Positions 1 through 64,000 of a stretch of 64,000 nucleotides of DNA are shown here, in pieces (within the stretch, counting starts at the first letter, position 1; the number at the start of each line of letters is the position of its first letter). Location of the stretch: contig JACDUA010000007.1 of the NCBI GenBank assembly GCA_013519935.1, positions 1-64,000 on the forward strand, in the 5' to 3' direction. A model generated the notes under the pieces. The model searched no databases. It had not been told where the DNA came from and saw only the letters and a list, made by a program, of their open reading frames with translations. The stretch comes from Ectothiorhodospiraceae bacterium WFHF3C12. Lineage in GTDB: Bacteria > Pseudomonadota > Gammaproteobacteria > Nitrococcales > Nitrococcaceae. Both the position numbers and the translations under genes were made by a program.

Positions 1-2
1 GG

Positions 3-593
3 CTGGCGCTGCCTCCGGCGGCGGATCTGGGGTGTGCGCCGTCCCTGCGGGACGGCGTGGTCCGGGCGCTGGACGCTGGGCTCAATTGCCCCTACACCAG
101 CGGTATGGGGCGTCTGTTCGACGCCGTGGCCAGCCTGCTGGGGCTGTGCCAGGTCTGCGACTACGAGGCGGAGGCCGCCATGGCGGTGCAGTACCAGGCC
201 GAAGCCGCGACCGGCGAAACGCGGGCCTATCCGCTGCCGCTGGTGGACGGCGATGGGATCCGGGAGCTCGACTGGCGGCCGACGCTGTCGAGCGTTCTGG
301 CCGATAGGGACGCCGGCGAGCCCGCAACGCGGATCGCGGCGCGCTTTCACAATGCCCTGGCGGAGGCGGTGCTGGCCGTCGCCGGCCTGGCGCGGCTCCG
401 GCGCGTGGTGCTCGGGGGCGGATGTTTCCAGAACCGTCAACTGTTGTCCGTCACAGTGGCGCGATTGCGCGCGGCGGGCTATGAGGTGTACTGGCCCCGG
501 GCGGTGCCCGCCGGCGATGGCGGCATCGCCCTCGGGCAGCTGACGGTGGCTGCGGCAAGGGAGGCAGGATATGTGTCTGGCCGTTCCGGGTAA
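3..593 (+). CDS. hypF: Carbamoyltransferase HypF, C-terminal part (5' end outside window)
   Basis: Frame open from window edge; ...LNCPYTSGMGRLFDAVASLLGLC...VVLGGGCFQNRQL... typical of HypF C-terminus; followed by hypC/hypD/hypE. Confidence 0.92.
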   Translation: MALPPAADLGCAPSLRDGVVRALDAGLNCPYTSGMGRLFDAVASLLGLCQVCDYEAEAAMAVQYQAEAATGETRAYPLPLVDGDGIRELDWRPTLSSVLADRDAGEPATRIAARFHNALAEAVLAVAGLARLRRVVLGGGCFQNRQLLSVTVARLRAAGYEVYWPRAVPAGDGGIALGQLTVAAAREAGYVSGRSG

Positions 594-816
594 GCTCACG
601 AGCATGGACGGCGACGAGCCGATGTTCCGCACCGGGATCGTGGATTTCGGCGGCGTGCGCCGGGAGGTGTCCCTGGCCTGCGTGCCGGAGGCGGAGCTGG
701 GGGATTACGTGCTGGTGCACGTCGGCCTGGCCATCTCGGTCATTGACGAGGCCGAGGCGCGCCGGGTGTTCGAGTACCTGGCGGAGATGGACGAGCTCGG
801 GGAGCTGCAGCCATGA
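571..816 (+). CDS. hypC: HypC/HybG/HupF hydrogenase assembly chaperone
   Basis: [10 protein letters not shown]-terminal motif with essential Cys2; overlaps hypF and hypD. Confidence 0.95.
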
Positions 817-1925
817 AGTACGTGGACGAATATCGCGGCCGGGACGAGGCAAGGAAGCTGGCGAACGCCATCCACCGCATGACCACCCGGCCGCACACGC
901 TGATGGAGGTCTGTGGCGGCCAGACCCATGCCATCGTCAAGTTCGGTATCGACACGCTGCTGCCCGATCAGGTGGAGCTGATTCACGGGCCCGGCTGCCC
1001 GGTCTGCGTCACGCCGGTGGAGATCATCGACAAGGCCCTGGAGGTCGCGGCCCGTCCCGAGGTGATCTTCTGCTCCTTTGGCGACATGCTGCGCGTGCCC
1101 GGCAGCGGATCGGACCTGCTCTCGGTCAAGGCCGACGGCGGCGACGTGCGGATGGTTTACTCGCCGCTGGACGCGGTGCGCATCGCCCGGCGCAATCCGG
1201 ACCGGGAAGTGGTCTTCTTCGCCGTGGGCTTCGAGACCACCGCGCCGGCCAACGCCATGGCCGTGCTGCAGGCGGAGTCGGCCGGGCTGGAGAACTTCTC
1301 GTTGCTGGTTTCCCATGTGCTGGTGCCGCCGGCGATCGAGTCCATTCTGGCGGCGCCGGAGAACCGCGTGCAGGGCTTTCTGGCCGCCGGTCACGTCTGC
1401 GCGGTGATGGGCTACGAGGCGTATCTGCCCATTGTCCGCCAGCACCGGGTCCCCATCGTGGTTACCGGTTTCGAGCCGCTGGACATTCTCGAGGGCATCT
1501 ACATGTGCGTGCGCCAGCTGGAAGCCGGCGAGGCGAAGCTGGAGAACCAGTACGCCCGCGCCGTGCGCTCCGGCGGCAACCGCCAGGCCCAGTCCATCGT
1601 CGAGCAGGTGTTTCACGTGGTCCCCCGCCGCTGGCGGGGGCTGGGGGATATCCCACGCAGCGGACTGGGCCTGCGCCCGAGCTACGAAAACTTCGATGCG
1701 GGCCGGCGGTTCGGTGAGGTGACGGCCCCGGTGCCGGACAGCGGAGTCTGCATCAGCGGCGCGATCATGCAGGGGCAGCGCAAGCCCGTGGACTGTCCGG
1801 CCTTCGGCGTGGGCTGCACCCCGGACCGGCCGCTGGGTGCGCCCATGGTCTCCTCGGAAGGGGCGTGCGCGGCCTACTACCGTTACCGCGGCCTCGCCGA
1901 ATCGCAAGAGCAGGCCAGCCCGTGA
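813..1925 (+). CDS. hypD: Hydrogenase formation protein HypD
   Basis: [23 protein letters not shown] motifs; operon context. Confidence 0.96.
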
Positions 1926-2965
1926 TGCAGACCCCGTCCGATCTGCCCGCCTGCCCGCTGCCGCTGGAGCGCTACCCGGCCGTCGTGATGGGCCATGGCG
2001 GGGGCGGGCGGCTCATGCGCGAGCTCCTGCAGTCGCTGGTATTCGAGGCCCTGGGCGCGGGCTCCGGCGGCCACGACGCGGCCGTTGTGGACATGGAAGG
2101 CGGCCGGATGGCCTTTACCACGGACTCCTTCGTCGTGCGGCCGCGTATCTTTCCCGGCGGCGATATCGGCGCCCTGGCCGTTCACGGCACCGTCAACGAT
2201 CTCGCCATGGCCGGTGCCCGGCCGCGCTGGCTGAGCGTGTCGCTGATCATCGAGGAAGGCCTCGCCATGGACGAGCTCTGGCGGCTGCTGCTCTCCCTGA
2301 GGCGGGCCGCCGACGAGGCCGGGGTAACGGTGGTCACCGGTGATACCAAGGTCGTGGACCGCGGTGCCGGCGACGGGCTGTTCATCAATACCGCCGGTAT
2401 CGGCACTGTGGCGCCGGGCGTGGATATCCGTCCCGGCCGTGTGGGCGAGGGCGATGCGGTGCTGGTCAGCGGCGATCTGGGGCGGCACGGCATTGCCGTG
2501 ATGGCCGAGCGGGAGAGCCTGGCCTTCGAGTCGGCCATCGAGAGCGACAGCGCCAACCTGGCGCCGGCGGTGGCGGCGCTGCTGGAGGCCGGCCTGGACA
2601 TTCATTGCCTGCGGGATCTCACCCGCGGCGGGCTGAGCAGCGCTCTGAATGAAATCGCCGCCGACGCCGGTCGCGGCATCCTGATTGACGAGGCCGCCGT
2701 GCCCGTGCGCGAGGACGTGGCCGCCGCCTGTGAGGTTCTGGGGCTGGATCCGCTGTACGTGGCCTGCGAAGGCCGCTTCGCGGTCTTTCTGCCCGAGGAC
2801 CAGGCGGGCCGGGCGCTGGAGATCCTGACGGCGTACACGCCGGAGGCGGCGATCGTCGGCCGGGTGGACGCGGGGCGGCCCGGTCGGGTGCGGCTCACCA
2901 GCCGCATTGGTGCCGAGCGGGTGCTGGACATGCTCAGCGGCGAGCAGCTGCCGCGGATATGCTGA
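1925..2965 (+). CDS. hypE: Hydrogenase expression/formation protein HypE
   Basis: [17 protein letters not shown]-terminus, PurM-like; C-terminal ...GEQLPRIC ending in the conserved PRIC; start ATG overlaps hypD stop (TGATG). Confidence 0.96.
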
Positions 2966-3046
2966 TTCACCGCGGGACGTTGAACTGCCGCTGCGCGCCC
3001 GCCATCTCTTTACGTGACAAGCCAGAACGATGCCCGGGAGGCGCAT

Positions 3047-3343
3047 ATGGCCGACAACCGACGTGACCAGTACGTGGAGCAGCTCAAGTCCAAGCTGGAC
3101 GAGTGGAACGCCGAGCTCGCCAGGCTGGAGGCGGAAGGGGAGCGCACCCAGGCGCAGCTCTCCAAAGGCCTGGAGGAGCAGCTGGTGGAGGCGCGAAAGC
3201 GCCGCGACGAGGCGTGGGAGTGGCTGCAGAAGCTGCAGAAGGCTAACGAGTCCGCCTGGGACGATATGGTGAAGGGGACCGAGCAGGCCTGGGACGCCTT
3301 CTCCGACGCCCTGAAGAACGCCCGCAACCGCTTCAATCAGTGA
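3047..3343 (+). CDS. Small coiled-coil protein (function unknown)
   Basis: ATG preceded by GGGAGG; highly charged helical MADNRRDQYVEQLKSKLDEWNAELARLEAEGERTQAQL. Confidence 0.75.
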   Translation: MADNRRDQYVEQLKSKLDEWNAELARLEAEGERTQAQLSKGLEEQLVEARKRRDEAWEWLQKLQKANESAWDDMVKGTEQAWDAFSDALKNARNRFNQ

Positions 3344-3392
3344 GACGGAACAACGGCGCGGCTGCGGGCTCTAAACAGGTGAGCCCACAACC

Positions 3393-3956
3393 GTGCCGAT
3401 CCGTATGCGCCTGACGTTTCTGCTCGCCGCCGCGCTTGTCCTGGCCGGCTGCGCCGGCACGGTGCCGGACCCGATAAGCGACGCCCCCGAAACGGTGCCG
3501 CAGCCGGGCGAGGTGCGCGCCGAGCCGGCACGGTTCGAGCAGGCCCGCGTGCGCTGGGGCGGAACCATAGTGGCGGTGAGCAACAGGGCGGAATTCACCG
3601 AGGTAGAGCTGGTGGCCCGGCCGCTGGATGATCGCGGCCGGCCCCGGGACGTGGACCGCAGCTATGGCCGCATCCTGGCCCGTGTCTCCGGCTTTCTGGA
3701 CCCGGCGGTCCACGCCGGGGGGCGGGAGCTGACCGTGACCGGCACCGTGACCGGCGTGGAGGAGCGGGCGATCGGGGAGTACCGCTACGACTACCCGGTG
3801 GTCGACGTCAGCGGGCATTACCTCTGGGCGCCGCGTCCCGTGGCCGTGGAACGCGGACCGTATCCCTACGACCCCTTCTGGTACGATCCCTGGTATCCGC
3901 GATCCATGTTCTATCCGTACTGCCCCTACGGGGTATCGCCCCGCTACTGCTGGTGA
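3393..3956 (+). CDS. Slp-family outer-membrane lipoprotein with aromatic-rich C-terminal tail
   Basis: Lipobox LVLAGCAG; RVRWGGTI... Slp family core. Confidence 0.85.
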   Translation: MPIRMRLTFLLAAALVLAGCAGTVPDPISDAPETVPQPGEVRAEPARFEQARVRWGGTIVAVSNRAEFTEVELVARPLDDRGRPRDVDRSYGRILARVSGFLDPAVHAGGRELTVTGTVTGVEERAIGEYRYDYPVVDVSGHYLWAPRPVAVERGPYPYDPFWYDPWYPRSMFYPYCPYGVSPRYCW

Positions 3957-4459
3957 TGTCGATGCTGTCGAGATGGCTTACTCCCTGCGTACTTTTGCTG
4001 ACGCTGGCGGGCTGCGCCAGCTCGCCCGAATTCGACGAAACCGGCGTGGATCGCTCGCTGACCCCCAAGCTGGCCGCCGATCGCGGCGAAGGCGTGGTCG
4101 GCGAACGGGTGATCTGGGGCGGCACGATCATCGACAGCCAGAATCTGGCCGAGGAAACCCGTCTGGAGGTGCTGGCCTATCCGCTCAACAGCTGGGAGCG
4201 GCCGCGGGAGTCGGGTACCGCCCAGGGCCGGTTCCTCGTGCTGAGGTCCGGCTACCTGGAAACCGCCGACTATGCGCCCGGCCGGCAAATCACCGTGGTG
4301 GGTCCCGTCGATGCGCTACAGGATGGGCGCATCGGCGAGACCAGCTATACGTATCCCGTGGTGCGCGCCGATACCCTGCACCTGTGGCGGGAGGAGTCCG
4401 CCGGCGCCAGCAGTGGCCCGCGGGTGAACTTCGGTATCGGCGTGATCTTCTCGAACTAG
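3953..4459 (+). CDS. Slp-family outer-membrane lipoprotein
   Basis: Lipobox LTLAGCAS; RVIWGGTIIDSQN; paralogue of the preceding gene, overlapping by 4 nt. Confidence 0.85.
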   Translation: MMSMLSRWLTPCVLLLTLAGCASSPEFDETGVDRSLTPKLAADRGEGVVGERVIWGGTIIDSQNLAEETRLEVLAYPLNSWERPRESGTAQGRFLVLRSGYLETADYAPGRQITVVGPVDALQDGRIGETSYTYPVVRADTLHLWREESAGASSGPRVNFGIGVIFSN

Positions 4460-4470
4460 GTCACGGCGCC

Positions 4471-4806
4471 ATGAGCACGAACCAGGCCCGATGCCCGGAA
4501 TGCGCGGTGCCGCTCACGGTATGGCGCGTGGTGGCCGCGCCGCTGCCCAACCGCCTGCGCTGTGGCGCCTGCCGCGCCCGGTTGCGCTTCGAAGTCAATC
4601 TCCTGGCGCTGATCGCGCTCGCGGCCGCAGTGCTGGCCGGCGTGGTATGGCTGGCCCGGCCGTTCTACGCCCTGCTGGCCCCGCTGGGGATCGTCTCCGC
4701 CGCCGTGTTCGCGGCCGCGGCGGCGCTTGGGCTCTGGCTTGCCTTCGAATTCGGCCTGGCCTGGTTTCTGGTTCACCGGCGTCCGGTTCGGGCGGTCCAT
4801 GACTGA
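4471..4806 (+). CDS. Small membrane protein with N-terminal zinc-ribbon-like CxxC motifs
   Basis: MSTNQARCPEC...LRCGACRARLRF followed by two hydrophobic segments; start directly downstream of slp gene. Confidence 0.7.
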   Translation: MSTNQARCPECAVPLTVWRVVAAPLPNRLRCGACRARLRFEVNLLALIALAAAVLAGVVWLARPFYALLAPLGIVSAAVFAAAAALGLWLAFEFGLAWFLVHRRPVRAVHD

Positions 4807-4972
4807 CCATCAACTACACCCGGATGGCGAGGGGCTGAGCAAGGCCGTGCGTTGGCTCTCCGACAACCGGCCGGTGACGCGCCCCCTGGTCGAGGAGGCG
4901 GCCAGGCGTTTCGATCTCTCGCCCCTGGAGGCGGAGTTCCTGTTCCGGGAGTACCTTCCGAAGCAGGATTAG
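4799..4972 (+). CDS. Small conserved hypothetical protein
   Basis: 57-aa ORF MTDHQLHPDGEGLSKAVRWLSDNRP... overlaps preceding gene by 8 nt. Confidence 0.55.
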   Translation: MTDHQLHPDGEGLSKAVRWLSDNRPVTRPLVEEAARRFDLSPLEAEFLFREYLPKQD

Positions 4973-5023
4973 GAACCGGTGCGAACCGCCGCCTGAGCTG
5001 CGCGGCCCGCACCCGATACGCCC

Positions 5024-5794
5024 TCACTGGGCCAGCAGGCCGCCGTCCACCGGCAGCGCGATGCCGGTCATGAACGATGTCGCGTCCGAGAACAGCCAGG
5101 CAACGGTCTCCGCCACCTCGGCCAGGGTGCCAACCCGCCCAGCCGGGTACAGGGCGCGAACCTGGGCTTCGCGCTCGGGATTGTCGCCGTAAATGGCCTC
5201 GCTCATGACGGTCTCGTTGATAATCCCCGGGCAGATCGCGTTGACGCGAATGCCCTCGGCGGCATAGGTGAGCGCCGTTGCCCGTGTGAGCCCGACCACA
5301 CCGTGCTTGCTGGCGATGTAGGCCGGACCCACGATGCCGTTGCCGTAGAGGCCGGCGATGGAGGCATGGTTGACGATGACGCCCCCGCCCTGGGCCCGCA
5401 TCTGCGGCAACTCGTGCTTGAGGCAGAGCCAGACGCCCTTGAGGTTGACGTCGATGACCCGGTCCCAGACCGACTCGTCGCAGTCCACCGGTGACGTGAA
5501 CAGCCCTTCCAGAATGCCGGCATTGTTGAATGCGCCGTCCAGCCTGCCGTGATTACGCACCACGCAGTGCACTGCCGCTTCCACGTCCGCGCCGTCGCGG
5601 ACGTCGGCCCTGATAAACACCGCGTCGCCGCCCCGGGCGCGGATAGTCGCCACGGTTTCTTCGCCCCTGGCCATGTCGATGTCTGCAATCGTGATCATGG
5701 CCCCGGCCCGGGCCATGGCGAGGGCGGATGCCTGGCCGATGCCGGAGCTTCCGCCGGTGACGAGAATGGCTTTGCCTTCCAGTGAATGCATCAT
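5024..5794 (-). CDS. SDR family NAD(P)-dependent oxidoreductase
   Basis: GKAILVTGGSSGIGQA, NNAG, YIASKHG (YxxxK), PVDGG C-terminus. Confidence 0.93.
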   Translation of the reverse strand: MMHSLEGKAILVTGGSSGIGQASALAMARAGAMITIADIDMARGEETVATIRARGGDAVFIRADVRDGADVEAAVHCVVRNHGRLDGAFNNAGILEGLFTSPVDCDESVWDRVIDVNLKGVWLCLKHELPQMRAQGGGVIVNHASIAGLYGNGIVGPAYIASKHGVVGLTRATALTYAAEGIRVNAICPGIINETVMSEAIYGDNPEREAQVRALYPAGRVGTLAEVAETVAWLFSDATSFMTGIALPVDGGLLAQ

Positions 5795-6438
5795 TTCAGG
5801 ATCTCCGTCGTTGGATTGATCGACGTCCCAGGCCGGGCGGCGATGGGCCCCGCTCTGTACGGCGATTGACTGCCTGCCAGCGCCGCTACGTCGATCACGC
5901 CGGTCAACTGGCCCGACCCTCGGGACTGGGTCCTGCCCCGGGCCGCGAAGAGCCTCACCGCCGCGTCGTTGTCGGTCTGGATGGTGTAGACGAGGTGGGT
6001 GACGCCCTCGCGTCGTGCCCGCTCGCCAATGCGGTGCAGCAGTCGTGCACCGACGCCGTGGCCCTGGGCGCCGTCCGCCACCGTCACGGCTATCTCGGCG
6101 GTGGGTGCGTCGGACCGCACGCGCACCAGTCGACCGTCGCCGACGAGCTCGCCGTCGCGGAATGCGCCGAGGGCGATATGCTCGGTGCCGTCCATGGACA
6201 GTGCGAACCGCAACTGGTAGGGCCGCAGCACGGTGCAGGGGGTGTGAAAGCGGCGAGAGAGAGTTTGCGGGGAAAGCCCCGTGTAAAACGCCTCGATATC
6301 GGCGTGGTGCCGTGCGTCCAGCGAACGGACGATGACCCGCCCGCGGCTCCGAACGGCCCTGAGTGCCGCCAGGGCGCGGGGCACGGTTCGAGAGCGGCCC
6401 TGACCAGGATGGCTTCGGTATTCGGTTGCGATGTCCAT
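5791..6438 (-). CDS. GNAT family N-acetyltransferase
   Basis: VADGAQGHGVGARLLHRIGERAR acetyl-CoA binding motif; 4-nt overlap with SDR gene. Confidence 0.85.
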   Translation of the reverse strand: MDIATEYRSHPGQGRSRTVPRALAALRAVRSRGRVIVRSLDARHHADIEAFYTGLSPQTLSRRFHTPCTVLRPYQLRFALSMDGTEHIALGAFRDGELVGDGRLVRVRSDAPTAEIAVTVADGAQGHGVGARLLHRIGERARREGVTHLVYTIQTDNDAAVRLFAARGRTQSRGSGQLTGVIDVAALAGSQSPYRAGPIAARPGTSINPTTEILK

Positions 6439-6602
6439 GTTTGACTCCCTGCCTGCAAGGCGTCCGGCGGACCGCGGTGCGCGGCCGTTGAGAAAGCAGA
6501 CTAGGGCCGCGCTGTATGGGTGGTGCGTCAGGCGGGTTTCGGTTTGTTGCGATTGTGTTGCCGGGTTTCGGGCAGCCGGCTCGGCAGGTCCCGTCCGGCG
6601 CG

Positions 6603-6878
6603 TCAGGAGGGCTTGGCCGCGTCGGTGACCGGTGACGAGTGCCTTGCCGCGCGGGCGTCGCGGCTGCGCTCGTAGAGCAGCCGCAGTACCCAGACCACGT
6701 TCAGCGCGCAGTAGAACGCGTTCCAGTAGACCAGGTGCATCAGCGGCTCGGGCAGCGTGTAGAAATACGCGAGCAGGCAGCTCGCCCCCGCCAGGGACAG
6801 GGCCCGGAGCAACAGCAGGTTGCGGACGAAGTACGAGGCGATGAAGAGCCCGTTTGCGGCGGTGACCAGGTGTTCCAT
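6603..6878 (-). CDS. Small multi-TM membrane protein, function unknown (resembles membrane segment of bacterial Popeye-like proteins)
   Basis: MEHLVTAANGLFIASYFVRNLLLLRALSLAGASCLLAYFYTLPEPLMHLVYWNAFYCALNVVWVLRLL hydrophobic pattern. Confidence 0.6.
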   Translation of the reverse strand: MEHLVTAANGLFIASYFVRNLLLLRALSLAGASCLLAYFYTLPEPLMHLVYWNAFYCALNVVWVLRLLYERSRDARAARHSSPVTDAAKPS

Positions 6879-7146
6879 GTGAGTGCTCCGGCGGTTGTTC
6901 CTCGGCGGGCAGTCTCGGCATGGGCCGTATCTGCTGTATTTCCGGCCTGTATCACCGCGTATTCGGCTTGTTGCGCGGGTGGCGCAGCGGTGGGGCGGGA
7001 CCCCGGAGAGGGCGCGAAACAGCCGCGAAACAAAACGCCGTGGAACGGACATGAGGCGGATACGTCCCCGGCGGAAAGTCTCTTCTTCCGGGCCAGCCCG
7101 TCACCGAGGCGGGCCCGGAACCGCAACCACAAATGGAGAGACAGCC

Positions 7147-8097
7147 ATGAATGCAGTCGTCAGCACCGAGGTCAACGCCGCCGCCCGGCAGAGCCGCTAT
7201 GCGAAGTGCGTCGAAGTATCCAAACGCATTCGCTGGGAGATCGAGCGGGACGTGTTCCGCGGCCGGCAGTTCGATTTCGGGAAGAAGTTCCTGCCCGACG
7301 GGCTCTCGCTGGTCCAGGAGATCCCGTTTCTCGGGGACGCCGACAAGCGCTTGCTGAGCCAGGTCCAGGGTCGCACCTACGCCTACGTCTTCGGCCTGGT
7401 GGAGCGATTCATCAACGCCAAGATCCTCGAGGTCAGCCGCGACCACTGGCTGGGCGATCAGACCGCGCTGGAAGCGCTGGTCCGTTTCAGTGACGAGGAG
7501 ATCAAGCATCAGGCGATGTTCCGCCGGATCGAGGCCATGATCGGCGCGGGCATGCCCGCCGGCTATGTCCAGACGGCCGACCCCGATGCCGTGGCCGGCG
7601 CGGTGCTGAGCAAGTCCACCTGGTCGGTGCTCGGGCTGACCTGCCACATCGAGCTGTTCACCCAGGCCCATTATCGCCAGAGCATCGATCGCGACCCGGA
7701 GGTCTCGGAGCTGTACAAGGACGTCTTCCTGTTCCACTGGCGCGAGGAGTCCCAGCACGCCATCCTCGACGAGCTTGAATGGGAGCGCGAGCACGAGCGC
7801 CTCGGCGAGGCGGAGCGCGATGCCGCGGTGGACGACCTCATCGCCCTGGTGGGGGCGGTGGACGGCATCCTGCAGGCGCAGTCCAGGGCCGATGCCGACT
7901 ACTTCGTTGCCATCGCCGGACGTGCGTTCACCGCTGCCGAGGCGCAGGCGCTGGCGGACCATCTGCTCCGGGCCTACCGCTGGCAGTACATCGTCTCGGG
8001 GGTCCAGGAGCCGCGTTTTCAGGAAGTGCTCGCGCGGCTGACCACGCCGGCCCAGCTCGAGCGTATCCAGTCGGCCCTGGCGCCGATCATGGCCTGA
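7147..8097 (+). CDS. Ferritin-like/diiron-type conserved protein
   Basis: Two ExxH-type carboxylate motifs (FSDEEIKHQAMF, HWREESQHAILDELEWE) in helical protein. Confidence 0.6.
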   Translation: MNAVVSTEVNAAARQSRYAKCVEVSKRIRWEIERDVFRGRQFDFGKKFLPDGLSLVQEIPFLGDADKRLLSQVQGRTYAYVFGLVERFINAKILEVSRDHWLGDQTALEALVRFSDEEIKHQAMFRRIEAMIGAGMPAGYVQTADPDAVAGAVLSKSTWSVLGLTCHIELFTQAHYRQSIDRDPEVSELYKDVFLFHWREESQHAILDELEWEREHERLGEAERDAAVDDLIALVGAVDGILQAQSRADADYFVAIAGRAFTAAEAQALADHLLRAYRWQYIVSGVQEPRFQEVLARLTTPAQLERIQSALAPIMA

Positions 8098-8112
8098 GCC
8101 GGTCCACCCTCC

Positions 8113-8139
8113 ACGGCCCGCCCGCTAGGCGGGCCGTTT
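8113..8139. terminator. Hairpin terminator between convergent genes
   Basis: ACGGCCCGCC-CGCTA-GGCGGGCCGT followed by TT; overlaps the stop of the histidine kinase gene. Confidence 0.7.
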
Positions 8140-10209
8140 GCTGTCCAGCAGTGGGTCCAATGTGGCGAACAGGGCGCCCACGTCGATGGGTTTGCGCAGT
8201 ATCGCGGCGATGCCCAGACGCCGGGCCTCGCCGGTCGGGACGGACTCGTCATTGCCCGTATAGAGCACGATGGGCAGCGTCTCGCCGGTGTTCCGCAGAC
8301 GGTCCGCCAGTTCGAGCCCGCTCATGCCCGGCATGCTCTGGTCCGTGACCAGCAGATCGAAGGGCGGCGTGGCGTCGCTGAATCGTCGTAGCGCGCATTC
8401 GCCGGTGTCGCAGGCAACGACATTGAATCCCCGGCTGCTCAGCAGCTCCTCCATGAATGCGCGCACGGAAGCCTGGTCCTCGACCAGGAGAACCCGGGCG
8501 GCGACGGACCGACGCGGTTCGGGCGGGGCCTGATACTCGTCCGGCGGCGCGGTGACCGCCCCGCTGGCAGCCGGGAGCAGCACGCGCACGGCGGCGCCCT
8601 GTTCCTCGAGGTTCTCCACGAGGATGTGTCCACCGTGGTCGTGGACGATGCCGTGGGCGGTCGCCAGGCCCATACCACTGCCCTGACCCACTGCCTTGGT
8701 CGTGAAGAACGGCTCGAACATCCGTTCCTGGATGTCGGCAGGAATGCCGGGGCCGCTGTCGGCTACCGAAAGTGCCACGAACTCGCCCCGCACCGGCTGC
8801 CGGCAGGCCGCGCAGTGCCTGCCGCGTTCGCGCCGGGAGCCAACCTCGATGCGGATATGGCCCGCGCCGCCTATGGCGTCCCGTGCGTTGATGCACAGGT
8901 TCATCAGGACCTGCTCGATCTGGATGGGATCCGCGCGCACCGGCAAGGGAGCGTCATGGGTGGCCGTGAGCAGGTGCACGCTTGAGGGAAAGGTGGAGGT
9001 GAACAGCCTCACGGTTTCCTCCACCAGCTCTGGCAGTTGCAGCAGCCGGGGCGCGCCGCGCTCTCCGCGGCTGAAGGTCAGCATCTGGCGGATCAGGTCC
9101 CGGGCGCGCTCGCCGGCGGCCTGGATCTGGCCCAGGTGATTGGCGAGTCTGGGGTCGTCGGCTGCCGCCGGCTGTTCCTGGGCGAGCTGAGCGTAGCCGA
9201 GGATCGTGGTGAGGATGTTGTTGAAATCGTGCGCGATCCCGCCGGTGAGGTGTCCGATGGCTTCCATCTTCTGGGCCTGGCGCAGCTGTGCCTCCAGGGC
9301 GGCACGGTCGGCTTCCGCCTGGCGCCGGTCGGTAATGTCCCGGACGATGCCTAGCAGGTGCGGCGCCCCCTGGTAGACCATGCGCACGCCATGCACCTCC
9401 ACGGGGAAGACCGTTCCGTCGCGCCGGACGTCGTCCGCCTCGGCGTGGAAGGGCCTGCCGGTGCGCAACGTCTCCATGAAGGCGTCGAAGCGATGCCAGG
9501 AGTCCGGGTGGACCAGTAGCCTCGGGTCCATGGCCAGCAGTGCCTCCCGGCCGTATCCGTGCATGTCGGCGAAGGCCGGGTTCACGTCCACCAGCCGCCC
9601 GCCCGGGCTCCAGAGCACCAGGCCGTCCACGGAGGCGTCGAATATGGCCCGGTATTGCTCCTCCCTGGCGCTGACCGCCCGCTCGCCGCGCTGGCGCTCG
9701 ATCTCGGCCGCCGCGCGGATGGAGAAGATCCTCAGCGTCGCCTCGATGACCTCGCGGTTGCGCATGGGGCGGCGGTCGCTGACCGCGATGAGCCCCAGGG
9801 CTTCACCGGCGCTGTCGAACAGTGGATAGGCGGCGTAGCTGTGAAAGCCGAAGCTCGCCATCATCTCGTCCTCGGGGAAGCGCTCGGTCAACCGGTCGGG
9901 GACGAACTCGAAGGCCTTGCCGATGACGAACGCGCAGGGCGTGCCGTCCAGGGAGTACTCCACATTGTCGAGCATCTGGCCCTGATGGTAGACGGCGATG
10001 CTCTGTACCCAGTCGTCGCCGCGCTCGCTGAGCACGCCGATTAGGGCAAAGTCGACTTCCAGCGTCAGTGCGACGTGTTCCACCAGTTGCCGGAACACCT
10101 CCTCGCCTCGGGCGGCCGTCACGCCAAGGGCGACGTTGCGCAGGGCGGTCAGGATGCGCGGCGAGTCCAGCGGAAACGCCGGGGCCGCTTCGTGCTGCGA
10201 GTTGCCCAC
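8125..10209 (-). CDS. Hybrid sensor histidine kinase/response regulator (GAF-PAS-HisKA-HATPase-REC)
   Basis: GGIAHDFNNILTTILGYAQL H-box, GSGMGLATAHGIV, C-terminal receiver LLVTDQSMPGMSGLEL. Confidence 0.93.
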   Translation of the reverse strand: MGNSQHEAAPAFPLDSPRILTALRNVALGVTAARGEEVFRQLVEHVALTLEVDFALIGVLSERGDDWVQSIAVYHQGQMLDNVEYSLDGTPCAFVIGKAFEFVPDRLTERFPEDEMMASFGFHSYAAYPLFDSAGEALGLIAVSDRRPMRNREVIEATLRIFSIRAAAEIERQRGERAVSAREEQYRAIFDASVDGLVLWSPGGRLVDVNPAFADMHGYGREALLAMDPRLLVHPDSWHRFDAFMETLRTGRPFHAEADDVRRDGTVFPVEVHGVRMVYQGAPHLLGIVRDITDRRQAEADRAALEAQLRQAQKMEAIGHLTGGIAHDFNNILTTILGYAQLAQEQPAAADDPRLANHLGQIQAAGERARDLIRQMLTFSRGERGAPRLLQLPELVEETVRLFTSTFPSSVHLLTATHDAPLPVRADPIQIEQVLMNLCINARDAIGGAGHIRIEVGSRRERGRHCAACRQPVRGEFVALSVADSGPGIPADIQERMFEPFFTTKAVGQGSGMGLATAHGIVHDHGGHILVENLEEQGAAVRVLLPAASGAVTAPPDEYQAPPEPRRSVAARVLLVEDQASVRAFMEELLSSRGFNVVACDTGECALRRFSDATPPFDLLVTDQSMPGMSGLELADRLRNTGETLPIVLYTGNDESVPTGEARRLGIAAILRKPIDVGALFATLDPLLDSKRPA

Positions 10210-10357
10210 CTCAGGCCCTCCGATACTGCGTTGCCGTTTCCATCTTTCAAGCTAGCATCGCGCGGTCGACAGGGAAGGCATCGATACAAAGCCGAAACAA
10301 ACGAAACGTGCCGGAAACACCCCACGCACCGTGGTCCCGCTCGGGGGCGGGGCGGTC

Positions 10358-11089
10358 CTAGTCATCCGCCGGCGCGGTGGTTGTCTCCGGAACGAACATG
10401 TAGCCGACGCCGCGGACGGTGCGCAGCATTCGGGGCGACTCCGGGTTGCGCTCGATCTTCTTGCGCAGGCGGGCCACGCGAATGTCGACGCTGCGATCGT
10501 ACGGATTCCAGTCGCGGTTCTGGGTGAGGTCGAGGATGTCGTCGCGGCTGAGAACCCGGTTGGGCCGGGTGCCGAATACCTGGAGCAGATCGAACTCCAT
10601 CTGGGTGATGGGGATCTCGCGGCCATCCGCGTCGTGCAGGCAGCGCGCGTCCAGATCCAGCACGCAATCCCCGAAACGCAGGCTGCGGGCATGGCGGGCG
10701 GCAACCGCTGGCTCGCGTGGGCCCAGGCGCCGCAACACGCCCTTGACGCGCGCCAGCAGCTCCCGGTTGTCGAAGGGCTTCGCGATATAGTCGTCGGCGC
10801 CGACCTCCAGGCCGATGATGCGGTCCACGGTCTCGCCGGCGGCGGTGACCATGATGATGCCAATATCCAGGTGCTCGCGGATGTGCCTCGCCAGTGACAG
10901 GCCGTCCTCGCCCGGCATGTTCAGGTCGAGCAGCACCAGTTGGGGCGGGGCGGCCGCAAGCGCCCTTCGCGCGGAGTCGGCGTCCGCCGCGGTGTGCACG
11001 TCGAAGCCCTTGTCAGCCAGGTATTCGCTCAGCAGCGAGCGGATCTGGCTGTCGTCGTCCACGATCAGTATCGATGGGTTGCCGTCCAT
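10358..11089 (-). CDS. OmpR-family response regulator
   Basis: ILIVDDDSQIRSLL, VLLDLNMPGEDGL receiver; winged-helix RSVDIRVARLRKKIE...VRGVGYMF. Confidence 0.93.
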   Translation of the reverse strand: MDGNPSILIVDDDSQIRSLLSEYLADKGFDVHTAADADSARRALAAAPPQLVLLDLNMPGEDGLSLARHIREHLDIGIIMVTAAGETVDRIIGLEVGADDYIAKPFDNRELLARVKGVLRRLGPREPAVAARHARSLRFGDCVLDLDARCLHDADGREIPITQMEFDLLQVFGTRPNRVLSRDDILDLTQNRDWNPYDRSVDIRVARLRKKIERNPESPRMLRTVRGVGYMFVPETTTAPADD

Positions 11090-11173
11090 GTCCCGTTTGC
11101 CCTGGGGCAGGCTGCCGTAAGTGCTTGTTATATCCCTACCAACCGAATCCGGCAAGGCCGGCGGCCGAATGGC

Positions 11174-11899
11174 TCAGGGCCTGGCGAGGGCGTCCCGGGC
11201 CAGTTCGCGCTCCAGCTCGCCGATACGCCGGATGCTGTCCCGGGCGCCGGCCGTGTCCCTGTCGGTAACTTGCCGGACGAGCTGGCGCATCCAGTCCAGG
11301 TGCTGATCCATCGCCGCCGCCCGCTGCGTCCAGGAGCGATAGAGCACGCGTCGCAGGGCCGGCTCCAGATCGGCGAAAAGCTCGTCGAGCAGGGGATTGT
11401 CCACTACTGGCGCGCAGGCTCGCGCAAAGGTGAAGTTGCGCTCGAAGTAGTCGCTCACGTCGCCACGGGCCGCGGCCCGGTTCAGGTCCTCGATGACCGT
11501 GTACAGCGGCGGCAGGTCCTCGGGGCGCCAGTGCTCGGCGGTCTTCTCCGCCAGCAGCTGGTAAAGCGGAATGACCACGTCGTAGAGCCGATCCACGTCC
11601 CGGGCCGACAGCTCGGTGACCACGGCGCCCCGGCGAGGGAGGATGCGCACCAGCCGCCTCTTCTCCAGCAGGCGCAGGGCCTCGCGAACCGGCCCGCGGC
11701 TGACGCCCAGGGATTCGGCGAGCTGGGTTTCCAGCAGCCGCGCGCCGGGGGCGAGCTCGCCGCGGATGACCCGCTCGCCCACGGTCTCGGCGATAGCCTC
11801 GTTGAGGTTCCGCCCATCGGACGACGCCTTGACGGTTGGTTTCCCGCCCATAGGTCTTTGATTGCCGGGGCGGTCTTCTAGGCTTGTCATACAGGTCAC
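11174..11899 (-). CDS. GntR-family (FCD domain) transcriptional regulator
   Basis: LAESLGVSRGPVREALRLLEKRRLV wHTH; FCD-like C-terminal domain. Confidence 0.9.
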   Translation of the reverse strand: MTCMTSLEDRPGNQRPMGGKPTVKASSDGRNLNEAIAETVGERVIRGELAPGARLLETQLAESLGVSRGPVREALRLLEKRRLVRILPRRGAVVTELSARDVDRLYDVVIPLYQLLAEKTAEHWRPEDLPPLYTVIEDLNRAAARGDVSDYFERNFTFARACAPVVDNPLLDELFADLEPALRRVLYRSWTQRAAAMDQHLDWMRQLVRQVTDRDTAGARDSIRRIGELERELARDALARP

Positions 11900-11936
11900 C
11901 GTGGTGCTTTGTCAGCAGTCCGGGGTAATGGCCGGC

Positions 11937-11950
11937 AATTGTTGACAATT
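11937..11950. promoter_or_regulatory. Putative GntR/FCD operator site 1
   Basis: AATTGTTGACAATT near-palindrome (TNGTNNACNA type) in divergent intergenic region. Confidence 0.55.
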
Positions 11951-11967
11951 TTATTGAGCGACGTTTG

Positions 11968-11980
11968 AATTGTCGACATT
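11968..11980. promoter_or_regulatory. Putative GntR/FCD operator site 2
   Basis: AATTGTCGACATT near-palindrome about 31 bp centre to centre from site 1. Confidence 0.55.
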
Positions 11981-12016
11981 CATTCTGGCGTACTGCGTCC
12001 AAGGGGAGGCGTTGTC

Positions 12017-13636
12017 GTGGCGAAAGATCCCGAGTCCAAGGACAGCCCGGAAAAGACGGGGCAAAAAGGCGGGGGCGGCACCCGAAAGAAGACACCCGGG
12101 AAGACCGGCGCCACCGCGTCGAAAAGCGGGACTGCCGGGCGAACCACCCGCGGCACCAGCGGGGCGAAGCCCGCCGGCGGGGCTGCCAAGCGCTCGTCCG
12201 GTAAGGCGGCGAGCGGTTCGCAAAGCGCTTCGTCGACTCGCAAGGCGGCCAGCAGCTCGGCAGGATCCTCCACCCGCAAGACGACCGGCGGCGGCCGGGG
12301 CGGTTCCAGCCGAACGACGACCAAGGGCAGCACCAGCCGCAGCGCCACTCAGGCCGGCGATCGCCTGGCGGTCGTGGCGGGCCTGCGTACCCCGTTCGCC
12401 CGGCAGCTGACCGCGTTCAAGGGCGTCAACGCCATTGAGCTGGGCTGCATGGTCACCAACGAATTGCTCGCGCGCACGGACATCGATCCGTCCATCGTCG
12501 ACCGTGTGGTCTACGGCCAGGTCATTACCCTGCCCGAGGCGCCGAACATCGCGCGCGAGGTCGTCATCGGCTGCGGCATGGATCTGTCCACTGACGCCTA
12601 CAGCGTTTCCCGCGCGTGCGCCACCAGCTTCCAGTCCACCGTCGACATCGCCCAGGCCATCACCATGGGCGATATCGAGGTGGGCATCGCGGGCGGGGCC
12701 GATTCCAGCTCGGTGATCCCCGTGCAGGTCTCGCCGAAGCTGCGGGACGTGCTGGTGGAGATGACCAAGGCCAAGACCATGGGCGACCGGCTCAACCTGC
12801 TCAAGCGGTTGCGCCCGAAGGATCTGGCGCCGAACCCCCCGGCGGTGAAGGATTACAGCACCGGGCTGGGCATGGGCGACATCGGCGAGCAGATGGCCAA
12901 GACCCACGGCATCAGCCGCGAGGCGCAGGACGAGCTCACCCTGCGCTCGCATCAGCGGGCCAACCAGGCCTGGGAGGACGGCCGGCTCGACGCCGAGGTG
13001 ATGCACGCCTTCGCCGGCCCGAAGCAGACCCATATCCACAAGGACAACAACATCCGGCCGGATGCCTCCATGGAGTCGCTGGCCAAGCTCAAGCCGGCCT
13101 TCGACAAGAGACACGGGACCGTCACGGCGGGGAACTCCACGCCGCTGACCGATGGCGCCACCAGCCTGCTGCTGATGAAGGAGAGCCGGGCGCGGGCGCT
13201 GGGACTGGAGCCGCTGGGCTTCATCCGCTCCCATGCCTTCCAGGCGGTGAACCCGTTCCAGGACGGCCTGATCGGTCCGCTCTATGCCACGGCCAGGGTG
13301 CTGGACCGGGCGGGGATCGCCAGCACGGACGAGCTGACGCTGATCGACATTCACGAGGCCTTCGCGTCCCAGACACTCTCGGTGCTCAAGTATTGGGACG
13401 ATCCACAGTTCGCGAAGGACAGGCTGGGCCGCAGCAAACCCCTCGGCGAGGTGGACTGGGACCGGATCAACGTGCTGGGCGGCTCGGTCGCCTACGGGCA
13501 TCCATTCGCCGCCACCGGCGGCCGGATGATCGTCCAGACCCTCAACGAGCTGCGCCGCCGCGGCGGGGGCGTGGCGCTGAATACCGCCTGTGCCGCCGGC
13601 GGCCTGGCGGCGGCGATGATTCTGGAGGTGGCGTGA
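12017..13636 (+). CDS. fadI: Acetyl-CoA C-acyltransferase (FadI-like thiolase) with about 110-aa Lys/Arg/Ser/Thr/Gly-rich N-terminal extension
   Basis: Thiolase core RTPFARQ..., [10 protein letters not shown] (nucleophile Cys), [34 protein letters not shown] start with AGGGGAGG RBS 8 nt upstream. Confidence 0.9.
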
Positions 13637-15828
13637 TGGCGACGCAGCAGGAGAAGGGGACGGCCACGGACAGCGCGGAGCCCATGACGCTGGAGATCCG
13701 GGACGACGGCATCGCCGTCATCACCATCGACTGCCCCGGCGAGGCCCAGAACACGCTGGGCGAGGCCGTGATGGAGTCCGCCCGCAAGCACCTGGCGGAC
13801 GTGACACGGCGCAAGGACATCAAGGGTCTGATCTTCCGCAGCGCCAAGCCCGGCTCGTTCATCGCCGGCGCCGATATCCGCATGTTGCAGCGATGCGGCT
13901 CGGCGCAGGAGGTCAGCGAGCTCTCCCGCGCCGGTCAGCGGGCCTTCGACCAGATCGAGGACGCGGGGATCCCCGTGGTGGCGGCCGTGGACGGGGCCTG
14001 TCTGGGCGGCGGCCTGGAGCTGGCCATGGCCTGCCATGCGCGGGTCTGTACCGATTCCGAAAAGACCGTTCTGGGCCTGCCGGAAGTGCAGCTTGGCCTG
14101 CTGCCGGGCAGCGGCGGGACGCAGCGCCTCCCGCGCTACGTGGGCATCCCCGCCGCCCTGGACATGATGATGACCGGCAAGCACGTGCGGCCTGGCAAGG
14201 CCCGGCGCATGGGCCTGGTGGACGACGTGGTGCCCGCTTCGATCGTGATGGACGTGGCGGTGGAGCAGATCAACAGGCTTCAGGGCCGCCACCGCCGGGC
14301 GCGGGAGCCCGGGGCGGGGTCGACGATGGAGCGCGTCACCCGGTGGGCGCTTGAGAAGAACCCGCTGGGCCGCAGCGTGGTGTTCAAGCAGGCCGAGAAG
14401 CAGATGCTGGCCCAGACCAAGGGTAACTACCCGGCGCCGAAGCGCATTCTGGAGGTGGTGGAAGCCGGCCTCAGCCAGGGCATGCGCAAGGGGCTGGAAC
14501 TGGAGGCGAAGGCCTTTGGCGAGCTGGCCATGACGCCGGAAGCACGTCAGCTCATGGGGCTGTATTTCGCCACGACGGCCATGAAGAAGGACACCGGCGT
14601 CTCCGACCCGAAGGTCACGCCCCGCGAAGTGCACCGCGTGGGCGTGCTCGGCGCGGGCCTCATGGGAGCCGGCATCAGCTATGTCACCGCGGACAAGGCG
14701 GGCATCCCGGTGCGACTCAAGGACGTCAAGCCCGAGGGTCTGTCGGCGGGCATGAAACACGTCCACGACGAGGTCACCAAGAAGGTCAAGCGCAAGTCCA
14801 TCTCCGCCATCGAGGGCGACATCATCGCCCGGCGGGTGACAGGGACGCTGGATTTCTCCGGTTTCCGGAACCTCGACATGGTCATCGAGGCGGTGTTCGA
14901 AAAGCTGGATCTCAAACATCAGATGATCCGGGACATCGAGGCCAATTGCCGCGAGGACACGATCTTCGCGACCAATACGTCGTCCATCCCGATAACGGAT
15001 ATCGCCGGGGGGGCGAAGCGGCCGGAGAACGTCATCGGCATGCATTACTTCTCACCCGTGGAGAAGATGCCCCTGCTGGAGGTCATCGCCACCGACAGGA
15101 CCGCCCCGGAGGTCATCGCGACGGTGGTGGACGTGGGTCGCAAACAGGGCAAGACGCCCATAGTCGTCAAGGACGGTGCGGGCTTCTACGTCAACCGTAT
15201 CCTCTCGCCCTATATCAACGAGGCCATGCACCTGCTCGGCAGCGGTGTTGCCATCGACCGGATCGACAAGGCGCTGGTGCAGTTCGGCTTCCCGGTCGGT
15301 CCCTTCAAGCTTCTCGATGAAGTGGGCATCGACATCTCGGCCCATGTCGCGCCCATTCTTCACGAGGCCTTCGGCGAGCGCATGAAGCCGGTGAGCGAGG
15401 CGGGCAAGATGATCGATGACGGCCGGTTGGGCAAGAAGGCCGGCAAGGGCTTTTACGATTACAGCGGCAAGAGCTCCGGCAAGGACGTGGACGAGGCCGT
15501 GTACAAGCTGCTGGGCGTCGAGCCGACGGGCAGCATGAAGCCCGAGGAGATCGTTGACCGCACGGTGTTGATGATGCTCAACGAAGCCGCCATCTGTTAT
15601 CAGGAAGGGTTGATACGCAGCGCCCGGGACGGCGACATCGGCGCGGTGTTCGGCATCGGCTTTCCGCCGTTCCGCGGCGGCCCGTTCCGCTACATGGATT
15701 CGCTGGGCCTGGACACGGTGCTCAAGAAGCTCGAGACCCATCACCAGAACCAGGGCGAGCGCTACGCACCGGCCCGGATCATCAGCGAGATGGCGGAAAA
15801 AGGGGAGCGATTCCACAAAGAGGACTGA
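13636..15828 (+). CDS. fadJ: Fatty acid oxidation complex alpha subunit (enoyl-CoA hydratase/3-hydroxyacyl-CoA dehydrogenase)
   Basis: GACLGGGLELAMACHAR crotonase motif; VGVLGAGLMGAGI Rossmann motif; HYFSPVEKMPLLEV; stop/start overlap with thiolase gene. Confidence 0.94.
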   Translation: MATQQEKGTATDSAEPMTLEIRDDGIAVITIDCPGEAQNTLGEAVMESARKHLADVTRRKDIKGLIFRSAKPGSFIAGADIRMLQRCGSAQEVSELSRAGQRAFDQIEDAGIPVVAAVDGACLGGGLELAMACHARVCTDSEKTVLGLPEVQLGLLPGSGGTQRLPRYVGIPAALDMMMTGKHVRPGKARRMGLVDDVVPASIVMDVAVEQINRLQGRHRRAREPGAGSTMERVTRWALEKNPLGRSVVFKQAEKQMLAQTKGNYPAPKRILEVVEAGLSQGMRKGLELEAKAFGELAMTPEARQLMGLYFATTAMKKDTGVSDPKVTPREVHRVGVLGAGLMGAGISYVTADKAGIPVRLKDVKPEGLSAGMKHVHDEVTKKVKRKSISAIEGDIIARRVTGTLDFSGFRNLDMVIEAVFEKLDLKHQMIRDIEANCREDTIFATNTSSIPITDIAGGAKRPENVIGMHYFSPVEKMPLLEVIATDRTAPEVIATVVDVGRKQGKTPIVVKDGAGFYVNRILSPYINEAMHLLGSGVAIDRIDKALVQFGFPVGPFKLLDEVGIDISAHVAPILHEAFGERMKPVSEAGKMIDDGRLGKKAGKGFYDYSGKSSGKDVDEAVYKLLGVEPTGSMKPEEIVDRTVLMMLNEAAICYQEGLIRSARDGDIGAVFGIGFPPFRGGPFRYMDSLGLDTVLKKLETHHQNQGERYAPARIISEMAEKGERFHKED

Positions 15829-15951
15829 ATCGCTCGGTTCGGCGCCACCGGAAAAGGCCACGGATCGCTTCTACACTCCGGGCAACAGACGGCGGACGGG
15901 CTGCAGCAAGACGCCCCCTGCCGTCACTTTCGATGAGAAGGAGGAGCAGAC

Positions 15952-16164
15952 ATGTCAGGAAGCGTATACAGAGTCACGGAGATCATTGGTACCAGCGAGA
16001 AATCCTGGGAGGATGCAGCCAAGAATGCGGTTGAGTCCGCATCGCAGTCGCTGAAGCACATGCGCGTGGCGGAAGTAGTGGAGCTGGATATGACGGTCAG
16101 CGAAGAAGGCAAGGTCACCGCCTACCGCGCCAAGGTGAACATCTCGTTCAAGTACGAAGCCTGA
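15952..16164 (+). CDS. Dodecin family flavin-binding protein
   Basis: 70 aa; VYRVTEIIGTSEKSWEDAAKNAVESASQSLKHMRVAEVVELDM. Confidence 0.93.
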   Translation: MSGSVYRVTEIIGTSEKSWEDAAKNAVESASQSLKHMRVAEVVELDMTVSEEGKVTAYRAKVNISFKYEA

Positions 16165-16168
16165 ACCT

Positions 16169-16201
16169 GACGGCCGGCGCGTCACGCACGCGTCGGCCGT
16201 C
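16169..16201 (+). terminator. Terminator-like hairpin downstream of dodecin
   Basis: GACGGCCGGCGCGT-CACGC-ACGCGTCGGCCGTC stem with one mismatch. Confidence 0.5.
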
Positions 16202-16217
16202 TCCGTATTTCCTTTCC

Positions 16218-17039
16218 TCAATCGCGGCTTGCCAGCACCAGTACGACCGTAACCCCGCCCGCCTCCAGATTGCGTGTCAGATTCCGAGTCCGCTCGCTCA
16301 TGTCAGGGCCGACCAGCAGGTGCAAGCCCAGGCGGGGCGATGACGAGCCATCCTGGCGAGCGGCCATCCGCTGGAAGAATGCCAGCGCCGCTTCGGTGCG
16401 GTCCTGCCACTGCTCGATGCGCAGACCGGCATCGGCCAGACGCCGGCGCATACCCTCAACCGTGTCCAGGTGGCTGATGGCGGCGCTGTCCGCCCACGGC
16501 ACCGGGTAGTGCAGCTCGCCGCCCGTGTCTCCGGCGAGCACTTCGTAGCACACCAGCCGCCCGCCCGGACGGAGCACGCGGGCGAGCTCCGCGAACAGGG
16601 CGTCCTTGTCCGCCACGTTCATGGTCATGTGCTGGGTCCAGACCACGTCGAACGCACCTGGCTCGAAAGGCAGGGCCAGCGCATCTGCCTGGCGGAATCG
16701 GACCTGGCCCTCCAGGCCGACCCGGGCGGTGAGATCGTTGGCCACTTCGCAGTAGCTGCGGGCGAGGTCGACACCGGTGACGCGGCAGCCGGTTTCCGCG
16801 GCCATGGTCCGTGCCGGCCCGCCGATGCCGGCGCCCACGTCCAGCACGTGATCCGCGGGGCCGATGCCGGCGAGCTCGATCATTTCCTGGGTGGCCCGCC
16901 GGCCGCCGATGTGGAACTCGTCTAGCGGCGCCAGGTCCTCGGGATGCAGATCGTCTACGTCGAGTCCGGATTCCGCCAGCGCGTTCAGCAGCGACGCCAG
17001 CAGCTCGTCGCGCTCGTAATGGTTCGCCACGTTGGTCAT
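16218..17039 (-). CDS. Class I SAM-dependent methyltransferase
   Basis: VLDVGAGIGGPARTMA motif I; VWTQHMTMNVADK. Confidence 0.9.
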   Translation of the reverse strand: MTNVANHYERDELLASLLNALAESGLDVDDLHPEDLAPLDEFHIGGRRATQEMIELAGIGPADHVLDVGAGIGGPARTMAAETGCRVTGVDLARSYCEVANDLTARVGLEGQVRFRQADALALPFEPGAFDVVWTQHMTMNVADKDALFAELARVLRPGGRLVCYEVLAGDTGGELHYPVPWADSAAISHLDTVEGMRRRLADAGLRIEQWQDRTEAALAFFQRMAARQDGSSSPRLGLHLLVGPDMSERTRNLTRNLEAGGVTVVLVLASRD

Positions 17040-17821
17040 CCCGAGTCCCCCTCTCGCTCCGTAGCCCCCGGGGCTTCAATCGTGTCCTGGTAGGCGTGCC
17101 AGGTCGCGTAGCCGATCACCGGCAACGTAATGACCAGGCCCAGGTACGCCGTTGCGAAGCCGACCAGCACCGAGATCAGGATCAGGGCCGCCCAGATCAC
17201 CATGACGCCCTTGTTTCGCAGCACCGCCATAAAGCTGGTGATGACCGCGGATATCACGTCGGCTCGGCGGTCCATCATCATGGGCAGGGAAAAGGCGCTG
17301 ACGGCGAAGGCGACGGCGGCGAAGACCGCGCCCACGGCGGTCCCGATACTGAAGAACGCCACCAGCTGGTAGAGGCTCGGGTCGCTCAGGGCGGGGAAGA
17401 AGACGTGCACCATGGCCGCGGCGCGCGCCCAGACGAGCAACACGATGAGCAGCACCACGGCGAAGATCAGCTCATTGCCGAAGTTGCTGCGCACGGCCTG
17501 CAGCGACCCGGCGATGCTCGGCGGTTGTCCCAGCTGGAGCCGTCGGCTGGTTTCGTACAGCGCGAAGGCCAGCACCGGGGCAATGAGCATGAAACCGGTG
17601 AGGAGGCTGAACATGAAAACCCAGTTGCCCGTGAGTATCATCACTCCCGTAATGGCGTAGCTGGCCAGCACCAGAATGGCGCCGTAGGCGAAGCTGTGTG
17701 CCGGGGCGCGCCGGAAATCCGCCCAGCCGGCCCGCAGCCAGCGCCAGGGGGCAGCGGGCGAGAGGTCCCGCACGCCGGGCAGCGGGACATGATCCTCCTC
17801 CGGGGGTGTCTGCTCGGTCAT
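17036..17821 (-). CDS. DUF2189-type integral membrane protein
   Basis: WLRAGWADFRRAPAHSFAYGAIL... multi-TM; 4-nt overlap with methyltransferase. Confidence 0.75.
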   Translation of the reverse strand: MTEQTPPEEDHVPLPGVRDLSPAAPWRWLRAGWADFRRAPAHSFAYGAILVLASYAITGVMILTGNWVFMFSLLTGFMLIAPVLAFALYETSRRLQLGQPPSIAGSLQAVRSNFGNELIFAVVLLIVLLVWARAAAMVHVFFPALSDPSLYQLVAFFSIGTAVGAVFAAVAFAVSAFSLPMMMDRRADVISAVITSFMAVLRNKGVMVIWAALILISVLVGFATAYLGLVITLPVIGYATWHAYQDTIEAPGATEREGDSG

Positions 17822-17969
17822 AGTCGTTGTCGTAGACACGTGGGAGTCCGAATATCGCGCGGATTCGCGCGCGCTGGCAAGGCCCGGCCACATTTCGGAA
17901 CAAGGCACGGGCTGTCCGGCGCGTCCCCAGTGCTATGCTGTCGCCGCGCATCGCACCCGGGGAGGCCAC

Positions 17970-18812
17970 GTGACCGTATCCATCCGCCGCCTGGACCCCA
18001 GGCGATTCATCACCCTTTTGAGCCAGCTCCACGCCGAGTCTGGCGTGGCCAAGAATCCGCGCCGCTTCGACCCCCGCGCCGGCGTCGTATTGCTGACGGT
18101 AGCCGTCTGCCTGCTGATGCTGCACTACCTGAAATACCGCAGTAGCTTCCACGCCACCCTGGAATGGATCGCGCCGTGGTTCGATCTCTCGCCGCGTGAG
18201 CTGGTTACCATGGTGCGCCGGCATCCCTATGGCGATCTCTTTTCCCAGGCCTGGTGGGGCAGCTGGCACGTCATTACCTACGTCCTCATTCCGGTGCTGG
18301 TGCTCAAGCTGGTCCTGAAGGATCGGCTGCGGGACATGGGGCTCGGTTTGGGAAGCCTGTCCAGGCACTGGGGCTGGTACGTGCTGCTGGCCTCGCCGAT
18401 TCTGGTCTTCGTGGTGCTGGCCAGCTACCGGCCGGACTTCGTGAATTACTATCCGTTCTACCGCCAGGCCCATCTGAGCTGGATGGATTTGCTGCTCTGG
18501 GAAGCCATCTACCTCCTGCAGTTCGTGTGCCTGGAATTCTTCTTCCGCGGCTTCTTCATTCACGCCCTGCGCCCGGCGATGGGTGTGAACGCCGTGTTCG
18601 TCATGTGCGTGCCCTACCTGATGATCCATTTCCCCAAGCCCTGGCTGGAGGCCACCGGCGCGATCCTGTTCGGGCTCTTCCTCGGGGTGCTGTCCATGCG
18701 CTCGCGCTCCATCTGGGGCGGCGTCGGCGTGCATCTGGCCATCGCCGCGGGCATGGACATCGCCGCGTTGATCCAGGGGCCGGGGCTGCCGAAGACCCTG
18801 CTGCGTTTTTAG
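17970..18812 (+). CDS. CPBP family intramembrane metalloprotease
   Basis: LEFFFRGFFIHAL EExxxR-like motif and MIHFPKPWLE; multi-TM. Confidence 0.8.
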   Translation: MTVSIRRLDPRRFITLLSQLHAESGVAKNPRRFDPRAGVVLLTVAVCLLMLHYLKYRSSFHATLEWIAPWFDLSPRELVTMVRRHPYGDLFSQAWWGSWHVITYVLIPVLVLKLVLKDRLRDMGLGLGSLSRHWGWYVLLASPILVFVVLASYRPDFVNYYPFYRQAHLSWMDLLLWEAIYLLQFVCLEFFFRGFFIHALRPAMGVNAVFVMCVPYLMIHFPKPWLEATGAILFGLFLGVLSMRSRSIWGGVGVHLAIAAGMDIAALIQGPGLPKTLLRF

Positions 18813-19066
18813 CCACGGATGGACACAGATGAACACGGATAATTCCGGTGAGCCCGCGTAGCCGGTCCCTGGCACCCTTGGCACGAAGCCCAGCCGCGAC
18901 TTCTCGTAAGGTTGTGCGCGGCCAGGGGCCGCTCCTACACGATCGGGCGGCGACAGGAGAGCTCATACAAGGCCCGGCGCCTCGCGACACTCCTACGATA
19001 TGCGGTCTCGCCTCGCAGGATGACTTGGGGCCATCCGTGTTCATCCGTGTTCATCTGTGGCTAAGA
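18807..19066. repeat. About 260-bp element bounded by about 30-bp imperfect inverted repeats (AGCCACGGATGGACACAGATGAACACGGAT)
   Basis: Left arm 18811-18840 and right arm 19033-19062 are reverse complements with about 3 mismatches; REP-like palindromes inside. Confidence 0.75.
18911..18997 (-). repeat. REP-like palindromes (GTGTAGGAGCGGCCCCTGGCCGCG and CGTAGGAGTGTCGCGAGGCGC read on minus strand)
   Basis: Two copies of the GTAGGAG-(palindrome) consensus also seen near 47.7-48.1 kb. Confidence 0.65.
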
Positions 19067-19108
19067 AAAACGGTTGTGGCAGAATCGAGCCTTCCGTGAG
19101 CAAGCAGG

Positions 19109-19540
19109 GTGGACGGCCGTATGGTGGCCATGACCGTTGATGAGCTGCAGGCGTTTCTCGACGCGCACTTCCCCCATCACACCGGCAAGGTGGAGTCGGT
19201 GGGGCGACACACCGCCCGCATGAGACTGCCCGTGGGCGACGAGCACCTGCGCCCCGGCGGTACCGTCTCGGGTCCCACCATGATGGCGCTGGCCGATTCC
19301 TGCATGTACGTCGCCATCCTCGGGCAGATCGGCCCCGTGGCGCTGGCGGTCACCACCAACCTCAACATCAACTTCCTGCGCCGGCCCGAGCCGCGGGACA
19401 TGATTGCCGAGACCCGCCTGCTCAAGCTGGGCAAGCGCCTCGCCGTCGGCGAGGTCGGTCTCTATTCCGAGGGCGACGAGGAGCCGGTTGCCCACGTGAC
19501 CGCCACCTACTCCATACCGCCGGATCGTGGGGACGGCTGA
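19109..19540 (+). CDS. PaaI family thioesterase (hotdog fold)
   Basis: RPGGTVSGPTMMALADSCMYVAIL...TTNLNINFLRRP. Confidence 0.87.
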   Translation: MDGRMVAMTVDELQAFLDAHFPHHTGKVESVGRHTARMRLPVGDEHLRPGGTVSGPTMMALADSCMYVAILGQIGPVALAVTTNLNINFLRRPEPRDMIAETRLLKLGKRLAVGEVGLYSEGDEEPVAHVTATYSIPPDRGDG

Positions 19541-19542
19541 AG

Positions 19543-20439
19543 TTGCGCCAGCGCATCAGCGGTTACCATCAGGATGAGCTTGGAGACTGGGTGGCGGAGC
19601 TGGCCTGCGGCCATCAGCAACATGTGCGCCACCAGCCGCCCTGGTTCAATCGCCCGTGGGCGGCCACGGAGGCCGGGCGCCGCGCCTACCTGGGGATGCC
19701 GCTGGACTGCCCGTACTGCGATCGGGAAGGTCCGCGGGTGCAGCCGCCCCGGCCGAATCGTTGGGGCCGGGTGCTGGAGCACGTCCGCAACATGCAGCTG
19801 GACGGCTTCTGGGCGCTATGCCTTGGCGTGCTGCTCACGGTGGTCACCGTCGGGTTGTCGTTGCTGCCGTTCCTCGTCCAGGTGCTCTGGGTCGCCGCCC
19901 GCACCCGTTGCCGGGTCGGGGCGGCACCCGTGGCCGCCGTGTTCGGCGTCTGCCTCACGGACAACCAGGTTGGTGCCGAGTATGCACGGCGGCTTGAGCG
20001 GGGCCTGGCGTTGCTGGAAGCGGGGGAGGTCGAGTACCTGCTGCTGCTCGGCGGGGTTACCGGGGACGCCGCGCGATCGGAGGCGGAGGCCGGGCGGGCG
20101 CTGCTGCAGGCGCGGGGTGTGGCCGGCGATCGTATCTTCACAGAGGATCTCTCCAGGCACACCCTGGAGAACCTGCGCAACGCCCGGGAGCTCGCCCGCG
20201 ACCGTGGTTGGCCGGAACTGGTGCTGGTCAGCAGCCGCTACCATCTTGCGCGCGTGGGCCTGACGGCGCGGGGGCTATCCCTGAGCTACCGCCTGTGCGC
20301 CGCCGAGAGCCGGTTGCGGCTCACCCCCGGCTTGATCGGTTGCGGCCTCCGGGAGGCCTTCTATCTTCAGTGGTACTGGTGCGGCAAGCTCTGGTCGGTG
20401 CTGACCCGCAACCACAAGAGCCTGGAGCGAATCAGCTAA
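19543..20439 (+). CDS. DUF3565 - YdcF/DUF218 fusion protein
   Basis: N-term GYHQDELGDWVAELACGHQQHVRHQPPWFNRPW (DUF3565); C-term LLLLGGVTGD...SRHTLENLRNA...LVSSRYHLARV (YdcF/SanA). Confidence 0.85.
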   Translation: MRQRISGYHQDELGDWVAELACGHQQHVRHQPPWFNRPWAATEAGRRAYLGMPLDCPYCDREGPRVQPPRPNRWGRVLEHVRNMQLDGFWALCLGVLLTVVTVGLSLLPFLVQVLWVAARTRCRVGAAPVAAVFGVCLTDNQVGAEYARRLERGLALLEAGEVEYLLLLGGVTGDAARSEAEAGRALLQARGVAGDRIFTEDLSRHTLENLRNARELARDRGWPELVLVSSRYHLARVGLTARGLSLSYRLCAAESRLRLTPGLIGCGLREAFYLQWYWCGKLWSVLTRNHKSLERIS

Positions 20440-20984
20440 TGCTACTCAGCGCGAACGAGTCCTTCGTTCTGGCCATCGATTGCCAGGAGAAGCTGATGCC
20501 CGCCATCGACGGCGGCGAAGCCGTGGTCGATGCCATTCGCTGGCTGATGGATGTCGCCGGTGAGCTGTCGGTGCCGGTGCTGGCGTCGGAGCAGTATCCG
20601 AAAGGGCTCGGTAGGACGGTGCCGGCCCTCGCCGAGCGGCTGGATGCGGATCGGACCCTGGAGAAGACCTGCTTTTCCTGCTGCGCCGAGCAGGAATTCC
20701 GCGCCCGGCTGCATGCACTCGGCCGGCGGCAGGCGATTGTCGCAGGCGTTGAATCGCACGTGTGCGTGCTGCAGACCGTTCTGGGGCTGATCGGCGAGGG
20801 CTGGCAGGTGTTCGTAATGCGGGAGGGCATTTCCTCGCGCCGGCCCAGCGACCTGGAGCTGGCCATGGCCCGCATGCGCCAGTGCGGTGCGCAGATCGTC
20901 AGTCGGGAGATGGTCGCCTTCGAATGGATGCACCGGGCGGGCACGGACCAGTTCCGGCACATCACCCGGCAGTACATACGCTAG
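20439..20984 (+). CDS. Isochorismatase family protein
   Basis: FVLAIDCQEKLMPAI ... LEKTCFSCC ... AIVAGVESHVCVLQT. Confidence 0.9.
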   Translation: MLLSANESFVLAIDCQEKLMPAIDGGEAVVDAIRWLMDVAGELSVPVLASEQYPKGLGRTVPALAERLDADRTLEKTCFSCCAEQEFRARLHALGRRQAIVAGVESHVCVLQTVLGLIGEGWQVFVMREGISSRRPSDLELAMARMRQCGAQIVSREMVAFEWMHRAGTDQFRHITRQYIR

Positions 20985-20992
20985 GCCCGGCG

Positions 20993-21538
20993 TCAGTAGA
21001 GGTCGTAGAAATAGCTTAGCGAGATGTACCAGGCGTCGGCGTTGAAGAAGCTCTGTTCGATCTCCAGGGCCCCTTCCGGCACCGTCCAGCCGACTCCGAG
21101 GCCTCCGGCGAAGTCTGTTCTTGTGCGGCTGCTGTCATCGTCATACAGGCGCTGGCGGCCGACGCCAGCGCGGGCCTTGAGATACGGCGAGCCGCCGCTT
21201 CGATAGACCGCGAACAGGGCCGACGAACGGTTGTTGGTGTTGTCCGAGGGGCCGGGCTCTTCTCCGGGCCGGGGCACGGCGCTGCCGGTCCAAAGGGCCT
21301 CAACCGACACGCCGTGGACGCCCGGAAGCCGCAGGCCGAAGCCGATACCGGCGTTGATGGCCACACCATCGTCCATCTGGAAGTATTTCGGTGACAGGGC
21401 GCCGGTCGTGACGCCCACGTAGCTCGCTGGTTCCCGCTCCGCGTGGGCGCATGGCACAGCGGCAAGCAGGGTCATCCCCAGGCAAACCGTACTCGGGCGT
21501 CGAAGCAAGGTGTCCGTCCCCCTGTCAATGCGGATCAC
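20993..21538 (-). CDS. Putative outer-membrane beta-barrel protein
   Basis: Signal peptide, alternating beta pattern, terminal aromatic ...YISLSYFYDLY. Confidence 0.65.
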   Translation of the reverse strand: MIRIDRGTDTLLRRPSTVCLGMTLLAAVPCAHAEREPASYVGVTTGALSPKYFQMDDGVAINAGIGFGLRLPGVHGVSVEALWTGSAVPRPGEEPGPSDNTNNRSSALFAVYRSGGSPYLKARAGVGRQRLYDDDSSRTRTDFAGGLGVGWTVPEGALEIEQSFFNADAWYISLSYFYDLY

Positions 21539-21675
21539 ACCCGGTATATCGGCAGGCCATGGCGCTATCTGAGGGAGAGAACGAACCCCGCGGCCGTTGA
21601 TTGCGGCGATTCAGAACGGGGCCCATGGGCGGTTTGGGGGAGGCGCCGCGCCATGGGCCCAAGGGCCGAGCCGGT

Positions 21676-21903
21676 TCAGGCCGCGTGGGCGGAACGGCCG
21701 GTGTCGCTATGCTGGTCGTCCCGGAGGCCGGCCTTGCGCAGGATGGCTATCATCGGGCACCACTTGGTGAAGGCCGACTGCATCAGGTTGATGCCCACGA
21801 AGCCCGTGAAAAGCAGCCATGCGGGATGGACGAAATAGGCCAGGGCGGCGCTCAGCAAGACGAATGCGCCGGCGATCAGGCGGAGTGCGTCATTGACGGT
21901 CAT
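21676..21903 (-). CDS. DUF2892 / YgaP-like transmembrane protein
   Basis: MTVNDALRLIAGAFVLLSAALAYFVHPAWLLFTGFVGINLMQSAFTKWCPM. Confidence 0.88.
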   Translation of the reverse strand: MTVNDALRLIAGAFVLLSAALAYFVHPAWLLFTGFVGINLMQSAFTKWCPMIAILRKAGLRDDQHSDTGRSAHAA

Positions 21904-21939
21904 GGTTCTCTGCTCCTCGTTGTTGCAGCTTGAGAATTA

Positions 21940-21963
21940 GTATATAACGATATAGTTATATAC
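21940..21963. promoter_or_regulatory. Perfect 9-bp-arm palindrome, putative ArsR operator
   Basis: GTATATAAC-GATATA-GTTATATAC in divergent intergenic region. Confidence 0.7.
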
Positions 21964-21995
21964 GCAATAGATTTGATTGAGGTACAATAGGACCG

Positions 21996-22355
21996 TTGAG
22001 TCAGAGAGGTTCAATCGTGGAGCAGTTGAGCGACGACACCTTGCAGCTTATTGCCGGGCATTTCCGCGTGCTCAGCGAGCCCGTGCGGCTGAGGCTGCTG
22101 CATGTGCTGCGCGACGGGGAGGCGAGCGTCAATGAGCTCGCCGACGCGCTGGGCATCTCCCAGCCCAGTGCCTCGAAGCATCTCGCCGTGTTGCGGGATC
22201 AGGGTCTTGTAAAGCGCCGCAAGGAGGGGACATCGGCGCGCTTCAGCATTGCCGCCGACTTCGTGTTCGAAATCTGCGACATCGTCTGCGATGGTGTGAG
22301 AACCGAGCTGGAGCGACGCCAGTCGGTACTTCCCCCGCAACGCACCGCGAGCTAG
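21996..22355 (+). CDS. ArsR-family metalloregulator/redox-type transcriptional regulator
   Basis: HFRVLSEPVRLRLLHVLRDGEASVNELADALGISQPSASKHLAVLRDQGLV. Confidence 0.92.
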   Translation: MSQRGSIVEQLSDDTLQLIAGHFRVLSEPVRLRLLHVLRDGEASVNELADALGISQPSASKHLAVLRDQGLVKRRKEGTSARFSIAADFVFEICDIVCDGVRTELERRQSVLPPQRTAS

Positions 22356-22397
22356 ACACGCTCCCGGAAGCCGGGTCCGCGAGTGCGATGGAAGAGC

Positions 22398-22419
22398 GGG
22401 GCCGTCGCGTGACGGCCCC
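22398..22419. terminator. Hairpin between convergent arsR-type gene and slyD
   Basis: GGGGCCGTC-GCGT-GACGGCCCC perfect stem. Confidence 0.6.
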
Positions 22420-22430
22420 GACGCGGGCTA

Positions 22431-22895
22431 TCAGCCGTGGACGTGGCCGTGCTCCAGCTCTTCTTCGGTGGCGTCACGGACCTCGACGACATTGACGTCG
22501 AAGTTCAGCGTCACGCCGGCCAGCGGATGGTTGGCATCCACCAGCACCTGCTCGTCGCCGACCTCGGCGACCGTGATGATCTGCACGCCGCCCTCGGTCT
22601 GGGCCTGGAACTGCATGCCGGGCTCCAGCGTGTCGACGCCCTCGAAAAGGTTGCGCGGCACCTGCTGCTTGAGGTTCTCGTCGCGCTGGCCGTAGCCTTC
22701 ATCCGGCTGAACCGTCACGTTGACCTGTGAACCGCTCTCCTCGCCCTCCAGGGCGCGCTCCAGGCCGGGGATGATGTTGCCCGCGCCCTGGATGTACTTC
22801 AGCGGCTCCCGGTTGGCCGAGGTGTCCAGCGTGTTGCCATCGTCGTCGGTCAGCGTGTAGTCAATGGCAACGACCTTGTTCTTGCTGATCTGCAT
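22431..22895 (-). CDS. slyD: FKBP-type peptidyl-prolyl cis-trans isomerase, SlyD-like
   Basis: YTLTDDDGNTLDTS...YIQGAGNIIPGLERALEG...; His-containing C-terminus HGHVHG. Confidence 0.92.
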   Translation of the reverse strand: MQISKNKVVAIDYTLTDDDGNTLDTSANREPLKYIQGAGNIIPGLERALEGEESGSQVNVTVQPDEGYGQRDENLKQQVPRNLFEGVDTLEPGMQFQAQTEGGVQIITVAEVGDEQVLVDANHPLAGVTLNFDVNVVEVRDATEEELEHGHVHG

Positions 22896-23041
22896 GTAAT
22901 GATGCCCTCTGGTGGCGATTGATTTCGGGAAACTCAGCGGTTCCCTCGGAGTTGCCCCGGAACGCCGTCCGTCAGCGTCCGCGTTTCCGTCAGGGCGTCT
23001 TGGTCGTGTTCCAGCGCGCTTGAGGGACAGCGAAGTGCTTT

Positions 23042-23791
23042 ATGAGACAACATCTTACTATTCTAGGGGCCATGCCTGGCGCTTCCAAGGGCACACCCGA
23101 CGGGCTGCGCTGGCTGGCCGCCGTGTTGCCGGCTGCCTGCGTGCCCGTGCTGGCGTCGCTGCTGTATTTTCAATGGCTGAGCGACGCCGTCTGGGTGCAG
23201 ACCGTTTACCTGGCCGCCAAGGCCTTTACCGTGGTCTGGCCGGTTCTGGCGCTGGCTCTGCTGCTCGACCGCCGGCCGCTGCTGCCGGCGCCACATTGGC
23301 CCAGGGACCTGCGGGCATTGCCGATGGGGCTGCTCAGCGGCTTGCTGATCGTCGCGGCGCTCCTCGCGCTGCTGGCCACGCCCCTGAACGCGCTGCTGGA
23401 CACCGCGGCCCCGGCGGTCCGGGAAAAGGTGGCGACTTTCGGGATCGGAGAGCACTACTGGGCGTTCGCCGTGGGATTCTCGGTGATCCATGCGGGCATC
23501 GAGGAGTACTACTGGCGGTGGTTCCTGTTCGGGAGCCTGCGGCGGCGCCTGCCTGCCGGTGCCGCCCATGCCCTGGCCGCGGTGGCCTTCGCGGCCCATC
23601 ACGTCGTGGTGGGCGCCACGTTCTTTGGTCTTGCACTGGGGCTGCTGCTGGGCGCCTGCGTGGCCGCGGGCGGGGTCATCTGGAGTCTGATGCTGGCCCG
23701 CCAGGACACGCTGGCGGGGGCGTGGCTCTCCCACATCCTGGTGGATCTGGGACTCGCCTATGTCGGATACCGGCTGCTGACCGCGTACTGA
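23042..23791 (+). CDS. CPBP family intramembrane metalloprotease
   Basis: GIEEYYWRWFLFGSL (EExxxR) and FAAHHVVVG motif; multi-TM. Confidence 0.85.
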   Translation: MRQHLTILGAMPGASKGTPDGLRWLAAVLPAACVPVLASLLYFQWLSDAVWVQTVYLAAKAFTVVWPVLALALLLDRRPLLPAPHWPRDLRALPMGLLSGLLIVAALLALLATPLNALLDTAAPAVREKVATFGIGEHYWAFAVGFSVIHAGIEEYYWRWFLFGSLRRRLPAGAAHALAAVAFAAHHVVVGATFFGLALGLLLGACVAAGGVIWSLMLARQDTLAGAWLSHILVDLGLAYVGYRLLTAY

Positions 23792-23801
23792 GCGCGCCGG
23801 C

Positions 23802-24149
23802 TTACTGAGTCATCAGGCGGTACCGTTCCGCCAGCTCGGCGATGCGGGCGCGATCGTCTTCGGAGACTTCCCGGAACTCGAAGCCCGAATTGTGGAAAAC
23901 CGCGTTGCGCTCCTTGCGGCACCACTTGCTTTCCGCCACCACGTCGATGTGGTTGCTGTCCTGGATCTGCTCGTCCAGCTCCATGCGCAGATTGTAGGTG
24001 CGGTTCTCATCGATGGGCTCCTCGCTCTGGAGCATGCCGCCGTCCACGGTCACATCGGTGAGGTAACCCACGAGCTCGTCGGTATCCCGATCGATGACGG
24101 GCAGGTATTGATCCACTACATCTCGCGGACGACGCCGGAAGTCCTTCAT
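23802..24149 (-). CDS. PilZ-domain protein
   Basis: MKDFRRRPRDVVDQYLPVIDRDTDELVGYLTDVTVDGGML (RxxxR and D/NxSxxG-like). Confidence 0.78.
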   Translation of the reverse strand: MKDFRRRPRDVVDQYLPVIDRDTDELVGYLTDVTVDGGMLQSEEPIDENRTYNLRMELDEQIQDSNHIDVVAESKWCRKERNAVFHNSGFEFREVSEDDRARIAELAERYRLMTQ

Positions 24150-24424
24150 AGTCGCCTCCCTGATACCTTTTCCCAAGGGGGATAGCCAAACTATGCGTCG
24201 CGCAGGCCGGTTTGTCTACTCGTTCTGCCAACTCCGTGAACTGGATCACGGCCCGTGGCATAGCGAAGGCGAGGAAGCGCGTCATGCCCGACTGAGCAGC
24301 CAGTCACATTTCGCGGCGACCGCGTTTAGCACGCGTCCGTGCGCGGGCTAAGCTTGGACATCAGGACGATACCAACCCGCCCCGCGGATGTTTCATCGTC
24401 CGCAGGACGCAAGGAGGCCGGCCC

Positions 24425-24919
24425 ATGCAACTGGAGGGTTCCTGCCGCTGTGGCGCGGTTCGCTTCCGCGTTGAGGCGGACTGCCCGGCGCCTTACCAGC
24501 GGTGCTATTGCAGCATCTGCCGCAAGACCGCCGGTGGCGGCGGCTTCGCCATCAACCTGGGGGCTCTCGCCGAGACCCTGGCCGTGGATGGCGAGACGGC
24601 GGTAGCCCGCTACAGCGCCAGCATTCCGGGACCGCACGGCGAGAGCGCGGTCAGCCCTGCCCGCCGTGCCTTCTGCGGATACTGCGCCAGCGCGCTGTGG
24701 GTGTTCGATCCGCGTTGGCCCGAGCTGATTCATCCTTTCGCGTCCGCCGCTGACAGTGTTCTGCCAACGCCGCCGGAGGTCGTGCACATCATGTTGCGCC
24801 ATGCCGCGTCCTGGTGCGACGTGCCGCCGCGCGGCACGCCGGGGCACCGGCACTTCGACGGATACCCCGATGAGTCCCTGCGCGACTGGCACCAGCGGCA
24901 CGGCCTGCTGGAGAGGTGA
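24425..24919 (+). CDS. GFA (CENP-V/GFA) domain protein
   Basis: GSCRCGAVRF...CYCSICRKTAGG...FCGYCASAL zinc-binding Cys motifs. Confidence 0.9.
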   Translation: MQLEGSCRCGAVRFRVEADCPAPYQRCYCSICRKTAGGGGFAINLGALAETLAVDGETAVARYSASIPGPHGESAVSPARRAFCGYCASALWVFDPRWPELIHPFASAADSVLPTPPEVVHIMLRHAASWCDVPPRGTPGHRHFDGYPDESLRDWHQRHGLLER

Positions 24920-25004
24920 GCTGAAAAACAGGGCGGGGCGTACCCAAAACGGTCACAAACGCTATACTGGCCGAAATTTGCGTCCGGCTTACGTAAACGT
25001 CAAT

Positions 25005-25385
25005 ATGGAACCGGAGTACAAGGAGCGTTACATGTTTCCGGAGTCGGCAGGTACGGCTGAACGGCGGCGCGAAAACCGGACGCTGATCAGCGCTGAGCCC
25101 AACGTTTTCGACCGTCACACCCGGGAATCCCTGGGTCGGTTGGTGAATCTCTCCCGGGAAGGTTTTCTCGTCGTGGCTCATGAGCCCATGATGCCGCCTG
25201 CTGTGCACGAGGTGCGGATTGTCGTGGTCGACGACTACGGGCAGCTGCGGACCATCAACGCTACGGCGGAGCTCATCTGGTGCCGGCGCTCCCGATTCGA
25301 CGAGAGCTACGGCGCGGGTTTCCAGTTCAGTGGTCTCGACCCGGCCGACGAGATCATCGTCCAGCACCTGATCCAGGCGCTCTAG
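25005..25385 (+). CDS. PilZ-domain protein
   Basis: Basic N-term RRRENR; LVNLSREGFLV motif; C-term AGFQFSGLDPADE. Confidence 0.82.
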   Translation: MEPEYKERYMFPESAGTAERRRENRTLISAEPNVFDRHTRESLGRLVNLSREGFLVVAHEPMMPPAVHEVRIVVVDDYGQLRTINATAELIWCRRSRFDESYGAGFQFSGLDPADEIIVQHLIQAL

Positions 25386-25482
25386 CATCGAGTCCCGGGC
25401 CCTGCGCCAGGGAACACCGCGCCGGTCCATAACGGCAACCGTGTTCATTTGACGCGCGCCCGCCCGCGCGCCCGACCCATTC

Positions 25483-26364
25483 ATGCCTGACACCCGTAAT
25501 AGCCACTCGTCACGCGGCCTAACGCTCGCCCTGGCCGGTATCGTTGTTCTCTCCTTCGACGCGCTGCTGGTGCGCCTGGCCGACGCGCCGCCCGCGGATG
25601 TCGCGTTCTGGCGCGGTGCCTTCATTGCGGTGTCGCTGGCGCTGGTGCAATGGGCCCGTTTCGGCCGCCTCCGGTTGCGCGGGGTCCGGTCCGGGCCTGG
25701 GCTTCTGGCCGTCCTGCTGTTCGGGGTCAACACGGCGCTGTTCGTGTTCTCCCTCGCTTACACCGCCGTCGCCAACACCATCATTCTGCTCTCCCTGGCC
25801 CCGCTGTTCGCGACGCTGATGAGCCGGTTCGCCACCACCGAGCGACCTGGCCCGGATACCTGGCTGAGCGCTGCGGCAACGGCCGCCGGCGTCGGGATCG
25901 TGGTCGGCGGCTCGCTGGAGAGCGGGCGCTGGGTGGGAGACGCCCTGGCGCTGGCGGCCTCCATGGTGCTGGCCGGGGCACTGACGGTGCTGCGCAGCCA
26001 GCCGGGCCTGGAACGCGTGCCGGTGGTGATGTGCAGCGGCGTCGTGACCGCCGCGCTGTGCGCCTTCGCGGCAACGCCCCTGGCCCTCGCCCCGGCCAGC
26101 TACGCGCCGCTGGCGGTGATGGGGCTGGTGCAGATCCCGCTCGCCATGGTGCTGCTGGCCGTCGCCACCCGATATGTGGGCGCGCCGGAGGTCAGCCTTA
26201 TTATGCTGCTGGAGATCGTGCTGGGGCCCCTGTGGGTGTGGTTCGTGCTGTCCGAAATCCCCCCGCAAGCGTCGGTCTATGGGGGTGTCGTGGTGGTCGG
26301 CACGTTGGTGCTCTACTTTGGCCGGCGGCTGCGCGCGGGAACGCTCCGGCGTCGAGCGGCCTGA
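25483..26364 (+). CDS. EamA/DMT family transporter
   Basis: Ten hydrophobic segments; RGAFIAVSLALV, LAPLFATLMSRF. Confidence 0.9.
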   Translation: MPDTRNSHSSRGLTLALAGIVVLSFDALLVRLADAPPADVAFWRGAFIAVSLALVQWARFGRLRLRGVRSGPGLLAVLLFGVNTALFVFSLAYTAVANTIILLSLAPLFATLMSRFATTERPGPDTWLSAAATAAGVGIVVGGSLESGRWVGDALALAASMVLAGALTVLRSQPGLERVPVVMCSGVVTAALCAFAATPLALAPASYAPLAVMGLVQIPLAMVLLAVATRYVGAPEVSLIMLLEIVLGPLWVWFVLSEIPPQASVYGGVVVVGTLVLYFGRRLRAGTLRRRAA

Positions 26365-26509
26365 CCATCCGTCGGACGCGGATCGAAATTGCGAATTGGT
26401 TCTCAACTGCCCGCGAAGGTGGGGGGTAACGTATTGATCAAGTCACGATGACATGGGTTCTCCCCATCGTGGCTGGAGTGATGCAACCGTTGCTGCGAGT
26501 CGCTGTCTT

Positions 26510-26540
26510 ACCCGATTCCAACCGGAGTCGGGTTTTTTTT
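26510..26540 (+). terminator. Rho-independent terminator
   Basis: ACCCGATTCC-AACC-GGAGTCGGGT followed by run of 8 T. Confidence 0.9.
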
Positions 26541-26634
26541 GCACGGCGTAACGGCGGCCGTCGCCCGGCCGAGTGGTGATCGCGACAACGATATGCGTTA
26601 GTGTATTGCCACGCATCAAACCACCATCGTTCAC

Positions 26635-27084
26635 ATGTCCAACCCTTCTCCACTGGCGGCACCCTCCGTTACGCGGCTGGGCCGGCGGCGCGTTCGTCTG
26701 CCGGATCAGGCCTTCGTGGTCACGTGGATGACGCGGGACCGGCGGCCGCGTTTCGAGGATTTGGCGCTGTCCCGGCGGGTGATAGGCACCATGCGCGAGC
26801 TGGAGGAGGCCGGCCATGTGCGGTCCATGGCCTGGGTATTGATGCCGGACCACCTTCACTGGCTGGTGCAGCCCGAGGGCCGGGGCGAGCTGGATGCGGC
26901 GTTGGACGCGCTTCGCCGGGCGAGCGGCGGCGCCGACCTCTGGGCCGGGGAATTCCACGTGGAGGCCGTCCCGGAAACGGCGGATATCCGGCAGGTGTCG
27001 CGGGACATCGTGGCGAATCCCCTGCGCTGGGGGCTGGCGGAGAGCCTGGCGGACTATCCCCACTGGGACGCCATCTGGATCTGA
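26635..27084 (+). CDS. REP-associated tyrosine transposase (RAYT)/Y1-type HUH protein
   Basis: WVLMPDHLHWLVQ HUH motif; ...DIVANPLRWGLAESLADYPHWDAIW C-terminal RAYT signature. Confidence 0.85.
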   Translation: MSNPSPLAAPSVTRLGRRRVRLPDQAFVVTWMTRDRRPRFEDLALSRRVIGTMRELEEAGHVRSMAWVLMPDHLHWLVQPEGRGELDAALDALRRASGGADLWAGEFHVEAVPETADIRQVSRDIVANPLRWGLAESLADYPHWDAIWI

Positions 27085-27144
27085 CCCGGCCCCGCGTATC
27101 CCGCAGCGACCGTGGCCGTGTATCGACGGGATAGGCGGCGGTGC

Positions 27145-27543
27145 TCAGGTCGGCGCGCGGCCGGTCATCAACCAGAACGTGATTGCCATCCCGAGCGCGG
27201 TCATCAACAGACTGCCCAGCAGGTGCGCGGCCATGCCCGCCACTGCCCAGAGGTAGTGGCCCTGCCGCATGGCGAAGACCATTTCTGCCGAGAACGACGA
27301 GAACGTCGTCAGTGCGCCCAGGAACCCCGTAACGAGCATCAGTCGCAGCTCCATCGGCACGTTGCCCAGCCGACCGAACCCCTCCACCAGGACACCCACC
27401 AGCAGTCCGCCGGCGAGATTCGCCGCCAGCGTACCCAGCGGTACGGTGGGGAAGACGGGGTTGAGCCAGTTGCTCAGACCCCATCGGCACAGGGCACCGG
27501 CGGCGGCACCGCCGGCTACGGCCAGGATGGACAGCCAGGGCAT
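27145..27543 (-). CDS. crcB: Fluoride exporter CrcB/Fluc
   Basis: GAAAGALCRWGLSNWLN...GTLAANLAGG...GFLGALTTFSSFSAE. Confidence 0.95.
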   Translation of the reverse strand: MPWLSILAVAGGAAAGALCRWGLSNWLNPVFPTVPLGTLAANLAGGLLVGVLVEGFGRLGNVPMELRLMLVTGFLGALTTFSSFSAEMVFAMRQGHYLWAVAGMAAHLLGSLLMTALGMAITFWLMTGRAPT

Positions 27544-27574
27544 GGTTTACCGTCGTCGCTTCGTTCGCTCAAGA

Positions 27575-28387
27575 TCAGATGACACCCGTGGCCACAAGCG
27601 CGAGCAGGCCCGCACCCAGCCCCAGCCGGTAGATCACGTAGGGCATGAACCCGAAGCGCTCCAGTAGCGCCAGGAAGAAGTGGATTACTGCCAGCGCGAC
27701 CACGGCCGAGAGCAGATAACCCACCAGGAAACCGTCCCACGCCACCGGAGAGTCCTCGGTGAACGCCTCCACGAGCTTCAGCCCCGCCGCCAGGGCAGTT
27801 ACCGGAATGGCCAGGAGAAACGAGAACCGCGCGGCGGCCCGCCGCGAGAAATTGGCAAAAAGCCCCGCGGTCATGGTTATGCCGGAGCGCGAGGTCCCGG
27901 GTATCAGGGCCAGGGCCTGGGCGAGGCCGACGAGGACCGCGTCCCGCCAGGTCAATGTCTCCAGCGTCCGCGTGCTCCGGTCGGCGCGGCGGTCGGCGAT
28001 GCCCAGCAGTACGCCGAAGCCGAGCGTCGTCGCCGCGATGACCTCGGCGGAGCGCAGACTCGTCTCGATGAAATCGTCGAAGAACAGACCGGCCAGGCCG
28101 ACGGGAATGGTGCCGATGACCACCGCCCAGGCCAGCCGGCTCTGGCCGACGTGACGCCGCTGCGCGAGACTGCGCAGTCCGTCCGCCGTCAATACGCCCA
28201 CGTCGCGGTGAAAGTAGCCGACCACGGCGGTGAGCGTTCCGGCATGCACGGCCAGGTCGAAGGCGAGCCCCTGGTCCGGCCACTGGGTGAGCACCGGAAC
28301 CAGGATCAGGTGGGCGGAGCTGGAGATGGGCAGGAATTCGGTAATGCCCTGGATGAGGGCGAGCACCACGATCTGGAACAGCGTCAT
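27575..28387 (-). CDS. uppP: Undecaprenyl-diphosphate phosphatase UppP/BacA
   Basis: LIQGITEFLPISSSAHLIL...IPGTSRSGITMTAGL. Confidence 0.96.
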   Translation of the reverse strand: MTLFQIVVLALIQGITEFLPISSSAHLILVPVLTQWPDQGLAFDLAVHAGTLTAVVGYFHRDVGVLTADGLRSLAQRRHVGQSRLAWAVVIGTIPVGLAGLFFDDFIETSLRSAEVIAATTLGFGVLLGIADRRADRSTRTLETLTWRDAVLVGLAQALALIPGTSRSGITMTAGLFANFSRRAAARFSFLLAIPVTALAAGLKLVEAFTEDSPVAWDGFLVGYLLSAVVALAVIHFFLALLERFGFMPYVIYRLGLGAGLLALVATGVI

Positions 28388-28435
28388 GCCTGTTTACCGC
28401 CGGCGATAGTGCTCAGTGGGGCGTGCGCGGTCATT

Positions 28436-29374
28436 CTAGAGCCATCCCTTGAACTTGAAATAGAGATACGGTGCGACCCCGGCAACCACCATGAGGCCCA
28501 GGGCCATTGGATAACCCAGCAGCCAGTCAAGCTCCGGCATATGCGCGAAGTTCATGCCGTAGATGCTGGCCACCAGGGTCGGCGGCAGGAACACCACCGC
28601 GGCGATGGAGAAGATCTTGATGATCTGGCTTTGCTCCAGGTTGATGAAGCCGAGCGCCGCGTCCATGAGGAAGTTCACCTTGTCGAACAGGAAGCTGTTG
28701 TGGGGCAGCAGCGACTCGGTGTCCTGCAGCAGCTCGCGCACCCGGCGGCTGTCGTCGTCGTTCAGGCCGCCGCGGCGCTGCAGGAAAGTGAGCGCGCGTT
28801 GCGTGTCCATCAGGCACAGCCGCACCTTGCCGTTGATGTCCTCGAAGCGCGCCAGCTCGTCGATGGCCGCCTCCATGTCGGCGGACTCGTCCTCCAGCAC
28901 GGTGCCGCTGATGCGGTCCAGCCCGGCGTAGATCTCCTCGAGCATGTCGGCGAGGTCGTCGATCTTGATCTCGAAGACGCTGACGAGGATGCCCTGGGGG
29001 GATCGCGCCCAGCCCGTGAAGCGTCGGGCGCGCATGCGAAGCAGCCGGAACGCGGGAATGTCCCGGTCATGGACGCTGAGCAGCCGGTCTTCCCTCAGGG
29101 TGAAGCCGACGGATGCGTTCCGCGGCCGGCCGTCCGCCCGGTAGAGGAACAGCGAACGCAGGTGCAGCCCCATTTGGTCCTCATAGGCCCGGGAGCTGGC
29201 TTCGATTTCCTCGATGTCCTCCGACCCGGGCAGGGCATGACGGTAGAGCTCTTCGACCTCGGCGCGTTCCTCGGCCGTGGCGCCGTACAGGTCCAGCCAT
29301 TGGGCCTGGTCCAGCTGGTGGGTCGGGTCCACGTGCCTGAGCCGGCCCTCTTCGATGCGAAACGCGTGGAGCAT
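28436..29374 (-). CDS. corA: CorA-family magnesium/cobalt transporter
   Basis: C-terminal FLPPTLVASIYGMNFAHMPEL with YGMN signature. Confidence 0.95.
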   Translation of the reverse strand: MLHAFRIEEGRLRHVDPTHQLDQAQWLDLYGATAEERAEVEELYRHALPGSEDIEEIEASSRAYEDQMGLHLRSLFLYRADGRPRNASVGFTLREDRLLSVHDRDIPAFRLLRMRARRFTGWARSPQGILVSVFEIKIDDLADMLEEIYAGLDRISGTVLEDESADMEAAIDELARFEDINGKVRLCLMDTQRALTFLQRRGGLNDDDSRRVRELLQDTESLLPHNSFLFDKVNFLMDAALGFINLEQSQIIKIFSIAAVVFLPPTLVASIYGMNFAHMPELDWLLGYPMALGLMVVAGVAPYLYFKFKGWL

Positions 29375-29596
29375 GGCCTTTATTCCTTTTCACCGGCGGG
29401 CGATCCACGGGCGATTATATAGACCCGCGGCCGTGACGTCAGAGCGCCTTGCCCGCGCGGGACGCCCTGGCCGTGTTCGGCGGGAGCGGGCACGAGCTGC
29501 CAGTCCGGCCAGGGGGGGAGGCCGCGGTTGTTATCGGCGCGGTCCACCGCGCCGCGGATGCGGGGGCTGATACGGGGACGGCCCGCCGGACAGGTG

Positions 29597-30133
29597 CTAG
29601 CGGGCGGCTCGCTGGTCGCAGCAGGCGCCGTCGTGGAAACGGCCGGCGGAATCGAAGTGACGGGTCCAGAACCGTTCCTGCAGGTGGTCGTAACGCACCT
29701 GGCCGCCGCTGGACGGCGCATGGATGAACCGGCCCTGGCCTACGTATATCCCGACGTGGGACGGCTTCCAGCCGGAGAGGCGGAAGAAGACCAGGTCGCC
29801 GGGTCGCAGCGCGTCCGCGTCTACGGGGGTGGCCACGGCCTGCTGCCGCGCGACCGTTCGCGGTACGCTCAGGCCCGCCCGGGCATGGGTGTAGCGGACC
29901 AGGCCGCTGCAGTCGAAACCCGCGGGGTCGTCGCCGCCGTAGCGATAGGGCGTGCCCAGGGTGTTGCGGGCCGCGGTGACGATGACCGAGGCATCCTGGC
30001 CGTCCTCCGGTATGGCGGCGGGGGGCGTGTCGGCGGTTTCAGGACGCTCCGGAAACTGCGCGCAAGCGCCCACTGCGAGGGCCATCAGTGCGGCCAACGC
30101 GACCTTCAAGGATGCCGTGCAGGGTCTGACCAT
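29597..30133 (-). CDS. NlpC/P60 (C40) peptidase lipoprotein
   Basis: Lipobox AVGACAQ; YRYGGDDPAGFDCSGLVRYTH; PSHVGIYVGQGRFIHAP. Confidence 0.92.
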   Translation of the reverse strand: MVRPCTASLKVALAALMALAVGACAQFPERPETADTPPAAIPEDGQDASVIVTAARNTLGTPYRYGGDDPAGFDCSGLVRYTHARAGLSVPRTVARQQAVATPVDADALRPGDLVFFRLSGWKPSHVGIYVGQGRFIHAPSSGGQVRYDHLQERFWTRHFDSAGRFHDGACCDQRAAR

Positions 30134-30257
30134 GGTCCGCGGGCTCGCCAATTCCGGATGTTCCCCGATGATGCCGCAATGCCGACTCCGACGGAACGTC
30201 GGCTTCACGGAACGCGTGATGGAGCACACAGTTTCGCAGTTGCCCGGGGCAGCTCAT

Positions 30258-30320
30258 GGGAGGCCCGTTCTTGCGGTTGCGGCCGGCCGACGGAATCGCG
30301 CCGGGGACGGCGCTCCCACA
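30258..30320. repeat. REP-like inverted pair (BIME-like unit 1)
   Basis: GGGAGGCCCGTTCTTGCGGTTGCGGCC...GAATCGCGCCGGGGACGGCGCTCCCACA. Confidence 0.6.
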
Positions 30321-30343
30321 TCCTGCTGCCACACAGAGCGGCC

Positions 30344-30410
30344 TGTGGGAGGCGCGTCCTCGCGGCGACGGACGGCTCAGGGCAATCGCGGCCGGGACGG
30401 CCCTCCCACG
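30344..30410. repeat. REP-like inverted pair (BIME-like unit 2)
   Basis: TGTGGGAGGCGCGTCCTCGCGGCGACGG...CAATCGCGGCCGGGACGGCCCTCCCACG. Confidence 0.65.
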
Positions 30411-30460
30411 AATTCCTTCATACCGACGTGCCCGGCCGCGCAATGTGGGGGTTCAACATG

Positions 30461-30486
30461 AGAAAAGCGGGCCGTGGCCCGCTTTC
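30461..30486 (-). terminator. metH terminator
   Basis: AAAGCGGGCC-AC-GGCCCGCTTT then TCT on minus strand, just downstream of metH stop. Confidence 0.75.
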
Positions 30487-30518
30487 AATCCTGCTCGAGG
30501 CTTGCCGCCGGAAGGAGC

Positions 30519-34217
<3,699 letters not shown>

Positions 34218-34389
34218 GATGAGTGATTACACCTCCGGTAGCGTGAAGGGTCGTCGATTATAACGGATTGCAACGCGCGGCCGATTCAGCGCAAGAAAAC
34301 GGTAATAATGCCGAGCGTTTCGCTGGTGCGCCCGCGTCCCGGGCATCGGCGGCGCCGCCACCAGGGGGTCCGATTCTGGAGGAACCCGC

Positions 34390-35319
34390 TTGGACGACGT
34401 CCTGTTCGTGATCAATCCGCTGGCCGCTAGCGGCCGTGCAGACCGGGTCTGGATGCAGCTCGCGGCGCGTCATCCCGCGCTCCGACGAGCAGCCGTGATC
34501 CGTACCGCCGACCCGATTGCGGCGACCCGGTTGTTGATAGAAAGATTGAAACCTTCAATACGAAGAGTCGTCGCCATTGGCGGCGACGGAACCCTGCATC
34601 ATACGGCAAATGTCCTCCTAAGTCTTCCCGCGCCGGAGAAGCGCTCCCTGGGCCTGGTTCCGGCCGGAACGGGGTCGGACCTGGCACGGGGGCTGCGGCT
34701 GGCCCGGCAGCCGCAGCTGGCATTGGACCGTGCGCTGGACGGGGAGACGGTGGATCTCGACGTGCTCTCGCTAACCCATGGCGACACGCGGCGCTACGCG
34801 GTCAACGTGGCCTCGGCGGGGCTGTCGGTGCCCGTGGTGGCCGCGGTCAGCCAGCGCCGGCGACGCGGGCCGGTGGCTTACTTCCGCGCCGCGCTGGAGG
34901 CGGTGCGTCGCGAAACACCGCCCAACGCGCGGGTTATCGTGGACGGTGAGCCCTGGTACGAAGGCCCCCTGCTTCTACTGGCGCTGGCCAACGGCTGTCG
35001 CTTCGGGCGGGGAATGCGTATCGCGCCGGATGCACGGGCTGACGACGGCCGGCTTCAGGTAGTGCTGGTGGAGCCGGCACCCCTGGCTCGACTGCTGCCC
35101 TGGCTGCCGACGCTCTACGCGGGGTGGCATTACGCCGCGCCCTTCGTCCGTCATCGCGCCGCCCGGACGGTCCGGGTCGAGCCCGTGGACGGGACGCGTT
35201 CGCTCACGGAGGCCGACGGTGACCTCTCCCTGCCGCTGCCGGTGAATGTCAGCGTGGTGCCGGGGGCGCTTCGGCTGCGCGGTCTGACTCCGTCCGCCAC
35301 TGCGCGGCGGCGCCGATGA
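34390..35319 (+). CDS. Diacylglycerol kinase-like lipid kinase (DAGK catalytic domain)
   Basis: VLFVINPLAASGRA, VVAIGGDGTLHHTANVLL, LVPAGTGSDLARGLRL; TTG start with GGAGG RBS. Confidence 0.9.
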   Translation: MDDVLFVINPLAASGRADRVWMQLAARHPALRRAAVIRTADPIAATRLLIERLKPSIRRVVAIGGDGTLHHTANVLLSLPAPEKRSLGLVPAGTGSDLARGLRLARQPQLALDRALDGETVDLDVLSLTHGDTRRYAVNVASAGLSVPVVAAVSQRRRRGPVAYFRAALEAVRRETPPNARVIVDGEPWYEGPLLLLALANGCRFGRGMRIAPDARADDGRLQVVLVEPAPLARLLPWLPTLYAGWHYAAPFVRHRAARTVRVEPVDGTRSLTEADGDLSLPLPVNVSVVPGALRLRGLTPSATARRRR

Positions 35320-36082
35320 GCGAGCGGAACAGCGCCCGCTGTTCGGGTCGCTGGGGCAGATATTCCGGGTGCCACTGAACGCCGACGACCAGCCGCGCCG
35401 CGGTATGCTCCACGCCCTGGATCACCCCTGAACGCTCATGGGCGACCGCGCGGATCGCCGTGCCCGGCGCCTTGATGGCCTGGCGGTGCATGGAGTTGAC
35501 CTCGCAGTCGGTCACGCCCATGACCTCGGCGAGCCGGCTCCCTTGAGCGATGACCACGTCCTTGTATGGGAGAATCGTATGGGCCTGCGGCGCCTCCCGG
35601 TAGAAGGCGCTGAGCTCCTGGTACAACGATCCACCGCAACGCACGTTAAGCAGCTGCGCGCCGCGGCAAATGCCAAGAGTCGGTATGTCCGCGGCCAGCG
35701 CGGCATCGATGAGCGCCGACTCCAGCTCATCCCGGCCGGCGTCCTTGCGCGGTCCCCGCTTGGTGCTCAATAGCCGGCGGCTGAGATAGATCAGCGGCGC
35801 CAGCAGCAGCGTCAGCAGGAAACGCCCCAATCGCCGCCGGCGCGGCCGCAGTTCCTCGAAAGTGAAATGCTCCTCGGTTTCGCCATAGAGCGTCGGGTCC
35901 ACGTCGGCGCCGCCGCCGATGATCAGGCCGTGGATGCCCTGAAGGCTCCGGGGCCGTTTCGGCGTCACGCGCACCGCCCGGCCGCCGGCCATCGTCACCG
36001 CCAGCCTGGTGGCCCACCAGGCGGCGAGGCCGCCCTGGTCCGGCCCCGTGACCGCGATTACGGGGTGGTTGCGTTCTGCCAT
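35249..36082 (-). CDS. Class-I glutamine amidotransferase-like protein (gamma-glutamyl-GABA hydrolase/C26 type) with hydrophobic insertion
   Basis: GLIIGGGADVDPTLYG, LGICRGAQLLNV (nucleophile Cys), VVGVQWHPEYLP (His/Glu). Confidence 0.9.
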   Translation of the reverse strand: MAERNHPVIAVTGPDQGGLAAWWATRLAVTMAGGRAVRVTPKRPRSLQGIHGLIIGGGADVDPTLYGETEEHFTFEELRPRRRRLGRFLLTLLLAPLIYLSRRLLSTKRGPRKDAGRDELESALIDAALAADIPTLGICRGAQLLNVRCGGSLYQELSAFYREAPQAHTILPYKDVVIAQGSRLAEVMGVTDCEVNSMHRQAIKAPGTAIRAVAHERSGVIQGVEHTAARLVVGVQWHPEYLPQRPEQRALFRSLIGAAAQWRTESDRAAEAPPAPR

Positions 36083-37158
36083 AGGCTCAACTCGTGGGCC
36101 CAGCGCTCGTCGACCCCGGTGAGTGTCTCGCGGTGTTGTGCCAGATAGCGGCGGCCCAGCTCCTCCATGGCCTGCGGGTCGTGGGCCAGCTGCTCCACCG
36201 CCAGCCAACCGCGCCACTCCTCGGCGAGTGTCCAGTCCGGTTCGTCGATGGCGCAGTTGGGCAGCCGGTAGTGGAGCGTCGGCCGCGGACGAACCAGGGT
36301 ATTGGGCGGCAGCTGCCGGAACAGCCAGTCTCCGTCCAGGTGGGCGAACAGCGGGAGCATGTCCAGCGGGCGATTCCGGGTCGGGTTTGCGTCCAGGTAA
36401 TCGCGCATGAGCTGGCGCAGCCCGGGCCGGTAATCCGGATCCACCACCTGGCGTACGTAGGCTTCCGGAAAGTCGTTGATGAACGGTACCACCTGACGGG
36501 CGAAATCGATGCGGCTGCGCACCTTCAGCCAGTCCTCCAGCAGCAGGTAGGCCCGAAGATAGGCCAGGGCGGTCCCGCCGTCCGCGCGGGGCACTTCGGG
36601 ATTGAGATGCAGGCCGAACGCGTAAAGGGGAGAGGCCCGGGTACCGAGGGCGCTGTGCTCGCTCAGGGCGCGGCGGAGCTTCTCCAGCTCGCCGGCCTCG
36701 GTCATCGGCACCGGCGGGCAGGCGATTTCGTGGGGGACCACGGTGCCGGCAATACGCGCGAGGATGTCGTCCAGGCGCAGCTGCCATTCCTGGTCCAGCT
36801 CGAAGCCGAGCTTCTTGAGGTACTCGATGTAGGTGCGGTCCTTGAGCATGGCGGCGTCGATTTCGATGACGAAATCGCCCCACCGGGTCCCGGCCACGCG
36901 GTGCTCGAAATGGCTGTCGGCATAGTGGGTGCCCCCGTAGAGCCCCATGATGATGCGCGCGGCCTGGCCCAGCTCGACCCCGGCGAACTCCAGCTCGACA
37001 CCGAGCCTTCGCACCTCGCCCCGCTCGTTCGTCAGGTGTTCGGGGAGCGGGAACTGCTCATCCTGCTGATCGCGCATCTGGCAAAAGGTCTGGTCTTCGA
37101 GGCGGCTTTCCTCAGTGGATTGGGTCGTGGCAAGGCCGGGAAAAGAGCATGTCACCAT
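36058..37158 (-). CDS. Amidoligase family protein (glutamine-synthetase-like fold)
   Basis: RRLGVELEFAGVELGQAARIIM, GLHLNPEVP, translationally overlapped with GAT gene (25 nt). Confidence 0.82.
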   Translation of the reverse strand: MVTCSFPGLATTQSTEESRLEDQTFCQMRDQQDEQFPLPEHLTNERGEVRRLGVELEFAGVELGQAARIIMGLYGGTHYADSHFEHRVAGTRWGDFVIEIDAAMLKDRTYIEYLKKLGFELDQEWQLRLDDILARIAGTVVPHEIACPPVPMTEAGELEKLRRALSEHSALGTRASPLYAFGLHLNPEVPRADGGTALAYLRAYLLLEDWLKVRSRIDFARQVVPFINDFPEAYVRQVVDPDYRPGLRQLMRDYLDANPTRNRPLDMLPLFAHLDGDWLFRQLPPNTLVRPRPTLHYRLPNCAIDEPDWTLAEEWRGWLAVEQLAHDPQAMEELGRRYLAQHRETLTGVDERWAHELSLWQNATTP

Positions 37159-37312
37159 TCTAACCGGTCACCACCAGGATGGGGTGGGGCGTTCCGGCGT
37201 CCACAATGGGGCCCCTGGTTCCGGGCGGTCGCCGGTTGAAATGCCGGGGCGCGCTGCCAGATGAATAGACAGGCGCAAGCCATCCTCGAGCCATTCGCGT
37301 GTGAGGTGTGCT

Positions 37313-37831
37313 ATGGAGCTGCAAGGCAAGCGCGTGGCGGTTCTCGCCGAAGATCTCTACCAGGAAATGGAGCTGTGGGTGCCCTATTACCGCCTCAAGG
37401 AGGCGGGAGCGGACGTGGACATCCTCGGAACGGGCAAATCCAGCTACGCCAGCAAGAACGGCTACCCCGTCCATCCGGACGGGAATGTCGCCGATGCCGA
37501 GCCGCGGAACTACCACGGCGTGGTCATTCCGGGCGGCTACGCACCCGACAGGATGCGCGCCCACGAGCCGCTGGTGCGGTTCGTCCGAAGCCTCGCCGAG
37601 CAGGGCGGCATCGTCGCCTGGATCTGTCACGCCGGCTGGGTGGCCGTGTCCGCGAATATTATCCGCGGCAGAGCCGTGACGTCGGTCAAGGCCATCCAGG
37701 ACGATATGCGCAACGCTGGCGGCGAATGGCGCGACGAGCCGCTGGTGCAGGACGGCAACCTCATCAGCAGCCGCGTGCCGTCGGATCTGCCGCTCTTCTG
37801 CCGGGCGTTGGTGGCGGCCCTGGCCAAGTAG
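37313..37831 (+). CDS. DJ-1/PfpI family protein
   Basis: KRVAVLAEDLYQEMELWVPYYRLKEAGADVDILG; VVIPGGYAPD; AWICHAGW (nucleophile elbow). Confidence 0.92.
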   Translation: MELQGKRVAVLAEDLYQEMELWVPYYRLKEAGADVDILGTGKSSYASKNGYPVHPDGNVADAEPRNYHGVVIPGGYAPDRMRAHEPLVRFVRSLAEQGGIVAWICHAGWVAVSANIIRGRAVTSVKAIQDDMRNAGGEWRDEPLVQDGNLISSRVPSDLPLFCRALVAALAK

Positions 37832-37876
37832 ACAGCCGCCGCCAGGGCAGCGAACGGGCGCTTATCAAAGCCAGGC

Positions 37877-37912
37877 GCGCCCGTCGTCACCCAAATGGGT
37901 GACGACGGGCGC
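37877..37912. repeat. Long perfect inverted repeat (17-bp arms, 2-nt centre)
   Basis: GCGCCCGTCGTCACCCA-AA-TGGGTGACGACGGGCGC. Confidence 0.85.
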
Positions 37913-37995
37913 CGGCGGCTCCGGCAGTGTTCCCCCAGGACGTCCCATTTTTCCGCAGCGGATGCGTTGATCTTGGTTTCGAGGGGAGCACGACC

Positions 37996-39894
37996 ATGAA
38001 AATGACCAGAAAGACGGGCGCTTGGCGGCACCGGGGGGTGCTGACCGGCACGACGCTGTTGTTCTCGCTGGCCCTGGCGGGCTGTGGGGGCGGTTCCGGG
38101 TCCGACGAGAACACGGATAACACCGACAACACGGGCGATACGGAAACCACCTATACCGGCACGGTGGAGGCGCCGTCGGGACAAATCGCGCAGCTGCGCG
38201 AGCCCGGCATGCTGGAACGGCTCGGCGGCTTCGTCATGCCGACATCGGTGGCGGCGATTACCGGTCTCCAGCCGGTTCCCGACGTGGAGGTCGAGCTAGT
38301 CCGGTTGAACTCGGATGGCAGTGTCGCCGAGGTGGTGACCACCGTTACCGCCAATAGCAGCGGTGAGTTCACGCTGAACTCCGAGCTCGCGCCGAATTCC
38401 AACCACATCTTCCGCGTCAGCGCCTCCGGCGGCGCACAGATGCGCGTGCCCATGGCACGAAGCGAGGCGGACATCAATCCCGGCACCGAGATGGTGGTCC
38501 GGGCCATGGAAACCGCCATCAGCAGTGGTGCGACCCTGGACGACTGGACGCCCGAGGAGCTGGACAGCCTGGTGGTACAGGCGGTGGAGTCGGACGTGGA
38601 CCTGTCCAGCTGTAGCGATATCGACAGCTGCGTGACCAGCGCCAGCGATCAGGTTCCCACCGTTGAAGAGGATACCCAGACCCTGGCCGAGAACGACGGG
38701 GTGACGGGGCCGGAGGGCGAGTTCCGGTTCGCCGCGGTGGAGCTGGCGCATTCCCATCCCTTCTGGGAGGTCGGCCACTACTTCACGGAGCTGACCCTGA
38801 GCTTCTCCGGCAGCGAACTCGCCGGCAATACCACGAGTGCCTACGACGACTGGTGGAGGGAGAACACGACGGGGCTTGAGTTCGATACTTCAGCCGACGA
38901 GAGCCTGACCCTCGGCTACAGTCCGGGCGCGGACGGACGGCTGATTTTCAGCGACTCGACGCTCAGCGGCGGTTACAGCGCCGACGGCCAGGTGGCCGCG
39001 ATGCTTATCCGCAGAGCGGATGACTATGACGGAAGCGACTCTATGGAGCATGTCCGTGGATTCGTCCTTGGCGTGAAGGTCCCTTCGTCGGCACCGAGCC
39101 TGAGCGGCGATTACAACATCGTGACCTTCTCGGAGAACACCGGTGCGGTGGCCGCCGACTCCCAGGAGGGCCAGCGGGACTACGAGACCGGCGCGGTCAC
39201 GGCCAGTGTCAGCGGCGGCAACCTGAACCTGGGGGCCAATAGCGGCGAGAGCTCGGACATCGTCTTGCCGGCCGCCGGCTCCGGCGTCACCGGGACCGTC
39301 AATCACGAGTCCGTTTCCGACCCCTCGGAGACCATCGCCTACAGCCTGGGCTCGGACGGCGGCCTCAGTGTGGCCGGCCTCGATGGTCAGGTGACGTCCA
39401 GCGGCGACTTCTTCTACCTGATGGGGCGTAGCGAGCTGTCGGCACCACCCGAGTCGCTGGTGGACATGGTGCTAGCGACGCGTGCGGGCACCGGCATGGA
39501 CGTCAGCAGCCTTCAGGGCACCTATCGCTTCTACGGGGTGGAGGGGCAGTTGTCCGAGAATGAAGACGGCCTGATGTCCATGGTCCTCACGGCCGACTTC
39601 GATGGCAGCGGCAGCCTGGATCTCAGCGGCGTGGAATACGAGAGCGATGTCGACATGATCGATGAGCTCCAGGATGAAGTGTCCACCAGCTCCTTCTCGG
39701 AGAGTGGCATCAGCTATACCGTCAGTGCGTCGGGCGAGGTCTCGCTGGACGGGGGCGGCGCCGTGGGCGCGGTGACGCCGGATGGGGAGGTTATGGTCCT
39801 CATCAGCGCGGGGTCCGAGGACGACGACGGCGACGGCACCGACGACGGCTGGTGGCACGGCGTGCTTGTCGGCTTCAGGGAACCGGCGAACTGA
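37996..39894 (+). CDS. Large acidic secreted lipoprotein, function unknown
   Basis: Signal peptide and lipobox LALAGCGGG; Asp/Glu/Ser/Gly-rich body. Confidence 0.8.
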   Translation: MKMTRKTGAWRHRGVLTGTTLLFSLALAGCGGGSGSDENTDNTDNTGDTETTYTGTVEAPSGQIAQLREPGMLERLGGFVMPTSVAAITGLQPVPDVEVELVRLNSDGSVAEVVTTVTANSSGEFTLNSELAPNSNHIFRVSASGGAQMRVPMARSEADINPGTEMVVRAMETAISSGATLDDWTPEELDSLVVQAVESDVDLSSCSDIDSCVTSASDQVPTVEEDTQTLAENDGVTGPEGEFRFAAVELAHSHPFWEVGHYFTELTLSFSGSELAGNTTSAYDDWWRENTTGLEFDTSADESLTLGYSPGADGRLIFSDSTLSGGYSADGQVAAMLIRRADDYDGSDSMEHVRGFVLGVKVPSSAPSLSGDYNIVTFSENTGAVAADSQEGQRDYETGAVTASVSGGNLNLGANSGESSDIVLPAAGSGVTGTVNHESVSDPSETIAYSLGSDGGLSVAGLDGQVTSSGDFFYLMGRSELSAPPESLVDMVLATRAGTGMDVSSLQGTYRFYGVEGQLSENEDGLMSMVLTADFDGSGSLDLSGVEYESDVDMIDELQDEVSTSSFSESGISYTVSASGEVSLDGGGAVGAVTPDGEVMVLISAGSEDDDGDGTDDGWWHGVLVGFREPAN

Positions 39895-39912
39895 CACCGA
39901 GGGCTCACCCGA

Positions 39913-39955
39913 GAAAAGGCCCGGTCCGCTGACGCGGTCCGGGCTTTTCTTTTTC
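39913..39955 (+). terminator. Rho-independent terminator
   Basis: GAAAAGGCCCGGTCCGC-TGAC-GCGGTCCGGGCTTTTCTTTTTC. Confidence 0.85.
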
Positions 39956-40029
39956 GGGAGACCCGCGGGCCAGGGGCGGGAGCGAACCCCGGCGAAAATC
40001 CGCTACCCGATCGTGTCCTGGCGTCCACC

Positions 40030-40098
40030 GGAGCGGCCCATGGCCGCGAACAACCGGCATCAACCGATGGCGGTGGCATACGCTTCGCCATTCCACCC
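40030..40098. repeat. Two repeat modules: GGAGCGGCCCATGGCCGCGAAC and GGTGGCATACGCTTCGCCATTCCACCC hairpin
   Basis: Both modules recur at 58427-58498. Confidence 0.65.
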
Positions 40099-40266
40099 CT
40101 GCCGTTTGGTGCCGCGGCCGGTTTCCCCCTGGTTTCGTTTCCGCATCCGGCTCGCATTGGGGCCGCGCTTCCCGAGAGGCTCCCAAAACCCCGGTTTTCC
40201 AGAGATTGCGGGCGCGGCGTCCCCGCCGTGATCGATCCGGGACGGGCCCGGTCGCAGCCCCTGTAG

Positions 40267-43200
40267 CTACGCCGGTGCCCGCACCCGCCGCCGGCCCGAC
40301 TGGGTCAAGCGCAGCACCGTGACTGTCAGCGCAGGCAGGAACGTCAGGGCGACCACGGCCGTGCCCAGCAAGCCGAACAGCACGATGGCGCCGACGCCCC
40401 GGTAGAGCTCTGAGCCCTCGCCGGGCAGGAACACCAGCGGGGCGAGGCCGCAGACGGTGGTCAGCGTGGACATGGCGATGGGCCGCAGCCGGGTCTCCAC
40501 GGCGTCGCGCACGGCCTCGTGAGCGTTCATGTCGCGCTCGCGCGCGTTCCGCATGGCCTGATGGACGATCAGGATCGGGTTGTTCACCACGGTGCCCATG
40601 AGGATCAGGAAGCCCAGCATGGAGATCATGTCGAAGGGCTGGCTGATGGCGGGCAGTCCGAGCATGGGCAGCAGCGAGCCGCCGGCGTTGAGCAGACCCA
40701 GGCCGACGATGCCGCTGGCGACACCCAGCGGGATGGTGGTCATGATCAGCAGCGGATAGCCCCAGTGGGTGAAGATGGCCACCAGCAGCAGGTAGATGAT
40801 GATGACGGCGACGGCGTAGTTGCCCGCCAGGGCCTGCTGGGTGGCCTGGAGCTGATCGCTGGCGCCTGAGATGCGCACCTTGACGTTGCTGGGGATCTCG
40901 CCGGTGCCGCGCAGGTGCCCCACCACGTCCTCCCGGACGACGTTGACCCCGGTCTCCAGCGCCACGTCGTCCGGCGGGATGATGTTCAGGGTCACAGTGC
41001 GGCGGCCGTCGAGACGGCGGATGGTGCTGGTGTCCACGGTTTCCTCGATGCTAGCCAGAGAGGACAGCGGCACCACCGCGCCCACCGGCGTGTAGATGGA
41101 GAGCTGGTCCAGGCTGTCCAGGGTGGCGCCGGTGCCGGCGTCGGAATAGACGTAGATGTCGATCTTGTCGTCGTCCTGGAAGAACTCGCCGACGAAGGCG
41201 CCGTCGGTCAGCGCGGCGACCGTGAAGCCGAGGTCGCCGGCGGTCATGCCCACCTCGGCGGCCCTGGCCCAGTCCGGCTCGATCTGCACCAGGGGCTGGG
41301 ACAGCGACAGCGTGGGCGGATTGGCGCGAATACGCGGATTGTCGAACACGGTTTCCGCGCGCCGGTAGGCGGTGAGGGCGACGTCGTAGATTTCCGCCAG
41401 CGAGGGTCCGGAAATGTCCAGGTTGACGCTGCGGGTGCCGCCGTCGTTGCTGGTGATGATGGAACCCCGCGAAACGAACGCGCGCATGCCCGGGTACTGC
41501 TCGAATTTGCGGCCCAGCGCGTCCATCAGCGGCAGGATATGCCCGGCGTCCTTGGGCTCGGAGATGATGCGCAGGCCCTGGGGCTCGATGCTCAGGTTCA
41601 CGTATTTCAGGGCCGGCACGTCGGTCTCGCCACGTTCGAACGCCGCCGGATCGTCGTCCAGATACTTCAGGAAGTAATCCTGCAGGTCCATGCCGATGCG
41701 GCTCATGGCGTCCAGGTTGTAGCCCGGCGGCGCGTTCATCCGGGCGAAGGTCTTGGGCTCCTCGCCCTCCGGCAGATACTCCGCGGGCGGCGTCAGCCAT
41801 ACGATGGTGGCGATGCTGGCCGCCGCCACGCCGACGATCACGGTGCCCCGCCGGGCCGGCCCGGCGCAGAGCCAGTTCACGCCGCCCAGCACGGCCTCGC
41901 GAATGCCGGTGCGGCTGCGCCCCTCGTCGCTGCCGTCGGTGCGGAAGCGCAGCCGGGCGCTGGCCGTAGGCAATACGGTGATCGCGACCAGCATGGAGGC
42001 CAGGATGGAGGCCGAAATGGCGATGGCGACATCGGAATAGAGCTGACCGGCCTCTTCCTCGATGAACACGATGGGCACGAACACCAGCACGGTGGTCAGC
42101 GTCGAGGCCAGCACCGCCGGCCAGACCTGCTGCACGCCCTCGATGGCGGCGCGGAAGCGGTCCCGTCCCTTGCGGCGCGCCAGCTCGATGCTCTCCAGCA
42201 CCACGATGCTGTTATCCAGGGTCATGCCGATGGCGAAGGCCACGCCGGCCAGGGAGATGACGTTGATGGTCCGCCCCATCAGCAGCAAACCGATGAAGGC
42301 GGCGATGGTGCACACCGGGATGCCCATGACGCCCACGGCCGTGGCCCGGACCGAGCGCAGGAACAGGAACATCACCAGGCTGGCGAATACCGCGCCGATG
42401 GCCAGGTTCTTCCAGACATTGGCGATGGAGGCCTCGACGTAGCCGGCGTCCTCCGCGGTCAGGCGCATGACCATGCCCGCGGGCCGGAGCACCTGCTCGT
42501 TGACCGCGGCCATTTCCTCGAGCATGGCGTACTTGATGTCGATGACATTGGAGCCGGTGACGCGCCGCACCGACAGCCCGATGACCGGGTTGCCGTTGAC
42601 GAAGGACTCCTCGCTGACCTCGGAGTGGTCCAGGCGCACCCGGGCCACGTCGCCCAGGCGGATCACCGAGTCCCCGCGGCGCTCGATGATGAGATCCTGC
42701 AGCGCCTGAACGTCGCGGAAGCGGCCCACGGTTCGCAGCAGATAGCGGCGCTTGCCGGACTCGATCTCGCCGGCGGAGACGTCCCGGTTGCGTAGCTGGA
42801 TGGCCCGGCGCACGTCCGCGATGGTGAGGTTGCGCTCGGCCAGGGCGTCGGAATCGAGCAGGATCTGCACCTGCCGCTCGGCGCCGCCGCCCACCCGGAC
42901 CTGGGAGACGCCCGGCACGGTCTCCATGCGGGTGCGGACGTTGTCCTCGATGAAATCCTTCATCAGGTCCATGTCCAGACCGCGCGGGTTCCCCTCGAGC
43001 GGCGCGATGCGGAAGTACATAAACGAGTTGCTGGAAAACGAGGCGGCGTAGATGCGCGGCTCGTCGACGTTCTCCGGATAGGAAGGCACCTGGCTCAGGG
43101 CGTTGTTGACCCGGATCAGCGTCTCGTTGAGGTCCACGCCGAAGGGGAACTCCAGCTCGATTTCCGCCTGGCCGAAGGACGCGGTGGACGTGATCTCCTC

Positions 43201-43425
43201 GAGCGTGGGGATGTTGCGCAGGTATTCCTCCTGCTCGATGAGGATCTCCTTTTCCACGTCCTGGGGCGTGGCGCCCGGCCAGGTGGTGCGTACGGTGACC
43301 GTGCGCACCTCCAGGTCCGGGATCATCTGAACCGGGATAGTAGTAGCGGCGACGATGCCGATGACGGTGAGAATCAGAACCACCACCGCCATCAGCGTGC
43401 CGCGACGGATTATCGCCTCGAACAT
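40267..43425 (-). CDS. RND family efflux permease (AcrB/MexF/CusA-like)
   Basis: 1052 aa; IPVQMIPDLEVRTVTVRTTWPGATPQDVEKEI; GMTLDNSIVVLESIELARRKG; TM4 region. Confidence 0.95.
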   Translation of the reverse strand: MFEAIIRRGTLMAVVVLILTVIGIVAATTIPVQMIPDLEVRTVTVRTTWPGATPQDVEKEILIEQEEYLRNIPTLEEITSTASFGQAEIELEFPFGVDLNETLIRVNNALSQVPSYPENVDEPRIYAASFSSNSFMYFRIAPLEGNPRGLDMDLMKDFIEDNVRTRMETVPGVSQVRVGGGAERQVQILLDSDALAERNLTIADVRRAIQLRNRDVSAGEIESGKRRYLLRTVGRFRDVQALQDLIIERRGDSVIRLGDVARVRLDHSEVSEESFVNGNPVIGLSVRRVTGSNVIDIKYAMLEEMAAVNEQVLRPAGMVMRLTAEDAGYVEASIANVWKNLAIGAVFASLVMFLFLRSVRATAVGVMGIPVCTIAAFIGLLLMGRTINVISLAGVAFAIGMTLDNSIVVLESIELARRKGRDRFRAAIEGVQQVWPAVLASTLTTVLVFVPIVFIEEEAGQLYSDVAIAISASILASMLVAITVLPTASARLRFRTDGSDEGRSRTGIREAVLGGVNWLCAGPARRGTVIVGVAAASIATIVWLTPPAEYLPEGEEPKTFARMNAPPGYNLDAMSRIGMDLQDYFLKYLDDDPAAFERGETDVPALKYVNLSIEPQGLRIISEPKDAGHILPLMDALGRKFEQYPGMRAFVSRGSIITSNDGGTRSVNLDISGPSLAEIYDVALTAYRRAETVFDNPRIRANPPTLSLSQPLVQIEPDWARAAEVGMTAGDLGFTVAALTDGAFVGEFFQDDDKIDIYVYSDAGTGATLDSLDQLSIYTPVGAVVPLSSLASIEETVDTSTIRRLDGRRTVTLNIIPPDDVALETGVNVVREDVVGHLRGTGEIPSNVKVRISGASDQLQATQQALAGNYAVAVIIIYLLLVAIFTHWGYPLLIMTTIPLGVASGIVGLGLLNAGGSLLPMLGLPAISQPFDMISMLGFLILMGTVVNNPILIVHQAMRNARERDMNAHEAVRDAVETRLRPIAMSTLTTVCGLAPLVFLPGEGSELYRGVGAIVLFGLLGTAVVALTFLPALTVTVLRLTQSGRRRVRAPA

Positions 43426-43464
43426 GGGATGCTCCTGTTCGCTCCGGGGTTGCGCGCCGGCCGC

Positions 43465-44547
43465 CTACCGGCGGCCGCGAACCTCGACGCGCTGGCCGGG
43501 CTGGAGGGCTTCGTTGCCTTCCACGACCACCGGCGTGCCGGCTGCCAGGCCGGCGACCACCTCCACGCGGCCGTCGAAGGCGACGCCGATGTCCACGTTG
43601 CGCTCGTCCACGGTCGCGGTATCGCCGCCGTTGTCGAGCACCCAGACCGTCGTGCGCCCGTCGGGGTAGCGCAGCAACGCGTCGCGGGAGATCACCACGC
43701 CTTCCTGACTGCGGGTCAGGCGCAGCTTGCCCGCGGCGGACATGCCGGGTGTCATGGGAATGCGCTTGTCATCGAGAGAGACCCGGACCAGAAACGTCCG
43801 CGCGCTGGGGTCGCTGACCGGCACCACCGCCTGGATGTGGCCGTCGAGATCCCGGCCGGGCAGTGCCTGCAGCGTGACGGTCATTGCCTGGTCCACGGAA
43901 ACGTCGGGGAAGTATTGCTGGGGTACGCGGAAATCCACGAGCAACCGGTCGGTGGCCACCAGCTCCACCACCGGGTCGCCGGGCGTGACCCACTCGCCCA
44001 CCTCGGCGTGGCGCTGGCTGACCACGGCGTCGAAAGGCGCCGTGAGCTCGTGCCGGCGCAGCCGCTCGGCGTGGCGCTGCTGCTCCGCTTCCAGGCGCCG
44101 CACGGCCGCCGTGTCGCGGCGAACCTCCGATTGCAGCGAGAGCACCTCGGTTTCGGCGATGCCGCGCTGCTCGGACAGGCGCTGGGCGTCGCGCAGGCGC
44201 CGGCGGGCGTCGGCGAGTTCCTCGCGCGCCTGCTCGGTGGCCGCCCGGGCGCTTTCCAGGGCCAGCCGCGCCAGCTCCCGGTCCATGCGCAGGACCGGAT
44301 CGCCCGCCCGGACCCTGTCGCCCACGTCCAGTGTGATCTCCTCCACCTGGCCGGCCACCGTGGGGGAGAGGTTGGTAACGCGGGCCGCGTTGACCGTGCC
44401 GGTCAGCGGAACAACCTTGATGACGGGGGCGCGCTCGGCGGTGGAGACCGTCACGGGCACGCCCGATTGCGCGGCCGCGCCGGTGGCGGCGAGGAGCAGG
44501 CCGATGGCGAGCTTGCGGGCGGCAGATCGAGCCAGATCTGTCAGCAT
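43465..44547 (-). CDS. RND efflux periplasmic adaptor (MFP) subunit
   Basis: Signal peptide; VVPLTGTVNAARVTNLSPTVAGQVEEITLDVGDRVRAGDPVLRMD biotinyl-lipoyl-like. Confidence 0.94.
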   Translation of the reverse strand: MLTDLARSAARKLAIGLLLAATGAAAQSGVPVTVSTAERAPVIKVVPLTGTVNAARVTNLSPTVAGQVEEITLDVGDRVRAGDPVLRMDRELARLALESARAATEQAREELADARRRLRDAQRLSEQRGIAETEVLSLQSEVRRDTAAVRRLEAEQQRHAERLRRHELTAPFDAVVSQRHAEVGEWVTPGDPVVELVATDRLLVDFRVPQQYFPDVSVDQAMTVTLQALPGRDLDGHIQAVVPVSDPSARTFLVRVSLDDKRIPMTPGMSAAGKLRLTRSQEGVVISRDALLRYPDGRTTVWVLDNGGDTATVDERNVDIGVAFDGRVEVVAGLAAGTPVVVEGNEALQPGQRVEVRGRR

Positions 44548-44869
44548 TGCTGCGGACCTCTCTGAACCATGGATTAGGGGCTGCCTGGCGGGCGCGGCCG
44601 CGGGCAGCCCGGCGCGGCCGGACGGGCCGCGAAAGACGGGGAGGCGGTCCCGGAGACGCAGGCCCGGCGTGGGGTTGATCTGCATCAGCATACCGCCACC
44701 GTGGAGATGCTGAACTGGGCCGCTGTAGCGTAAACGGTTTGCCGGGTGGCCGGCTGGCAGGGCCGGCTGATCACCTGACAGCGGCAGGCCTCTACGGTTC
44801 TGCGGGTTGCGCCCGCCCCACGTCCCGCTGGACTCGTTCAGCGTTTCCCCTGATGTTGATAAGGTCGAT

Positions 44870-47656
44870 ATGCCCAATTGCAAGGAGAGCGGCCCCTTGA
44901 GCGCGACACCCCAATCCCGGACCAGCCCCTCGGAGAGCCCCGAGAGCCGGCCGTGGCATGCCCTCTCCGGCGAGGAGGCTGTCGCCGCCCAGGGCGTCGA
45001 TCGTGACGGCCTGGACCCATCCGGGGCGGCGGAGCGCCTCGCAACTCACGGCCCCAACACGTTACCCGAGGCGCCCCGGCGGGGGCCGCTGGCGCGTTTT
45101 CTCTCCCAATTCAACAACGTGCTCATCTACGTGCTGCTGGCGGCCGGCGTCGGCACGCTGGCGTTGAGGCACTGGGCGGACGCCGCGGTGATCTTCGGCG
45201 TCGTGATCATCAACGCCATCGTCGGCTTCGTGCAGGAGGGCAAGGCCGAGCACGCGCTGGACGCCATCCGCGGCATGCTCTCCCACCAGGCCACCGTCAT
45301 TCGCGGCGGTCAGCGCCGGCAGGTGCCTGCCGAGGAGCTCGTCCCCGGCGATATCGTGCTGCTGGAATCCGGCGATCGGGTACCCGCGGACATGCGCCTG
45401 CTGGAGACCCGCTCGCTGCGCGTGCAAGAGGCGGCGCTGACCGGCGAGTCCCTGCCGGTGGACAAGTCCCTGGAGCCGGTGGCGGAGAAGGCCGACCTGG
45501 GTGATCGCACCTCCATGGCCTATTCCGGCACGCTGGTGGCGGCCGGGCGCGGCACCGGCGTGGTCGTGGCCACCGGCGCCGAGACCGAAATCGGCCGCAT
45601 CAGTACCATGCTCTCCGAAGTGCGGACCCTGCAGACGCCGCTGCTGGCGCAAATGGCCCAGTTTAGCCGCTGGCTGACCGGTGCGATCGTGGTGCTGGCC
45701 CTCCTGGTGTTCGGCTTCGGTGTGCTGGTGCGCGACTACACCGCCACCGAGATGTTCCTGGCGGCGGTGAGCCTGGCGGTCGCGGCCATCCCCGAGGGGC
45801 TGCCCGCCATCATGACCATTACCCTGGCCATCGGTGTGCAGCGCATGGCCCGGCGCAACGCCATCATCCGGCGGCTGCCGGCGGTGGAGACCCTGGGCTC
45901 CGTGTCGGTGATCTGCACCGACAAGACCGGCACGCTTACCCGCAACGAGATGACGGTACAGAGCATCGCAACGGCGGGGCGGCTGTTCGACGTCTCCGGA
46001 ATCGGCTATGCCCCGGAGGGCGAGATTCGACTGCGGGACGAGCCCGTGGGCACCCACGACTATCCGCTGCTGGAGCAGATGGTGCGTGGCGCCCTGCTGT
46101 GCTCCGACGCCGTGCTGCGCGAGGTGGACGGCGACTGGACCGTCGAGGGCGATCCCACCGAGGGCGCCATAATCGCGCTGGCGGGCAAGGCCGGCCTGGA
46201 CGGGGAGGCGGAGGCGGCGGTCTGGCCGCGCATCGATGTCATCCCGTTCGAGTCCGAGCACCGCTTCATGGCGACCCTGCACCACCACAGCAAGAGCGAC
46301 TCGGGCACCATCTACGTGAAGGGTGCGCCGGAGAAGCTGCTGTCCATGTGCAGCCTGCAGGCCGGGGAGTCCGGCGATGAGCCGCTGGACGCCGACTACT
46401 GGCACGAGCGCGTCGACGAGATCGCCGGCCGCGGGCAGCGGGTCCTGGCGCTGGCGGCGCGCCATACCCATAACGGCCACCGCAACCTGGATTTCGAAGA
46501 CGTCAGCGACGGCATGGTGCTGCTGGGGCTGTTCGGCCTGGCCGACCCGCCGCGGGAGGAGGCCATCCGGGCCATCGAGCGCTGCCGCAGTGCCGGTATC
46601 CGCGTGAAGATGATCACCGGCGATCACGTCAACACGGCGCGGGCCATTGGCGAGAGCGTGGGCCTGGAGAGCACCCGTGCGCTGTCCGGCCACGAGCTCG
46701 ACGAGATCGACGACGAGGTATTGCCGAGGGAGGCCGCGAAGACGGACGTCTTCGCGCGGGCCAGCCCGGAGCACAAGCTGCGCCTGGTCAAGGCGCTGCA
46801 GACCGGTGGCCAGGTGGTGTCCATGACCGGTGACGGCGTCAACGACGCCCCCGCGCTGAAGCGCGCCGACGTGGGCGTTGCCATGGGCCGAAAGGGCACC
46901 GAGGCCGCCCGGGAGGCCGCCGAGATGGTCCTGGCCGACGACAACTTCGCCTCCATCGCACACGCCGTGGAGGAGGGGCGGACGGTCTACGACAACCTCA
47001 AGAAATCCATCGCCTTCATACTGCCCACCAACGGCGGTGAAGCGCTGATGATCATCGCCGCGATCGCCATGGGCCGGCTGCTGCCCATCACGCCGGTACA
47101 GATCCTGTGGATCAACATGATCACCGCCGTGACCCTGGCCCTGGCGCTGGCCTTCGAGCCCACCGAGCGCGGCGTCATGAAACGACCGCCCCGGGCCTCT
47201 CATGAGCCATTGCTCTCCGGGTTCCTGATCTGGCGCATCGTCTTCGTCTCCGTGATCCTGCTTACGGGGACCACGGGGCTGTTCCTCTGGGAACGGGGCG
47301 TCGGCACCGACCTGGAGACCGCCCGGACAGTGGCCCTGAACACCCTGGTGCTGTTCGAGGCCTTCTACCTGATCAGTTGCCGTCAGCTCCATGAGCCCGC
47401 TTTCGGGCCGCAGCTGTTGCGCGGCGCCATGCCCTCGGCCATCGCCATCGTCACGGTCCTGCTCATGCAGCTGCTGATGACCTATACCACGCCGTTCCAG
47501 GCGCTGTTCGACACCCGGGCCCTGGATGGGGCCCAGTGGCTGCGCATCGTCGCCGTGGCCGCCAGCGTCCTGGTGCTTGTGGAGCTGGAGAAATGGGTCA
47601 TGGGCCGACATCGGCACGGCCCGGCGGACGCCTCGGCTCATGCCGCGCAGTCATAG
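44870..47656 (+). CDS. P2-type cation-transporting ATPase (SERCA/PMR1-like)
   Basis: DKTGTLTRNEM, TGES, AAIPEGLPAIMT, MTGDGVNDAPALKRADVGVAMG. Confidence 0.95.
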   Translation: MPNCKESGPLSATPQSRTSPSESPESRPWHALSGEEAVAAQGVDRDGLDPSGAAERLATHGPNTLPEAPRRGPLARFLSQFNNVLIYVLLAAGVGTLALRHWADAAVIFGVVIINAIVGFVQEGKAEHALDAIRGMLSHQATVIRGGQRRQVPAEELVPGDIVLLESGDRVPADMRLLETRSLRVQEAALTGESLPVDKSLEPVAEKADLGDRTSMAYSGTLVAAGRGTGVVVATGAETEIGRISTMLSEVRTLQTPLLAQMAQFSRWLTGAIVVLALLVFGFGVLVRDYTATEMFLAAVSLAVAAIPEGLPAIMTITLAIGVQRMARRNAIIRRLPAVETLGSVSVICTDKTGTLTRNEMTVQSIATAGRLFDVSGIGYAPEGEIRLRDEPVGTHDYPLLEQMVRGALLCSDAVLREVDGDWTVEGDPTEGAIIALAGKAGLDGEAEAAVWPRIDVIPFESEHRFMATLHHHSKSDSGTIYVKGAPEKLLSMCSLQAGESGDEPLDADYWHERVDEIAGRGQRVLALAARHTHNGHRNLDFEDVSDGMVLLGLFGLADPPREEAIRAIERCRSAGIRVKMITGDHVNTARAIGESVGLESTRALSGHELDEIDDEVLPREAAKTDVFARASPEHKLRLVKALQTGGQVVSMTGDGVNDAPALKRADVGVAMGRKGTEAAREAAEMVLADDNFASIAHAVEEGRTVYDNLKKSIAFILPTNGGEALMIIAAIAMGRLLPITPVQILWINMITAVTLALALAFEPTERGVMKRPPRASHEPLLSGFLIWRIVFVSVILLTGTTGLFLWERGVGTDLETARTVALNTLVLFEAFYLISCRQLHEPAFGPQLLRGAMPSAIAIVTVLLMQLLMTYTTPFQALFDTRALDGAQWLRIVAVAASVLVLVELEKWVMGRHRHGPADASAHAAQS

Positions 47657-47684
47657 GGGCCAGCGGCGCCATCACTTGAAAGGA

Positions 47685-47975
47685 ATCGCCCCGGGGACGG
47701 GCCTCCCACAACTTCGCTGATGGCACGGAGGTTTCCGCCCGGTTGAGGAGCCGCCCGTGGCCGCGCCCGGGCTGCAAAGGGATCGCCCCGGGGACGGGCC
47801 TCCCACAACTTCGTTGATGGCACGGAGGTTTCCGCCCGGTTGAGGAGCCGCCCCTGGGCCGCGCCCGGGCTGCAAAGGGATCGCGGCGGGGGCGGGGCTT
47901 CCGCAACGCCGCTCATGGCCCGTTGGTCGCCATCCGGTTGTAAGAGCGGCCCCTGGCCGCGAACCGGACGTCGAA
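47685..47975. repeat. Three tandem about 97-bp units of REP/BIME-like repeat
   Basis: ATCGCCCCGGGGACGGGCCTCCCACAACTTCG(C/T)TGATGGCACGGAGGTTTCCGCCCGGTTGAGGAGCCGCCC... starts at 47685, 47782 and (degenerate) 47880. Confidence 0.85.
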
Positions 47976-48036
47976 GAAACCGCTTGGGAGGATGCCATTT
48001 CTGCAGCTTCGGCGGTGGCACGCAGGTCCCGAACGG

Positions 48037-48136
48037 TTGTGGGAGCGACGTCCTCGTCGCGAAATTGCTGAGCCCGCCGTCGCCGCGCAATTTCATCCAC
48101 CGCGCAACCCTTGTAGGAGCGCCGCAAGGCGCGATC
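48037..48136 (+). repeat. REP-like palindromes
   Basis: TTGTGGGAGCGACGTCCTCGTCGCGAAAT and TTGTAGGAGCGCCGCAAGGCGCGATC. Confidence 0.7.
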
Positions 48137-48412
48137 ACCCGGCACCCGGCAACCCGCGTCGCGCCTGCAGGCGTTGTTGCCTGCACGGGTCAGCGTGCCC
48201 GCGGCCATTTGACCTGAGTGCGAGTCGGAGCTAGAAATCCCTACGAGCTGAATGGGGCCCTCAGGGTGAGGGGCGTCAGTGTGTCGAAGGGTCCTCGGAC
48301 GGACCGGCACATCGCCTTCAGGGCGCGGGCTGGACCGGAGGCAGCCCCATTGCTCCACACGTGCCCACTGCCGGGCGCGCGGACACCGACGAGCGATGGA
48401 GGAATCCACGAA

Positions 48413-49294
48413 ATGCGATTCGCCAATATTCTGCATGAAGGTGAGCCCACCTGGGCGGTGGTGGACGGGGATGAGCTGGTCGTCCCCGGGGCCCTGGCGC
48501 TGGGTTGCCGCTCCGTGTCAAAGCTCGCGGCCCGCGGCGTCGAGACCGCGGTGGCCTGGGGGCAGCGCGTTCTGGACGACAGTCGCAGCGTCCGCGTTCC
48601 GGTGGGTGATGCCAGGCTGCTGGCGCCGATCCCCCGCCCGCCGAAGAACGTGATGTGTCTCGGGCTGAACTACGCGGCTCACGCCCAGGAGTCCGCCGCG
48701 GCGAAGGGCGACGACTTCCAGGCGCCGGAAGCCCCCGTTGTTTTCACCAAGGCCACCTCGTCCGTCGTCGGGCCGCACGACGATATAACCCTGGACCCGC
48801 GCATCACCGAGCAGCTGGACTGGGAAGTGGAGCTCGCCGTGGTCATCGGTGAGGGCGGGGCGCATATCCCGGAGCAAAAGGCCCTCGATCACGTCTTCGG
48901 CTACACGGTGGTCAACGACGTCTCCGCCCGAGACCGGCAGTTCCGGCACAAGCAGTTCTACCTCGGCAAGAGCATGAACGGCGCCTGTCCCATGGGGCCA
49001 TGGCTGGTGACGCGGGATGCCGTCGCGGACCCGCACGACCTGGTGATGGAATGCAGCGTCAACGGCGAGACGAAGCAGAAGGGCTCGACCGGCGATCTGA
49101 TCTTCAAGATCCCCTATATCGTGCACGTCCTCTCCACCGTGCACCCGCTGGAACCGGGGGACGTCATAGCGACAGGAACGCCCGATGGCGTCGGTTTCGC
49201 CCGCAAGCCGCCGGAGTTCCTGGCCGCCGGCGATGAGGTGGTGTGCACCGTCGACGGCATCGGCAGCATCCGGAACCGGATCGTCGGTGTCTGA
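48413..49294 (+). CDS. Fumarylacetoacetate hydrolase family protein
   Basis: KNVMCLGLNYAAHAQE...LDWEVELAVVIGEG...GDVIATGTPDGVGFA. Confidence 0.94.
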   Translation: MRFANILHEGEPTWAVVDGDELVVPGALALGCRSVSKLAARGVETAVAWGQRVLDDSRSVRVPVGDARLLAPIPRPPKNVMCLGLNYAAHAQESAAAKGDDFQAPEAPVVFTKATSSVVGPHDDITLDPRITEQLDWEVELAVVIGEGGAHIPEQKALDHVFGYTVVNDVSARDRQFRHKQFYLGKSMNGACPMGPWLVTRDAVADPHDLVMECSVNGETKQKGSTGDLIFKIPYIVHVLSTVHPLEPGDVIATGTPDGVGFARKPPEFLAAGDEVVCTVDGIGSIRNRIVGV

Positions 49295-49426
49295 GTAACC
49301 GGGCGCCGTTTCGCCCGGCAGAGCCCGGCGCGCCTGACCCCGGTCGCGGGCGGCGGCGCTCCGTGGGACATTGGCAGGTGACGCCGCCGGGCACCCGGCA
49401 CGGCTACCGCCAGGGGAGCGCCATTC

Positions 49427-50338
49427 ATGGAAATCGGGTACCTGTACTTCGCCGAGGTGGCGCGGTTCGGCTCGATACGCCAGGCCGCCGAGCGGCTGCA
49501 CGTGTCCGCCTCGTCCGTGAGCCGGCAGATCGTCAAGCTGGAACACGAGCTTGGCACGCCGCTGATTTCCCGCCACGCCCAGGGCATCAAGCTCACCGAG
49601 GCCGGCGTGATCGTCGCCGAGTACGTGCAGAGCCATTCCCGCGAGTTCCAGCGGCTGAAGGCGGCGATCGACGACCTGAGGGACCTGCAACAGGGCCACG
49701 TCATCGTGTTCACCGTCGAGGGCATGCTGGGCGGCGCGCTGCCCCGGGCCCTGGCGCACTTCTCGGCGACGTATCCGGCCCTGACCTACGAGGTCTACGT
49801 CTCCGGCGCCGACGACGTCATGCAGGCGGTTGCCCGGGACCGTTGCGATATCGGCATATCCTTCAATCCCAACCCGCGCAACGAGGTCGAGGCGGTGGCG
49901 CGGTTCTCCCAGCCCGTGCTGGCGGTGATGGGGCCCGAGCACCCGCTCGCCGGTAGTTCGCAGCTGAGCCTGGGCGATCTGCTCTCCACGCGGGTCGCGG
50001 TGCCGGACAAGGTGTTCGGCATACGTCATATCGTCGACCAGGCGGCCAAGGAGGAGGACGTCAGCCTCCCGGTTGCCCTGGAAACGAACTCCATCGACAT
50101 GTTGCGCCAGTTCGCCCTCTACGGGCTGGGGGTGACGTTCATGCCTGCGTTCGCGTTCGAGCGGGAACTGTCCGCGGGAAAGCTCGTCGGCGTTCCGCTG
50201 CATCACCGTCTCATGCGCACGGCGACGACGCAGATCTGCAAACACCGGGATCTTGCCTTGACCTTCTCCGCACGGGCCCTGGCCAGGGTTCTGGTGGAGA
50301 GCTTCGGTCCGGAGCGCTGCGACTTCCGGACCATCTAG
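49427..50338 (+). CDS. LysR-family transcriptional regulator
   Basis: YFAEVARFGSIRQAAERLHVSASSVSRQIVKLEHELGTPLI. Confidence 0.94.
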   Translation: MEIGYLYFAEVARFGSIRQAAERLHVSASSVSRQIVKLEHELGTPLISRHAQGIKLTEAGVIVAEYVQSHSREFQRLKAAIDDLRDLQQGHVIVFTVEGMLGGALPRALAHFSATYPALTYEVYVSGADDVMQAVARDRCDIGISFNPNPRNEVEAVARFSQPVLAVMGPEHPLAGSSQLSLGDLLSTRVAVPDKVFGIRHIVDQAAKEEDVSLPVALETNSIDMLRQFALYGLGVTFMPAFAFERELSAGKLVGVPLHHRLMRTATTQICKHRDLALTFSARALARVLVESFGPERCDFRTI

Positions 50339-50560
50339 CGTCCCACCCCGCAGCTCAGCGTTCCGTAAATGACCGCGGGGTCCCCGCCCGCCATCCTGTC
50401 GGCCGCCCCGCGTGCTTCCCGCCGGACGGGCGTTAACCGGGCCTTCCGCGGTGGCGTTGCAATCACCGCAACACCGCGGAGCAGAATCTCTACTTCCCTG
50501 CCACGGTAACCGCTGCTATCACTGTTCTTGTAGCGACACCAAATGTGAAGGGGGAGAGCG

Positions 50561-51778
50561 ATGCTTAAGAATCCCGTCAAGAACGCTACGGCCATTCTCG
50601 GCGCCATGCTGATGAGCACCCTCCTCGGCGTGGCGTCCTCCGCTTTCGCCGAAGACGTCATCCGTGTTGGCGCGCCCTTGCCACTCACCGGACCGCTGTC
50701 GCCGGAAGGCGAGAAACAGAAACGCGGTTACGACCTCTGGGCCAAGACCGTCAACGCCGAGGGCGGTATAAGCGTCGGCGGCAAGAGCTACCAGGTCGAG
50801 ATCGAGTACGTCGACTACGAGTCCAACACGCCCCGGGCGGTTCAGACCGCGGAGCGTTTGATCTCGGAGAACGACGTGGACTTCCTGTTCTCGCCGTTCG
50901 GCTCCGGCGCCACCAAGGCGGCGAGCGGCGTCTCCGAGCGTTACGGTATTCCCACCATTGCCGCGACCGCATCCTCCACCGCGGTGTACAACCAGGGTTA
51001 TCGCTATCTGTTCGGCACCTTTACCCCGAACGCAACGCTGACCGACCCTCTCGCCCGGCTCGTCAAGAACTCGGACGAGGAGATCGAGACGGTGGCGATC
51101 TACGCCCGCAACGACCTGTTCCCGCTCGCCATCGCCGAGGAGATGGAGAAATCCGCCAAGAAGCACGGCTTCGAGGTGGTCTCCTTCAGCGAGTACGCGA
51201 TCGGCACCATGGACCACGCTTCGGCGCTTACCGTGATGCGCCGGGAAGAGCCGGACTGGGTGTTCGCCACCGGCTACATCAACGATCTCATCCTGGTTCG
51301 CAAGCAGATGAGCGATCTGGGCCTGTCCCCGAAGGTTCTGACCATGATCGCCGGCCCGGCTTACCAGGAGTTCATCGACGCCACGGGCGATCTGTCGAAC
51401 AATGTCTCCAGCGCTGCCTGGTGGCATCCCGCCGTGGACTATGACGGCGAGGGCACCTTCGGAACGACCGATGCCTACCTTGAGGCCTTCAAGGAGGAAT
51501 ACGGCGCCCGGCCGGACTACGCCGAGGCCTCCGCGAGCGCCGCCGGCGTGATACTGCAGCTGGCCATTCAGCAGGCCGGCACCCTCGACCCGAAGGCGGT
51601 CCGTGACGCGCTGGCGAACATGGACACCACCACCTTCTACGGGCCGATCCGCTTTGGTGACACCGGTCAGATCGTGTCCCTGGAGCCGCCGGTGTTCCAG
51701 ATCCAGGATCGCGAGGCCAAGGTCATCTATCCGGACAGCGTCAAGCAGACCGATCTGCAGTTCGGCGGCATCGAGTAA
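50561..51778 (+). CDS. Branched-chain amino acid-type ABC transporter substrate-binding protein
   Basis: Signal peptide; IRVGAPLPLTGPLSPEGEKQKRGYDLW; followed by LivHMGF-like genes. Confidence 0.93.
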   Translation: MLKNPVKNATAILGAMLMSTLLGVASSAFAEDVIRVGAPLPLTGPLSPEGEKQKRGYDLWAKTVNAEGGISVGGKSYQVEIEYVDYESNTPRAVQTAERLISENDVDFLFSPFGSGATKAASGVSERYGIPTIAATASSTAVYNQGYRYLFGTFTPNATLTDPLARLVKNSDEEIETVAIYARNDLFPLAIAEEMEKSAKKHGFEVVSFSEYAIGTMDHASALTVMRREEPDWVFATGYINDLILVRKQMSDLGLSPKVLTMIAGPAYQEFIDATGDLSNNVSSAAWWHPAVDYDGEGTFGTTDAYLEAFKEEYGARPDYAEASASAAGVILQLAIQQAGTLDPKAVRDALANMDTTTFYGPIRFGDTGQIVSLEPPVFQIQDREAKVIYPDSVKQTDLQFGGIE

Positions 51779-51852
51779 GCCCGCCGCCAAGCCGCTGGAG
51801 CCGGGCGGGGCGAAGCGTCCCGCCCGGTTCACCCAACCGGACGGCCAAGCTG

Positions 51853-52719
51853 ATGCTCTATCTGCAAGTTCTGATTAACGGTCTTGTGCTGGGGGGGCTT
51901 TACGCCTGTATCGCGGTCGGCTTCTCCCTGGTCTGGGGCGTGCTGAACGTCATCAATATCCTGCACGGCAGCTTCGTGATACTGGGCTCGTACGTGGCCT
52001 ATTTCGCCTACGTGCACCTGGGCATTCATCCGTTCTATTCCATCATTCTGGCCGGCGCGGTGCTGTTCGCCCTGGGCTATGCATTGCAGCTGGGCCTCAT
52101 TAACCGTGTCGTCGGCGCCCCAGTGCTGACCACGCTGGTGCTGACGTTCGGTCTCGACCTGCTGCTCAACAACGCCATGCTGGTGGCGTTCTCCGCCGAC
52201 TACCGTTCCATTCAGCTGGCCAATCCCCTCGGCCGCATGGACCTTGGCGAGGTGACGCTGCCGCTGGACCGAGTCGCCTCGATGCTGTTCGCCCTCGGAT
52301 TGACCGGTCTGCTCTACCTGCTGCTCGGGCGTTCCCGGATCGGCCGCGCCATCGTCGCCGTGCGCATGGACCGGGAGGCCGCCGCGCTGATGGGCGTCAG
52401 GGTCCGCCGGGTCTATGCGATCACCTTCGGCGTCGGCGCCATGATGGCCGGCGCCGCCGGCAGCCTGCTGGCCCTGATCTTCCCGATATCGCCGCTCAAC
52501 AGCAGCGAATTCCTCGGCATAGCGTTCGTGGTCTGTGTCATGGGCGGCCTGGGCAGCATCACCGGAGCGATGATCGGCGGCCTGGCCCTGGGCGTGATCG
52601 AAAGCTTCGCGGCGCTGTTCATAGGGCCCGAGCACGGCCTGACCATCGCGTTCACGCTGCTCATTCTCCTGTTGATGTTCAAACCCACGGGCATCATGGG
52701 CAGGAGGGGCTACGAATGA
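51853..52719 (+). CDS. Branched-chain-type ABC transporter permease (LivH-like)
   Basis: LVLGGLYACIAVGFSLVWGVLNVINILHGSF...FVVCVMGGLGSITGA. Confidence 0.94.
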   Translation: MLYLQVLINGLVLGGLYACIAVGFSLVWGVLNVINILHGSFVILGSYVAYFAYVHLGIHPFYSIILAGAVLFALGYALQLGLINRVVGAPVLTTLVLTFGLDLLLNNAMLVAFSADYRSIQLANPLGRMDLGEVTLPLDRVASMLFALGLTGLLYLLLGRSRIGRAIVAVRMDREAAALMGVRVRRVYAITFGVGAMMAGAAGSLLALIFPISPLNSSEFLGIAFVVCVMGGLGSITGAMIGGLALGVIESFAALFIGPEHGLTIAFTLLILLLMFKPTGIMGRRGYE

Positions 52720-53681
52720 ACAAGAAGGCCGTCGTATCCGTCGCCGTGGTCGTTGCGATCATCGCCGCGCTGCCGGTGCTCGGCGACAATTACCTGATGC
52801 GCCTCGGCACGATGTTCGGCATGTACGCGACCCTCGCGCTTTCCTGGAACATCATCGGCGGCTACGCGGGCTATCCCTCGTTCGCCACCGCCGCGTTCTT
52901 CGGCCTCGGCGCCTATACCGGCGCGCTGCTGCAGGGCGCGGGCGTGCCGATGCCGCTGGCCTGGGTGGCCGCATGCGCCAGCGCCGCGCTATTCGCGGCG
53001 CTGCTCGGCCTCGCGATCCTTCACCTCAAGGGGCACTACTTCGCCATTGCGAGCCTGATCGTCGGTGAAGTCCTGGTGGAGGTGGCCACCTCGTGGCGCA
53101 GCCTGACCGGCGGCGGCATGGGGCTGAACCTGCCCGTGCTCCGCATGGGCGTGGAGGCGCAGTCGCGGCTGTTCTTCTGGTCCATGTACACCCTCGGCGT
53201 CCTGGCGCTGCTGATGAACTGGCTCGTCGCGCGAAGCCGTCTCGGTTTCGGCCTCAACTGTATCCGCCAGAACGAGGACGCCTCGGCCATGGTCGGGATC
53301 AACACCAAGCGCTACAAGGTCATGGCCTTTACGTGCTCGGCGGTGCTGGTCGGTGGCGCCGGGGCGATGTACGCCTCCTGGGTCTATTACATCGAGCCGC
53401 CGGACGTCTTCGACGTGTTGACGTCGGTCAAGCCCATCGTCATGGCGCTGCTCGGCGGGGCCGGCACCGTCCTGGGGCCGGCGATCGGCGCGGGCGTATT
53501 CCTGGTCATGGAAGAGGTGGTCTGGCGGAACTTCCTAGATGTCCATTCGGCGATACTCGGCATCCTCATCGTCGCGCTCATCTTCCTGCTGCCCAACGGC
53601 CTGCTCGGCCTGGCCATCCGGCGCAGGAAGGCGGCTATCGTGGCCAGGCTGCCGACGCTCGCGAAGAGGCGGAAGGCATGA
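52716..53681 (+). CDS. Branched-chain-type ABC transporter permease (LivM-like)
   Basis: LALSWNIIGGYAGYPSFATAAFFGLGAYTGALL. Confidence 0.94.
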   Translation: MNKKAVVSVAVVVAIIAALPVLGDNYLMRLGTMFGMYATLALSWNIIGGYAGYPSFATAAFFGLGAYTGALLQGAGVPMPLAWVAACASAALFAALLGLAILHLKGHYFAIASLIVGEVLVEVATSWRSLTGGGMGLNLPVLRMGVEAQSRLFFWSMYTLGVLALLMNWLVARSRLGFGLNCIRQNEDASAMVGINTKRYKVMAFTCSAVLVGGAGAMYASWVYYIEPPDVFDVLTSVKPIVMALLGGAGTVLGPAIGAGVFLVMEEVVWRNFLDVHSAILGILIVALIFLLPNGLLGLAIRRRKAAIVARLPTLAKRRKA

Positions 53682-54436
53682 GCGATCTCCTCACACTCGA
53701 AGGCGTAAGCCGGCGCTTCGGCGGGCTGCTGGCCGTGGATAACGTCGATCTGTCGGTGGGTCGGGGCGAGATCGTCGGGCTGATCGGGCCCAACGGTGCC
53801 GGCAAGACAACGCTGGTCAACGTCATTACCGGCGTCTACCGCCCGAGCGCCGGCACCATCACTTACGACGGGCGCCGGATCGACGGCATGAAGACCTTCA
53901 GGATCAGTCGGATGGGCGTGGCCCGTACCTTCCAGACCGTGCAGCCGTTCCCGGCGATGACCGCGCGGGAGAACGTCATGGCGCCGGCCACGTTCGCCGG
54001 CAAATCCCAGGGCATCGCCGAGGCGCGGGAGCGGGCGGAGGAGGCGCTGGAGTTCGTCGGTCTCGGCGATGCCAGGGACGCGCTGGCCTCGGAGCTGACC
54101 CTGGCCGGACGCAAGCGCCTGGAGCTGGCCAAGAGCCTCGCCATGGAGCCCAAGGTGCTGCTGCTGGACGAGGTCAACGCCGGGCTCAACAGCACGGAGA
54201 TCGACGAGGCCCTGGACCTGATCCGCAAGGTGGCCGACTCCGGCGTGACCATCATCATCATCGAGCATCTCATGAAGGTCGTGATGTCGCTGTGCTCCCG
54301 GATCGTGGTGCTCCATCACGGAGGCAAGATCGCCGAGGGAACCCCTGACGAGGTCCGTAACGACCGCAGCGTCATCGAGGCCTACCTGGGCAACCGCTAT
54401 GCATCCAGATCCGCGGGAGAGGCGAGCGATGGCTGA
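53678..54436 (+). CDS. ABC transporter ATP-binding protein (LivG-like)
   Basis: LIGPNGAGKTTLVNVITGVY Walker A; LLDEVNAGLN; livG-type FRISRMGVARTFQ. Confidence 0.95.
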   Translation: MSDLLTLEGVSRRFGGLLAVDNVDLSVGRGEIVGLIGPNGAGKTTLVNVITGVYRPSAGTITYDGRRIDGMKTFRISRMGVARTFQTVQPFPAMTARENVMAPATFAGKSQGIAEARERAEEALEFVGLGDARDALASELTLAGRKRLELAKSLAMEPKVLLLDEVNAGLNSTEIDEALDLIRKVADSGVTIIIIEHLMKVVMSLCSRIVVLHHGGKIAEGTPDEVRNDRSVIEAYLGNRYASRSAGEASDG

Positions 54437-55148
54437 GCCGCTGATGCAGATCCAGGGCCTGGAGAGCGGCTACGGCGAGATTCAGGTCCTGTGGGGCATC
54501 GACCTGGAGGTTCACGAACAGGAGCTGGTGTCTCTCATCGGCTCCAACGGTGCCGGCAAGACGACGCTGCTCAAGACGATTTCCGGGCTGGTCCCGCCGA
54601 CGAACGGCTCGGTCCTGATCGACGGCGAGGAATACGCCGGCCGGCGCCCGGACCAGATGCTGACCGCGGGCGTAGCCCAGGTGCCGGAGGGGCGCCGGCT
54701 GTTCCGGACCATGAGCGTGCGGGACAACCTGCTCATGGGCGCTTACATGCGCCCGCAGAACGATCCCGGCATCCGCGAGGACTACGAGCGCGTCATGGCC
54801 ATGTTTCCGCGCCTCGCCGAGCGGGCCCGCCAGGACGCGGGAACCCTCTCCGGCGGCGAGCAGCAGATGTGCGCCATCGGCCGGGGGATCATGGGCCGGC
54901 CGCGGCTGCTGATGATCGACGAGCTCTCCCTCGGGCTCGCGCCCAGGGCCGTGGAGATGCTGATCGAGAGCCTGCTCGAGCTCAATCGCGCCGGCGTGGC
55001 GATCCTCCTCGTGGAGCAGGATGTCGCCACGGCCCTCGACCTGGCCCACCGGGCCTATGTCGTCGACCGCGGGCGCATCGCGATGTCCGGCACCGCCAGG
55101 GAGCTGGCCGACGCCCCGGAGGTCCGTGAGGCCTACATGGGCATCTAG
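54429..55148 (+). CDS. ABC transporter ATP-binding protein (LivF-like)
   Basis: IGSNGAGKTTLLKTISGL; LSGGEQQMCAIGRGIM; ELSLGLAP. Confidence 0.95.
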   Translation: MAEPLMQIQGLESGYGEIQVLWGIDLEVHEQELVSLIGSNGAGKTTLLKTISGLVPPTNGSVLIDGEEYAGRRPDQMLTAGVAQVPEGRRLFRTMSVRDNLLMGAYMRPQNDPGIREDYERVMAMFPRLAERARQDAGTLSGGEQQMCAIGRGIMGRPRLLMIDELSLGLAPRAVEMLIESLLELNRAGVAILLVEQDVATALDLAHRAYVVDRGRIAMSGTARELADAPEVREAYMGI

Positions 55149-55174
55149 AGATCGAATGGAGGATTTTGGGTGAA

Positions 55175-56656
55175 ATGACCGACCGAACAGATTCCAGTCA
55201 ACAGGCGGTGGAGTCGATTCTCTGCCCCTACGACGGTCATGTCGTGGGTGAGATGCCGGTGTCCGGGGAGGCCGACGTGGAGCGGGCCGTGGAAACGGCC
55301 CAGCGTGTATTCGGGCAGATGAAGCGGTTGCCCCGGTTCGTCCGCGCGGACATTCTCGACCGCACCGCCGACATCATCGAACGCCGCCGGGAGGAGTTCG
55401 TCCGGCTGATTGCCGCGGAGGCGGGCAAGCCGCTCTACGACGCGCGAGGCGAGCTGTCCCGTTCGCTGTTCAACCTGCGCAACGCGGCCCGCGAGGCGCG
55501 CGCGTTCGCCGGTCATGAAGTGCCGCTGGACGTGGACGGCGGCGTATTCGAGTACCAGACGGCCACAGCCGAAGGCGGCGCCCTGCATCTCGACGAGGTG
55601 GACCAGGACGCGCTGGCCAATCTGGGCCGGCGGATGGGTATCGCGCGGCGCTTTCCCATCGGTCCTGTGCTCGCCATCACGCCGTTCAACTTCCCGCTGA
55701 ATCTGGTGCTGCACAAGGTGGCCCCGGCCATCGCCGTGGGCAACCCGGTGATTCTCAAGCCGGCGCCCCAGACGCCGCTGACCGGGCGCCTGCTGGCCGA
55801 GGTCATGCGCGAGGCGGGCCTGCCGGAAGGCGGCCTGCAGGTGGTTCATTGCGACGTCACGCTGGCGGACCGGCTGGTGCGCGACGAGCGTATCGCCATG
55901 GTCAGCTTTACCGGCAGCGCCAAGGTGGGCTGGCACATCAAGGACGTGGCGGGCAAGAAGAAGGTCGCCCTGGAGCTGGGCGGCAACGGCGCCGTGGTCG
56001 TTGGCAACGATGCCGACGTGAACTTCGCCGCGGCCCGCTGCGTGCGCGGCGGCGTGGTCTATGGCGGACAGTACTGCATCGGCGTGCAGCGCATATTCGT
56101 GCACACCGACGTCTACGACGCGTTCGAGGCGGAGCTGGTGAAACGCGTGGCGGCCTGCCGTACCGGCAATCCGCTGGAGGAGGGCGTCGACGTCGGACCG
56201 GTCATCGATGAAGGCGCCGCGAAGCGCATCGAGAGCTGGATCCAGGAGGCGGTGGACAACGGCGCGCGGGTCCTCACGGGTGGCAAGCGGACCAGGGCGC
56301 TGGTGGAGCCCACTGTCCTCACCGATACCGGGGCGGACATGAAGGTGGAGTGCGAAGAGATCTTCGGGCCCGTAATGACCGTGACCCGTGTACAGGACGC
56401 CGACGAGGGCATCCGCCGTGCCGCGGACTCCCGTTATGGTCTGCAGGGCGGGTTCTTCACCAACGACCTCAGGCGGGCCATGCGGGCGCTGGAGGAGTGG
56501 GACGTGGGTGCCCTGATGATCAATGACGTGCCGATCTACCGGATCGACAACATGCCCTTCGGCGGCTGGCACGACTCCGGCTTCGGCCGGGAAGGCACCC
56601 GCTACGCCATGGAGAGCATGACCGATATCAAGTTCCTCGTCGTGAACTACGGATGA
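55175..56656 (+). CDS. Aldehyde dehydrogenase family protein
   Basis: ITPFNFPLNLVLHKVAPA; FTGSAKVGWHI; LELGGNGAVVV; GGQYCIGVQRIFVH. Confidence 0.95.
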   Translation: MTDRTDSSQQAVESILCPYDGHVVGEMPVSGEADVERAVETAQRVFGQMKRLPRFVRADILDRTADIIERRREEFVRLIAAEAGKPLYDARGELSRSLFNLRNAAREARAFAGHEVPLDVDGGVFEYQTATAEGGALHLDEVDQDALANLGRRMGIARRFPIGPVLAITPFNFPLNLVLHKVAPAIAVGNPVILKPAPQTPLTGRLLAEVMREAGLPEGGLQVVHCDVTLADRLVRDERIAMVSFTGSAKVGWHIKDVAGKKKVALELGGNGAVVVGNDADVNFAAARCVRGGVVYGGQYCIGVQRIFVHTDVYDAFEAELVKRVAACRTGNPLEEGVDVGPVIDEGAAKRIESWIQEAVDNGARVLTGGKRTRALVEPTVLTDTGADMKVECEEIFGPVMTVTRVQDADEGIRRAADSRYGLQGGFFTNDLRRAMRALEEWDVGALMINDVPIYRIDNMPFGGWHDSGFGREGTRYAMESMTDIKFLVVNYG

Positions 56657-57471
56657 GGGCCACGATGCCGACGCGAGTCGCCGTAGCCGGACTGGGCTCC
56701 ATTGGCTGGAAAGTCGCCGTCGCCCTCGACGACGGCATTGAAGGCCTCGCGCTTGCCGCGGTAAGCGCGCGTGACCGCGAGGCGACCCGGGGCCGGGTCG
56801 CTCTGTTGAATCACCCGCCGGCTGTTTGCCCGCTCGCGGAGCTCGGCGATCGCGCCGACGTGATCGTGGAGTGCCTGCCGCCGGCGAGGTTCCGCGATGT
56901 GGCGGGCCCCGCGCTGGAGAAGGGGCGGATCCTGGTGCCGGCAAGTGTCGGCGCCCTGGTGGAGAACCATGACCTGGTGGCGGTGGCCCGGTCCCATGGC
57001 GGGCGCATCATGGCACCTTCCGGCGCCATCGTGGGCCTCGATGGTCTTCGCGCCGGCGCGGAAGCGGGCCTCGAAGCCGTGCGGCTGATTACGCGCAAGC
57101 CCCCTGGCGCATTCGGTGCCGAGGTGGCCGTGGACGGCAGGACCGTCGCCACCGACAGCATCCGCGAGGCCGTCTGCCTGTTCGAAGGCGACGCCCGGCA
57201 GGCGATCTCGCGCTTTCCCGCCAACGTCAACGTCGCCGCGGCCATCAGCCTGGCAGGCCTGGGCGTCGATGACACCACCGTGGAGATCTGGGCCGACCCG
57301 GGCGTCGACCGCAACGAGCACCGCCTCCTGGCGCGCTCGGTGTCCAACGAGCTCGAGACGCGGGTCGTCAACCTGCCCGACCCGGAGAATCCGAAGACCA
57401 GCGGCATCACGGCCTTCAGCATCCTCGCGTTGCTCCGCCGCCTGGTGGAGCCGCTCACCGTGGGCAGCTGA
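56653..57471 (+). CDS. Aspartate dehydrogenase-like protein
   Basis: RVAVAGLGSIGWKVA Rossmann; VPASVGALVENHDLV; FPANVNVAAAISLAGLG. Confidence 0.85.
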   Translation: MRATMPTRVAVAGLGSIGWKVAVALDDGIEGLALAAVSARDREATRGRVALLNHPPAVCPLAELGDRADVIVECLPPARFRDVAGPALEKGRILVPASVGALVENHDLVAVARSHGGRIMAPSGAIVGLDGLRAGAEAGLEAVRLITRKPPGAFGAEVAVDGRTVATDSIREAVCLFEGDARQAISRFPANVNVAAAISLAGLGVDDTTVEIWADPGVDRNEHRLLARSVSNELETRVVNLPDPENPKTSGITAFSILALLRRLVEPLTVGS

Positions 57472-57534
57472 GCGGCCGCGTGCAGGCAGGAATGCGGTGA
57501 CAGGTATGGACCGGTAATAGATCAGGAGTATCCA

Positions 57535-58290
57535 ATGACCGAACTTGCGGAAATGGTGGCCGGGAATTACAGATTCGTCCCGGGCGTGTTTCAGTATTCG
57601 GCCGGCGTAGCCGCGATGCCGGGCTACGCCATCGAGCGGGTGCGCTTCTCGCACCCGGTACCCATGCGCGAGGGTTTCGACCGCATCGCCGAGCACCTCA
57701 AGGCCCGGGGCAGGCCGCTGACCGCGTTCTGCGCCTGCGAGATGCGCTCGCCCGAGCCCTTCACGGAATCGGGCTTCCGGTCATTCAACGAGACCTACGC
57801 CGGCGTACTATCGGACTGGGGGATCTTCGACGGCACGACCAACCCGGTGGCCCGGGCCAACGTCTGCCCGGACTACGACAAGCCGCCGGAGCCGAGCTTC
57901 CATGCCTTCTCGTTCACCGTGGAAGCGCCGGAGGCGCCTCACTCCTTCGTCATATCCGGCAGTGGCGAGGCGCCGGAAGGCAAGGGGAACTACAAGGACC
58001 ACATAGTCGCCCGGGGCGACCTCAGCCACGACGGCATGCGGCAGAAAGTGCAGTGGGTGCTGGGCGAGATGGAACGCCGTATGGGTGCCTTCGGCGCCGG
58101 CTGGAGCGAAACCACGGCCGTGCAGGTTTACACCGTGCATGATATCCATCCCCACCTGGAATCCGAGTTCGCCACGCGGGGCAACCTGCACAACGGCTTG
58201 ACCTGGTTCCTGAACCGCCCGCCGGTACAGGAGCTGGAGTACGAGATGGACTGCCGCCGCGTGCACCGGGAGCTGGTCCTTCCGGCCTGA
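57535..58290 (+). CDS. Conserved protein with RidA-like features (possible imine/enamine deaminase)
   Basis: C-terminal half: HSFVISGSGEAPEG...GDLSHDGMRQKVQWVLGEMERRMGAFGAGWSETTAVQVYTVHDI...NRPPVQELEYEMDCRRV resembles the RidA layout. Confidence 0.55.
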   Translation: MTELAEMVAGNYRFVPGVFQYSAGVAAMPGYAIERVRFSHPVPMREGFDRIAEHLKARGRPLTAFCACEMRSPEPFTESGFRSFNETYAGVLSDWGIFDGTTNPVARANVCPDYDKPPEPSFHAFSFTVEAPEAPHSFVISGSGEAPEGKGNYKDHIVARGDLSHDGMRQKVQWVLGEMERRMGAFGAGWSETTAVQVYTVHDIHPHLESEFATRGNLHNGLTWFLNRPPVQELEYEMDCRRVHRELVLPA

Positions 58291-58426
58291 GCCCGGAGAC
58301 GCGGGAAGGAGCTGGCGCAAGTGGCCGGGTCAACCGGCTCGCGGCGAGGTCGCCGCGCCAGCAGCCATCATCGCCCACGCCGTGCATGCAGACCGGCCGG
58401 GCCGCCCTTTGGTTGAGCCCCGAAAA

Positions 58427-58498
58427 GGTGGAATACGCTTCGCTATTCCACCCTAGGCGCGGGAGCGGGCGATGTCGGAGCGGCCCATGGCCGCGAAC
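58427..58498. repeat. GGTGGAATA-CGCTTCGC-TATTCCACC hairpin plus GGAGCGGCCCATGGCCGCGAAC module
   Basis: Same two modules as at 40030-40098, in swapped order. Confidence 0.7.
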
Positions 58499-58517
58499 GG
58501 GCCGGCGATAGGTCGAT

Positions 58518-58985
58518 TCAATATACCGGTTCCACCGTTACGGGAAAGTTCATCGAGTTGGCGATGAAGCACTTTTCGTGGGCTTCGTGATGGCACGCTT
58601 CCACGGCCGAGGGGTCCGCTTTACCGCCGAAGACGACCCGGGGCCGCAGCGTTACGGCACGGAAGCGGCCGCCGCCGGAATCATCCTCCACCATGATTCC
58701 CTCCGGATTGTCTTCATACGCCTCGACGATCAGCCCCTTCACGGCGCATAGGTGGAGGAACCAGAGCATGTGACAGGCGGACAGCGACGCGACCAGGAGA
58801 TCCTCCGGGTTGTATTCGCGGGCGTCCCCCCGGAACGCCGGATCAGCGGAGCCGGTCAGTGTCGGCTTGCCCTCGGCGGCGATCTCATGGGCACGGGAGA
58901 AGTCGCGATAGCCGCTGGTGCCGGTGCCGAGATTGCCCGTCCAGCGGACGGCCACGTGATACTCGTGCGTGCGATTTCCTGGCAT
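58518..58985 (-). CDS. OsmC family protein
   Basis: ARE YNPEDLLVASLSACHMLWFLHLCAVKG...EKCFIANSMNFPVTVEP (catalytic Cys pair). Confidence 0.93.
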   Translation of the reverse strand: MPGNRTHEYHVAVRWTGNLGTGTSGYRDFSRAHEIAAEGKPTLTGSADPAFRGDAREYNPEDLLVASLSACHMLWFLHLCAVKGLIVEAYEDNPEGIMVEDDSGGGRFRAVTLRPRVVFGGKADPSAVEACHHEAHEKCFIANSMNFPVTVEPVY

Positions 58986-59392
58986 TGCATGCTCCCTGGC
59001 GTGAGTTGGTGGGCAGTGGCGAATCCGGGGCGCCGCCCCGATCTCCAGGCCCCGTTGAAGGACCGGTTTCCCGGGATTCGGCCGAGGCCCGTCCTGAACG
59101 CCTCGACCCGTTACCAGATTACCGGGGATGCCGCGTTTACCTGCAAGCAAGCTTTTTGCATGAAAGGCCTGCGCCCCGGTCATGTGAGTCATTCCGGCCC
59201 AATGCCCCGTGCTGGCGATCTAAACCCGTCGTTTGCCTGGCTGCCCTTAGTAAAGCCTTGACGGGTAGGACGAACGAGCATCGAGAACGGCATGCCTGAC
59301 GGAGCGCAATTGCCAGGATCGAGCCCGGCGCTCCGGCCCGGCAAGGCAGGAGGCCGGGGGATCGGGGTGCAATTGACCGCCTACCTGCGAGA

Positions 59393-59406
59393 TGTGAATA
59401 TACACA
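59393..59406. promoter_or_regulatory. Putative MarR operator overlapping marR start region
   Basis: TGTG-AATATA-CACA immediately upstream of ATG at 59408. Confidence 0.5.
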
Positions 59407-59407
59407 A

Positions 59408-59860
59408 ATGACCGGTCCGGATCGAAACGATGCCAGCGTCGATGACGTGGTGAACGAGTGCCTGGCGCTGCGGACGAGAATGGCCGCGCGCGCCGTGACA
59501 CGCCGCTTTGACGAGGCGCTCCGGCCACTGAAGCTGCGAGTGACGCAATTCACTTTGCTCGTGGCGATCGAAAAGGGAGAGCCGGCGAAAATCCCTGACC
59601 TTGCACACCGGCTCGCCATGGAGCGTACGACTCTGATCCGCAACCTGAAGGTCATGGACAGGGCCGGATTGGTCGATGCGGGCCCGGAGGGTTACCAGCG
59701 CTCCCGGTCGTTGCGTCTGACGCAAAAGGGGCGGGATCTCCTCGGCCGTGCCTTGCCCCTATGGCGTCAGGTCCAGGCGCAGCTCGAGGCGGAAGTCGGC
59801 GCCAAGGATACGCCCGAGCTCAGAGCGCTTCTTGAGCGTCTCGCCCGGAGCCAGCCCTGA
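59408..59860 (+). CDS. MarR-family transcriptional regulator
   Basis: LKLRVTQFTLLVAIEKGEPAKIPDLAHRLAMERTTLIRNLKVMDRAGLV wHTH. Confidence 0.92.
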   Translation: MTGPDRNDASVDDVVNECLALRTRMAARAVTRRFDEALRPLKLRVTQFTLLVAIEKGEPAKIPDLAHRLAMERTTLIRNLKVMDRAGLVDAGPEGYQRSRSLRLTQKGRDLLGRALPLWRQVQAQLEAEVGAKDTPELRALLERLARSQP

Positions 59861-59902
59861 AGGGGCGGCTTCGGGTACCTTGCGCTCCATCCCGTTCGCT
59901 TT

Positions 59903-60739
59903 TCATCCCGTCTTCAGGAATTCCACCGCGTGGGATATCACCGCATCGCTGCCGAGCATCTTGTTGTGGCCGCCGGTGTCGACGCTCACCAGCGTCCACC
60001 CGCTGAGCCTGGCGTTGGCGGTTGCGTCGGCCAGGGGGACGATCCGGTCATGCTTGTCGTGAATCAGCAGCCCCGGCGCATCCACGGCACGTAGCCCCTG
60101 ATCGACCCGGAAACGGCTGAGCGGCTCTTTCAACTCTGCGGAGATCATCTCCAGCATCCGGCCGAGCGATGCGGGCGCAAGGCCGCGGCTCTGTCCTTGT
60201 GCCATCGCGTAGTTAGCCGCCCCGATGGGCGTGCCCAGCAGAATCATTCTTCCCGGACGCAGTCCGTAACTCTCGGCCGCCAGCACGCTCATCGCGCCGC
60301 CGACGGAATGGGCGATGACCGCCTGTGGCTGACCGAAGACCCGGGACAGCGCCGAGATCGCCCGTGCCAGCAGCGGCAATGGTGCGTAGACGCCCTCGGC
60401 CTCCCCGTGCGCCGGCAGATCGGGCGCGACGACGCGAAACCCCGCCGCTAGCAGCGGCCGGACGAAGCCGCCCATCGCCCTGTGGTCGCGCTCCCAGCCA
60501 TGGATCAGAAAAACCGTGGGCCCCTCCCCGCGGGCCCAGGCCGGAACCGTGAGCGTGTCGACAGTGACCTCGTGGCGCGCGGAGCCATCGAACGCGCCCG
60601 TCCAGAGCTCGCGCTGCGGCAGCCGCCTGGGTTTGAGGAAACTGGCGGCGCCGACTCTGGCGAACGGGCCGGGCATCACGGTGGACATCAGGCGCACCAG
60701 GCCAATCTGCGCGCGGCTGGCGGTGTTCGGAATATTCAT
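59903..60739 (-). CDS. Alpha/beta hydrolase
   Basis: TVFLIHGWERDHRAM; AVIAHSVGGAMSVLAAES; terminal DTGGHNKML. Confidence 0.9.
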   Translation of the reverse strand: MNIPNTASRAQIGLVRLMSTVMPGPFARVGAASFLKPRRLPQRELWTGAFDGSARHEVTVDTLTVPAWARGEGPTVFLIHGWERDHRAMGGFVRPLLAAGFRVVAPDLPAHGEAEGVYAPLPLLARAISALSRVFGQPQAVIAHSVGGAMSVLAAESYGLRPGRMILLGTPIGAANYAMAQGQSRGLAPASLGRMLEMISAELKEPLSRFRVDQGLRAVDAPGLLIHDKHDRIVPLADATANARLSGWTLVSVDTGGHNKMLGSDAVISHAVEFLKTG

Positions 60740-60807
60740 TGGCGTTGCCCTCCTGCACGGAAGCAGACCGAGTCATGCGAGCGATTTTCGCCTCGGTGTC
60801 CCTGAAA

Positions 60808-60819
60808 GTGTATATACAC
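60808..60819. promoter_or_regulatory. Perfect palindrome GTGTATATACAC upstream of alpha/beta hydrolase
   Basis: 12-bp perfect palindrome about 70 bp upstream of hydrolase start. Confidence 0.55.
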
Positions 60820-61172
60820 ATTATGCTGCCGGCAAGCACTGGCTGCGCAGTACCCGCCGGCGGGACTGTCCCCAACGCTCCCGGCCTCCTGGTGCCGTGA
60901 CTATCGGCGGTCGAACGGAGCAGGCGAACGGGCCGGCGGGGTGAGGCGGCGCTGAATGTGGCCCATGTCGCATCATCATTCGTGTGCATTTCATCGAACG
61001 GCGGTGCAGTGCGTTCGGCAATAGGTCAGGCATCCATGTCAGGCCGCGTCGCATGATTTTTGTTCAAGCGAGAAGTGCAAATTCACCGTTTGAGCCCGGG
61101 CTCAAGGCGCAGCACGATCCGCCTGACGGGCCGACCACGGCCGGCAACGTGAATACCTGGGAGGAAGGCACA

Positions 61173-61964
61173 GTGAGCTCACCGATCAATTGCGAGATTC
61201 AGGGGGATTTGGCGATCCTGACGCTCAACCGGCCGGAGAAACTGAACGCCCTGAATTACGCGCTGCTCGACAGGTTTCTGGAACTGCTGGACGAGTTGGA
61301 GGCTGACGATGCGGTTCGGGCGCTGGTGGTCACCGGAGCGGGTGAGCGAGCCTTCAGCGCGGGCGCGGACATAGCCGAGTTCGCTGACAGCGTTCACCGG
61401 GGCGTGGGCGTGGCGTTGCGCGAGTTCTGCCGCCGGGGCCAGAACGTCACCCGACGCCTGGAGGACTATCCGAAGCCGATTATCGCCGCCGTCAATGGGC
61501 TCGCCTGGGGTGGCGGGTGCGAGATAACGGAGGCAATGGCGCTTACCGTGGCCGCAGAGAATGCACAGTTCTGCAAGTCGGAGATCCGGCTCGGGCTCAT
61601 ACCCGATTTCGGCGGGACTCAGCGGCTGCCGCGCATCGTTGGCAGAAAGCGTGCGCTCGAGATGATTCTCTCCGGCGAGCCCGTCTCGGCGAAGCGCGCG
61701 CACGAGCTGTGTCTCGTCAATCGCCTGGCACCGGTCGGCGAAGCCGTAACGGTCGCCCTCGAAATGGCGCGCGAGATCACCCGCTATTCGGCCGTGGCCG
61801 TAGAAGCGGCACTGACCAGTGTGAATCGCGGCATCAACGTATCCATCGACGAGGGCCTTGCCATGGAGCGGGCGCAGTTCGCGCGAACCGCCGCGACGGA
61901 GGACATTCGCGAGGGCATCAGTGCGTTCCTGGATCGCCGGCCGGCACACTTCACGGGTCGCTAG
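61173..61964 (+). CDS. Enoyl-CoA hydratase/isomerase family protein
   Basis: ILTLNRPEKLNALNYALLD; AFSAGADIAEF; GLAWGGGCEITEAM; IRLGLIPDFGGTQRLPRIVG. Confidence 0.94.
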   Translation: MSSPINCEIQGDLAILTLNRPEKLNALNYALLDRFLELLDELEADDAVRALVVTGAGERAFSAGADIAEFADSVHRGVGVALREFCRRGQNVTRRLEDYPKPIIAAVNGLAWGGGCEITEAMALTVAAENAQFCKSEIRLGLIPDFGGTQRLPRIVGRKRALEMILSGEPVSAKRAHELCLVNRLAPVGEAVTVALEMAREITRYSAVAVEAALTSVNRGINVSIDEGLAMERAQFARTAATEDIREGISAFLDRRPAHFTGR

Positions 61965-62070
61965 GCCCAGCCGCCGGCACGCCGACGAACCCCAGGCAGT
62001 GCGGGGCCGGGAGAGTCGAGGCCGAGACTCCGGGCCGCTCGATCCCTGCAAGGTTTCGATCCACGCGTTC

Positions 62071-62082
62071 GTGTACGTACAC
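62071..62082. promoter_or_regulatory. Perfect palindrome GTGTACGTACAC upstream of LysR gene
   Basis: 12-bp perfect palindrome with same half-site as 60808-60819. Confidence 0.5.
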
Positions 62083-62209
62083 TAATCCGGAGTGATCATT
62101 CGCGGCCCTTCGGCGGGATTGCGGCGCCGCCAGGGTGTTGGAATGGCCCCGGGGTTTGGCGGCCGGCGCAAAGCTCCCGGCGCCCCGCCCGGGCAAGTCG
62201 GGGGAAAAC

Positions 62210-63118
62210 ATGAGCAAGTCCAGGGTACGTCTGCCTCCCCTAGACGGCGTTCGCGGATTCGTGGCCGTGGGGCGGCGCATGAGCGTGACGCTCGCCGCTC
62301 AGGACCTGTTTCTGACCCAGTCCGCGGTCAGCCGCAAGGTGCGCAATCTGGAACAGATCTTGGGCTGCCAGCTGCTGGTGCGGGGGCATCGCTCGGTGGA
62401 TCTCACCCCCGAGGGCGAGCAGCTGTTCCGTGTGGCCGACGCCGCTATAGCTCAGCTCGAAGACGTCCTCGCCAAGCTGGCCCGGGCGAAGGTACGCGAC
62501 GTGGTCACCGTCACTGCCAGCATCGGCGTGGCGGGTTTGTGGCTGCTGCCCCGCCTGGGTGGATTGCAGGCGACCATGCCGGGCGTGAACGTGCGGGTCA
62601 TGGCGGAGAACAGAACGGTGGACCTGCGTGGCGAGGGCGTGGACCTGGCGGTGCGCTACTGCGCGGAAAGGGATACACCCCCCGGAGCAGTTCGGCTATT
62701 CGGGGAGAGGACCGTGCCGGTCGTTCATCCCTCACTGGACGTCAGGGCCCTGGACGCGGACACCCTGCCGGAGTTGGTGCTGCTGGAGTTCGACGATCCC
62801 GGCCGGCCGTGGCTGCAATGGTCGGAGCAGCTCAATGCGGCGGGTCTCGGGGGCGTGGAGCCAAAGGGCATCGTGCGCTTCAACCAGTACGATCAGGTCA
62901 TCCACGCCGCCGTCGCCGGGCAGGGCGTCGCGCTCGGGCGGGAGGCGCTCATCGGTCCCATGATCGCGGATGGCCGGCTCTCGACATTGGCCTGGGATGG
63001 ACCAGCGGCGGCAACAGACCATGCCTACTGGCTCGTACAGGCCGACTCGCAGCCGCGGCGCGAGGTCGCCGCCGTGCGGGACTGGATTCTGCAGCAGGCC
63101 GCGGAGCCGGGAGTCTAG
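62210..63118 (+). CDS. LysR-family regulator (GcvA-like)
   Basis: MSVTLAAQDLFLTQSAVSRKVRNLEQILGCQLLVRGHRSVDLTPEGEQLF. Confidence 0.92.
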   Translation: MSKSRVRLPPLDGVRGFVAVGRRMSVTLAAQDLFLTQSAVSRKVRNLEQILGCQLLVRGHRSVDLTPEGEQLFRVADAAIAQLEDVLAKLARAKVRDVVTVTASIGVAGLWLLPRLGGLQATMPGVNVRVMAENRTVDLRGEGVDLAVRYCAERDTPPGAVRLFGERTVPVVHPSLDVRALDADTLPELVLLEFDDPGRPWLQWSEQLNAAGLGGVEPKGIVRFNQYDQVIHAAVAGQGVALGREALIGPMIADGRLSTLAWDGPAAATDHAYWLVQADSQPRREVAAVRDWILQQAAEPGV

Positions 63119-63176
63119 CCGTCGGGTCGCATTGCCGCCCATTCCAGCCACCGCGGGCGGCATAGTGGAGGCCACC

Positions 63177-63815
63177 ATGAACCGCGTCATTCCCGCCGAC
63201 AACGGCCACTTCGGGCCTGCGCCAGGCCTCGAAATCTGGTTCGACTTCGGCAGCAACTACAGCTACCTGAGCGTGCTCCGGATCGAGGAGGCGGCGCGCG
63301 CCACGGGCGTTAATGTGGAGTGGCGGCCGTTTCTGCTGGGGCCGGTCTTCCGGGACCTGGGATGGAGTACGTCGCCGTTGCTGGCCCACGATGCAAAGGC
63401 GCGTTACGTCTGGCGCGACATGGAGCGCCAGGCCGCCAGGCATAACCTGCCCTGGACCAGGCCTTCCCGTTTTCCCCGCAGCTCCGTATTGCCCGCCCGC
63501 GTGGCCCTCATCGGCGCTGACCAGTGGTGGGCCGGCGACTTCTGCCGGCGCGTCATGCGGCAGAACTTCGTCGAGGACAGGGACATCGACAGTCCCGAAC
63601 CGGTCAGTGAGGCGTTGGAGGGGCTGGGGCTGGACTCCGCCCGGATTCTCGCGGAGGCGAACTCGGCGGACGTCAAGGCGCGCTTGCAGGCCCGGACTGA
63701 AGAAGCCCAGCGTCGCGGTGTGTTCGGCGCGCCGACGTTTTTCTGTGGTCCCGAGATGTTCTGGGGCAACGACCGGCTGGATGAAGCGATGGAATGGGCC
63801 GCTGCATCGACCTGA
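63177..63815 (+). CDS. DsbA-fold 2-hydroxychromene-2-carboxylate isomerase family protein
   Basis: IWFDFGSNYSYLSVLRIEEAARATGVNVEWRPFLLGPVF...GVFGAPTFFCGPEMFWGNDRLDEAMEW. Confidence 0.92.
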   Translation: MNRVIPADNGHFGPAPGLEIWFDFGSNYSYLSVLRIEEAARATGVNVEWRPFLLGPVFRDLGWSTSPLLAHDAKARYVWRDMERQAARHNLPWTRPSRFPRSSVLPARVALIGADQWWAGDFCRRVMRQNFVEDRDIDSPEPVSEALEGLGLDSARILAEANSADVKARLQARTEEAQRRGVFGAPTFFCGPEMFWGNDRLDEAMEWAAAST

Positions 63816-64000
63816 TCTTTACAGGTGTCTGTCTTGAGTTTGTAGAGGGAGATGCCCGCCCGAGTCGGCACGAGCGTCCACCCCCGAAGCCTCGGGCGTA
63901 CTCGCACTCCAGGGCCCGCCAGGCGAACTCGCGCGGATGGCCGACCGCGCGGGCAGGACAGATCAATCTGCCATTGAGCTTGACATGAGACCTAACCTGG

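Follow-up and report, generated by a model that had tools for sequence, protein, structure and literature searches.

The window, by which we mean the whole 64,000-nucleotide stretch of DNA analysed from Ectothiorhodospiraceae bacterium WFHF3C12, carries on its (-) strand a tightly coupled pair of genes for an Amidoligase_2 protein and a class-I glutamine amidotransferase (GAT)-like protein of the Peptidase_C26 family. The pairing of these two families is an already established theme and the new element is a variant, characteristic of the window's lineage, in which a hydrophobic insert broken by a proline interrupts the GAT. Our preferred interpretation, put forward tentatively and at a little under an even chance of being right, is that the pair consists of a ligase and a gamma-glutamyl or isopeptide hydrolase acting at the inner membrane on a membrane-associated substrate.

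Organisation of the locus

A preliminary description had placed an amidoligase gene and a C26-type GAT gene, overlapping by 25 nt, at 35249-37158. The sequence bears this out, with the amidoligase gene at 36058-37158 and the GAT gene at 35249-36082, both on the (-) strand. The GAT starts at the ATG at 36082, 25 nt inside the amidoligase gene whose stop is at 36058, and the shared segment (36058-36082) is where translational coupling would occur. The mechanical open reading frame 35249-36883 (544 aa) is the GAT frame extended too far upstream. The ligase start at 37158 may likewise be too early since the aligned homologues start near window residue 35, making Met28, with its ATG at 37077, a plausible and probably the true start.

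The two flanking genes described earlier are also present as judged by profile matches. A YegS/DAGK-like lipid kinase gene at 34390-35319 on the (+) strand converges on the pair and its 3' end overlaps the 3' end of the GAT gene, while a PfpI-like gene occupies 37316-37831, also on the (+) strand. As both lie on the strand opposite to the pair, they are outside the operon. Other neighbours in the window are genes for a MetH-like protein, CorA, NlpC/P60 and a putative lipoprotein (37987-39894, (+) strand; weak match to the NCBIfam lipo-invert tail, 25.6 bits versus a cut-off of 37).

Family assignment of the two proteins

The family assignments were upheld by the HMM searches, both proteins scoring above the cut-off. 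The ligase matched PF12224 with 202.7 bits (1.1e-59, cut-off 22) over profile positions 2-244 of 245. This was its sole Pfam match and all 25 of the aligned ligase relatives matched the same family. Residues E55, E57, E99, D101, E144, N186, R261, R292, H296 and R298 were invariant in 25 sequences. These acidic and basic residues are those expected of a glutamine synthetase (GS)-like ATP-dependent ligase and we infer a catalytic role for them. A sequence-profile search for solved structures related to the ligase returned nothing meaningful, and AF2 models made from two-sequence alignments had pLDDT values of 35 and 37 (ligase 37.4).

The GAT matched PF07722 (Peptidase_C26) with 149.8 bits (1.2e-43, cut-off 20.5) and also PF00117 (GATase) with 50.2 bits. 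Its Cys-His-Glu triad, C139/H238/E240, is intact and was invariant in 20 sequences. Its CRGxQ and NSxHxQ motifs are intact as well, and we take these to be associated with gamma-glutamyl hydrolases. The nearest solved structures were 3fij (Lin1909), 6vtv (PuuD) and 7d4r/7d53/7d50, and true glutaminase families scored far below the gamma-glutamyl hydrolase relatives. PHROG 7218 also matched the GAT. The best NCBIfam match was PuuD with 75.4 bits, well under the equivalog cut-off of 266. The window's genome contains a separate PuuD-type C26 gene on another contig (C35:11624-12283) with a stronger score of 217.1 bits and it is therefore unlikely that the GAT of the pair is the polyamine enzyme. 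A second C26-like match lies near this PuuD-type gene (C35:14357-14665).

Conservation of the pair

Relatives were collected from a class sample of 369 genomes, 21 of them positive by PF12224, from the 54 genomes of the order, of which 23 were ligase-positive, and from a phylum sample of 399 genomes with 22 positives. Plasmids were added and a genome-contig scan contributed one locus. The surroundings of each locus were scanned with profiles built on the window ligase and GAT. With L101 removed as a duplicate, its contig being that of L024, the count came to 65 full-length proteobacterial relatives; two divergent class hits (L006 and L034) and one weak hit (L022) stand outside these counts. 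A GAT of the window type was absent from the surroundings of L034.

Conservation in relatives had been named in the preliminary description as one point on which the proposal could fail, and the pair proved strongly conserved. The GAT adjoined the ligase, downstream and on the same strand, in 58 of the 65 loci, a figure which, as the loci were picked by their ligase, gives the frequency of ligase with GAT and not the reverse. The two genes usually overlapped or lay within about 75 nt of each other, as the suggestion of translational coupling would have it. Judged from these loci, the ligase and the GAT are inherited as a unit.

The seven exceptions are solo ligases and group together as one clade on the ligase tree (support 100/100; L026, L027, L029, L030, L051, L134 and L135). 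Several are on plasmids and some of the plasmid-borne genes are near transposases or recombinases. Of two genomes with a solo ligase that were checked, one (G569) had no GAT of the window type genome-wide, the best score being 28 bits, and in the other (G497) the best C26 protein was weaker, 106 bits, and encoded on another contig. The motif residues were intact in those solo ligases that were aligned, so across the family at large ligation does not require the GAT.

A hydrophobic insert in the GAT

The GAT of the window's lineage contains an insert of ∼37 residues just past the GGG motif of the presumed oxyanion loop, between GGGADVDPTLYGE and DxxRDxLE, which makes it longer than typical relatives. 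The spacing from GGGxD to RDxLE is 66 residues in the window and 62-66 in 25 relatives, versus 29 in nearly all other measurable relatives, and the insert was absent from the other C26 relatives sampled. The insert covers residues from about 68 to 113 (35744-35881, (-) strand).

The insert holds an uncharged stretch of 13-14 residues with an invariant proline and arginines on either side (window: RFLLTLLLAPLIYLSRRLLS). Its core, R-F-L-L-T-L-L-L-A-P-L-I-Y-L-S-R-R-L-L in the window and FLLxLLLFPLIWLLRRLLS as a consensus, has an arginine-rich N-terminal side. Residues 89-101 were uncharged and P96 and R102 invariant in 25 of 25 sequences, and the position of R103 was basic in 92% of them. No other 13-mer of the GAT was as hydrophobic as the core in any of the 25. 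Mean pair identity was 57% for residues 86-106, against 60-65% for the catalytic domain and 36-37% for the two linkers. The core is thus conserved at close to the level of the catalytic domain while the linkers are far more variable, indicating selection on the core rather than a loop that expanded at random.

The 25 carriers of the insert form one clade both on the amidoligase tree (100/98) and on the GAT tree calculated with the insert cut out (support 96), hence a single origin. Of the 23 genomes of the order that bear a ligase, 22 had the insert, and the 31 without a ligase all lacked it; among the 369 genomes of the class sample it occurred in 5, always beside the ligase. The one ligase-bearing genome of the order without the insert (G001) is a member of the same family as the window. 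Its pair falls in the sister clade that lacks the insert and is followed closely by a VTT gene, so that the pair there looks to have been acquired horizontally as a unit.

Indicators of a re-entrant helix include positive charges ahead of the hydrophobic stretch and helix breakers within it (PMC6133551), and the insert has both basic residues ahead and a helix breaker inside. A stretch of 13-14 residues is short for a helix spanning the bilayer. The core FLLTLLLAPLIYLSRRLL (residues 88-105; 35768-35821, (-) strand) is accordingly labelled here a predicted anchor of the re-entrant or monotopic type, and its composition suggests that the insert probably parks the GAT on the cell membrane. Since the insert lies only a few residues past the presumed oxyanion-loop GGG, such an anchor would bring the active site up against the surface of the membrane. 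The main alternative is that the hydrophobic stretch could form a subunit interface packing on the ligase. Given that most relatives with a C26 pair lack the insert, membrane docking would not be general among them.

Neighbouring genes in relatives

The preliminary description had taken the DAGK-like and PfpI-like neighbours as a hint of an envelope role. Outside the window, Alkalilimnicola (L024, resampled as L101) alone had a DAGK-like gene adjoining the pair. No PfpI relative was found beside any other pair, though one lay about 2 kb off in L104. As this neighbourhood is not conserved, the argument from it fails, DAGK and PfpI were rejected as functional partners and the DAGK-like kinase is probably outside the system. 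The link to the membrane appears to arise instead from the hydrophobic insert of the GAT and from VTT genes beside relatives that lack the insert.

Such a gene, encoding a VTT/YqaA-like (PF09335) membrane protein, was found downstream on the same strand in 8 of 15 insert-less sister-clade loci. It followed the GAT directly in six (L032, L035, L042, L044, L045 and L047, the last being a weak partial hit), overlapping it by 4 nt in L035, and was about 3 kb away in two (L037 and L038). It was found in none of the 25 insert loci. The comparison of 8/15 with 0/25 has a nominal p of 8e-5, but it does no more than suggest that insert and VTT gene exclude each other, since the carriers of the insert go back to one origin and the VTT set includes the two loci at ∼3 kb and the weak hit. 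DedA-family proteins include undecaprenyl-phosphate flippases (PMC10127716, PMC12893004). This distribution, drawn from few independent events, suggests that the insert branch and the VTT branch may both act at the membrane.

Among the remaining neighbours, a metH-like gene was close to the pair at 11 of the order's loci, which is ordinary synteny. Genes for MetH, a Cys/Met PLP enzyme, an inositol phosphatase, a mechanosensitive channel, a UPF0004/TRAM radical SAM protein and proteasome-family proteins recurred nearby in some relatives; being lineage-specific and functionally mixed, they were read as local synteny. No recurrent third gene pointing to the substrate was found among the loci examined, and no PADLOC model for an anti-phage defence system matched.

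Two further observations concern individual loci. Upstream of the pair, and on the other strand, there is an Anbu-like proteasome-family gene at close range in L108 (4089-4820, (-) strand) and L033 and at 1.5-2.6 kb in L111 and L116; the usual association of Anbu is with other genes of the amidoligase type. Aldehyde dehydrogenase genes occur near the pair in L025, L037, L038 and L047, which may point to the breakdown of amines in certain lineages.

Proposed activity of the pair

In the mechanism that we favour the Amidoligase_2 protein would spend ATP on activating a carboxyl group and then join this group to an amine; the carboxyl concerned is probably the gamma-carboxyl of glutamate or a Glu-like residue. 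The co-translated PuuD/SpuA-type C26 protein would hydrolyse gamma-glutamyl or isopeptide amides via its Cys-His-Glu triad and so remove or edit the modification. In the window's lineage the Pro-broken hydrophobic insert beside the active site would tether the hydrolase to the membrane, and one or more of the substrates would then probably be bound to the membrane or linked to a lipid. A hydrolase is favoured because the nearest relatives of the GAT include gamma-glutamyl hydrolases and because solo ligases need no dedicated GAT. A more far-reaching version of the proposal is that the insert carriers constitute a previously unrecognised, membrane-docked amidoligase/GAT branch, in which the insert makes a GAT-type hydrolase monotopic and the substrate is lipid-linked, while the sister branch uses a DedA/VTT partner. 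We regard this version as possible but on balance doubtful.

The substrate would be named by a proposal that overlaps with the favoured one, namely that the ligase adds unusual isopeptide links to peptidoglycan stem peptides and the GAT is the matching peptidase. Phage cassettes with amidoligases and a GAT have been proposed to act on peptidoglycan (PMC5498523), the match of the GAT to PHROG 7218 is in keeping with this, and membrane docking would suit lipid II. However, the examined neighbours of the chromosomal pair included neither a cyclotransferase nor an ATP-grasp gene, the window ligase matched no phage protein, and the function of the phage cassettes is itself a prediction. Peptidoglycan modification of this kind is judged somewhat unlikely.

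Slightly less probable again, and unlikely overall, is that the GAT is a glutaminase subunit feeding ammonia to the amidoligase, which would then amidate a carboxyl on a precursor linked to the membrane, along the lines of MurT-GatD. The class-I fold assignment and the complete triad are compatible with such a subunit, the gene overlap implies stoichiometric subunits, the two genes are co-inherited, and a precedent exists in MurT-GatD, whose two genes encode proteins that act on precursors of peptidoglycan, presumably while these are attached to lipid (PMC3267633). However, true glutaminases score far lower than the best database and structure relatives of the GAT, which include gamma-glutamyl hydrolases, and a clade of intact-looking solo ligases manages without a dedicated GAT (best score 28 bits in G569). 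MurT and GatD also belong to families other than those of the window pair, and the triad Glu is missing from GatD (PMC3267633).

A soluble shuttle like PuuA/PuuD, in which the ligase caps a small amine, other enzymes act on it, the hydrolase frees the product and the insert is a protein-protein contact, would suit the PuuD-like hydrolase, the aldehyde dehydrogenase genes near the four pairs listed above and the lack of a membrane feature in most relatives, but is improbable given that no aldehyde dehydrogenase or amine oxidase gene adjoins the window pair, that contig C35 carries the better PuuD-type gene, and that the insert core, with 13 uncharged positions in 25 sequences and flanking arginines, is lipid-facing in look.

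A conserved insert docking the GAT on the membrane would narrow the hunt for the substrate, which otherwise takes in every soluble metabolite, to amines and carboxylates of the membrane or linked to lipids.

Comparison with known systems

The preliminary description had presented the pair as an undescribed system, which does not hold for the pair type as such. Amidoligase and GAT modules, including gene pairs in Proteobacteria, were reportedly recognised by Iyer et al. in 2009 (doi 10.1039/b917682a), a study cited by PMC10945688 among others, and plasmid annotations already list the ligase and the GAT as adjacent. A phage version is also known, in cassettes comprising two amidoligases, an ATP-grasp enzyme, a GAT and a gamma-glutamyl cyclotransferase with peptidoglycan as the proposed target (PMC5498523). 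No biochemically characterised Amidoligase_2/GAT pair was found in the searchable papers, and these gave no account of the GAT insert, its clade or the VTT association.

The pairs of PF12224 with a GAT/C26 protein in Proteobacteria share with the window pair the ligase family, the partner family, the gene order and the tight coupling; the GAT of the window's lineage differs from them by its hydrophobic, Pro-broken insert. The phage cassettes (PSA-HP1, RIO-1, phiEco32 and others) likewise encode an amidoligase and a GAT together, but they carry in addition the cyclotransferase, the ATP-grasp enzyme and the second amidoligase, whereas the neighbours in the window include neither a cyclotransferase nor an ATP-grasp gene. 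PuuA-PuuD also combines a ligase of the GS superfamily with a C26 gamma-glutamyl hydrolase, and PuuD is close to the window GAT. However, the window ligase is an Amidoligase_2 protein and not a PuuA of the glutamine-synthetase type, and no genes of the pathway adjoin the pair.

MurT-GatD resembles the window pair in being a two-gene operon of a ligase and a class-I GAT with a presumed lipid-linked substrate. It differs in that its Mur ligase and GATase_3 families were not found in the window pair (PF12224; PF07722 with PF00117), and the triad Glu missing from GatD is present in the window GAT. The closest likeness to the insert is in the monotopic proteins PglC and LpxM, which have a short hydrophobic stretch with an internal proline and flanking basic residues (PMC6133551). 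There is no fold relation to these proteins, and the element in the window interrupts a soluble hydrolase domain midway. A class-I GAT-type hydrolase anchored to the membrane in this way would, if the prediction is correct, be an unusual architecture.
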